A program made the position numbers and the translations under genes. From the NCBI GenBank assembly GCA_001920875.1, contig MNKP01000057.1, positions 1 through 37,922 on the forward strand: a stretch of 37,922 nucleotides of DNA, read 5' to 3'. The stretch is from Acidobacteria bacterium 13_1_20CM_2_55_15 (lineage in GTDB: Bacteria; Acidobacteriota; Terriglobia; 20CM-2-55-15). A model generated the notes under the pieces. That model was not told the DNA's origin. It saw only the letters and a program-made list of their open reading frames with translations, and ran no database searches. Below are positions 1 through 37,922 of this stretch, piece after piece. Each line of letters begins with the position of its first letter. Position 1 is the stretch's first letter.

Positions 1-1
1 A

Positions 2-901
2 GCCGTTGTGCTTTTCAGCGTCCCGGCTTTTTCGCAACAGGGAGCTGCCATCGAGCGAGGGTTGCAGGCCGGCACCGGAGCCGGAGTGGAACAGGTTTTG
101 ACACAAACGACGGACATCGCCGGCGAGTGGGTCGTACGTAACTGGCAAAGCGTCATGGAGCGCGGCCAGGGTTCTGCCCTCGGCGATTATCTAGGCATTC
201 CACTCAATGAGGCCGGCCGGCTGAGAGCCGATACATTCGATGCAGGCGAGTGGAGCCTCCAGGATCTTCAATGCCGGCCGCATCCGGTTCCGTATCAATG
301 GCGCGCGCAGGGCGGGATGCGCATCAGCAAGGAAATCGATCCCGTGTCCCGCGAGCTGGTGGCCTATCACGTCGCGTTTGTACGATCTCTGGATCGTGCC
401 ATTTACATGGATGGACGCCCGCATCCGCCGGAGTGGGCGCCGCACACCTGGTCGGGTTTTTCCACCGGGCGCTTCGAAGGAAACGATCTCGTGATAACCA
501 CGACGCACCTGAAAGAATCCTATATCCGGCGCAATGGGCCAACCATGAGCGATCGGGCAAAAGTGACCGAGTGGCTCTCCCGGCATGGTGACTACTTGAC
601 CATAACCACATACATCGACGATCCCATTTACCTCGAAGAACCATTCATTCAATCGGTGACTTACAAGTGGGAGCCGCATACGGAGTTGGAGTACTTCCCG
701 TGTACCATCGTGAACGAGAACATTTCCGACCGAATTCCGCATAAGTTGCCCGGCAAAAATCCCGGCCTGAAAGAATTTTCGGAGCAGGAAGGAATACCCT
801 ACGAAGCCACCAGAGGCGGCGCCGAAACCCTGTATCCGGACTATCGGCAGAAGATGAAGACCATGAAGGTCGCTCCGATCAAGGCTGCGGTGCGGCCATA
901 A
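2..901 (+). CDS. Secreted protein of unknown function (5' end cut off by window)
   Basis: The frame is open from the first bases and begins inside the hydrophobic end of a signal peptide (VLFSVPAFSQQ), so the true start lies upstream of the window and the GTG at 8 is not a real start. The mature part has no catalytic motif I recognise. Its central portion (STGRFEGNDLVI, then a TIDDP-like stretch YIDDPIYLEEPF) matches the layout of the protein at 10664-11452 (STGKWEGDTLVV, SIDDPNVYTKPW), so the two are distant paralogues. The family is familiar to me from acidobacterial genomes, where it occurs in many copies without a known role; that association is from memory. It is probably periplasmic or extracellular. 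No operon partner is visible, since the next gene starts 53 bases downstream. Confidence 0.75.
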   Translation, partial: AVVLFSVPAFSQQGAAIERGLQAGTGAGVEQVLTQTTDIAGEWVVRNWQSVMERGQGSALGDYLGIPLNEAGRLRADTFDAGEWSLQDLQCRPHPVPYQWRAQGGMRISKEIDPVSRELVAYHVAFVRSLDRAIYMDGRPHPPEWAPHTWSGFSTGRFEGNDLVITTTHLKESYIRRNGPTMSDRAKVTEWLSRHGDYLTITTYIDDPIYLEEPFIQSVTYKWEPHTELEYFPCTIVNENISDRIPHKLPGKNPGLKEFSEQEGIPYEATRGGAETLYPDYRQKMKTMKVAPIKAAVRP

Positions 902-954
902 CCCGTGGTTGATGGTGAGCTGGGCTGCCAACGAAGTGTGAGATCATTTGAGGC

Positions 955-2013
955 ATGATGCGCGACACATATTCCCCTCCCCCGCGAGGAGGGGAATACT
1001 TCCTGGTACTTATCATCCTGTTTGCGCTAGGGGCCTCCATGCCTTTTCAGGCAAAGCCGCCTCTGCCGACGGGGCTGCTTTTCGACGACGTCTATCTCCA
1101 GCACTTGTCCGGCGACACCGGGCACCCCGAGCGGCCTGAGCGTCTCACCGCAATCCGCGACGGATTGGAGCAAGCGGGTCTGCTTAAAAGTCTCTTCCGA
1201 ATCGAGCCGCGCCGGGTTACAGAGCGGGAACTGGAGTTGGTTCACAAGCCGTCTTACATTGAGTTGGTTCGGCGTGAGTTGTCGGGTTTCGAAGGTCTGA
1301 AGGAACTCAGCACCGGCGATACACTGGCGTCCCCAGAGTCCCTGCAAACCGCTGAATTCGCCGTTGGCGGCGTCTTGAATGCTGTGGAGGCGGTGATGGC
1401 CGGGAAGGTCAAGAACGCTTTCGCAGCCGTTCGGCCTCCCGGCCATCACGCTACACCGGATCGCGGCATGGGCTTCTGCATCTTCAATAACGTCGCCATC
1501 GCAGCCCGGTATCTGCAATCGAAGCATCGCATCGGTCGCGTGTTGATCGTCGATTGGGATTACCACCACGGTAACGGCACCCAGGACACCTTCTATAACG
1601 ACGGTTCCGTTTTTTATTTCAGCACGCATCATTACGGTGCCTATCCCGGCAGCGGTTCGGCCGCGCAGACAGGCGAAGGACCTGGAGCCGGCAAAATTCT
1701 GAATGTGCCGATGCCACCGGGCGCGGGCGACAAAGAATTTCTTCAGGTCTTCGAAACGCGGCTGGTTCCCGCCGCTCGAAACTTCAAACCCGATTTCATT
1801 CTCATCAGCGCCGGTTTCGACAGCATGCGCGATGACCTGCTTGGCTTGTTCGATATTACCCCGGAAGGTTTCGCTGCCATGACCCGCGTTGTCATGAAGC
1901 TCGCCGATGAATTCAGCCGCGGCCGCGTGGTTTCCGTCCTGGAAGGCGGATACCGGCTGGACGGGCTAGCCGAAAGTGTCGTGGCCCACGTGAAGGCCCT
2001 GCAAGGAAATTGA
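955..2013 (+). CDS. Histone deacetylase-like (AcuC/class II) amidohydrolase
   Basis: This is a full-length zinc-dependent deacetylase-fold enzyme that would remove acetyl groups from an acylated amine such as acetyl-lysine or an acetylpolyamine. Signature motifs are in order: HPERPERL near the N-terminus, RPPGHHA around residue 160 (tandem catalytic His), DWDYHHGNGT around 200 (zinc ligands), SAGFDS around 285 (zinc Asp) and EGGY around 330. The start is uncertain. ATG 955 gives a leader FLVLIILFALG that looks like a signal peptide, preceded by SPPPRGGEY encoded by a perfect palindrome at 971-997. ATG 1039 would give a shorter cytoplasmic protein beginning MPFQAKPP. The first start fits an exported enzyme, which would be uncommon for this family. 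The exact substrate cannot be told from sequence. Confidence 0.9.
   Translation: MMRDTYSPPPRGGEYFLVLIILFALGASMPFQAKPPLPTGLLFDDVYLQHLSGDTGHPERPERLTAIRDGLEQAGLLKSLFRIEPRRVTERELELVHKPSYIELVRRELSGFEGLKELSTGDTLASPESLQTAEFAVGGVLNAVEAVMAGKVKNAFAAVRPPGHHATPDRGMGFCIFNNVAIAARYLQSKHRIGRVLIVDWDYHHGNGTQDTFYNDGSVFYFSTHHYGAYPGSGSAAQTGEGPGAGKILNVPMPPGAGDKEFLQVFETRLVPAARNFKPDFILISAGFDSMRDDLLGLFDITPEGFAAMTRVVMKLADEFSRGRVVSVLEGGYRLDGLAESVVAHVKALQGN
971..997. repeat. Perfect GC-rich palindrome inside a coding N-terminus
   Basis: Ten-base arms attcccctcc and ggaggggaat flank a seven-base loop (cccgcga). It lies within the reading frame of the deacetylase-like gene, between the upstream ATG and the hydrophobic leader. 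It may be a small dispersed palindromic element or an mRNA hairpin close to the start codon. No second copy is seen in the window. Confidence 0.6.
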
Positions 2014-2059
2014 GCAGGTTTCCAGGGAACCTGGCGAACGTGTTAGGAACCGGAGCCGT

Positions 2060-2383
2060 TTGCGATTTCCCCCAGAGACGATCAACACTATCGTCCATAC
2101 TCTCGTAGAGGCCGCGAGTCCAACGAAAGTCATCTTGTTCGGGTCTTATGCCAGGGGTGATGCGCGTGATGATTCCGACCTTGATCTTTTGGTCGTGGAG
2201 CCGAACGTGGTAAGCAAGCGTGACGAGATGGTTCGGCTTCGCCGGCTGCTTCGTCCCTTCCGAGTGCCTGTTGATGTTATCGTTGTTTCAGAAACGGAAT
2301 TCAATGATTGGGCGCCCTTAGCTGGAACCATTCATTATTGGGCCAGCAGAGAAGGGAAACTGCTGCATGAAGCAACCCGTTGA
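2060..2383 (+). CDS. MNT-type nucleotidyltransferase (antitoxin-like)
   Basis: A 107-residue minimal nucleotidyltransferase with the family's catalytic signature GS-x10-DxD: G28-S29 (FGSYARGDARDDSDLDLLVV region) and D40/D42. The third acidic position is likely D in VPVDVIVV near residue 73. In HEPN/MNT toxin-antitoxin pairs this protein AMPylates and silences the HEPN ribonuclease encoded next to it. Here the start appears to be TTG at 2060. The downstream HEPN-like frame begins at 2367, overlapping the last 17 bases, which is the usual arrangement for such pairs. Because that partner is decayed, this gene may be an orphan antitoxin. Confidence 0.85.
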   Translation: MRFPPETINTIVHTLVEAASPTKVILFGSYARGDARDDSDLDLLVVEPNVVSKRDEMVRLRRLLRPFRVPVDVIVVSETEFNDWAPLAGTIHYWASREGKLLHEATR

Positions 2384-2555
2384 CCTGGCACGGAGATTTC
2401 TTGCAGTTGCCGACCGGGACATCAAGACGCATCGAGATTGGATCGCGAAGGTCGTTGCGGGTGTCCGGCTTTGGGCTGAGACCGAGGTTGAGGCCAGCAT
2501 CAAGCCCCAAGGTTCGCAAGCCCCGGCTGAGAATACAACTTCGCACACGGAATAG
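2367..2555 (+). pseudogene. Truncated HEPN-domain partner of the MNT gene
   Basis: The first residues (MKQPVDLARRFLAVADRDIKT) resemble the start of HEPN proteins paired with MNT antitoxins, and LWAETEVEASIK could be an eroded version of the common FHAQQAVEKSLK helix. The frame stops after 62 residues, whereas family members are usually about 120-140 residues. The RX4-6H ribonuclease motif normally found in the C-terminal half is absent. No other frame downstream clearly continues the domain. I infer a decayed toxin gene. It could alternatively be a chance frame, but the overlap with the MNT gene argues for a remnant. Confidence 0.5.
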
Positions 2556-2655
2556 GACTGAAGCGCTCACGTCTCAATGTGCGGACCTTCCTTTCTGCGT
2601 TCTTCTCCACCGACTTTCGGCATAAAATCAGGGCGATCTGTAACAGGAGGACAGG

Positions 2656-3870
2656 ATGAACAAACTCGGCCTAGCGGTGATCACGATCGTATTCTTTGCG
2701 GGCCAGACATTGGCTCAGGACTCGAATCAGGGTTGGGTGACGGCCTGGGGTGCGTCGCAGCAGGGATTGGGCGAAGCCAAGATCACCAACGCGACCGTAC
2801 GTATGATTGCGCGAGTGACGATTCCTGGCGACAGCGTCCGAATCCGGCTGGACAACACGTTCGGGACAGCGCCAGTCACGTTCGGCAGCGTTACGGTGGG
2901 GCCGCGGATTCAAGGGGCGGCTGTTGCAGTGGGACTGAACAAGCCCGTTACGTTTGGTGGAAAAACTTCGGTGACGATTCCGGCCGAAGGTTCAGTCCGA
3001 AGTGATGCCGTGGGCCTACACGTCGATGCGCAGCAGGATCTGGCGGTGAGCCTCTTTGTCAATGGAGCGAACGTTGCGCCCAGTCAACATGGCAATGCGG
3101 TGGTCATCTCATATCTCACGGCCAACGATGCCGGTGACCAGACATCATCTGAAGACGGCAAGCCGTTTACCGGCAAGACCACGGCAATGTTCTGGTTGAA
3201 ATCGATCGATGTGCGCACCGCCTCGCCGGCTACCGCGATCGTCGCGTTCGGAGATTCCATCACGGATGGGACTTGCTCGACTCTGGATGCTCACGACCGT
3301 TGGGAAGATGTCCTCGCTCAGCGCCTGGCGTTGATGGGCCCTTTTTCCCGCTCCGTCGTCAACGAAGGAATTGGCGGGAATACCGTTACGGGCGCGCATT
3401 TGGTGCCGAGGGCGAACAGCCCGCCGGGTCTCGAGCGCCTCGAGCGTGATGTGCTGTCGCATTCCGGCGTCAGTCACGTTGTCTTGTTCTTGGGTACGAA
3501 CGACATTCGCCGGGATGTCGGCGCCGATGAACTGATGACCGGAATGAGAGAAATCTCAACCCGGCTCAAAGCGAAGGGCATTAAGGTGATTGGCGCCACG
3601 ATCATTCCGCGGCACAACGTCGCTCCGGTTCCGGACAACACCGGCTGGAACGATGCGAAGACGAAGATCCGCAATCAGGTCAACGATTGGATCCGTACGA
3701 AGGCGGGGTTCGACGGCGTCCTTGACTTCGACAAGATCGTCCGCAGCCCAACGAACGCAGATCTTATCAACCCGCCTTACAATTGCGGAGACGGCATTCA
3801 TCCGTCCCCGATCGGATATTTGCAGATGGGCAAGTCCGTCGATCTGCTGCTGTTCATAGGGAGGAAGTAA
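2656..3870 (+). CDS. Secreted SGNH/GDSL-family hydrolase
   Basis: A 404-residue exported esterase-type enzyme. Residues 1-20 form a clear signal peptide ending near LAQ-DS. Residues about 25-190 form an N-terminal beta-rich region. The SGNH core follows: block I FGDSIT at about 198 (nucleophile Ser), block II GIGGN at about 238, block III GTND at about 280, and block V DGIHPS at about 379 (Asp and His of the triad). The N-terminal region and motif spacing are like secreted carbohydrate-ester or lipid hydrolases of the lysophospholipase L1 type, but the substrate is unknown. A good ribosome site (aggagg) precedes ATG 2656. The CYCXC gene starts five bases after its stop, so they are probably co-transcribed. 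Confidence 0.92.
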   Translation: MNKLGLAVITIVFFAGQTLAQDSNQGWVTAWGASQQGLGEAKITNATVRMIARVTIPGDSVRIRLDNTFGTAPVTFGSVTVGPRIQGAAVAVGLNKPVTFGGKTSVTIPAEGSVRSDAVGLHVDAQQDLAVSLFVNGANVAPSQHGNAVVISYLTANDAGDQTSSEDGKPFTGKTTAMFWLKSIDVRTASPATAIVAFGDSITDGTCSTLDAHDRWEDVLAQRLALMGPFSRSVVNEGIGGNTVTGAHLVPRANSPPGLERLERDVLSHSGVSHVVLFLGTNDIRRDVGADELMTGMREISTRLKAKGIKVIGATIIPRHNVAPVPDNTGWNDAKTKIRNQVNDWIRTKAGFDGVLDFDKIVRSPTNADLINPPYNCGDGIHPSPIGYLQMGKSVDLLLFIGRK

Positions 3871-3875
3871 ATTAA

Positions 3876-4310
3876 ATGACATCCAAAACGAAACCCAAGA
3901 AGCGAAAGAAGATGAACAAGCAAGCTATGTGGCTTGTCCTCGGATCGGCGGGCGCGCTGGCGTTGATCGCGTGGATATTCATAGGCGGTGGCGGCCAACA
4001 ATTAACGGCCTCCGGGGCGAAACTCGTTCACACCATGGATCCGAGCTACTTTTCTAAAGATCCGAAGGCGCGTGCGGCCTATCAGGTTGCAAACGATATG
4101 CCGGAGGTTCTTGCCGAACTGCCCTGCTTCTGCGGATGTATGACAGCTCTTGGACACGAGAGCAATCTGTTCTGCTTCAAGGACGAACACGGTTCCGGAT
4201 GCAACATTTGTGAGGACATTGCGCTGGAAGCCCGGGACATGCATAACAAGGGTTTCTCCATCGAACGGATCAAGGATGTCATACGCGAACACTTCGGCCA
4301 TTCGCAGTGA
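3876..4310 (+). CDS. CYCXC-type (PCYCGC motif) membrane-anchored protein
   Basis: A 144-residue protein with a lysine-rich N-terminus followed by one membrane segment (about residues 18-36, LVLGSAGALALIAWIFIGG). The exported domain contains LPCFCGCM, a variant of the PCYCGC motif in which the Tyr is Phe, and further cysteines in LFCFKDEHGSGCNICED. This matches the CYCXC family, whose members are small exported cysteine-rich proteins, some with selenocysteine. All codons here read as Cys. The role is not established; metal binding or thiol redox chemistry is an inference from the cysteines. A ggagg-type ribosome site sits inside the end of the upstream SGNH gene. Confidence 0.8.
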   Translation: MTSKTKPKKRKKMNKQAMWLVLGSAGALALIAWIFIGGGGQQLTASGAKLVHTMDPSYFSKDPKARAAYQVANDMPEVLAELPCFCGCMTALGHESNLFCFKDEHGSGCNICEDIALEARDMHNKGFSIERIKDVIREHFGHSQ

Positions 4311-4409
4311 AACTGTAGCGGTTCATAAAGAAGTGTTCGTCGCCAACGGGCCGCTGAACCGCGTTTTCACGTTCTACTTTCCCGAAATGTTCGATTAGGA
4401 AACGCGGCT

Positions 4410-5141
4410 CTAACGCTTCTGCCCATTCGTGATAAACGCCTCCATCAATCCGTCGACGCAGATTCGCCGTGCTGTAATCGCCAGTCGCATGGCAAGCAGC
4501 CCCGTCTTTTGCGCGGATTCGGTGACGCAAAGCTCGGTTAGGATGCGCACGGCGCGCTCGCAGTGGTCCTCTTCGACGTGCGCATGAACGTAGTAGAAGT
4601 CGAGCGCGGATTTCGGAACTCCGTAGTGGTTTTCCAGCGCTTCGGCCATTCGCACGACGTGTATTGCGTTGATCGACTCCGTGGCGATATTTCCACCGCA
4701 GAGCGCCTCGATGGTGCCCGCGCGCTGCAGCGTAAACAACTCGTTCCTCTCGATGATCGTCGTCGGTAGATAGTCTGTGTTGAAGACCTCGTAGCGCGTC
4801 CAGCCCAGCGCCTCACACAGCCGCACAAATAGAATCGAGTGACCGGTCTGCATGCCGCCGACCGTGTCTTCGCCGCCTTCCTCGACGACCAACGGGATGA
4901 GCGAACGCTGCCTCTGGAGATCTTCCCAGGTCGGCATCACACCGCCGGCAGAAATGATCTTCCACGCCGCGTGCCGCAGCGTGTCCAAGAAGAACGCGCC
5001 CTGCTGGCGGATGATATTGCGAACCTGATCGCGTGAAAGCTGGCCCTTCCAGATCATGTGAAAAAGTGGATGGTGCAGCCAGGGGTGCGTGTCCTCAGCC
5101 TCCTTCAACAGGTTTCTCGCGAATTCGGCAGGCGGAAACAT
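4410..5141 (-). CDS. Haem-oxygenase-fold protein, TenA/PqqC/iron-oxidase-like
   Basis: The 243-residue all-helical protein begins FARNLLKEAEDTHPWLHHPLF and carries HAHVEEDHCERA near residue 185-195, a His/Glu/His set typical of the metal-binding haem-oxygenase-like superfamily that includes PqqC, TenA and the diiron oxidases. The early TLRHA histidine is also conserved-like. It may be an oxygenase or oxidase acting on a small molecule. PqqC itself closes the PQQ ring, and a PQQ dehydrogenase lies 4 kb away, but no other pqq gene is present, so I do not assign it. I prefer ATG 5141 to ATG 5162 because AAGGAG stands seven bases before it. Confidence 0.75.
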   Translation of the reverse strand: MFPPAEFARNLLKEAEDTHPWLHHPLFHMIWKGQLSRDQVRNIIRQQGAFFLDTLRHAAWKIISAGGVMPTWEDLQRQRSLIPLVVEEGGEDTVGGMQTGHSILFVRLCEALGWTRYEVFNTDYLPTTIIERNELFTLQRAGTIEALCGGNIATESINAIHVVRMAEALENHYGVPKSALDFYYVHAHVEEDHCERAVRILTELCVTESAQKTGLLAMRLAITARRICVDGLMEAFITNGQKR

Positions 5142-5189
5142 GGATCGTCTCCTTGCGGTCATTATTGGAGTCGTGATGATACCAGATGT

Positions 5190-5597
5190 ATGATGGCGTC
5201 GCTTAGAGCGGTAATGGGTCGAATTTCAAAATCTAACGTTACATACACAATCACCGTTTCGAATACCGGAAGACCGGGCAAAGGTCTTACGGCCGAGTAC
5301 GTTACCGTCACGCTTCCCCTGCTGAGAGGCAGAGACCCGGAAGAAGTGACGACAATAGTTGAGGCAACGACGGGGGGTGGTTATACTGGCATTCATCGCG
5401 ACCCAATCACGAACACCAACGCAGCGGAATTCGAAGTACCGAAACTGGGACCGCAGGAAAAGCGCACGTTCACGATCACTCTCTCCGGAATCGGCGCGAA
5501 CTCCGGAATTCCACGCGGAACGGTGAAGTGGGAAAGACCGCGATTAGGTTCAGGCGGCACGGATCTTATTGCAATTTCCACGCCGCTCGGAAGGTAA
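5190..5597 (+). CDS. Hypothetical protein with DUF11/Ig-like beta domain, possibly a fragment
   Basis: The translated region contains VTYTITVSNTGRPGKGL and FEVPKLGPQEKRTFTITLSG, the alternating pattern of a DUF11-like or immunoglobulin-like beta-sandwich found in secreted or surface proteins. No signal peptide, transmembrane segment or ribosome site precedes ATG 5190. The frame stays open upstream to 5058, but that part is antisense to the neighbouring gene. It therefore looks like the tail of a longer exported protein that has lost its 5' end. Function is unknown. Confidence 0.4.
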   Translation: MMASLRAVMGRISKSNVTYTITVSNTGRPGKGLTAEYVTVTLPLLRGRDPEEVTTIVEATTGGGYTGIHRDPITNTNAAEFEVPKLGPQEKRTFTITLSGIGANSGIPRGTVKWERPRLGSGGTDLIAISTPLGR

Positions 5598-5617
5598 TAT
5601 CGCAAAAAGGCCGAAAC

Positions 5618-5682
5618 GGGCGGTCATAGACCGCCCCTACAGTACCGGCATCGACACTGTAGGCGCGGTCTGTGACCGCGCC
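5618..5682. repeat. Inverted pair of CTGTAGGNGCGGTC palindromic units
   Basis: Two hairpins lie back to back. The first is gggcggtc-ata-gaccgccc (5618-5636), the second ggcgcggtc-tgt-gaccgcgcc (5662-5682), and between them ctacagt (5637-5643) pairs with actgtag (5656-5662). Each half reads, in opposite directions, as CTGTAGG(G)GCGGTCTRTGACCGC. It separates the fragmentary gene from the Tat substrate gene and could fold into one long structure in RNA. A degenerate solo half occurs at 23895-23912. Confidence 0.75.
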
Positions 5683-5708
5683 ACGGCCCGAATTCACGGG
5701 AGGACATC

Positions 5709-7235
5709 ATGCAAGACAAAGCCACACGCCGACAATTTCTGAAAGCCGCCGGAATGAGCGGAGCTGCTCTCAGTGTTGGAAATTTGGGGTTTCTCGAGAA
5801 GGTGCCGCCCGTATCGGCCCAGGAGGCGCGAGTAACACCGGCATTGGTAAGGCTCAATGCAGGAATCGAGCCGTTGGTCCGGCTGATCGAAGACACGCCG
5901 CAGGCGGAACTGCTCGAGCAAGTGGCTCAGCGTATTCGGCAGGGAACCACGTATCAACAGGTGGTCGCCGCCCTGTTTCTGGCGGGCGTTCGCAATATCG
6001 CTCCGCGGCCTAATGTCGGCTTCAAGTTCCACGCAGTCATGGTCATCAATGCGGCGCATCAGGAAAGTCTTGCGTCACCGGAAACCGATCGCTGGCTGCC
6101 GATATTCTGGGCCCTCGATGAGTTCAAAAAATCGCAGGCGATGGAACAGCACGACAGCGGCTGGAGAATGGCGCCGGTTAACGAAAGCATCGTTCCGCCC
6201 CCTCACAAAGCCAAAGCAGCCTTCATCACAGCGATGGACAATTGGGACGAAAAGAACGCCGACGCCTCCATCGCCGGACTTGTCCGATCGGCCGGAGCCA
6301 ACGAGATCTATGAGCTTTTTTACCGTTACGGCGCCCGCGATTTCCGCTCCATCGGCCATAAAGCGATTTTTACAGGACATAGCTGGCGGTTGCTCCAGTT
6401 CATCGGATGGCAGCATGCCGAGGCGGTGTTGCGCTCTCTGGCGTTCGCCTGCTTGAATCACGATGTGAAGAACACGACGCCGGCTCTGAGTGATGAGCCT
6501 GCCGACCGGCCCTGGCGGCGGAACCAGAAACTGGTTGCCGGTATGGGTTCAGCCTGGATGAGCGGAAAAGTCGATGATGGCGCGACCCGCGAGATGCTGG
6601 CGGTGCTGCGCCAAGGAACCGACGAGGAAGCGTGCGACAAAGCGGTTGCCTTGATCGGCAGTGGTATCTCACCGCAATCCATCTGGGATGCGCTTTTCAT
6701 TGCGGCCAGCGAAATCGTCATGAGGCAGCCCAACGTTCCCAACGTACACTCGATGAGTTCCGCCAATGCGCTGCGATATGCGTTCCAGGCGAGCGGCGAC
6801 GACGTTACGAGAAAGCTTCTAATTCTTCAAGACTGTGCGTTCATTACCCGATTCCGCGATGCCGTGCGAGGCAAGGTCGCCGACCTCCGCATCGACGACG
6901 TAAAACCGCTTGCGGTCAAAGAATCCGCCGAAGCTATCGAGGAGATCTTTAGCGATGTGAGCGCAGACCACCTAAACGGGGCAAAAAAGATTCACTACTA
7001 TCTGAGCAACGGCGGCTCGCCGCAGGATCTTATGAATGCAGCGAGACGGTTGATCTTTCTGAAAGGACGCGACGCGCACGACTACAAGTTCAGTTGCGCG
7101 GTCCTCGAAGATTACTTCAAGGTGAGTCCCGCTTGGCGCAACCAGTTCCTGGCGGCAAGCTCATTCTATTTGAAAGGTAGTGGCGAGAAGGACAACGTTC
7201 TGGTGCAAAGAACGCGAGCAGCAATGAAACTATAA
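5709..7235 (+). CDS. Tat-exported protein of unknown function, helical, His-rich
   Basis: A 508-residue protein with a twin-arginine leader (TRRQFLKAAG, residues 6-15) followed by a hydrophobic stretch and VSAQEA, a plausible cleavage site near residue 38. Tat export usually means folding, and often cofactor insertion, before export. The mature protein is mostly helical, with histidines in KFHAVMVINAAHQ, SIGHKAIFTGHSW and IGWQHAE that could bind a metal or haem, but there is no CxxCH or recognised domain. I do not recognise the family. It is followed by a cupin (103 bases after the stop) and a tetraheme cytochrome, all on the same strand, which suggests an exported redox or oxygenase unit. 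A good ribosome site (gggagga) precedes ATG 5709. Confidence 0.8.
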   Translation: MQDKATRRQFLKAAGMSGAALSVGNLGFLEKVPPVSAQEARVTPALVRLNAGIEPLVRLIEDTPQAELLEQVAQRIRQGTTYQQVVAALFLAGVRNIAPRPNVGFKFHAVMVINAAHQESLASPETDRWLPIFWALDEFKKSQAMEQHDSGWRMAPVNESIVPPPHKAKAAFITAMDNWDEKNADASIAGLVRSAGANEIYELFYRYGARDFRSIGHKAIFTGHSWRLLQFIGWQHAEAVLRSLAFACLNHDVKNTTPALSDEPADRPWRRNQKLVAGMGSAWMSGKVDDGATREMLAVLRQGTDEEACDKAVALIGSGISPQSIWDALFIAASEIVMRQPNVPNVHSMSSANALRYAFQASGDDVTRKLLILQDCAFITRFRDAVRGKVADLRIDDVKPLAVKESAEAIEEIFSDVSADHLNGAKKIHYYLSNGGSPQDLMNAARRLIFLKGRDAHDYKFSCAVLEDYFKVSPAWRNQFLAASSFYLKGSGEKDNVLVQRTRAAMKL

Positions 7236-7337
7236 GAGATGCCTCTCCCAGAGGTTGAGAGACCTTTGCTTGACTTCAACGGCCAGGGCGGTTCATGGTA
7301 TACCCACCGCTCGGGAAGGAAGACGAAGGAGATTGTT

Positions 7338-7916
7338 ATGATCACGAAACGTATATGGTCGGGTGCCCTCGCATTCGCGTTCGCCCTCTCCATGAGCATT
7401 CTAACTTCGGCCGAAGCTCAGAATAAGGGGCAAGGTCAGCCGGACAAGAGCAAAGCCGGCGGCGGAAAGTTCACGTTCATCCCTCATGCCGACCTCGAAG
7501 CCTTGATGAAAACGAACGGAGACCATCCGGCCCGAGTGGTCGATATCGCGAAAAGCTACAATCTCGGCGCCTATCTCCTCCATTTCGATCCGAGGCCGCC
7601 GAATACGAACCTGGGCGGCTGGGCTCACAACGATATCTCCGAACTCTATTACGTGATCCGGGGCGCAGGGACGTTCCTAATCGGAGGCGAGCTGGAGAAC
7701 CCGACGAAAGACGATCCCAACACCGATTCCGTCAAAACGGTTCGGGGACCCAGTGTCAGCGGCAAGATCAACGGCTATACCGCGCAGAAATATGTCGCTG
7801 GCGACATTATGATCATTCCCGTCGGTGTTCCACATCTTCCGGGATACGAGGTTACCGAAAAGACCGATATTGTCCGGGTCGTGATCGATCCTGAAAAAGC
7901 ACTCAATTTGAAATGA
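7338..7916 (+). CDS. Secreted cupin-domain protein
   Basis: A 192-residue exported single-domain cupin. The start at ATG 7338 is chosen because gaaggaga precedes it and it gives a typical signal peptide (residues 1-28, ending SAEA-QN); the in-frame ATG at 7239 adds 33 unconvincing residues. Cupin motif 1 is visible in WAHNDISELYYVIRGAGTF (His and Glu metal ligands), and motif 2 in GDIMIIPVGVPH (His ligand). The loop between them is long. Such proteins range from dioxygenases and isomerases to simple binding proteins, so the reaction is unknown. Its stop overlaps an upstream ATG of the cytochrome gene, which points to co-transcription and coupled translation. Confidence 0.85.
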   Translation: MITKRIWSGALAFAFALSMSILTSAEAQNKGQGQPDKSKAGGGKFTFIPHADLEALMKTNGDHPARVVDIAKSYNLGAYLLHFDPRPPNTNLGGWAHNDISELYYVIRGAGTFLIGGELENPTKDDPNTDSVKTVRGPSVSGKINGYTAQKYVAGDIMIIPVGVPHLPGYEVTEKTDIVRVVIDPEKALNLK

Positions 7917-7957
7917 ATAAAAACAGAAAAGAAAAAAACAGGAAAGAAGGGGGACCA

Positions 7958-8707
7958 ATGCAACTACTCATCATTATTCTGCTTCTGCTGCCCGGTTCGC
8001 TGTTCGCTCAGGAACGCGGCGGCGGCGGACGCGGGGCGGCTCCACTGCCACCGCCGAAGAATCTGAAACTGCTGGATCCGAAAACCGAAATCCGGTTCGT
8101 CATGCAGAGCTTCAACGAGGCTCTTGGTGTGCAGTGCACGCATTGTCACATGCAAGGCGATTTCGCCTCCGACGAGAATCCCAAGAAGGAAGTGGCGCGC
8201 AAGATGATCTCGATGGTGCGGCTGATCGACACCAGCTTTCCAAGCAGCGCCGGCGTTTTCCCGGATGGCTACCACGAAGTCGATTGCTCGACATGCCATC
8301 GCGGTAACGTGAAGCCGGAGACAGTGGCGCCCAGCAAGTTCTACAACCGGGGTAATTCGTTGGGGAATCCTCCTCCAGCTCAAGTTCCCGGCGTCAGTTT
8401 AAAGTTGCTGCCTGTGGAGACGCATGTTCACGGTGCGGACTCGCTAATGGGCGAGTTCCGCGACGCGCTCAGGGTGGATTGCAACTATTGTCACGGCGGC
8501 GGAAAGCCTCAGGAGTGGGACCTGAATCCGCGGAAGGATATTGCGCGTAAGATGATTATGCTGGTCCGGCAGATCAATGCCCAATTTCCCGGCACAGGCG
8601 TTTTCCCCGTGGGTGAGCAAAAAGTCACGTGCTGGACCTGCCACCGCGGCGATCCGCATCCCGTCAGCCTGGGCAATAAGGCGTATCCTCCGCCGCAGCC
8701 AAAGTAG
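7958..8707 (+). CDS. Exported tetraheme cytochrome c (reaction-centre-cytochrome-like, duplicated)
   Basis: After a signal peptide (LLIIILLLLPGSLFAQ) come four haem attachment sites in two tandem modules: CTHCH and CSTCH in the first, CNYCH and CWTCH in the second. Each module contains a helix with VARKMISMVR or IARKMIMLVR between its two sites, and the methionine there is a likely haem ligand, as in the cytochrome subunit of photosynthetic reaction centres. Nothing else here suggests photosynthesis, so it is probably a general periplasmic electron carrier. I prefer ATG 7958, which has aagaaggggg upstream, to ATG 7913, which overlaps the cupin stop. It may accept electrons from the cupin or Tat protein, or from the PQQ dehydrogenase encoded convergently. 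Confidence 0.9.
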   Translation: MQLLIIILLLLPGSLFAQERGGGGRGAAPLPPPKNLKLLDPKTEIRFVMQSFNEALGVQCTHCHMQGDFASDENPKKEVARKMISMVRLIDTSFPSSAGVFPDGYHEVDCSTCHRGNVKPETVAPSKFYNRGNSLGNPPPAQVPGVSLKLLPVETHVHGADSLMGEFRDALRVDCNYCHGGGKPQEWDLNPRKDIARKMIMLVRQINAQFPGTGVFPVGEQKVTCWTCHRGDPHPVSLGNKAYPPPQPK

Positions 8708-8720
8708 AGAGGGAAACGTA

Positions 8721-8806
8721 CACAAAAGACACAAAGTGGAGCCGCAAAAAGCACAAAAACTACTTCTCTTGTGCCTTTTTGTGATTTTCATTGTGCCTTT
8801 TGTGAT
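8721..8806. repeat. A/T-rich imperfect inverted repeat between convergent genes
   Basis: The left arm contains cacaaaagacacaaag and gcaaaaagcacaaaaa. The right arm is ttgtgcctttttgtgatt followed by ttgtgccttttgtgatt. The two arms are imperfect reverse complements of one another. The element fills the gap between the cytochrome gene and the convergent PQQ dehydrogenase gene and may terminate transcription from both sides. Confidence 0.6.
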
Positions 8807-8821
8807 TCATTCTCCTTTCGG

Positions 8822-10555
8822 CTAGTTCCCCAGCGCGAACGCGTGAATCGCGTTATTGCGTTGTGGATTGATTCCGGCTTGGGAAAACAGATTTGCAGTG
8901 ATCGCCCCCAAGCCGGTCACGACCGCGACGTATTGCCTTCCATTGACGCGATAGGTGATCGTGCTGTTCTGAATCGGTCCTCCAAGCGTCGTTTCCCAGA
9001 GGATCTTTCCCGTATCGGCATCGAACGCGCGAAACTTCTGATTCAGATCTCCCCAGAACACGACATCCCCGGCCGTTACTAGAGTCGCGCCGTTGCCGGG
9101 TGCGCGCCCTTCGTAGAGCCGCTGAATCTCGCCGGTGGCCATATTGATCTTGGCGATGCCGCCGAATTTTTCAGGGTCGGATCCGGGCCGCCGGACACCC
9201 GTTCTACGTTCCGTTTGGGTTCCGTTTGCCCGAGTCATGTCCAGGCAATTATCGACATACGGAACATAGAGCGAATTCTTGCCGGGATGATAGGACATAG
9301 GCCAATAGCTCTTGGTGTTGTACGCGCAGATGACGTGCCGTTCGCCGGGCTGCTTGAGCACAACGTCCCAGTTGATGGTCGTCTTGCCGGTCTTGACATC
9401 GATGTTGGAGATCAGGAAATTCGGATCATCGTAGGGAAAGGGATTCGCCCACAAGAACTGTCCCGATGTGCGGTCGAGCGCAAATAGTCCGCCGCCCTCG
9501 CCGACATTGACGACAATGTCTCGTTCCTGATTACGCGGAATATCGGGGTTGATCCATTTCACAAACCTGGGATCGGGGTTCACCTTCGTACGCAGGAGAA
9601 TTCTTTCGTTTGTGTAGTCTTGATCCCAATCGTCACCGGGCAGATGCTGGTAATACCAGCTCAGCTTGCCGGTATCCATATTCAGAGCGACGGTTGAATT
9701 ACTGTAAAGATCGGCGGGAGCCGTTTTCGAAACCGCTTCGACATTACCGCCATGGCGTGCCGCGCGGGTGTATGGAGTCGGGTTGGCAACGCCCCAATAG
9801 GTCGTTTTGCGGACCGGATCATACGACCCACCGAGTCCCCAAGGCGATGCGGCACGCACGGCTTCGGGCGTGCCTCCCCAACTGGCATCTCCGGCCGGAT
9901 CATCCGAACCGGCCACGGTATAGAATCGCCAGACTTCCTTTCCCGTCCTGGCATCGTGAGCGACGATGTAACAGTCGACGCGGCCTCCAGCCGTACAACT
10001 GCGCCCCGACAGCACCTTATCGCCGAAAACAATCGTTCCGGCAGTGAGCGACCCGCTCGTTTTTGTTTCCCATCGAAGCTGGCCGGTTCGGGCGTCCAGC
10101 CCTAGGATGAAACCATCGGGGGCGGCGAACAGGATCAGGTCTTCGAAGATGCCGAGAGTTTTGGCGCGCGATGGCCCGCCCGCGGGCCGTTTGTACTCCC
10201 AGATTATTTGCCCGTTCGTGGCGTCCAGAGCCTGAACGGCAGTGCGTGCCGCTCCGTTTTCCTGAGAGGGAGCCACGAGGTACATGACCCCGTCATGAAC
10301 GATGGGAATGATTTCGATCGTGCCGGGCGGCAAAGGGTTGGACCAGACCTGTGTGAGCCTGCCCGCGTTCTGCTTGTTGATCTGATTCAGCGGGCTGTAG
10401 CGCTGCGCGTCATACGTCCGGCTGTACATCAGCCAGTCGTCCGGCGGCGGGTTCAACAGCATCGCCGGAGTCACCGGCGAAAACTTTCGGACTTGTGCGG
10501 GACCGGCCGCTGTTACTGAAGCCAACGCCAACATCACGAAGAACATTTTGTACAT
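8822..10555 (-). CDS. PQQ-dependent alcohol dehydrogenase-type enzyme
   Basis: A 577-residue periplasmic beta-propeller quinoprotein with a signal peptide ending about residue 20. The propeller signature AxDxxTGxxxW recurs (ALDATNGQIIW, GLDARTGQLRW, AHDARTGKEVW, ALNMDTGKLSW, AFDADTGKILW). The active-site segment reads PGDDWDQD: D311 matches the catalytic Asp, and D313, two residues later, matches the extra acidic ligand reported for lanthanide-dependent XoxF-type enzymes. The vicinal Cys-Cys of classical methanol dehydrogenases is missing; instead C187 and C195 lie apart. There is no fused cytochrome domain, so a separate cytochrome must take the electrons, perhaps the tetraheme protein encoded just downstream on the other strand. 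The substrate is unknown. Confidence 0.9.
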   Translation of the reverse strand: MYKMFFVMLALASVTAAGPAQVRKFSPVTPAMLLNPPPDDWLMYSRTYDAQRYSPLNQINKQNAGRLTQVWSNPLPPGTIEIIPIVHDGVMYLVAPSQENGAARTAVQALDATNGQIIWEYKRPAGGPSRAKTLGIFEDLILFAAPDGFILGLDARTGQLRWETKTSGSLTAGTIVFGDKVLSGRSCTAGGRVDCYIVAHDARTGKEVWRFYTVAGSDDPAGDASWGGTPEAVRAASPWGLGGSYDPVRKTTYWGVANPTPYTRAARHGGNVEAVSKTAPADLYSNSTVALNMDTGKLSWYYQHLPGDDWDQDYTNERILLRTKVNPDPRFVKWINPDIPRNQERDIVVNVGEGGGLFALDRTSGQFLWANPFPYDDPNFLISNIDVKTGKTTINWDVVLKQPGERHVICAYNTKSYWPMSYHPGKNSLYVPYVDNCLDMTRANGTQTERRTGVRRPGSDPEKFGGIAKINMATGEIQRLYEGRAPGNGATLVTAGDVVFWGDLNQKFRAFDADTGKILWETTLGGPIQNSTITYRVNGRQYVAVVTGLGAITANLFSQAGINPQRNNAIHAFALGN

Positions 10556-10663
10556 AGGTTCCTCTCATGAAGGCAAATTTGAATTCGTCCGATTTCAAAA
10601 TCTTATCGGCGTGATTATAACGCCGCCGTTCGGTTAAAATTCCGCCTAAAAGCGAGGTCCAAA

Positions 10664-11452
10664 ATGAAACCCATGTCTGCGATCTTGTTCTCGATAGCTC
10701 TTCTTGCGCTGATTTGCGCGCCTGTTTACGGCCAATGGGTGAAGGTCCCTGCCGGCGGAATTCCGCGCGGAGCCGACGGCAAGCCGAATCTTTCGGCGCC
10801 TGCGCCACGAACGGCCGACGGGCACCCGGACCTGTCTGGGGTATGGGAAGCTGCGAATGGCGCCAAGTATGTTCTGAATATTGCGGTGGATCTCAAGCCG
10901 GGCGACGTGTCCTTCCAGCCTTCGGCCAAGGCACTCGTCGATCAACGCCTGGACGGATCGCATTCGGGGGAGGATCCGATTGCCAACTGTCTGCCGCAAG
11001 GCGTGCCCCGGATCAATGCTTCGCCGCCACCGTGGAAGATCATCCAAAGACCGGATTTCATTGTCATTCTGTATGAATCCGCCAACATGTGGCGGCAGAT
11101 TTTCCTTGATGGGCGCGAGTTAGGAACGGACTTCACCCCAGCGTGGCTGGGTTATTCCACCGGCAAGTGGGAAGGCGACACACTGGTCGTCGAAACCAAA
11201 GGTTTCAATGGAAAAACCTGGCTCGATCAGACGGGCAAGCCCACTTCGGATGCTCTGCACGTTACGGAGCGGTTTCGTCGGAAGGACTTCGGGCATATGG
11301 ATATCCAAATTTCAATCGACGACCCGAACGTCTATACGAAGCCGTGGACAGTCACCGAACCAGTACGGCTGGCGCCGAATACGGACGTGATGGAGAACAC
11401 TTGCGAAAACAATCTCGATCTGAAGCACCTGGGGCGGGGCAACTACAAGTAA
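10664..11452 (+). CDS. Secreted protein of unknown function, paralogue of the first gene
   Basis: A 262-residue protein with a signal peptide (LFSIALLALICAPVYG-QW). The mature part contains DGHPDLSGVWEAANG, then STGKWEGDTLVVETKGFNG, then TERFRRKD and SIDDPNVYTKPW. This is the same order of motifs as in the truncated gene at the start of the window. I know of no assigned activity. It is divergent from the PQQ dehydrogenase gene, with 108 bases between the two starts, so a shared regulatory region is possible. Two cysteines (NCLPQG and NTCENN) could form a disulfide after export. Confidence 0.8.
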   Translation: MKPMSAILFSIALLALICAPVYGQWVKVPAGGIPRGADGKPNLSAPAPRTADGHPDLSGVWEAANGAKYVLNIAVDLKPGDVSFQPSAKALVDQRLDGSHSGEDPIANCLPQGVPRINASPPPWKIIQRPDFIVILYESANMWRQIFLDGRELGTDFTPAWLGYSTGKWEGDTLVVETKGFNGKTWLDQTGKPTSDALHVTERFRRKDFGHMDIQISIDDPNVYTKPWTVTEPVRLAPNTDVMENTCENNLDLKHLGRGNYK

Positions 11453-11473
11453 GCGCGCACTTCCATCTTCCCC

Positions 11474-11554
11474 AAATGAGAATTGAACCATTGAACAGCG
11501 AAAATTGGCAATTTTCGGAAGAAATGTTCACTGTTCAATGTTCAATTGTCATTT
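11474..11554. terminator. Long stem-loop between convergent genes
   Basis: An outer stem is formed by aaatgagaattgaaccattg (from 11474) and the arm ending caattgtcattt (to 11554). An inner perfect hairpin cgaaaatt-ggc-aattttcg lies at 11499-11517. It sits between the stop of the plus-strand gene (11452) and the proposed original stop of the frameshifted minus-strand gene (11557). The position suits a bidirectional terminator or a small dispersed repeat. No strong T-tract follows either arm. Confidence 0.5.
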
Positions 11555-11556
11555 GG

Positions 11557-12383
11557 TTAGAAGAATTTCGAGGAACTGGGTTCACGCCGGTTCTCCGTCG
11601 CAAGTCGTGAAGAAGTGCGTCCCGGCGCGCGATAGATTGTGACGTCATGCCGGATCACGCCGTCAAGCGCAGCCCCAATACCAGCACCAATCCCCGCACC
11701 GAGACCCGTCAAGGCGAGGCCGGCTCCCACGCACTCACCGCAACCGCCAAGATGGTGAGTCCAAGACCAATTCCTGAGCCAATGACGACCCCCTTGGTCA
11801 GGCCCAGATGATCGCTACGCCTTTGGATAATCTTGCGAATCTGATCCGCCGGAAAATCGTGCACAGTACGGTTCACGAACAGCCGCAAGGAGGATGGGGA
11901 CAATTCGGCAATTTTACCTTTGCTGAACCTTCCACTGGAATCAAGAACCGTGATCTTGTCGCCTGGTTTCACAAGCAGCAGGACCCGTTCGAACGACCTA
12001 GCGGTCTCCAACGGGGTCGAAAAACCTACCACCTTCAACACGTGCTCATAACCAAGGTTTGTCCACTGCCTGTTCCTGGCGTCGGTGACGATGAAATAAT
12101 CGTCTCCTGCCTCGCTGATCGTACCTCGAATTTCTTGGGTGTTTCCGATGGTGATCTTTGTTTCTGTTTCACCTGCGGAAGTCTGGGTTACACGCAAGCC
12201 CGTCGCGCGCGCCCGCACCGTGATTGTTGCCTCCTGACCCGCAGGGACTGTTGCTATCTGTCGTTTTATTCGCTCAACCCGTAATGTGTCTTGCTCTCCC
12301 GGCTGAGCAGCCAAAGGGAATGCGACAAGACATTGAAGAATTACAACCGTCGCGGCCAGTGTTAACTGTTTCTTGAATATCAT
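11557..12383 (-). pseudogene. Exported protein of unknown function with a C-terminal frameshift
   Basis: The intact frame runs 12383 to 11709 (224 residues): signal peptide ending about residue 26, then a beta-rich region with IRGTISEAGDDYFIVTDARNRQ and VKPGDKITVLDSSGRFSKGKI, then a glycine-rich membrane-like segment GVVIGSGIGLGLTILAVAV ending abruptly at a stop. In the next frame the sequence continues plausibly: GAGLALTGLGAGIGAGIGAA, DGVIRHDVTIYRAPG, and on to TAA at 11557. Both glycine-rich stretches fit one tail that was split by a single-base shift around 11725-11765. It may be a real mutation or an assembly error. I do not recognise a function; it is probably attached to the envelope. 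Confidence 0.65.
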
Positions 12384-12443
12384 TTTCTTCTCCTTTTCGC
12401 GCCTTATCTATTGAGTAATGCGCGAAAGGGATGGGAAAACTGT

Positions 12444-13127
12444 ATGATGCTCGCGAATGATGCTTCCTTTAAATCCGCCGCCCGTGAGCAGGAGAGTCTG
12501 CTGACGCCGCTGGAGAAGAAGGCTCTTGTGTGGCTGGCGCACCGGATGCCGGTTTGGGTCAGTTCCGATCATCTGACCGTGCTCGGACTTCTGGGAATGA
12601 CCCTGGCGGGAGTCTGCTATTACGTGGCTCGCTGGAGCCGTCTCGCGCTGCTGGGTTCCATCTTGTTTCTTTTCATCAATTGGTTCGGAGACAGCCTGGA
12701 TGGGACTCTCGCGCGCGTACGCCAACGGCAGCGGCCCCGATACGGCTTCTACGTGGATCATATTGTCGATACTTTTGGCGCCCTGTTTCTGATCGGAGGG
12801 CTCGGATTGTCTGGCTTCATGACCGGAGTGGTCGCGTTGGCGTTGCTGATTGCCTACTTCATGTTGTCGATCGAAATCTATCTCGCGACTTACGCGATCG
12901 GTGTTTTCAAGCTTTCATACGGAATTTGGGGACCAACTGAGTTGCGGATCATGCTGTCGATTGGAACACTGGTGCTCCTGGCCAAGCCGATTGTCAGGGT
13001 TGGGAGCTCCCCCTACTTTCTTTGCGACATCGGAGCGGTCGTTGCCATTGCGGCGATGGGCGTGATACTTCTCACTTCTGTTGTCCGAAATACTCTGCGG
13101 CTCTATGACGAGGAACGGCTCCAATGA
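12444..13127 (+). CDS. CDP-alcohol phosphatidyltransferase family membrane enzyme
   Basis: A 227-residue multi-pass membrane protein with the family motif DGx2ARx8Gx3Dx3D, seen as DGTLARVRQRQRPRYGFYVDHIVD-like spacing at about residues 90-115. The family transfers a phosphoalcohol from a CDP-alcohol to another alcohol in phospholipid synthesis. About six hydrophobic segments surround the motif. The precise lipid product (phosphatidylglycerol phosphate, inositol phosphate or other) is not evident. ATG 12444 is preferred over TTG 12411 because the family normally has only a short N-terminal extension. The next gene starts at 13124, overlapping the stop as ATGA, so translation is probably coupled. 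Confidence 0.85.
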   Translation: MMLANDASFKSAAREQESLLTPLEKKALVWLAHRMPVWVSSDHLTVLGLLGMTLAGVCYYVARWSRLALLGSILFLFINWFGDSLDGTLARVRQRQRPRYGFYVDHIVDTFGALFLIGGLGLSGFMTGVVALALLIAYFMLSIEIYLATYAIGVFKLSYGIWGPTELRIMLSIGTLVLLAKPIVRVGSSPYFLCDIGAVVAIAAMGVILLTSVVRNTLRLYDEERLQ

Positions 13128-13939
13128 TCCGCATTAACATCTTCCTGGTGAGTGTCTACCTTGCGACAGCGTCTGATGCAGAAGCCATAAAACTCGAAGC
13201 GGCAACGGTGAAGGCTTGGGAGATCTACGTTCAGCTCACCGAGAAACGGATTGAAGCGGAATTGAACAGCACGTCCGGTTTTTTGCGGACGGATTTCTTA
13301 CCGCCGGGCGAGGCGTCAAGGATCACCGGGATCATCAACAGCGGGCGCGCTTACATCGAGAGGATGAACACCAGGACTGCCGATGGCCGTCAGGTGTCTG
13401 CGCCCGACGCCATGATTCACCACTGGTTTGGCTCGATATTCATCCCCAAAATACGGTCGGATACGCTGCTGAACTGGGTCAAGGATTACGATCAGCATTA
13501 CCGGTATTTCAAAGAGGTTGAGGACTCCAAGCTTCTTTCCCACGATGGCGACACGTTCGACATTTTCCTGCGTTTCGTCCGCAAGAAAGTGGTTACCGTC
13601 CACTACAACACGAATCACACGGCCATTTACCGGCATCACCATGATGGGCTTGAGTCCAGCCGCAGTTTCACGACACGAATCGCTGAAGTGCAAAATGCCG
13701 GAACCACTTCCGAAATGGAAAAACCGGTCGGCGACGACAGCGGCTTTCTGTGGCGCCTGAATTCGTATTGGCGCTTCAAACAACAGGCAGACGGCGTCGT
13801 TGTTGAATGCGAGTCGATCAGCCTGAGCCGTTCGATTCCCTTTGGTTTGGGGTGGTTGATCAAAGGCTTCGTTGAATCGGTTCCGCGAGAATCTCTCGAA
13901 AACACGCTCGTTTCGATCCGCGATGGTGTGACGAAATGA
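13124..13939 (+). CDS. Exported protein, START/lipid-binding-like, unknown function
   Basis: A 271-residue protein with a short hydrophobic leader (IFLVSVYLATASDAEA). The C-terminal half reads LNSYWRFKQQADGVVVECE, SLSRSIPFGLGWLIKGFVES, VPRESLENTL, which resembles the end of START/SRPBCC-type lipid-binding domains; this is a resemblance, not a firm assignment. It overlaps the phosphatidyltransferase gene by ATGA and the ECF sigma gene by ATGA, so it sits in the middle of a tightly coupled trio. Its place next to a lipid synthesis enzyme makes a lipid-related envelope role reasonable. Confidence 0.65.
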   Translation: MIRINIFLVSVYLATASDAEAIKLEAATVKAWEIYVQLTEKRIEAELNSTSGFLRTDFLPPGEASRITGIINSGRAYIERMNTRTADGRQVSAPDAMIHHWFGSIFIPKIRSDTLLNWVKDYDQHYRYFKEVEDSKLLSHDGDTFDIFLRFVRKKVVTVHYNTNHTAIYRHHHDGLESSRSFTTRIAEVQNAGTTSEMEKPVGDDSGFLWRLNSYWRFKQQADGVVVECESISLSRSIPFGLGWLIKGFVESVPRESLENTLVSIRDGVTK

Positions 13940-14514
13940 CGCGAAATACAAAACGTGGTGTCACAGTTTTGCTTCAAGCCTGGAGTGAGGGGGATCAGTC
14001 CGCGCTAGAGGAGTTGGCACCTCTGATTTACGCAGAACTGCGACGTCTGGCCAGAAGTCATATGGCCCGTGAAAAGTCGAGCCCGACGTTAGAAACAGGC
14101 GTATTGCTGAATGAAGCTTTTTTGCGGTTGGTCCACTGGAAAAAGGCGCGGTGGCAAAACCGATCTCACTTCTACGGTCTTGCTGCGAAGATCATGCGAC
14201 GCGTTCTTGTCGACCATGCAAGATCTCATCGCTATCAAAAGCGGGGCGGCGGTATCCGCGCTGTCGGGCTGGATGCCGCGGTCGTCGTGTCGCGCGAACG
14301 GAGCCGCGATCTTGTTGCTTTGGACGAGGCGCTGGAAAATCTCGCGAAATTCGATGAGCGCAAGAGCAGGGTCGTCGAGCTACGATTCTTCGGCGGGCTC
14401 AGTGTAGAAGAAACCGCCGATGTTCTTCACCTTTCTCCCTTCACTGTCATTCGAGATTGGAATCTCGCCAAGGCATGGCTGTATCGGGAACTCAGCGATA
14501 AGCGTTGTGAATAA
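13936..14514 (+). CDS. ECF-family RNA polymerase sigma factor
   Basis: A 192-residue sigma-70 family protein. Region 2 is recognisable from LLQAWSEGDQSALEELAPLIY to NRSHFYGLAAKIMRRVLVDHAR, and region 4 from LDEALENLAKFDERKSRVVELRFFGGLSVEETADVLHLSPFTVIRDWNLAKAWL. This is the type of ECF sigma common in acidobacteria and planctomycetes, often encoded beside a Ser/Thr kinase instead of an anti-sigma factor. That is the arrangement here: the kinase gene converges on it and their ends overlap by 23 bases. It is translationally coupled to the gene upstream. Confidence 0.9.
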   Translation: MTRNTKRGVTVLLQAWSEGDQSALEELAPLIYAELRRLARSHMAREKSSPTLETGVLLNEAFLRLVHWKKARWQNRSHFYGLAAKIMRRVLVDHARSHRYQKRGGGIRAVGLDAAVVVSRERSRDLVALDEALENLAKFDERKSRVVELRFFGGLSVEETADVLHLSPFTVIRDWNLAKAWLYRELSDKRCE

Positions 14515-15976
14515 GCGTTTTTTGGGAGAACGGCAGATAAGCGAGTCCCGCGATGCAAACCAACGCCGGGCCAATGCCGATCCGATGCGAGACCAGTAGC
14601 GGCGACGCTGACCATAGCGCATCGAGTAGAAACAGCGCGGGAAATAGCCGCCAGAACTGCTTGCCGGTTGCGGGATGATTCCATGCGATGGCGGACGTCA
14701 GATAAATTCGCGAAGCTATACCTGCTATAGCCGCAACAATCAGCAATCGAACCGCCGCGCTCGGAGGCACATTCAATTGTTGTTCCAACACGCGCGTCGC
14801 GGCGTCCATGTAATAGAGCGTTGTGGAATAGAGGCAAAGATAGCCGGCCTGGATAATGAGAAGTAGCCGCCGCGCCCGCCCGGGAGCCATGACGTAAGCT
14901 GTTTCGCCGAAGAGGTCGGAGATCTTCTTTTCCACCTGAAACGTTCCATCGCGTTTTCGAGTTTCCTCTAGCGCAGATGACAGCGCCGCCTCCACTTCGC
15001 TCAGCGTTTGGAATCGATTCGCAGGGTCTTTTTCAAAACATCGCATGATGGCTTTTTCCAGACTGGCTGGCAGGAGCGGTTCCAGGCTACGAGGTCCCGG
15101 CGGCGCTTCGCGAATCTGCTTGAGAGCAACGGCTATGGGCGTGTCGCCGCTAAAGGCCATATGTCCGGTGAAAACCTCATACATCAGCAGACCCAACGAA
15201 TAAATGTCGGACCGCATATCGACCGGACGACCCTCGGCCTGTTCCGGCGACATATACGCAGGTGTGCCGGATAACGCTGTTGTCGTCGTTGCTGAGGCGA
15301 CGCGAGCGATCCCAAAGTCCATAATCTTTACGTTGCCTGTTTCATCCAACATGATGTTTTCGGGCTTGAGATCCCCGTGGATGATTCCTTGCGCGTGAGC
15401 CTCGCGCAACCCCTCGCAAATCTGGCGGATTAGTTCAACACCCTTTCTAATGGACAGCGCACCAAGGCGCGTCAATACGCGGCGAAGACTCTCGCCCGCG
15501 ACGAATTCCATTGAAATATAAGTAAGATCTCCGGATCGATTGATGTCGTAAATCCTGCAGACATTCTTGTGTGTAACACGACGGGAAAGCTTCATTTCCG
15601 TTTTGAAACGATCGATCATCTTCTGATCGGTAGCAATGTCGGAGTGAAGAATCTTGACCGCGATAATCTCGTCCGCCTCGTGATCATGGACTCGATAAAC
15701 GGTTCCCATTCCGCCCCTGCCCGTTTCCCCAAGCACTGTGTAGCGGTGTCCGAGTGAGGGCAGCTTTTTGTACGCCAGCGATTCCGCTTCGAGTTCGATC
15801 GCGGGACGCTCCAGGAAATCCGTCGTCCGGCTAGTGGCGAGTAGTGATTCCACATCCCGTCGAGTATCGGCATCTCCCCGGCAAGCCTCATCCAGGAAAG
15901 CGCCTCGGCTCTCGGAATCGCGTTCCAGAGCCGCATGGTAAATCGATTCGATTTTTTTCCACCGCTCAGGAGTCAT
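14492..15976 (-). CDS. Membrane Ser/Thr protein kinase, C-terminal 4-helix region
   Basis: The family-typical start MTPERWKKIE is at 15976; the longer start at 16018 adds 14 unlikely residues. Residues 1-75 form the helical N-terminal region common to these kinases. The kinase domain shows the glycine loop GRGGMG (86-91), AVK with K108, HGDLKPEN (200-207), DFG (220-222) and APE-like SPEQ. The catalytic loop has HGD instead of HRD, so it is a non-RD kinase that may not need activation-loop phosphorylation. The C-terminal 150 residues hold about four membrane helices and no recognised sensor domain. It converges with, and overlaps, the ECF sigma gene, suggesting a signalling pair. Confidence 0.9.
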   Translation of the reverse strand: MTPERWKKIESIYHAALERDSESRGAFLDEACRGDADTRRDVESLLATSRTTDFLERPAIELEAESLAYKKLPSLGHRYTVLGETGRGGMGTVYRVHDHEADEIIAVKILHSDIATDQKMIDRFKTEMKLSRRVTHKNVCRIYDINRSGDLTYISMEFVAGESLRRVLTRLGALSIRKGVELIRQICEGLREAHAQGIIHGDLKPENIMLDETGNVKIMDFGIARVASATTTTALSGTPAYMSPEQAEGRPVDMRSDIYSLGLLMYEVFTGHMAFSGDTPIAVALKQIREAPPGPRSLEPLLPASLEKAIMRCFEKDPANRFQTLSEVEAALSSALEETRKRDGTFQVEKKISDLFGETAYVMAPGRARRLLLIIQAGYLCLYSTTLYYMDAATRVLEQQLNVPPSAAVRLLIVAAIAGIASRIYLTSAIAWNHPATGKQFWRLFPALFLLDALWSASPLLVSHRIGIGPALVCIAGLAYLPFSQKTLIHNAYR

Positions 15977-16024
15977 ACACTTACCCGCGTATCGTACAGT
16001 AAGTCCGTCAATTGTCATTTGGAT

Positions 16025-16948
16025 TCAGAAGTGTTGCCAGCCCTGAGGTCTTAAGACGGATTCTTGAGTTCCATCGATGAGGAAGACCTGGTTCTCCACT
16101 CCAGAGCCGATGATCTCGCCGATCCGTCTTAGAGGCACATTCATTCTCACCTCTGCGAGATCATGCGGCGACGCAACGATCAGCTCATACTCTTCGCCGC
16201 CATGCAGGATGTGATGATCTCCCGCTCCTGGCCATCCCGGCAGCCGGTCCTTGTAGATGCGGGCGGAAACCTTCGACTCCTCCACGATGTGTGTCAGATC
16301 GGTCGAAAGTCCGTCACTGATGTCGATCATCGCGTGGGCGCGCTCCAGAAGCGCCGCGCCGAGTTTATGCCGCGGTTCAGGATAAAGATGCCGCCGGACG
16401 GCTGGATTTTTCAGATCGCCCGATCTCAAGCATTCGAGACCAAGAGCGGAACCGCCGATTTGTCCGCTCACGTAGATTGAATCGCCTGGTTTAGCGCCGG
16501 ACCGGCGAATTGCCTTGCCGGAGGGGACACTGCCGATCATGGAAACGTCGACGAAAATGCGATCGGAGGATGAGGAATCGCCTCCGATGAGAGAAATCTT
16601 GAAGTCACCGCACGCCAGGGCGACACCGTCGAGAAAGGAATCCACCCAGGCGCCATCCAAATCGCCCGGCGCTGCGAGTGAGATCAGGAAATGAAGCGGG
16701 GTGCCTCCCATAGCGCCCACATCGCTGACATTCGCGGCGACGGATTTGTAGCCGATCGAATCTGGCGGATCGAGATCACGAATGAAATGCGTATTCTCGG
16801 CGAGCAGATCGGAGCAGAAAACTAGAGATTGGCCGGCAGGAACGTCAAAAACGGCGGCGTCGTCCCCTATGGGAACAACGACGGGCGATTTGAACCGTTC
16901 GCGGATTTTTCGAATGAGGCCGCTCTCGCCGAGATCTTCGAGCTTCAC
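16025..16948 (-). CDS. thiL: Thiamine-monophosphate kinase
   Basis: The 307-residue protein phosphorylates thiamine monophosphate to the active cofactor thiamine diphosphate using ATP in the cytoplasm. The PurM/ThiL fold markers are present: GDDAAVFD near residue 28, SVAANVSDVGAMGGTP near 70-85 for magnesium-ATP binding, LIGGDSSSSD near 120, IDISDGLSTDL near 210 and HGGEEYELIV near 252. The length fits the family. The start is GTG at 16948 and overlaps the lon stop as GTGA, so it is coupled to lon. The kinase gene begins about 50 bases after its stop. Confidence 0.93.
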   Translation of the reverse strand: MKLEDLGESGLIRKIRERFKSPVVVPIGDDAAVFDVPAGQSLVFCSDLLAENTHFIRDLDPPDSIGYKSVAANVSDVGAMGGTPLHFLISLAAPGDLDGAWVDSFLDGVALACGDFKISLIGGDSSSSDRIFVDVSMIGSVPSGKAIRRSGAKPGDSIYVSGQIGGSALGLECLRSGDLKNPAVRRHLYPEPRHKLGAALLERAHAMIDISDGLSTDLTHIVEESKVSARIYKDRLPGWPGAGDHHILHGGEEYELIVASPHDLAEVRMNVPLRRIGEIIGSGVENQVFLIDGTQESVLRPQGWQHF

Positions 16949-19380
16949 ACCGTAGCCTCGGCGCCTTTCGGCAGACGCCGCGGCCCTCGCCGGTGCGTGG
17001 CTTTTGGAGGCTTTTTCTCTTCAAGCAGCGCTGCTTTGAAGACGTCCTGGACGTCGTCGACGAAGATGAATTTCATCTCCTTACGGATCGTTTCGTTTAT
17101 ATCTTCGAGATCGCGCTTGTTCAATGCCGGCAGAATTATCGTGTCGATCTTGGCACGGCGCGCTGCCAGGACTTTCTCTTTGATACCTCCGACGGGAAGT
17201 ACCTCGCCGCGCAGTGTAATTTCGCCCGTCATCGCGATCTTTCGATGGACCGCTTTCTGAGTCAGCAGCGACAGGATCGCCGTTGCCATCGTGACACCGG
17301 CGGACGGACCATCTTTAGGGATTGCGCCTTCGGGCACGTGGACGTGAATGTCGTGCTTCGAGAAGAAGTCATCGCTGATTCCAAACTCTTTTGCGTGCGA
17401 ACGCGCGTAACTGAGTGCCGCCTGAGCCGACTCCTTCATGACATCGCCGAGTTGTCCGGTCAGCGTCAGACCGCCGCGGCCCTTCATTGCTGTGGCTTCG
17501 ACGAAGAGCACATCGCCGCCGACGGGTGTCCATGCCAGGCCCGTAGCGACTCCGACCTGATCGCGCTTCAGCAGCTCTTCCTGGAAAATTTTGGGACGCC
17601 CGAGGAATTGGTCCAGATTGTCGGTATGAATTTTTCGGGTCGTCTTTTCGCCGAGCGCAACCTGTTTGGCGACCTTGCGGCAGGCCGCGGCGATTTCGCG
17701 TTCCAGGTTCCGTAACCCTGCTTCCTGCGTGTACAGATTGATAATGGTGCGGAGACCTTCATCGGTAAATTGGATCTGCTCGTTCGTTAGACCGTGCTCT
17801 GCGGTCTGTTTCGGCATCAAGTGCCGCTTCGCGATCTCGACTTTCTCCTCTTCCGTGTAACCGCTGAGCTGGATGATCTCCATGCGATCCCGAAATGCCG
17901 GCTGTATCGGATCCAGCATGTTCGCGGTCGTAATGAACATCACGTTCGAGAGATCGAACGGCACGCCAAGATAGTTATCTCTGAAGGCGAAGTTTTGCTC
18001 CGGGTCGAGAACTTCGAGTAATGCCGATGAAGGATCGCCGCGGAAATCCGCTCCGATTTTATCGACCTCGTCCATCATGAAAACCGGATTGTTGGTGCCG
18101 GCCTGATGAATGCTTTGGATGATTCGTCCCGGCATGGCGCCGACGTACGTCCGGCGATGGCCGCGGATCTCCGCCTCATCGTGCACACCGCCGAGGCTGA
18201 TTCGAACAAATTTGCGGCCCAAAGCGCGAGCGATGGATTTTCCGAGTGAAGTCTTGCCAACACCCGGCGGGCCGACCAAGCACAGGATTGGTCCTTTCGT
18301 GTCCTTCTTCAGCTTGCGCACGGCGAGATGCTCGACAATTCGCTCTTTGATCTTCTCGAGACCGTAATGATCTTCATCGAGAATCTTCTGGGCCTTCTTC
18401 AGGTCGAGATTGTCTTTCGTGGATTTCGACCATGGCAGCGAAACCATCCAATCCAGATAATTGCGCAGCGTGGCGGTCTCGGCCGCATCCGGATGCATAC
18501 GTTCCAGGCGTCCAAGTTGCCGTTCGGCTTCTTCGGTCACCTCGGACGGCATTTTGGCCTTTTTGATTTTCCTGCGGTACTGCTCGATCTCTTCCTGCAG
18601 TTCATTTCCTTCACCCAATTCCTGTTGGATCGCTTTCATCTGCTGGCGAAGGTAAAACTCGCGCTGGCTCTTATCCATCTCGCCACGGGCTTGCGTGTTG
18701 ATGTCGTTTTGAATTTCGAGGACTCCGATTTCTTTCGCCATCAACTCATGAACACGCCGCAGGCGCGCTACAGGATCCAGCAACTCGAGGACCTCCTGCG
18801 CTCTATCGATTTTCAAATCGAGATTGGAGGCCACCAGGTCCGAGAGCCGGCCCGGATCATCGATTTGGGCTGCGATCGCCACGAGATCGGGTGAAATGTT
18901 TTTGCCGAGCGACACCATCTTTTCCAGAGATGACTTCACGTTGCGGATGAGAGCTTCGAGTTCCGGTGAATCCGGTACGACTTGGGGTTCCGTCTTCGGC
19001 TCGACTTTAGCAGTGATATACGCTTTCGAGTCGTCGAAATATTCCACCTTTGCGCGCGAGAAGCCTTGAACCAGGATTCGCACACGGCCGTCGGGCAGTT
19101 TCAGCATTCGCATGATCACCGAAACGGTACCGAAATCGTGCAGATCCTCCGCCTTCGGATCATCGACGTTGGCGTTTTTCTGCGACACCATCAGAATCAT
19201 CCGGTTTTCGGAAAGAGCTTGATCCACCGCCTTCGCCGAACGATCGCGGTTCACAAATAACGGCACGATCATGTAGGGGAAAACGACGATATCCGGCAGC
19301 GGCAATACCGCGAGAACGTCCGGAATACTAACTTGTTGTTGTTCAGGACCTTGATCTGCTTTGACCAATTCCATGCTCAT
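16945..19380 (-). CDS. lon: ATP-dependent Lon protease (LonA type)
   Basis: An 811-residue soluble AAA+ protease that degrades damaged and regulatory proteins. Order of domains: N-terminal substrate domain (VLPLPDIVVFPYMIVPLFV onward), coiled-coil middle region around residues 200-300, AAA+ module with Walker A GPPGVGKTS at 370-378, and C-terminal protease domain with PKDGPSAG (catalytic Ser 693) and GGIKEKV (catalytic Lys, 736 by spacing). It is full-length, with a basic tail. In this run it lies downstream of nrdR and hsp20 and is coupled to thiL. Association with the small heat-shock gene fits a protein quality-control role. Confidence 0.97.
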   Translation of the reverse strand: MSMELVKADQGPEQQQVSIPDVLAVLPLPDIVVFPYMIVPLFVNRDRSAKAVDQALSENRMILMVSQKNANVDDPKAEDLHDFGTVSVIMRMLKLPDGRVRILVQGFSRAKVEYFDDSKAYITAKVEPKTEPQVVPDSPELEALIRNVKSSLEKMVSLGKNISPDLVAIAAQIDDPGRLSDLVASNLDLKIDRAQEVLELLDPVARLRRVHELMAKEIGVLEIQNDINTQARGEMDKSQREFYLRQQMKAIQQELGEGNELQEEIEQYRRKIKKAKMPSEVTEEAERQLGRLERMHPDAAETATLRNYLDWMVSLPWSKSTKDNLDLKKAQKILDEDHYGLEKIKERIVEHLAVRKLKKDTKGPILCLVGPPGVGKTSLGKSIARALGRKFVRISLGGVHDEAEIRGHRRTYVGAMPGRIIQSIHQAGTNNPVFMMDEVDKIGADFRGDPSSALLEVLDPEQNFAFRDNYLGVPFDLSNVMFITTANMLDPIQPAFRDRMEIIQLSGYTEEEKVEIAKRHLMPKQTAEHGLTNEQIQFTDEGLRTIINLYTQEAGLRNLEREIAAACRKVAKQVALGEKTTRKIHTDNLDQFLGRPKIFQEELLKRDQVGVATGLAWTPVGGDVLFVEATAMKGRGGLTLTGQLGDVMKESAQAALSYARSHAKEFGISDDFFSKHDIHVHVPEGAIPKDGPSAGVTMATAILSLLTQKAVHRKIAMTGEITLRGEVLPVGGIKEKVLAARRAKIDTIILPALNKRDLEDINETIRKEMKFIFVDDVQDVFKAALLEEKKPPKATHRRGPRRLPKGAEATV

Positions 19381-19447
19381 AATCTATATGCCTGATTGAG
19401 CGGGATGCACGAATCAGACCCTCTCTTGCCCATACAAACGCCCATCC

Positions 19448-19810
19448 TCACAGGATCGGAATATTCACCACCTCTGGCTTAGACTTCGGCAGGTGGATTT
19501 TCATGAGTCCGTCTTTTAATTCTGCTTTGGCCTGCCTGTAATCGACTGCCAGATTGATTGAGATTTCGCGGCGGAAGGGGCCATAGGTCCGTTCGAGGCA
19601 CAGGTATTTCGCGACCCTATGATCAGGGGGCGTTTGCCGCTTCAAGCCGGAAATGATCAGAACCCCATCGTTCCAGGCCAATTGGATATCCGAGCGATGC
19701 ACTCCGGGCATTTCGACAACGATGACAATTTCGTCCGTTCGCTCGCAGACATCGACGGTGGGCGTCCAGGTTGCTCCTTCCCGTGGTTCTCGAACGAATT
19801 CGAAATACAT
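19448..19810 (-). CDS. Small heat-shock protein, Hsp20/alpha-crystallin family
   Basis: A 120-residue ATP-independent holdase chaperone. The alpha-crystallin core runs from about residue 16 (TPTVDVCERTDEIVIVVEMPGV) to about 112, including LIISGLKR, the strand RTYGPFRREI and AELKDGLMKIHLPK. The C-terminal IPI (VNIPIL) is the I-x-I motif that docks neighbouring dimers. The N-terminal arm is short, which suggests small oligomers. It follows nrdR by six bases and precedes lon. No CIRCE or HAIR-type heat-shock operator was seen in the short gaps. Confidence 0.92.
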   Translation of the reverse strand: MYFEFVREPREGATWTPTVDVCERTDEIVIVVEMPGVHRSDIQLAWNDGVLIISGLKRQTPPDHRVAKYLCLERTYGPFRREISINLAVDYRQAKAELKDGLMKIHLPKSKPEVVNIPIL

Positions 19811-19816
19811 GAAAAA

Positions 19817-20275
19817 CTATTCCCGGCTTTTCAGCAGATCTTTCAGTTCCGTCATGAATTCCTGGACATCCTTGAAGTCCAGGTAGACGGACGCGAATCG
19901 AACGTACGCGACTTTATCGAGATTCTTCAGTTCATTCATAATCATCTCACCAACGCTCCGGGTAGTGACCTCTCGTTCGCTCGATTCCTGGACCATCGCT
20001 TCGGCTTTGTCCGCGATCGTTTCGAGTTGAATCATTGAAACCGGCCGTTTTTCGCACGCCTTCAGCAAACCAGCCAGAACTTTTTGCCTGTCGAATCGCT
20101 CTCGGCGCCCATCCTTCTTGACGGCCATATAGGGTATTTCGTCGATGCGCTCGTAACTGGTGAAGCGCCGCTGGCATGCGAGGCATTGCCGACGACGGCG
20201 AATCGCGTCGCCTTCCTTGCTCTCGCGCGAATCGACGACTTTATCCTGAAGATGGCCGCAGAACGGACATTTCAT
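19817..20275 (-). CDS. nrdR: Ribonucleotide reductase transcriptional repressor NrdR
   Basis: A 152-residue protein with the N-terminal zinc ribbon (CPFC at 3-6, CLAC at 31-34) and the family sequence [18 protein letters not shown], followed by the ATP-cone ([19 protein letters not shown] onward to about residue 140). It senses ATP/dATP and represses ribonucleotide reductase genes. No nrd gene lies in this window, so its targets are elsewhere. It starts four bases after the upstream membrane protein's stop, so it is presumably read from that promoter. Confidence 0.97.
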
Positions 20276-20279
20276 TATG

Positions 20280-21260
20280 TTATTCCGCTGTCGCTGTTCT
20301 GAGATCCTTCAGGGACAGCCCGTGAGAGATCATGTACAGGCCCGCGGCTAGCACGGTTGGGACCAATTGCGATATCCAGGCGATGAGTGCTGAGGCGCTC
20401 GCATGTTCTGTGGGCACATTGAGAAAAGTAGTCATACAAAAAATATATAGAGCCTGAAAGCCGCCACCGATGCCCGGCAGCTGCGCAACAGATCCGACCG
20501 CAGCCCCTACCATCACCAGCGTTGCGGCGGCAACGGAAAAACGAAAATTCATCCCCAGCAGCATGAACCAGAACTGGAGGACGATCACAATCCACACCAC
20601 AAATGTATACGCCAGCGCCAAACCGAAGCTGCTTGTGCGGTCCAGGAACGCCAAGCCGGAGGAGAAATTTTTCAGCAGCGAACGCACCTTTGCGAACGGA
20701 ACGTAGCTAACAATCCACTCAATCTTCGAGCGAAAAAAAAACAAAAACAGGATTCCTGCCGTGGATAAGGCAACCATCAGCCATGCCGTCTCTTTCATCT
20801 TTGCTACTGCGACTGAATGTTCGGTGGCGGACGGCAGTTGCACTGCCACGAGTGCAACTCCAAAGAGCATGAGCAGCATCAGCGTATCCAGAACCCGTTC
20901 GACGATGACAGTCGCGACCGACGCCGTCAGCGGGATCCGTTCCTGGCGCGTCAACCACAGAGGCCGAACGACCTCGCCAGCGCGACCGAGCAAGAATATC
21001 GCTGAAAATCCCAAAACGTTCGTGCTGATCAACGGCCCCATCCCCACGGATTTGAGCCGATTCAGAAGGACCTGCCATCGGAAAGCCCGGGCAACATAGG
21101 TGAGCATGGTCGCAAGGATCGAAACGGCCAGCCATCCGGGCTGCACGTTCCGTAGACTCTTAAGAAACAAGGACCAATCAAAGCCCCACGCGCTCACCTC
21201 ATATAAGAGGTACACGCTTACTGCGCCCAAGCATAACAAAAACAATGACTTCCGGCTCAT
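20280..21260 (-). CDS. Integral membrane protein, lysylphosphatidylglycerol synthase TM/UPF0104 family
   Basis: A 326-residue multi-pass protein, about eight hydrophobic segments, with the family core [21 protein letters not shown] and [12 protein letters not shown] around residues 90-125, and a later conserved glycine region [12 protein letters not shown]. Related proteins form the membrane part of lysyl-PG synthases or act as lipid or glycolipid flippase-like proteins. There is no C-terminal aminoacyltransferase domain here. The transported or modified lipid is unknown. It heads the minus-strand run that continues into nrdR, hsp20, lon and thiL. Confidence 0.88.
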
Positions 21261-21358
21261 AATCGGGCGATTATCTCAGAAAGGAAAGAATAATTTGAAA
21301 CTTTTATTCGCGCGGCCCCGTTTACTTACATATGAAGCGTCGAGGTAGGGCGGAGTAG

Positions 21359-21541
21359 ATGTTAGACCCGATTTTACTGATCATCACCGGCATTTTGTTT
21401 CTGCTCAACAACCTGTACCCCACAGTATTCCGCTTGCGCAAAATGTGGCCGGTTATTCTGATCGTGATCGGTCTGGCCAAGGTCATCGAATATTTTCAAG
21501 CGCAGTCCCAACACACTCGTCATCGAAAGGAGGGCGAATGA
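21359..21541 (+). CDS. Small LiaI/LiaF-TM-like membrane protein
   Basis: A 60-residue protein with two hydrophobic segments, PILLIITGILFLLNNLYP and MWPVILIVIGLAKVIEYF, the layout of the LiaI-LiaF-like transmembrane region. The same pattern recurs at the N-terminus of the following gene, into which it overlaps by ATGA. It probably forms a membrane complex with that protein, but no signalling partner (LiaS/LiaR) is present. Function is unknown. Confidence 0.7.
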   Translation: MLDPILLIITGILFLLNNLYPTVFRLRKMWPVILIVIGLAKVIEYFQAQSQHTRHRKEGE

Positions 21542-22806
21542 GATCTCGCCGCGGTACCGGAGCAATCTTCTGGGGCCTCACGTTGACGGCAATCGGGGCG
21601 CTGCTTCTCTTACGAAATTTTGGGTACCCCATTCCCATATGGGGATATGTTGCACGTTATTGGCCCGCTCTGCTGATCGGTTGGGGTATGTTGAAAATCG
21701 TCGATTACTATCGGCTCAGAAACGCAGGCGACAGTCAACCGCTATTTTCCGGCTGGGAGGTCGCCTTACTCATCTTTGTGATCTTCGCAGGAACCGCCGT
21801 GACGACCGCTGCGAATATCAGCTCCGATCTCGGCAATATTTTTGAGATTGGTGATATCGATCTGTGGGACATCACTGGAAACAACTTCACTTTTGACGAA
21901 CACCGCGAGGCGCCGGTGCCGTCGGGTTCGAATATCGAAATCGTGAATTTCTACGGGAATGTCGATGTGCGTCCTTCCGACTCCGATCGCGTCGTTCTCG
22001 ATGTGAAGAAAACGCTTCGCGCATCGAACAAGGAAGAAGCCGAGCGGCTTTCCAAGGATTTCACATTTTCAATCAGCAACATCGGTAGCGGATACCGAAT
22101 CGCGTCGAATCGAGAGGGCGGGGAGTTTGGGGGCATTCCACGCCAGCGATATAAAAGCTCGCTAACGATTCAGGTACCTAAACGTTCGGCGCTTCGGCTC
22201 AACAATCGTAACGGCAAGGTCAGCATTCAGGCTGTCGACGGAACTCAGGAAGTGTCGAATCGCTACGGACAGGTGGATGTGCACAATATTACAGGGACTG
22301 TACAAGTCGAGAATCGGAACGGTAGTGTGACGGTACAGGACGTCACCGAGTCAGTCAGAATCCGCAACAGGTTTTCTGTGACGGCGGTCAAGAGCATTGG
22401 CGGCAGCCTGGACGTTGAGAATAGAAACGGATCCGTGGAGGTTTCGGGCGTGAAGGGTAACGTATCGATTTCAAACTCCTACGCCGCCATCAGTGTCGAA
22501 AACGTTCAAGGTGCACTCACGATCGACGGCCGCAACGGCGATTTGTTCATGTCGTTGTTGAGCCCACCCCAGAAAGATATTCAGATCTCCAGCCGTTACG
22601 GTAATGTCACTCTGGAGCTTCCTTCAAATTCATCCTTCAGCATCGATGCCCAAATCGAATTTGGCGAAATCCATTCGGAGTTCCAAGGACTCAAGATGGC
22701 TACATCGAATCGTGAACGCTCCTTGAACGGACGAGTGGGAGCCGGTGGACCGCAGATCATGATTGCGGCCCGCAACGGCACGATTCACCTCGGCCGGAAG
22801 GGGTAA
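21538..22806 (+). CDS. LiaF-TM plus DUF4097 repeat envelope protein
   Basis: The start at ATG 21538 follows aaggagggcga and overlaps the upstream stop. Residues 1-65 have two LiaF-like helices (IFWGLTLTAIGALLLLRNFG; YWPALLIGWGMLKIV), a third helix follows near 75-95, and residues about 110-420 are a beta-helix-like DUF4097 domain. The latter shows repeating short strands of the form VENRNGSVTV, VRIRNRFSVT, VENRNGSVEV, ISNSYAAISV and IDGRNGDLFM. Such domains are predicted surface or periplasmic adhesin-like structures, often linked with envelope-stress control. The next gene, aroK, starts eight bases after the stop. Confidence 0.85.
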   Translation: MRSRRGTGAIFWGLTLTAIGALLLLRNFGYPIPIWGYVARYWPALLIGWGMLKIVDYYRLRNAGDSQPLFSGWEVALLIFVIFAGTAVTTAANISSDLGNIFEIGDIDLWDITGNNFTFDEHREAPVPSGSNIEIVNFYGNVDVRPSDSDRVVLDVKKTLRASNKEEAERLSKDFTFSISNIGSGYRIASNREGGEFGGIPRQRYKSSLTIQVPKRSALRLNNRNGKVSIQAVDGTQEVSNRYGQVDVHNITGTVQVENRNGSVTVQDVTESVRIRNRFSVTAVKSIGGSLDVENRNGSVEVSGVKGNVSISNSYAAISVENVQGALTIDGRNGDLFMSLLSPPQKDIQISSRYGNVTLELPSNSSFSIDAQIEFGEIHSEFQGLKMATSNRERSLNGRVGAGGPQIMIAARNGTIHLGRKG

Positions 22807-22814
22807 ATCGTCCG

Positions 22815-23318
22815 GTGCCGATCAATCGCATTTATCTCGTTGGCTTCATGGGGTCGGGAAAAACCACGGTTGGGCGGCGCCTGGCAAAGAAACTCGGCTG
22901 GAAATTCATCGACCTCGATGAGGAAATTGAGCGTAGCGAGCGGCGCACTATAGCCGATATCTTTCGCGTGCGCGGCGAAGCCCATTTCAGGGAGCTTGAA
23001 CGCCACACATTGAAACGGATTTCATCTCGGAAACATGCCGTCATAGCGCTCGGAGGTGGAGCATTTCTCGATCCGGAAAACCGCTCGATTGCGGAATCCA
23101 CAGGTTTGACGGTTTGGCTCAAAGTGTCTTTCGCGAATGTCGGCGATCGTGTGAAAATCGACGGTACACGGCCTAAGTTCACGAGCAAAGAACAGGCGGA
23201 AAAGCTATATCTAAGCCGGGACTCCTATTACTCGCTGGCGAAACTTCACGTCTCGACGGATAATGGCACACCCGAAACGATTGCAGACGAGATCGTAGAG
23301 GCCGTTCGGAAGTCATGA
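22815..23318 (+). CDS. aroK: Shikimate kinase
   Basis: The 167-residue enzyme phosphorylates shikimate with ATP, the step before EPSP synthase in aromatic amino acid synthesis. Walker A GFMGSGKTTVG is at residues 10-20, the shikimate-binding DLDEEIE at about 33, RGEAHFRELE at about 55, GGGAF at about 79, and the LID region with GTRPKF and the later LYLSRDSYY. The start is GTG 22815. Its stop overlaps the next gene as ATGA. The partner enzyme AroA is encoded about 5 kb away on the same strand but not in this operon. Confidence 0.95.
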   Translation: MPINRIYLVGFMGSGKTTVGRRLAKKLGWKFIDLDEEIERSERRTIADIFRVRGEAHFRELERHTLKRISSRKHAVIALGGGAFLDPENRSIAESTGLTVWLKVSFANVGDRVKIDGTRPKFTSKEQAEKLYLSRDSYYSLAKLHVSTDNGTPETIADEIVEAVRKS

Positions 23319-23893
23319 ACGTTTTTCTCTCATTGCTTTTATTGTTCGCGCCGGTAAAGATCGAGCAGGGCCGCTTCACCATTCTTAAGGATGGCAAGAG
23401 GATGGGAACGGAGGAATTCTCGGTGGCCAGGCGCGGATCCGGATACGTTGTTGAAGGCAAGACGACCATTGGGAATGACGTCATTTCCAGTCAAATGGAA
23501 TTGAATGAGAAACTCAGCGTAACCTCATATCGGGCCTCCAGCCGTGAGGGTTCCATCCAGCTAAAAGTGACGCCTCCGGTCAGCGAGTTGCAGTCGATAG
23601 TTCAGGGAGAGACGTCGACGGCAGACTTCAGATTTCCCGAAGGCGGGGTCATCCTCGACAACAATTTCTTTCATCACTACCTGATCTTGCTGTATCGCGT
23701 CCAGGCGGGACAGAGCTCGTTTTCCGTCTTTGTACCGCACGACCTAAGGGTGGGGGCGGCCACAGTGCGCGCCGCGGGCCCGCGCACCTACGACTTGGAG
23801 GTTGGGGAAGTGAAGCTGCAGGCTACAATAGAGGCTGACGGCAGCCTCACGAAACTGACCGTACCGGCGGCGAATGTGGTTGTCCAGAGGTAA
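23315..23893 (+). CDS. Small secreted beta-rich protein of unknown function
   Basis: A 192-residue protein with a very short signal peptide (MNVFLSLLLLFAPV-KIEQG). The rest alternates short strands (GRFTILKDGKRMGTEEFSV, GYVVEGKTTIG, SYRASSREGSIQLKV), an arrangement like secreted beta-barrel or LolA-like proteins, but without a motif I can name. The pair HH in FFHHYLILLYRV is distinctive. It is coupled to aroK by an ATGA overlap, so it shares that transcript. Confidence 0.7.
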   Translation: MNVFLSLLLLFAPVKIEQGRFTILKDGKRMGTEEFSVARRGSGYVVEGKTTIGNDVISSQMELNEKLSVTSYRASSREGSIQLKVTPPVSELQSIVQGETSTADFRFPEGGVILDNNFFHHYLILLYRVQAGQSSFSVFVPHDLRVGAATVRAAGPRTYDLEVGEVKLQATIEADGSLTKLTVPAANVVVQR

Positions 23894-23894
23894 A

Positions 23895-23912
23895 CTGTAG
23901 GGGCGATTTATG
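23895..23912 (+). repeat. Degenerate solo half of the CTGTAGGGGCGGTC repeat
   Basis: The 18 bases ctgtaggggcgatttatg match the consensus half ctgtaggggcggtctatg of the element at 5618-5682 at 16 positions. It starts two bases after a stop codon and its palindromic partner is missing. It looks like a decayed copy. Confidence 0.5.
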
Positions 23913-24032
23913 CACTAAGGATCTGGTCGTTTGGTCACTAGGCTATTTTGACAACTACATTACACAACCCACAACAGACATTCGACATTTGACAGGTTGT
24001 GGCTCTCGTCAATTTTTCTGCCGAAGAGGCTT

Positions 24033-24776
24033 ATGGACATTACCGATTATGGAGCAATAGGTCAGATCGCGGTCGCTTTCGCCGCCGGACTGGTTTCATT
24101 CTTATCGCCCTGTGTGTTACCTCTCGTCCCCGGTTATATATCCATCGTTTCGGGGTCCTCATTGGATCAGCTCAAGGCCCGGGAGAAGGACGCTTCTCTT
24201 CTCCGAACAGTGTTGCTGAACTCCGTCATGTTCATTGTTGGCTTTTCGCTGACGTTCATCCTACTGGGTGCCTCAGCGACATGGATCGGACAGGTCCTCG
24301 TCTCTCGGATGCAATTACTGGGCAGGATTGCCGGACTGATCCTCATTGTGTTCGGCATTCATCTGCTCGGCATTGTCAAGATCAACGCGCTCTACCGGGA
24401 CAAGCGCTTTCATAACATCGAAAAGCCACGCGGAATTGCGGGCGCATTTGTGTTGGGTTTGGCGTTCGCGTTCGGCTGGACGCCCTGTATCGGTCCCATC
24501 CTGGCGGGTATTCTGACCATTGCCAGCACGAAACAGACGGTCACCGACGGGATGTTTCTATTGGCCGCATATTCAGCCGGTCTGGGAATTCCGTTTCTCC
24601 TGACCAGCCTCGCTCTGAACAAATTCTTATCTTTTTATGGCCGGTTCAAAAAGCACTTCCATGCAGTGGAAGTTGCGAGCGGCGCTCTGGTCATTGCCGT
24701 CGGCTTGCTGATGGTCACGGGCAGCCTTTCTCGCCTCGCCGCCTGGTTTTCATTCCTGAATCGTTTCGCGCTCTGA
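24033..24776 (+). CDS. ccdA: Cytochrome c biogenesis/thiol transporter CcdA
   Basis: A 247-residue six-helix membrane protein that passes electrons from cytoplasmic thioredoxin across the membrane to reduce apocytochrome and other exported cysteines. The signature SFLSPCVLPLVPGYIS is at about residues 18-33 (first redox Cys), and FGWTPCIGPILAGIL near 146-160 has the second redox Cys. ATG 24033 is preferred to TTG 23997 because it gives the usual family N-terminus. It would be needed to mature cytochromes such as the tetraheme one in this window. It ends six bases before the convergent esterase gene. Confidence 0.92.
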   Translation: MDITDYGAIGQIAVAFAAGLVSFLSPCVLPLVPGYISIVSGSSLDQLKAREKDASLLRTVLLNSVMFIVGFSLTFILLGASATWIGQVLVSRMQLLGRIAGLILIVFGIHLLGIVKINALYRDKRFHNIEKPRGIAGAFVLGLAFAFGWTPCIGPILAGILTIASTKQTVTDGMFLLAAYSAGLGIPFLLTSLALNKFLSFYGRFKKHFHAVEVASGALVIAVGLLMVTGSLSRLAAWFSFLNRFAL

Positions 24777-24782
24777 GCGAAT

Positions 24783-26699
24783 TCACCGGACCACAGGTAG
24801 ATCGATAAAACTGGTGTAATAGACGCGCTGTGTTGCTTTGACGTAGTCGGACGATTTCGCGAAGAAAATATTCGGCACGAACGTCTGAGGGTTGCGGTCG
24901 TAGAGCGGGAACCAGCTCGATTGAATCTGCACCATGACACGGTGTCCCGGCAGGAATACATGATTTGCGTTTGGAAGAACGAATTTATACGTCAACGGGA
25001 CATTCGGCCTCAGCGCTTTCGGATGTTCGAAACTTTCCTGGTAGCGGCCCCGAAAGATATCCATCGCGATCCCCAATTGATACCCGCTCATTTCGTCCTG
25101 ACTCGGAACTTCGTCGGGATAGACGTCGATCAATTTTACAACCCAGTCGCTATCTGTACCGCTTGTCGAAGCGACGAGATTCACCATTGGCGCTCCAGCG
25201 ATGTGGAGCGGCGCCGTCAATGGCGCTGTCATGTAGGTGAGAACATCGGTACGATCGGCGAATGCCCGTTGGTCGGTGACCAGCCAGCGTCTCCACGCAT
25301 CCGAGTCTCCAACACGAACGGGACGCGGAATATACGGGACAGGTTTGGCGGGATCGGAAACGTATTCGTCATAGTCGCTGGCGCCGTCCTTTGACGCTGC
25401 GGGAGCGTTGAACGAGAGTCCAAAACCCGGAGTGAGATAGAGCGGCTTGGACTTCACCGCGCATCCGGCCTCGCACGCCTGCGGCCACGACTTGAAGCGA
25501 TCCCAGTGGTTCTCGCCGGTGTTGTAGATGAATACCGGCGGCGTATCGGTCTTCGGCGCTCCATCCTTCAGGTATTGATCGAAGAACGGTTTGAGCACGT
25601 CGCGGCGGAATTGGAACGCTGTGTCGCCGTCCCATTTCAGAGGTCCCAAAGTCGTGCCGTTGTAGTTCACACCGCTGTGGCGCCACGGGCCCATGACCAG
25701 GAAGTTCTTTGTATTCCCGGCGTCCTTCGATTCGGCGGCCAGATAGCAGTGAATGGCGCCCCACATGTCTTCCTGATCCCACAGTCCTTGAATCCACATT
25801 GTGGGAACATTCAGGGGTTGCGCAGCCATGATTTTGTCGAGGGCTTGCGCCTGCCAAAACATGTCGTAGGCGGGATGCTCGGAAATCTTGCGCCACCATG
25901 GCAGTTGATCGAGGCCTGCCGAGCGGGCAAAATCACCAGCAGATCCAGCGCCCCGGAAGTTCTCGTAATCGTCCCGAGTTTCCCGGACGACGGGGTTGCC
26001 ATCACCTTTGACTGTGGTTTGATCGGTGAAGTAATCGAAGTTCACCTGGCGGAATGCGCCAAAATGGAACCAGTCGTCTCCCATCCAACCATCGACCATG
26101 GGACTCATTGGCGCAGCGACCTTTAATGCTGGATGCGGATTGACCAGCGCCATGACGACGGTGAATCCTTCATACGAGCTTCCCAGCATGCCGATTTTGC
26201 CATTGGATTCCGGCACATTTTTCACGAGCCACTCGATGGTATCGTATGCGTCGGTAGAGTGATCCACCATGCTCGCATTGAGAGGACCTCTCAACGGCCG
26301 GGTCATTACGTATTCTCCTTCCGACCCATACTTGCCGCGAACATCCTGAAATACCCGGATGTACCCGTCCGCAGCGAACACCTCATCGCCTTCCGGCAGA
26401 ATGGCAAGCATGCGCGTCGATTGAGTTCGTTCCGTACGTCTGGTGGCGTTGTACGGTGTGCGAGTCATGATCATCGGTGCGTTCCTGGCGCCTTTCGGAA
26501 CAACGATGACCGTATGCAGCTTGACGCCGTCGCGCATCGGAATCATGACGTCGCGTTTGACATACTCGTACGACCCGGTTGGCGTTTCGAATTTCGGTGG
26601 GATGTCGGGCGTCAGCGGAGAGATTTGCGCCTGAATGACTGCGGCGCCCACGAGTAATATGGCCGCGAGCAAGCACTGCCGAATGGTTGTGGAGAGCAT
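24783..26699 (-). CDS. Secreted CocE/NonD-family hydrolase (alpha-amino acid ester hydrolase-like)
   Basis: A 638-residue exported serine hydrolase with a signal peptide ending at about AAVIQA-QI. The X-Pro dipeptidyl-peptidase fold follows, with nucleophile motif GMLGSSYEGF around residue 170, a downstream Asp in GLWDQEDMWG and catalytic His in GPWRHSG; the C-terminal 200 residues form the jelly-roll domain (PGHRVMVQIQSSWFP). This type covers alpha-amino acid ester hydrolases and glutaryl-acylase-like enzymes; the natural substrate is unknown. A TAGAAT box lies six bases before the ATG, which could give a leaderless mRNA. It converges with ccdA. Confidence 0.92.
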   Translation of the reverse strand: MLSTTIRQCLLAAILLVGAAVIQAQISPLTPDIPPKFETPTGSYEYVKRDVMIPMRDGVKLHTVIVVPKGARNAPMIMTRTPYNATRRTERTQSTRMLAILPEGDEVFAADGYIRVFQDVRGKYGSEGEYVMTRPLRGPLNASMVDHSTDAYDTIEWLVKNVPESNGKIGMLGSSYEGFTVVMALVNPHPALKVAAPMSPMVDGWMGDDWFHFGAFRQVNFDYFTDQTTVKGDGNPVVRETRDDYENFRGAGSAGDFARSAGLDQLPWWRKISEHPAYDMFWQAQALDKIMAAQPLNVPTMWIQGLWDQEDMWGAIHCYLAAESKDAGNTKNFLVMGPWRHSGVNYNGTTLGPLKWDGDTAFQFRRDVLKPFFDQYLKDGAPKTDTPPVFIYNTGENHWDRFKSWPQACEAGCAVKSKPLYLTPGFGLSFNAPAASKDGASDYDEYVSDPAKPVPYIPRPVRVGDSDAWRRWLVTDQRAFADRTDVLTYMTAPLTAPLHIAGAPMVNLVASTSGTDSDWVVKLIDVYPDEVPSQDEMSGYQLGIAMDIFRGRYQESFEHPKALRPNVPLTYKFVLPNANHVFLPGHRVMVQIQSSWFPLYDRNPQTFVPNIFFAKSSDYVKATQRVYYTSFIDLPVVR

Positions 26700-26814
26700 G
26701 AAAAAATTCTAACGCGCCGTTTGGGTCGGTGGATATGAAAATGCGCCCGCGTTCTCACGGCTGGGTGCTACCTGCTTGCGCTTCCGGAAAACCCGCTACA
26801 GTTGGGAAAACCTC

Positions 26815-26918
26815 TTGACAGAAAATCGACCAGTCCCTAAAAGAGAGTCAGCGATCGGCACAATGACGTGCTAATTTGACAATGAAGTCCTCAAACAGCG
26901 CGTTTGAGGACTTTTTTT
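26815..26918 (+). ncRNA. Candidate orphan small RNA ending at a strong terminator
   Basis: TTGACA at 26815-26820 is followed after about 16-17 bases by a weak -10 candidate (ctaaaa/taaaag, 26837-26843). The terminator at 26887-26918 ends the same stretch. Transcription would give an RNA of about 70 nucleotides with no plausible coding frame. No plus-strand gene lies upstream for this terminator to serve, since the upstream neighbour is on the minus strand. The -10 match is poor, so this is only a candidate. Confidence 0.4.
26887..26918 (+). terminator. Rho-independent terminator
   Basis: A perfect ten-base stem gtcctcaaac/gtttgaggac encloses the five-base loop agcgc and is followed directly by seven T residues. 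It is the clearest intrinsic terminator in the window. On the minus strand no T-tract follows, so it acts on plus-strand transcripts. Confidence 0.85.
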
Positions 26919-27316
26919 GTTTGGGTGGCGGAGGCAAGGGTTCTTTATGGTTTTGATCAGGGTTCAGTACGATGCATACAACCGTCAGTTTAAACTTCTG
27001 GACCGGGAGCTCATTCGAGACTCGAAGAAGTATACTCACCGCTGAGCCTGGTACCATCAGGGCTTTCGTGATCTAAGCCGTTAATCATTAATCGTCATCA
27101 ATTTTCATTTCTCATTTGGATCTTTCTTGATTCAGTCACAGGTTCGCCAAGAAGAGAGAATAGCCTTCGGAACCTGAAGTGCCGTTTAGTCGGGTTGCAC
27201 CGATCTTCTCATATTGCTCACTCGACCTCCGAGCTTTCGCGACCGTCCGCCAGGCCGCCTGGAACAACACATCTTCGACCTGCTGTGCGCGTAGAAGGAT
27301 TTGGCGGACCTTGCAA
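26919..27316. other. Gene-poor stretch without a supportable gene
   Basis: No frame here has a start, ribosome site and recognisable product. On the minus strand a frame without stops or start codon runs from about 27310 to 27140 (QQVEDVLFQAAWRTVAKARR, ending SLFLANL), which looks somewhat protein-like and may be the relic of a gene tail. The A/T-rich part 27080-27120 (cattaatcgtcatcaatttt, tcatttctcatttgg) shares a few bases with the arms of the stem-loop at 11474-11554. Confidence 0.4.
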
Positions 27317-27374
27317 CCCTCACCCGGCGCGCCAGCCCGCTGGCTGTGGCGCCGACCTCTCCCAGAGGGAGAGG
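27317..27374 (-). repeat. Short copy (A) of the CCTCTCCC/GGGTGAGGG palindromic element
   Basis: Read on the minus strand it begins cctctccctctgggagagg (a perfect hairpin), continues through a GC-rich hairpin (cagccagc/gctggc) and ends gccgggtgaggg. The hairpin and the end match the element inside the glycosyltransferase (30638-30782), but the middle part rich in gcgaagc is absent. It begins six bases after the stop of the STAS gene and may double as its terminator. Confidence 0.75.
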
Positions 27375-27379
27375 AACGT

Positions 27380-27724
27380 CTACGTCATCGTTTTGAGTGC
27401 TTCGGCTTCGTTGTTGAACACCTCGAATACGGTAAGGAGCTTCGTGATTTGCAGGAGATCCTGAACGCGGCGGGTGAGGTTCAGCAGCTTGAGTTGGCCG
27501 CCCTGATTGCGAACAGTCGTGAACGAACTGACGAGTTCGCCGAGCCCGGAACTATCGATGTAATCGACGTCGGCCAGGTTTAACAGAAACTTCTGATGGC
27601 CGGCGGCAAGAAGTTTTCCAATGCGATCGCGTAAGACAAGCGTGCCTTCCCCCATCGTGATCCGGCCGCTGAGATCCAGAATGACGACGTCATCCAGACG
27701 CCTCGGATTGACGAGCATGCTCAT
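27380..27724 (-). CDS. STAS-domain anti-sigma factor antagonist
   Basis: A 114-residue single STAS domain protein of the SpoIIAA/RsbV type: VILDLSGRITMGEGTLVLRD at the start, then NLADVDYIDSSGLGELVSS, where the first or second Ser of DSSG is the usual phosphorylation site, then GGQLKLLNLTRRVQDLLQI and TVFEVFNNEAEAL. The start at ATG 27724 overlaps the anti-sigma gene stop as ATGA, preferred over a longer frame from 27778. It would bind and sequester the kinase encoded just upstream in its non-phosphorylated state. No sigma-B-like factor is next to the pair. Confidence 0.92.
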   Translation of the reverse strand: MSMLVNPRRLDDVVILDLSGRITMGEGTLVLRDRIGKLLAAGHQKFLLNLADVDYIDSSGLGELVSSFTTVRNQGGQLKLLNLTRRVQDLLQITKLLTVFEVFNNEAEALKTMT

Positions 27725-28170
27725 TTCGGGCGAGCTCCATCCATCCCAGGAAGTCTCTTCAGCATGCGGAGCCGGCATCCGCCGCCTTCTCTCGGCAACA
27801 GATCGACTTCATCCATAAATGACCGGATGATCAAGATGCCCCGCCCGCTCGGCTTCAGCAGATTGGCTTTGTCGGTGGGATCGGCGACGTTGTCCAAGGT
27901 GAAACCACATCCCTCATCTTCAACAATGATTTCGATGGCATCGCCGCTGGATGAGATCCGGAGGGTGGCTTGTTTGGCGGGATCGGCTTTATTGCCGTGT
28001 TGAATGGCATTGATCATGGACTCACTGATGCTCAGCTCGATCCAATGCGCCATTTCGTTGTTGAGCTTGTATGCCTTTACAGCCTCCGCGATCAAGTCGT
28101 GCACCGCCTCCATTTGCTCGATCCGGCTCGGAATCGTCAGCTCGAAGCTACGCCTTCTTTTTGAAGTCAT
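27721..28170 (-). CDS. Anti-sigma regulatory factor, RsbW/SpoIIAB-type ATP-binding kinase
   Basis: A 149-residue GHKL-type serine kinase. The N-box is ELSISESMINAIQHGNKAD (about residues 47-65), the G1 box is EDEGCGFTL (about 95-103), and the G2-like segment is KPSGRGILIIRSFMDEVDL (about 115-133). Such proteins bind a sigma factor and phosphorylate the partner STAS protein, here encoded immediately downstream with a four-base overlap. The cognate sigma is not adjacent, so the pair may act on a distant sigma factor or on another target as in partner-switching signalling. Confidence 0.92.
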   Translation of the reverse strand: MTSKRRRSFELTIPSRIEQMEAVHDLIAEAVKAYKLNNEMAHWIELSISESMINAIQHGNKADPAKQATLRISSSGDAIEIIVEDEGCGFTLDNVADPTDKANLLKPSGRGILIIRSFMDEVDLLPREGGGCRLRMLKRLPGMDGARPK

Positions 28171-28226
28171 TGCCTCTTGGTAACACGAGGTTTATGCAAA
28201 GTCAATGACCGTGCTAATCTCCGCCT

Positions 28227-29510
28227 ATGGATAGTCTGGAAATCAAGCCGGCCGAGAGACTGAGTGGAGTAACGCCTGTGGCCGCTGATAAATCCATCAG
28301 TCACCGTTTGGCGATGATTGCCGCAATAGCCGAAGGCGCGACCACAATCCACAATTTTGCGGAAAGCGTCGATTGTGAAAGCACGCTGGAATGTTTGCGG
28401 AATCTTGGCGTCAAAGTCGAACGCACCAGGTCGTCGCTCATAATTCACGGCCGCGGCCTTCATGGACTGGAGCCGCCCCCGCAAGCCCTGAACGCAGGAA
28501 ATTCGGGCACCACGGTGAGATCGATGTCCGGCCTCCTTGCCGGATGCGGGTTTGAATCAATCTTCGTTGGAGACGAGTCGCTTTCACGCCGGCCTATGAA
28601 ACGGATTATCGATCCGCTGCGGCAATTTGGCGCCACGATTGAAGCCAGAGACGGAAATTACCTTCCGTTAAAAATCCTGGGCCGTCCCCTTAACGCCATC
28701 GACTTCACCCTGCCGATTCCCAGCGCCCAGGTGAAATCGTGCGTGCTGCTGGCAGGATTGCAGGCGCAGGGCGTGACAACCGTGCACGAGCCCGTCTTTT
28801 CCCGTAATCACACAGAAATCGCATTGGCTGAATTCGGCGCACGCATTCGCATGGGGGAGAATCGAATCGAGGTCGAAGGTGGCCATGCATTGCGCGGTAA
28901 GGAATTTTCGGTTCCCGGGGATCCGTCGGCAGCCGCATTCTTCATTGCTGCGGCGATAGCCGTTCCAAATTCCAGCCTTCGATTGACCGGAATTGGATTG
29001 AACGCCACACGTACGGGCTATATGCGGCTGCTCGCCCAGATGCAGGCGCGCGTTACGATTACGCAATTATCAGTTCGAAATGGGGAACCGGTCGGAGACG
29101 TCTGTGCGGAAAGCTCCGACATTGCGGGGATGGACATTGGCGGATCCTGGATTCCCAATATTATCGATGAAATTCCGGTTCTCGCCGTTCTCGGAACTCG
29201 AACTCAAAACGGAATTCGCTTTCGCGACGCCGCGGAGCTGCGCGCCAAGGAGAGCGATCGGATTCATGCCGTCGCCCGAAACCTGCGGGCGCTGGGCGCC
29301 GCGGTGGAAGAGTATCCGGACGGGTTGTTCGTTCCCGGAGGCCAGCGCTTGCACGGCGCCGCGGTGGATTCCTTCGGCGATCATCGGATAGCCATGGCAT
29401 TTGCTATCGCCGGCCTTTTTGCAGACGGTCCGGTAGTGATCAAAGACCCGGCTTGCGTCAGTATTTCCTTCCCGGGATTTTTTGATTTACTGAATCGGGT
29501 GAGGGTCTGA
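28227..29510 (+). CDS. aroA: 3-phosphoshikimate 1-carboxyvinyltransferase (EPSP synthase), class II-like
   Basis: The 427-residue enzyme joins phosphoenolpyruvate to shikimate-3-phosphate, the step after shikimate kinase. Visible motifs are VAADKSISHRLAM near residue 15, LNAGNSGTTVRSM near 90, RPMKRI near 119, PSAQVKS near 162, RNHTEI near 192, GLNATRTGY near 255, KESDRI near 336 and FGDHRIAMAFA near 382. Three of the four signatures used to define class II enzymes (RxHxE, SAQxK, NxTR) are present; the fourth (GDK) reads ADK. It is monocistronic here and converges with carD eight bases after its stop. Confidence 0.95.
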   Translation: MDSLEIKPAERLSGVTPVAADKSISHRLAMIAAIAEGATTIHNFAESVDCESTLECLRNLGVKVERTRSSLIIHGRGLHGLEPPPQALNAGNSGTTVRSMSGLLAGCGFESIFVGDESLSRRPMKRIIDPLRQFGATIEARDGNYLPLKILGRPLNAIDFTLPIPSAQVKSCVLLAGLQAQGVTTVHEPVFSRNHTEIALAEFGARIRMGENRIEVEGGHALRGKEFSVPGDPSAAAFFIAAAIAVPNSSLRLTGIGLNATRTGYMRLLAQMQARVTITQLSVRNGEPVGDVCAESSDIAGMDIGGSWIPNIIDEIPVLAVLGTRTQNGIRFRDAAELRAKESDRIHAVARNLRALGAAVEEYPDGLFVPGGQRLHGAAVDSFGDHRIAMAFAIAGLFADGPVVIKDPACVSISFPGFFDLLNRVRV

Positions 29511-29518
29511 TTCCCGAG

Positions 29519-30028
29519 CTAGGCTACAGGTATTTTGCCGCAGGCTTTTGTGACGGCCTTTTCGATACGATCCTCGATATCCAACTCGGCCTGGTTCATC
29601 ACCGTCGACAGTTCGGAAACGAGCAAAAAACGGGCGCGATCGAGCATTCGCTTCTCACGGAACGACAAGGGTTTCACGCGGCTGAGATAAACCAGATTCT
29701 TGAAGACTTCCGCCACGTGGAAAATCGAGCCGGAGCGCATCTTTTCGGAGTTTTCTTTGAAGCGGTCCTTCCAGTCTTTTTGGGCGAAAAACTGGTTACT
29801 CCCTAGGAAAGAAAGGAGTTGTTCAACGTCCCGGCGTTCCACGATCTTGCGAAGGCCGACATCGCCGGCGTTCGCCGTGGGTACCATGACCAGGATGTCG
29901 TTGGAACATATCCTTAGGAGATAAAATCGTTCGAACTTACCGGCCACCAAACGGTTTGAAATTTTTTCGATGATCCCAACACCATGGTTGGGATAGACAA
30001 CTTTATCGCCTATCTCAAATGTATCCAT
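29519..30028 (-). CDS. CarD-family RNA polymerase-binding regulator
   Basis: A 169-residue protein with the N-terminal RNA polymerase-interaction domain (FEIGDKVVYPNHGVGIIEKI, residues 4-23, onward to about 60) and a helical C-terminal domain (KNLVYLSRVKPLSFREKRMLDRARFLLVSELS). CarD binds the RNA polymerase beta subunit and stabilises open promoter complexes, particularly at rRNA and other growth-related promoters. The length fits the family. It converges with aroA. The 91-base gap before the glycosyltransferase contains only a small hairpin at 30084-30099 (gtggg-cttgaa-cccac). Confidence 0.93.
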   Translation of the reverse strand: MDTFEIGDKVVYPNHGVGIIEKISNRLVAGKFERFYLLRICSNDILVMVPTANAGDVGLRKIVERRDVEQLLSFLGSNQFFAQKDWKDRFKENSEKMRSGSIFHVAEVFKNLVYLSRVKPLSFREKRMLDRARFLLVSELSTVMNQAELDIEDRIEKAVTKACGKIPVA

Positions 30029-30128
30029 GCCCCACCGGAGACTAAGCTATTGTAGATGTAATGCGTAAGAACGTCAAGGGCTAGTGGGCTTGAACCCACG
30101 CGGGCCGCGGATTTGAGCTTTGTCCTAC

Positions 30129-31031
30129 ATGAAAATACGTAACCTGTTAGTAGTTCGAGCGTGTGCCATTGGTGATTTTGTTTTCAATCTGCCCGCACTT
30201 ACAGCTCTCGAAAGAACCCACGCGGATGCCCGATTCACTTTAGTCGGAAACGCGTCGGCTTTAGAACTTGCCAGAGAGTTCGTGGCCGTTAAGAAGATTT
30301 ATTCTATCGAGTCCCCGCCGTGGTCGCGATTGTTCTATGAGCCTGTTTCGGGACTGGAATTCGATTCCTCGATTGTCTGGATGAAAGATGAAACCATTGC
30401 CGGAAATCTGCGGCTTTCGGGAATACCCAACGTGATTCGACGTGATCCGTTTCCCCCACATGGGCACGCTGCGGATCACTTGCTCAGAACGCTGAATCTC
30501 GATCGGCCTCCTCTGCCGGACCTGTGGGCACCGGATTCGGACGATGTCGTCATTCATCCCGGCAGCGGCAGCCCGAAAAAGAATTGGCCGTACTTCGAGG
30601 AACTGGTGGATAGGCTGCCGAATGTCGTCGTGTTCGTGCCTCTCCCTCTGGGAGAGGCCGCGCGAAGCCGCGAAGCGCGAGCCCGAAAGGGCGAAGCCTC
30701 AAAAAAAGATGAGGGTTTCAGGTCTTCGTCAAACTTGTGGTCCTCACCCGGCACGTCAGCCTTGCGGCTGCCGCGCCGCCCTATGCTTCAAAATTTGTGC
30801 CTTCCTGAAGTCTTCCACCATCTCCGCCGCTGCCGTGCCTATATCGGCAACGACTCCGGCATCACGCACCTGGCCGCCTATCTCGGCTGTCCAACGATTG
30901 CGCTGTTCGGTCCGACGTATCCACGGGTATGGGGACCGATTGGCCGTCGCGCTCGGATTATCTGGAAGAGCAAACTTGAAGACATCACGGTCGATGAGGT
31001 GGTACAAAGTCTAGATGCAACGCACACCTGA
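30129..31031 (+). CDS. GT9-family glycosyltransferase (heptosyltransferase-like) with an in-frame repeat insert
   Basis: A GT9 enzyme, the family that adds heptose or related sugars to the lipopolysaccharide core. The N-terminal domain starts VVRACAIGDFVFNLPALTAL and the acceptor side continues to about residue 165. The nucleotide-sugar domain shows VIHPGSGSPKKNWPYFEEL (about 143-161) and DSGITHLAAYLGCPTIALFGPT (about 243-264). Between VVVFV and MLQNLCLPEVF lie about 49 residues (PLPLGEAARSREARARKGEA and beyond) encoded by palindromic repeat copy B; they interrupt the usual short loop and are of a composition foreign to the family. The frame is intact. ATG 30129 is preferred over TTG 30120. 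It overlaps the next gene by 17 bases. Confidence 0.88.
   Translation: MKIRNLLVVRACAIGDFVFNLPALTALERTHADARFTLVGNASALELAREFVAVKKIYSIESPPWSRLFYEPVSGLEFDSSIVWMKDETIAGNLRLSGIPNVIRRDPFPPHGHAADHLLRTLNLDRPPLPDLWAPDSDDVVIHPGSGSPKKNWPYFEELVDRLPNVVVFVPLPLGEAARSREARARKGEASKKDEGFRSSSNLWSSPGTSALRLPRRPMLQNLCLPEVFHHLRRCRAYIGNDSGITHLAAYLGCPTIALFGPTYPRVWGPIGRRARIIWKSKLEDITVDEVVQSLDATHT
30638..30782 (+). repeat. Palindromic element copy B, inside the glycosyltransferase frame
   Basis: It starts with the hairpin gcctctccctctgggagagg, continues ccgcgcgaagccgcgaagcg and gcgagcccgaaagggcgaag, then an A-tract and gatgaggg, and ends with cctcacccggcacgtcagcc and a second GC-rich hairpin to 30782. The first 79 bases match copy C (32625-32703, opposite strand) at all but about six positions. 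The last 41 bases match copy A on the reverse strand. Confidence 0.88.
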
Positions 31032-31680
31032 ACCCGAATTGATGGACGACCGAGAGCAGGCCGCCGCATATGCTGCCGCGGACTGGACGGAATCGCATGG
31101 AAAGATCCCAGGCTATTTTCGAGAACGGTTTCCCGATTTCGCCGGAGGACGCGTCATCGATCTTGGCTGCGGCACGGCGGATGTCACGATCCGATTCGTG
31201 AAAGCTTTTCCGGAAGTTACCGTCGTCGGCGTCGATGGTTCTGATGCCATGCTCGCATTCGCCCGAAAATCGGTTCATAACGCCGGTCTGGATTCGCGAA
31301 TCTCACTGGAGCGGCGTTATCTTCCCGACCGCGCCATTGAAACGCGCTCGCTTGACGCGGTTATCTGTAACAGCCTGCTCCATCACTTTGCCGATCCCGT
31401 CGCGTTCTGGCGGACCGCCGCAAGCTGCGCCAAGCCGCGTGCGCCGGTGCTGATCGTCGATCTCGTTCGTCCCCCCGACCACCAGACGGCGGTTCAGCTT
31501 GTGCAGGAACATGCCAGAGGCGCTCCGCCCGTGCTGGAACGGGATTTCATGGCGTCGCTCCATGCCGCGTACTCAGTAGATGAAGTGCGCGAACAACTGG
31601 TCTTAGCGGGGCTGCCGGAATTCAACGTCGATCAAGTGGACGTCCTTCACTGGGTTGCCTGGGGCCGGGCGCCTATCTAA
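31015..31680 (+). CDS. Class I SAM-dependent methyltransferase
   Basis: A 221-residue protein with a Rossmann methyltransferase core: motif I VIDLGCGTADVT (about 47-58), the acidic ribose ligand VVGVDGSDAML (about 71-80), and motif IV-like DAVICNSLLHHF (about 113-124), then VLIVDLVRPP. The N-terminus RTPEPELMDDREQAAAYAAADW is recognisable from a group of short methyltransferases often lacking a known substrate, and it supports the start at ATG 31015, which lies inside the end of the glycosyltransferase gene. Function could be modification of an envelope glycan or a small molecule, but the sequence does not decide. Confidence 0.88.
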   Translation: MQRTPEPELMDDREQAAAYAAADWTESHGKIPGYFRERFPDFAGGRVIDLGCGTADVTIRFVKAFPEVTVVGVDGSDAMLAFARKSVHNAGLDSRISLERRYLPDRAIETRSLDAVICNSLLHHFADPVAFWRTAASCAKPRAPVLIVDLVRPPDHQTAVQLVQEHARGAPPVLERDFMASLHAAYSVDEVREQLVLAGLPEFNVDQVDVLHWVAWGRAPI

Positions 31681-31704
31681 TCTCAAATTTCCAACCTTGG
31701 AATA

Positions 31705-32616
31705 TTAGAGTCCGCGAACGATTTCGGAAATGCGCTGCGCCGCAAGACCGAATCGCGGTCCTGGGACGAGCAAGTAAGTTTCTCCTTCGATGTAGATGCG
31801 GTCTTCGACCAGCCCGAGCCGTTCCCAGTCCTTCTTGCGCTGAGCGGCCTCCCGCGCGTCGAGTGGAGGTGACAACGTTTCCAGGATGATATCGGGTTTC
31901 CGGCGGATCACCTCTTCCAAGCTGGGTTGAAAGGTCTCGACATCGACATCACCGAACAAGTTCACGCCGCCGGCGATTTCGATCAAATCATGCTGAAAGG
32001 CTCGCGAGCCGATACTGTAGAACGAGCCGAGAGTTCCGCCTGCGCGATCGTGAACCAGAAAGATTTTCGGTTTTTTCGCCGGCGCCGCCGCCCGTACATC
32101 CTCGAAAGATTTACGAATGGCGGCCACGAGCCGTTGGGCAGGATCCTCCGCCCCCACTTGCCGTCCCAAGTCCAAAATAAAACCCAACGTTTTCTCGACA
32201 TTTCCGTGTCTGAAAGGAAAGGCTTGAATTCCGAGGGACTGCAGCCGCTCATTGAGAACGTCCTGGCTGCCGTAAGTAATGACGAGATCCGGATGAAGTT
32301 CGATGATCTTCTCGATGTTGGGATTGATCAGGCCGCCGATTCTCGGTCTTTTTTCCACTTCAGGGGGAAAGTGATCGTAGTCACCGACCGCAACGACATT
32401 GCCGCCCACGCCTAGGGCAAACAAGGTCTCGGTCACGCTCGGCACAACGGAGATAATACGGCGCGGTGACTCGGAGGCCGGTGGCGGCGATTTGGCCGGC
32501 GAACAGGAGGCCAGAACCAGCGCAAACGCACAAAAAGTTGCGAGCCCGCGCGAAGCGCAAGCGCGATAGCGCGCAGCCTCAAGAAAGGGGAGAAGCCTAA
32601 AAGGCAGTTTAATCAA
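31705..32616 (-). CDS. btuF: Cobalamin-binding ABC transporter lipoprotein, BtuF-like
   Basis: A 303-residue periplasmic binding protein of the class III type that captures vitamin B12 or a related corrinoid for an ABC importer. The lipobox is LASC at about residues 36-39, followed by a low-complexity linker, then RRIISVVPSVTETLFALG, GGLINPNIEKIIELHPDLVI and the C-terminal lobe ending VPGPRFGLAAQRISEIVRGL. The leader is odd: MIKLPFRLLPF is followed by LEAARYRACASRG, encoded by palindromic element C, then the hydrophobic part ATFCAFALVLASC. It lies downstream of the receptor gene under the cobalamin riboswitch. No BtuC or BtuD is in the window. Confidence 0.87.
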   Translation of the reverse strand: MIKLPFRLLPFLEAARYRACASRGLATFCAFALVLASCSPAKSPPPASESPRRIISVVPSVTETLFALGVGGNVVAVGDYDHFPPEVEKRPRIGGLINPNIEKIIELHPDLVITYGSQDVLNERLQSLGIQAFPFRHGNVEKTLGFILDLGRQVGAEDPAQRLVAAIRKSFEDVRAAAPAKKPKIFLVHDRAGGTLGSFYSIGSRAFQHDLIEIAGGVNLFGDVDVETFQPSLEEVIRRKPDIILETLSPPLDAREAAQRKKDWERLGLVEDRIYIEGETYLLVPGPRFGLAAQRISEIVRGL

Positions 32617-32703
32617 ATCCTGTGACCCTCACTTTTTTTTGAGGCTTCGCCCTGACGGGCTCGCGCTTCGCGGCTTCGCGCGGCCTCTCCGAGGGGGAGA
32701 GGC
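32539..32703 (-). repeat. Palindromic element copy C, compound, at the btuB-btuF junction
   Basis: The right part (32625-32703) read on the minus strand is gcctctccccctcggagagg, then ccgcgcgaagccgcgaagcg, gcgagcccgtcagggcgaag, an A-tract and gtgaggg, a near copy of the start of copy B in the glycosyltransferase. The left part (32539-32585) is a further, shorter and inverted version (gcgagcccgcgcgaagcgca). The left part lies in the first codons of btuF and the right part ends six bases before the btuB stop. Confidence 0.85.
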
Positions 32704-32708
32704 ATCAA

Positions 32709-34817
32709 TCATTTCGATCGTCCCAAACGAATTCGCGTTCCGGCAACGAAGCTTCGCCGGAGAGACAAATAGCCGAGCACTTCCTGATAGTCCCGGTTGA
32801 AGATATTTTCCACTCTTATGTATGCCGATCCAAAACGCGCAAATTCATATGCCAAGGATCCGTCGGAAATGGAATAACCTGGATTACTCGTCAGCGGCAC
32901 GCGGTACGTGAAGAAATCACTGTCCGCGCGCCGGCCCACCGCTCGAGTAGACCACGATGCGCTCCATTTTCGATCAATCCAGCTTATGGCGATGTCTCCG
33001 GAATGACGCGGCCTTCGCAATAGCGGATCGCCCGGCCGGAATGGATAAAACTGCTGCGTGGATTCTTGTATGTGTCCATCGAGATATGTGTAGTTCGCCT
33101 GCACCAACATTTGCTTCACCCGCGCCCGCGTACGCAGTTCGGCGCCTCGCGCTAGACTGCGTCCGATGTTTTGATACACATTGAACTGGTCCGGCTCGAT
33201 GCGATTCCGAAATCGATTGTCGAACCACGCGAGATCTGCGGTAATCCGGTTTTTCCAGAACGATTGTTCCGCGCCGGCTTCCCAGCTTCTTGAACGCTCC
33301 GGAATCAAATCGGGATTCCCCTGGAAGAAACGGTTCGTGCTGAAGTTTTGAATGAAGCTGGGTTCTTTGATTCCTGTTCCCGCACTGAATCTCAGCCTCA
33401 GGTCCGGGCGCACGCGCATCGAAGCACCGAACCTCGGGTTTGCACTGACGCCGGACGTTGTGTTGTCTTCGATTCGGATTCCTCCGATCAGGTCGAGACG
33501 ATCCCAGGCGCGAACCTGCTGCTGTGCGTAATATCCCGTATTGTTACGAAGGTGCGGCACTCCCGCCACATTGGCGTCCTCCCGATCGAAATCGACGCCA
33601 TACGCGAAGGTGCTTCCGAGAGTGAGCGCCACGTCGCCGTGGTATTCGGCGCGATGACGCTTGTGCGCGATGTTTGAAACGCCGAAAGCGCTAAAGTAGT
33701 TGTAATCGTGATCGTAGTACCGATACGCCAGGTGCTGGGTAAGGCGAGACGAAACCAACGCGCTATACGTCACACCCGCAGCGCGCTCGAGGTTTTCGGC
33801 ATGATCGTTGGGACCAAACGATGTAAAGCCCGGCGCGTTGACGCCAGGCGTGCCGATTCTTGAAGAAACGTGGAAAAGAGTACCGCGGAATGTCTGCTTG
33901 GAATCGAGTGCGAATCCAAAATTCCCGAAGTAACTGGCGTTCCGGTAATCGTTGTTCGGTTGAATATTGTCGGTATCGAGCCGGCTGAACGTATTCGACC
34001 AATCCAGTCTCTTCCAGGCGCCGCGGAGCGCTGTGGACTGTTTCAGGGTTCCGTAGTTTCCGCCCTCAAGTGAATATTCGGCTTCGGGCGGCGCTGTTCC
34101 GCGAGTCGTGAACATCTGGACGATACCTGTAAGCGCGTCCGATCCGAACAGCGCGCTCTGCGGCCCGCGCACGACTTCAATCGTGCCGATGTTGTCGGCC
34201 GGCAGATATGCAAAATCATAGGTCCCGCCGGGCTGATTCACCGGAATTCCATCGACCAGGATTTTGGTGTAGTCCGAATTTCCGCCTCTCGTGAACAGCG
34301 TTGTAATGCCGCCGGCATTTCCTGTGCGGACGACTGCGAGGCCGCCGATATTTCTGAGCAGATCCGATGCAGTCTGAATATGTGAAGCTTCGATCCGGCT
34401 CCGGTCGATGACATCGACGCTCGAGCCAAGCGTGTTGGCCGGGGCGAGATTGCGTGTGGCCGTGACAACGACTTCCGCCTGGATCGGATGGATTTCGAGC
34501 ACAATGTCCTCGAGTCTGATCGGGTCTTCCAAGGCGATATCCGCTTCATAAGCGGAAAATGCTTCGGCAAAAATCTGAAGCCGATACTTGCCTGATCGAA
34601 GGCCACTCAGGTTGAAACATCCCTTATCGTCCGCTCGAGTTTGAAAACGCCCGGCTCCATCAGAACCGGTCAGGATGACTGCCGCACCCGGAATCGCTGC
34701 TCGGGTCGAATCCTGAACGCATCCTGTGATACTCGAAAGCTGACGTGCGGACAGAGGAGCGGAAACCGACAGTAAAAGTGAAATAGCGCAGACCCACGCC
34801 GGACGTGGGGTAAACAT
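32709..34817 (-). CDS. btuB: TonB-dependent outer-membrane receptor, vitamin B12-type (BtuB-like)
   Basis: A 702-residue outer-membrane receptor. After a signal peptide ending at about SARQ, residues 28-105 form a carboxypeptidase-like regulatory domain (GCVQDSTRAAIPGAAVILTG onward), which is typical of Bacteroidetes and acidobacterial receptors but not of enteric BtuB. The plug domain begins AEVVVTATRN (about 114) and contains LLRNIGGLAVVRTGN, KILVDGIPVN, DNIGTIEVVRGPQSALFGSDA and a barrel of about 22 strands follows. The B12 assignment rests on the riboswitch just upstream and the btuF-like gene downstream. The ribosome site gagggagagg lies at the end of the riboswitch leader. Confidence 0.9.
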   Translation of the reverse strand: MFTPRPAWVCAISLLLSVSAPLSARQLSSITGCVQDSTRAAIPGAAVILTGSDGAGRFQTRADDKGCFNLSGLRSGKYRLQIFAEAFSAYEADIALEDPIRLEDIVLEIHPIQAEVVVTATRNLAPANTLGSSVDVIDRSRIEASHIQTASDLLRNIGGLAVVRTGNAGGITTLFTRGGNSDYTKILVDGIPVNQPGGTYDFAYLPADNIGTIEVVRGPQSALFGSDALTGIVQMFTTRGTAPPEAEYSLEGGNYGTLKQSTALRGAWKRLDWSNTFSRLDTDNIQPNNDYRNASYFGNFGFALDSKQTFRGTLFHVSSRIGTPGVNAPGFTSFGPNDHAENLERAAGVTYSALVSSRLTQHLAYRYYDHDYNYFSAFGVSNIAHKRHRAEYHGDVALTLGSTFAYGVDFDREDANVAGVPHLRNNTGYYAQQQVRAWDRLDLIGGIRIEDNTTSGVSANPRFGASMRVRPDLRLRFSAGTGIKEPSFIQNFSTNRFFQGNPDLIPERSRSWEAGAEQSFWKNRITADLAWFDNRFRNRIEPDQFNVYQNIGRSLARGAELRTRARVKQMLVQANYTYLDGHIQESTQQFYPFRPGDPLLRRPRHSGDIAISWIDRKWSASWSTRAVGRRADSDFFTYRVPLTSNPGYSISDGSLAYEFARFGSAYIRVENIFNRDYQEVLGYLSLRRSFVAGTRIRLGRSK

Positions 34818-34842
34818 GGTGCCTCTCCCTCGAAAGGTTATT

Positions 34843-34990
34843 CCCCCGGGAGGTGTCCTGACTTGACGACCGAATTCGAAGTTCGCCTTCCCGCCAATCT
34901 GGCAGTGGCTCGTGCAAGGAGTGTCGTCTCACAGTTGCGGGGCAGTAGCGGATTTGAACCGCTTTCCCTCGCCGGAGTACGGTGAATTGT
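34843..34990 (-). promoter_or_regulatory. Cobalamin riboswitch
   Basis: Read on the minus strand the leader contains gagggaaagcggttcaaatc, then ctactgccccgcaactgtga, gagccactgccagattggcg, ggaaggcgaac, and the B12 box region gtcaagtcaggacacctccc. These are the conserved blocks of the adenosylcobalamin riboswitch: the GGGAA start, the CCCGCAACTGT segment, GCCACTG followed by GGGAAGG, and AGTCAGGA-ACC. It ends about 26 bases before the btuB ATG, close to the ribosome site, so ligand binding most likely blocks translation. A promoter -10 candidate gataat lies at 35006-35001. It predicts that btuB-btuF is switched off when B12 is abundant. Confidence 0.9.
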
Positions 34991-35006
34991 CGATGCGTAT
35001 ATTATC

Positions 35007-36191
35007 ATGGCCGATATGGAACTGCCCGAATACATCCCTAGAGAGGAACTCGAACGGCGATGGCACCGCGTGCGGCGATTCATGGACTGCGACGCGCTCG
35101 TGATTTTGCAGAATGTGGACCAGTACTACCTCACCGGCACCATGCAGACGGGTGTGTTGTGGTTTCCGCGCGAGGGTGAGCCCTTGCTGGCCATTCGCAA
35201 GAGCTACGAGCGCGCCAAGAAGGAATCGGCGATCAGAAATCTGGTTCCGCTGAAAACCTATTCCGAGCTGCCGGCACTGGTTCCGAATCCCGGCGAAACA
35301 CTCGGCTTCGAGCTCGATGTCTTACCCGTGGCAACATACCAACAGGTATCGAAGCATTTTTCGACATCGAGAATTGTCGATGGCTCTTCTGCACTGCGGA
35401 ATGCCCGCGCAGTCAAGACGCCCTATGAGATCGAGTGCATCCGTCGCGCGGCCGAACAGCTCGATACGATGTTCCTCGATGTCCCGTCGCGGCTTCACGA
35501 AGGCTTGCCGGAATTTGAACTTGCGGCGCGGATCGAATACGTCTTGCGGATGGCCGGCCATCAAGGAATCCTACGCGTCCGGCGTTTCAATATGGAGAAC
35601 CATTATGGCGCTGTGTCGTTCGGCGAGACGTCGGCCTATCCTCACGCATTCGATGGGCCCGTTGGTACACGAGGACTCTATGCGGCTGCTTCGGTAATGG
35701 GAAGCCGGCGGTTACTGAAACGGAACGAACCGGTCATGATCGATGTCTGCGGCGGCTATGCCGGCTACATCGCCGACGGGTCCAGAACGTATTCGCTCGG
35801 TCCGGTCTCGCAACAGATGCGGGACACCTACGAATACATCATCGAACTGAACACCTGGATTGAAGAACAACTTCGTCCAGGTAATATTCCCAGCCAGATC
35901 TATCAAAATATTCTCGACCGCGTCGCCAAAACTTCGTTCGCGCCACATTTCATGGGCGCAGGCGAGAACCAGGTCCGATTCGTGGCTCACAGCGTTGGCT
36001 TGGAGCTGGACGAAACACCCGTGATCGCGCCGAAATTCGATACGCCTTTAGAGGCTGGTGTCGTTCTGGCTGTGGAGCCGAAGGTTTTCTATCCCGGCCT
36101 TGGGGGCGTCGGCGTGGAGAATACGTACCTGCTTACGGATAGCCGCTGCGAGCGGTTAACTAAATGTTCACAGGAAATATTTACGGTGTAG
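35007..36191 (+). CDS. M24-family metallopeptidase (Xaa-Pro aminopeptidase/creatinase-like)
   Basis: A 394-residue cytoplasmic enzyme with a creatinase-type N-terminal domain (residues 1-130) and a pita-bread catalytic domain. Metal ligands fit the family: two Asp in VMIDVCGGYAGYIADGSRTY, the His in FVAHSVGLELDETP, and two Glu in LAVEPKVFYPGLGGVGVENT. It would cleave Xaa-Pro dipeptide bonds or a related C-N bond. It begins 16 bases beyond the riboswitch on the other strand, so its promoter overlaps that of btuB; no clear ribosome site is seen. It converges with the S9 peptidase gene seven bases after its stop. Confidence 0.88.
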   Translation: MADMELPEYIPREELERRWHRVRRFMDCDALVILQNVDQYYLTGTMQTGVLWFPREGEPLLAIRKSYERAKKESAIRNLVPLKTYSELPALVPNPGETLGFELDVLPVATYQQVSKHFSTSRIVDGSSALRNARAVKTPYEIECIRRAAEQLDTMFLDVPSRLHEGLPEFELAARIEYVLRMAGHQGILRVRRFNMENHYGAVSFGETSAYPHAFDGPVGTRGLYAAASVMGSRRLLKRNEPVMIDVCGGYAGYIADGSRTYSLGPVSQQMRDTYEYIIELNTWIEEQLRPGNIPSQIYQNILDRVAKTSFAPHFMGAGENQVRFVAHSVGLELDETPVIAPKFDTPLEAGVVLAVEPKVFYPGLGGVGVENTYLLTDSRCERLTKCSQEIFTV

Positions 36192-36198
36192 CGACTTT

Positions 36199-37922
36199 TT
36201 ACCGTTTCGTCTTCAGCCTTCGCTCAAAGAACTCCGCCAGCGCTGTAATCGACGTTTTCCAGTGCCGCCACAGCAGTGAGTCATGGACGTCGTCCGGCAG
36301 AACCAACTCTTCGACATTCACACCCTTCGCAAGCAGCCTGCGCTCCAGGTCTACGGTCTGATGGAAGTCGACTGTGCGGTCATCGTCACCGTGAATGAGC
36401 AGCACAGGTGATTTCCACGTCGAAACTGCGGCAATTGGCGATGATTCATATTCGACCTTCAGCGCCTGTCTGAGATCCGCTTCTGTAATTCCGTCACCCA
36501 CAATCGCGTGCGCCAGTTGCGCAGCGTTGACAGGGGGCAGACGATCGTGGACACCGTGAATGTCGACTCCCGCGGCAAACACGTCGGAATTTCGCCCGAG
36601 GGCGAGCGCGGTCAAATACCCGCCCAAGGACGCGCCCCAGATGCCGATACGGCTCGGATCCACATCCGGCCGTGACTGCAGATACTTGCCACCGGCAAGG
36701 ATGTCGCGATATTCGGTGGCACCGCGCGGACCGGTGTTCTCTGCAAATTGAAATGCTTGTCCGTATCCCACGCTTAGCCGGTAATCCACCGAGAGCACAA
36801 TGAACCCGCGGCTGACCAGATATTGGTTAGCCCCGTAGTCGTTGGCGTATTCCCAACGATTGTGCCAGCCCAGCATCATCTGCCGTGGACCGCCGCCGTG
36901 CACGTACACGATAGCCGGCTTGCGCGTGGCTCCACCAATTGGTTTGAAGAGTTGGCCGTGGGCTTCGACTCCATCGCTGGCGCGGAAGCTGACGAGTTCC
37001 GGTGTCACGAGCTGGGAAGCTGGAAAATCCGCCGGCAGCCGTTCCCCGGCAAGGAGACGCGGGGCCCCGCCGGATATCGAAACCACGGTTGGCGCGGGCG
37101 GACGCTGAGCCCCCGAGCTCAAATAAGCGATCGTCTGGCCGTCGGCAGTGACAACGGGAGCCCATTCGATGCCGGTGCCCGCCGTGAGGGGCGTGGGTGT
37201 CCCCGCATTGACCGGCACTTTGAAGAGGTGGCGGCGATCCATATCGCTGCGATCCGGACCCGTGTTCGCATTGTAGATGACGAACCGGCGATCGGGAGTT
37301 AGCGTCATCTGCTCGACCATGAACGATCCCGGCGTCAGCAACAAAGGTTTGCCGGTCGAGCCGGGATGTTCGAGCGAATACAGGTGGGGAAATCCGTCGC
37401 GATAGGACATGAACAGTAACGTATCCCCGGCCCCCCAGCGAAGCCCGATACCGCCGGGATTCTGAAGTATCGGATCCACGGGCATATCCCCGCTCGTGAC
37501 CGCGGTGACGGCTTTCAGCGATTCGACGTCCGCAACCAGAATCTTCCACGGTAAATCCACACGAGCCAGCGGAGGGCGCGGCGTACCGCCCGTGCCGGGT
37601 TGCCGCAGGAATGCAATCTTCCGGCTGTCCGCCGACCACGCCGGTAACGAATCGCGAGACGTCGACGGAGCGATGAAGCGAATCGGCCGGTCCGTACCAC
37701 TAAACAATCCGATAAAGCTGTGATCGCCTCGATTGGAGACGAATGCCAGCGTCCGTCCATCGGGCGACCACGCCGGTGATTCGCTCGAGCCGCGCGCATA
37801 GAACGCTTGCTGCGGCTGCTTCGATCCGTCGATCGGCACAAACCAAATCCGCCGGTCCCGCACGAACGCAATGCGATCGCCATCGGGGGCAATAACGGGA
37901 GTGTCACCATCCGCAATGACCT
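36199..37922 (-). CDS. S9-family serine peptidase (prolyl oligopeptidase/DPP-like), 5'-truncated by window
   Basis: The frame stays open to the end of the window (VIADGDTPVIAPDGDRIAF before the apparent GTG start at 37863), so the start lies outside. The N-terminal part is a beta-propeller of PD40/WD-like repeats (SPAWSPDGRTLAFVSNRGD, LPAWSADSRKIAFLRQPG). The C-terminal alpha/beta-hydrolase domain shows the oxyanion turn VYVHGGGPRQMM, nucleophile GIWGASLGGYLTAL, Asp in HGDDDRTVDFHQT and His in PDDVHDSLLW. It cleaves peptides from oligopeptides, probably periplasmic or secreted, but any signal peptide is outside the window. Confidence 0.92.
   Translation of the reverse strand, partial: VIADGDTPVIAPDGDRIAFVRDRRIWFVPIDGSKQPQQAFYARGSSESPAWSPDGRTLAFVSNRGDHSFIGLFSGTDRPIRFIAPSTSRDSLPAWSADSRKIAFLRQPGTGGTPRPPLARVDLPWKILVADVESLKAVTAVTSGDMPVDPILQNPGGIGLRWGAGDTLLFMSYRDGFPHLYSLEHPGSTGKPLLLTPGSFMVEQMTLTPDRRFVIYNANTGPDRSDMDRRHLFKVPVNAGTPTPLTAGTGIEWAPVVTADGQTIAYLSSGAQRPPAPTVVSISGGAPRLLAGERLPADFPASQLVTPELVSFRASDGVEAHGQLFKPIGGATRKPAIVYVHGGGPRQMMLGWHNRWEYANDYGANQYLVSRGFIVLSVDYRLSVGYGQAFQFAENTGPRGATEYRDILAGGKYLQSRPDVDPSRIGIWGASLGGYLTALALGRNSDVFAAGVDIHGVHDRLPPVNAAQLAHAIVGDGITEADLRQALKVEYESSPIAAVSTWKSPVLLIHGDDDRTVDFHQTVDLERRLLAKGVNVEELVLPDDVHDSLLWRHWKTSITALAEFFERRLKTKR

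Follow-up and report, generated by a model that had tools for sequence, protein, structure and literature searches.

Rickettsia palindromic elements (RPEs) are described as dispersed palindromes of 105–146 bp that have become in-frame parts of genes for conserved proteins (PMC2229807; PMC10969869). The first of these reports a guanylate kinase with an RPE-type insert that is active and has a changed affinity for its substrate (PMC2229807). In the same source, the Yersinia MITE YPAL/RU-2 forms part of the signal peptide of YPO1552, which is presented as putatively exported and, by hypothesis, a new protein (PMC2229807). The kind of event considered here is therefore already known, both from the in-frame insertion of RPEs and from the MITE-derived signal peptide of YPO1552. 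REP/BIME and the GTAG/CGTC-tagged palindromes are likewise short and present in high copy number (PMC3733652).

The element analysed here resembles RPEs by description, in that both are dispersed palindromes lying in frame in conserved genes. Unlike the RPEs of those accounts, it occurs in Acidobacteriota, consists of a host palindrome with nested modules of about 36 bp, and putatively supplies a start codon as well. Unlike YPO1552 as described, BtuF is a transport protein that is conserved, and its leaders carry different palindromes in three genomes. REP elements are named for their extragenic position, whereas several of the acidobacterial copies are intragenic and in frame. The small dispersed repeats of cyanobacteria are reportedly, in the work of Elhai and co-workers, very short palindromes lying within other repeats, and our module is like them, by description, as a short nested palindromic unit; we know of no in-frame leader formation by these repeats. 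In the open-access literature, we found no account of an acidobacterial system, of an element-borne start, of one conserved leader replaced by different palindromes in sister species, or of nested palindromes or a MITE-derived lipoprotein leader matching the BtuF case.

The element at the btuB–btuF junction

The stretch of DNA analysed (the window, 37,922 nt) is contig C114 of a metagenome-assembled genome (MAG), hereafter G000, which comprises 3.44 Mb in 211 contigs and is 81.8% complete. The following genes and RNA surround the element:

31705..32616, minus strand: btuF, a Peripla_BP_2 substrate-binding lipoprotein of 303 aa (open reading frame and Pfam domain)
32709..34817, minus strand: btuB, a TonB-dependent receptor of 702 aa (open reading frame and domain match)
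34831..34991, minus strand: cobalamin riboswitch upstream of btuB (RF00174, 80.3 bits)

The order on the minus strand is cobalamin riboswitch, btuB and btuF. BtuF matches Peripla_BP_2 with 83.5 bits (cutoff 27.5), and the adjoining TonB-dependent receptor and cobalamin riboswitch place btuF in a B12 uptake context. Repeats are typical points of wrong joins, and this MAG is spread over 211 contigs; a misassembly that wrongly joined btuB to btuF at the repeat is nevertheless very improbable, as btuB and a glycosyltransferase-9 (GT9) gene adjoin btuF in genome G001, the GT9 gene and a methyltransferase gene adjoin it in genome G004, and the core of the leader runs straight on into the btuF frame.

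Between the two genes, comparison of repeats and copies resolves a composite structure:

32539..32703, minus strand: compound palindromic element, made of a host element and two inverted modules and truncated on the btuF side (repeat and copy comparison)
32684..32703, minus strand: terminal hairpin of the host element, of the CCTCTCC..GGAGAGG type, beginning 5 nt past the btuB stop (fold and copies)
32639..32672, plus strand: module copy 1, in the space between btuB and btuF, ahead of the TTG start (differs from the module consensus at 2 positions)
32549..32582, minus strand: module copy 2, within the BtuF reading frame, encoding LEAARYRACASR (0 mismatches to the module consensus)
32540..32608, minus strand: nested-module unit, a degenerate outer module whose loop holds module copy 2 (many copies in genome G003, 91–95%)

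The module, of about 36 bp (CTTGAGGCTGCGCGCTATCGCGCTTGCGCTTCGCG and variants), is placed in an arm of the host palindrome, for which comparison of copies gives the ends CCTCTCCC..GGGAGAGG and a short centre flanked by GTGAGGG..CCCTCAC. The inverted arms at 32549–32586 and 32635–32672 are 38 nt long, 82% complementary and 48 nt apart, and further arms of 15 nt (93%) lie at 32542–32556 and 32673–32687. On the btuF side, the element ends at 32540, at the start of the hydrophobic core, and the usual terminal hairpin is absent there; the left half of the element (query positions 1–98 of 165 bp) terminates just past the TTG. Several full copies, such as L043, L046 and L059, are by eye short elements with terminal inverted repeats, as in MITEs, and the copy in the window retains one terminal end only. 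The nested-module unit is also matched at 94% on contig C45 of G000.

A sequence-only reading of the window had placed two inverted repeat copies at 32539–32703, one filling the gap after btuB and the other providing codons of the BtuF leader. Our mapping agrees with it on each of these points: the copies lie where they were placed, module copy 1 occupies the gap, and the repeat-derived leader codons are exact (LEAARYRACASRG, spanning 32583 down to 32545). What that account missed is the TTG borne by the element, the Shine-Dalgarno-like motif and the nested composite structure.

Translation start and leader of btuF

Five features bear on how btuF is begun and how its product may be exported:

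32710..32712, minus strand: ATG overlapping the btuB stop, in the btuF frame, a probable former start (opens 27 codons including the ATG, then TGA)
32629..32631, minus strand: in-frame TGA supplied by the element, the last stop before conserved BtuF (frame reading)
32626..32632, minus strand: GTGAGGG, Shine-Dalgarno-like, at the element centre, 9 nt before the TTG (match to other centres)
32614..32616, minus strand: TTG; the btuF frame has no other ATG, GTG or TTG from its last stop codon to the lipobox (element-derived sequence)
32503..32544, minus strand: hydrophobic core and lipobox (LASC), LATFCAFALVLASC (lipobox assigned by inspection)

A TTG stands 9 nt past GTGAGGG in 7 of 17 oriented readings, that is, in 6 of the 9 other element centres (window copy excluded), indicating that both the btuF start and its Shine-Dalgarno-like motif are element sequence. 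From module copy 2 to the cysteine codon of the lipobox (32505–32503) there is no ATG, GTG or TTG, so the module is translated if BtuF is made. A start downstream of the repeat, which had been named as the result that would overturn the repeat-derived leader, is ruled out for these three codons. A CTG at 32607 is a possible start, but it lies upstream of the module; CTG codons also occur within the hydrophobic core.

The ATG overlapping the btuB stop still precedes BtuF in G001, and in the window it is severed from the gene by the TGA of the element. The earlier suggestion that the repeat may have replaced the original start is thus probably right. Replacement of the btuF start by the element would be the simplest history.

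Read from the TTG, the BtuF leader is MIKLPFRLLPFLEAARYRACASRGLATFCAFALVLASC. The best hydrophobic 9-mer (hydropathy sum 2.81) is the same with and without the module, while the n-part grows from 15 residues with a charge of +2 to 27 residues with a charge of +4 when the module is included. By inspection and hydropathy, the hydrophobic core and lipobox are intact, and the N-terminus is a candidate lipoprotein leader. The basic insert may alter export, as the earlier reading suggested.

These features could also be taken to mean that the insertion damaged btuF, so that BtuF is scarcely made, if at all, and the reading frame is heading to decay. The former ATG is lost, the start is a TTG, the leader is long, and in the minimum-energy fold GTGAGGG is partly paired in a stem, which speaks against easy initiation. 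Set against the unbroken reading frame of 303 codons, 55–63% identity to orthologues, the Pfam score given above and the intact core and lipobox, however, decay of btuF is distinctly unlikely.

Folding of the junction bears on a further alternative, in which the palindrome acts as RNA or DNA, its stem-loop tuning mRNA stability, termination or the coupling of btuB and btuF, and the leader codons are incidental. The element region is predicted to fold very stably as RNA (minimum-energy fold −87.2 kcal/mol, z −4.4), the btuF start codon sits at the centre of the palindrome, and similar palindromes in other bacteria are said to affect the mRNA next to them (PMC2229807). One arm lies in the coding frame, however, so that the protein is altered whatever the RNA does; moreover, the palindrome in the BtuF leader of G004 occurs without a btuB match in about 1.5 kb of upstream flank, so that the junction is not required. 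We regard a role as nucleic acid alone as unlikely, and favour the reading in which the element was inserted in frame and supplied the start and the first part of the leader of BtuF.

Copies of the element in the family and in other genes

The 165-bp stretch has at least 65 matches in G000 (BLAST, E ≤ 0.001), a lower bound obtained by scoring 40 of 186 first-look candidates. At least 59 matches are found in G003, 52 in G004, 51 in G005, 24 in G009, 21 in G002, 18 in G001 and 9 in G006, and none in G007, G008 or G010 among the matches listed, with candidates limited to 40 in most genomes. The element is matched in 8 of the 11 genomes of the family (7 of 10 besides G000) and is therefore a family-wide repeat.

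Scanning with a 34-base consensus (up to 7 mismatches) detects 16 modules in 270,676 bases of unselected G000 sequence (20 stretches, taken by contig number) and three more in the window; one mononucleotide shuffle contains none. The resulting density, 59 per Mb, corresponds to about 200 modules per G000 genome if they are evenly spread. Among 28 module copies (30 loci minus L072 and L083), 11 lie within a GTAG..CGGCGGTC palindrome and 3 are in tandem, as called with a loose pattern that leaves some cases, such as L070 and L077, doubtful. The ways in which copies are combined vary. At L071 (G000, contig C99, 1762–1868), three modules of about 36 bp follow each other head to tail with no spacers; at L087 and L088, a GTAGCGGCGGTC palindrome with perfect flanking stems of 15–16 bp carries a module in its loop, a palindrome inside a palindrome; and at L335–L344 in G003, one module occupies the loop of a second, an arrangement that recurs in many near-identical copies within a further palindrome.

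The window holds one more partial copy:

30637..30735, plus strand: the element's left half once more, inside the GT9 gene at 30120–31031 (module at 30669–30702)

This copy is in frame and adds about 40 residues to the protein. The codons of the insert are mostly missing in all seven orthologues matched on both sides of it, with gaps of 42 and 36 residues in two of the alignments.

In the unselected sequence, 5 of the 16 modules lie in frame in Pfam-supported open reading frames, namely those of a GT2 protein, UDG, PriA, a CbiA/GATase_3 protein and an amidohydrolase. This count leaves out modules in reading frames with no Pfam match, as well as one at the 5′ edge of an S30AE-type reading frame that probably begins further downstream. 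With 5 of 16 unselected modules intragenic, the repeat does not have the extragenic location of REP/BIME; palindromic, dispersed and in frame in conserved protein genes, it is of the RPE kind. The PriA copy (L213, 14711–14744) is a module inside another palindrome, in frame and separating the 3′BD domain from the helicase domain. In the CbiA/GATase_3 case (L218, 5766–5799), the element is in frame in the interval between the CbiA and GATase_3 domains. This gene, probably for a cobyrinate amidase, is likely to be a B12 gene like btuF.

Palindromes in BtuF leaders and a proposed history

A BtuF orthologue is present in 7 of the 11 family genomes searched, G000 included; no further orthologue with at least 50% identity appears in the best 80 of 187 contig-scan matches or in the search of the 11 family genomes. 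None of the six other btuF loci (2.2–3.9 kb) contains the module at up to 9 mismatches. Comparison with orthologues lacking the repeat, which had been proposed as a check, could accordingly be made with six genes, and the extension of the window is common to none of them. The BtuF leaders of G006, G009, G002 and G008 are short and palindrome-free by the arm rule. The leader of G001 holds a different palindrome, with 33-nt arms (94%), and that of G004 holds another, with 31-nt arms (97%). The cysteine is residue 38, 35 and 28 in the three palindrome-bearing leaders, with n-part charges of +4, +7 and +4, and residue 23, 23, 18 and 22 in the palindrome-free ones, with charges of +1, +1, +2 and +1. 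A shared ancestral extension of the leader is rejected, since 4 of the 6 other orthologues are short and palindrome-free and 2 of 6 carry other families.

Both additional palindromes are themselves repeats. The palindrome of the G001 leader has, both strands counted, at least 115 matches in G001, 115 in G002, 80 in G005, 48 in G004 and 2 in G000, with 0 in G003 among the matches listed; that of the G004 leader, counted likewise, has at least 79 in G004, 8 in G002, 3 in G005 and 1 in G003, with none in G000 or G001 among the matches listed. We abandoned a first idea of one genome per family, as the G001 family is also found in G002, G005, G004 and G000 and the family of the window in G001 and G004. 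Three BtuF leaders carry three different palindromes, though the families are shared among genomes.

As background, we took 396 open reading frames of 150 aa or more from stretches of G000, G001 and G004, of which 8 have such a palindrome in their first 45 codons. Starts here are those of the longest reading frames, whereas orthologue starts were assigned by us. Given the window, the probability that at least 2 of the 6 other orthologues have a leader palindrome is 0.006; doubling the background raises it to 0.022. Under a stricter palindrome rule, the background is 5 of 396 and the probability 0.002; the looser rule was adopted after the stricter one because the arms in the window are only 82% complementary. 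As a sign that signal peptides are a preferred site of palindromes, the value of 0.006, from one gene and seven orthologues, is suggestive and no more.

In the G004 BtuF leader, the 5′ arm gives NRNTRSTRGTR (charge +4) and the 3′ arm gives APLVLLVFLF (mean hydropathy 2.94); the 3′ arm of the G001 palindrome is barely hydrophobic (mean +0.42). Where its two complementary arms encode a basic n-region and a hydrophobic core respectively, a palindrome could be an almost ready-made signal peptide. A member of the G004 btuF leader family also provides MKTGGKRGRNARGTRSTRCSLLLLCFLCFLCSFPSYGQ, which forms the start of an M20/M28-type peptidase in G004 (L285, 1477–2778), and orthologues of this peptidase at seven loci in six other genomes have, by eye, ordinary-looking leaders, one with an uncertain start. 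We placed 39 palindrome copies near genes (19 in G004 and 20 in G001, both btuF copies included). That palindromes near gene starts are leaders in general is unsupported: of the eight with a long open frame that we read, one, L285, is a clear leader. The G004 palindromes near the starts of L116 (a pterin-binding enzyme) and L276 (RecG) do not look like leaders.

We propose the following history for the window. A MITE-like dispersed element would have inserted at the btuB–btuF junction, just past the ATG overlapping the btuB stop, placing a stop codon behind this former btuF start. The element centre, GTGAGGG-9 nt-TTG, would then have taken over as translation start, and element sequence with one module, open in the btuF frame, would be read as a long basic n-region, MIKLPFRLLPFLEAARYRACASRG, followed by the older hydrophobic core and lipobox. 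In this proposal, btuF survived because the element centre carries GTGAGGG and TTG and because the element sequence downstream is open in frame. Signal peptides tolerate very varied sequence. On the comparison of copies and orthologues, BtuF probably owes its start and the first part of its leader to an RPE-like palindromic element that was inserted in frame and tolerated, with the signal peptide as a permissive site; we infer the order of events, the use of the TTG, normal export and a near-neutral effect. The locus would belong to a wider pattern in these acidobacteria, in which conserved genes contain high-copy palindromes in frame and signal peptides offer them a permissive landing place.

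It is a tentative but real possibility, to which we give somewhat less than even weight, that this family has repeatedly drawn on dispersed palindromes as material for export leaders. Within one genus, three genomes would each have rebuilt the BtuF leader independently, from three different palindrome families, and the leader of the M20-type peptidase of G004 would have been rebuilt with the family of its btuF; some palindromes may also bring their own Shine-Dalgarno-like motif and TTG start.

If true, the BtuF leaders would be a natural, replicated case of dispersed palindromic DNA becoming part of a protein as well as a translation start in a conserved nutrient-uptake gene. The link between the mobility of repeats and the tolerance of signal peptides for varied sequence could then be tested. 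The in-frame insertion of palindromes, for which Rickettsia offers the best descriptions, would extend to Acidobacteriota, with priA among the recipients.
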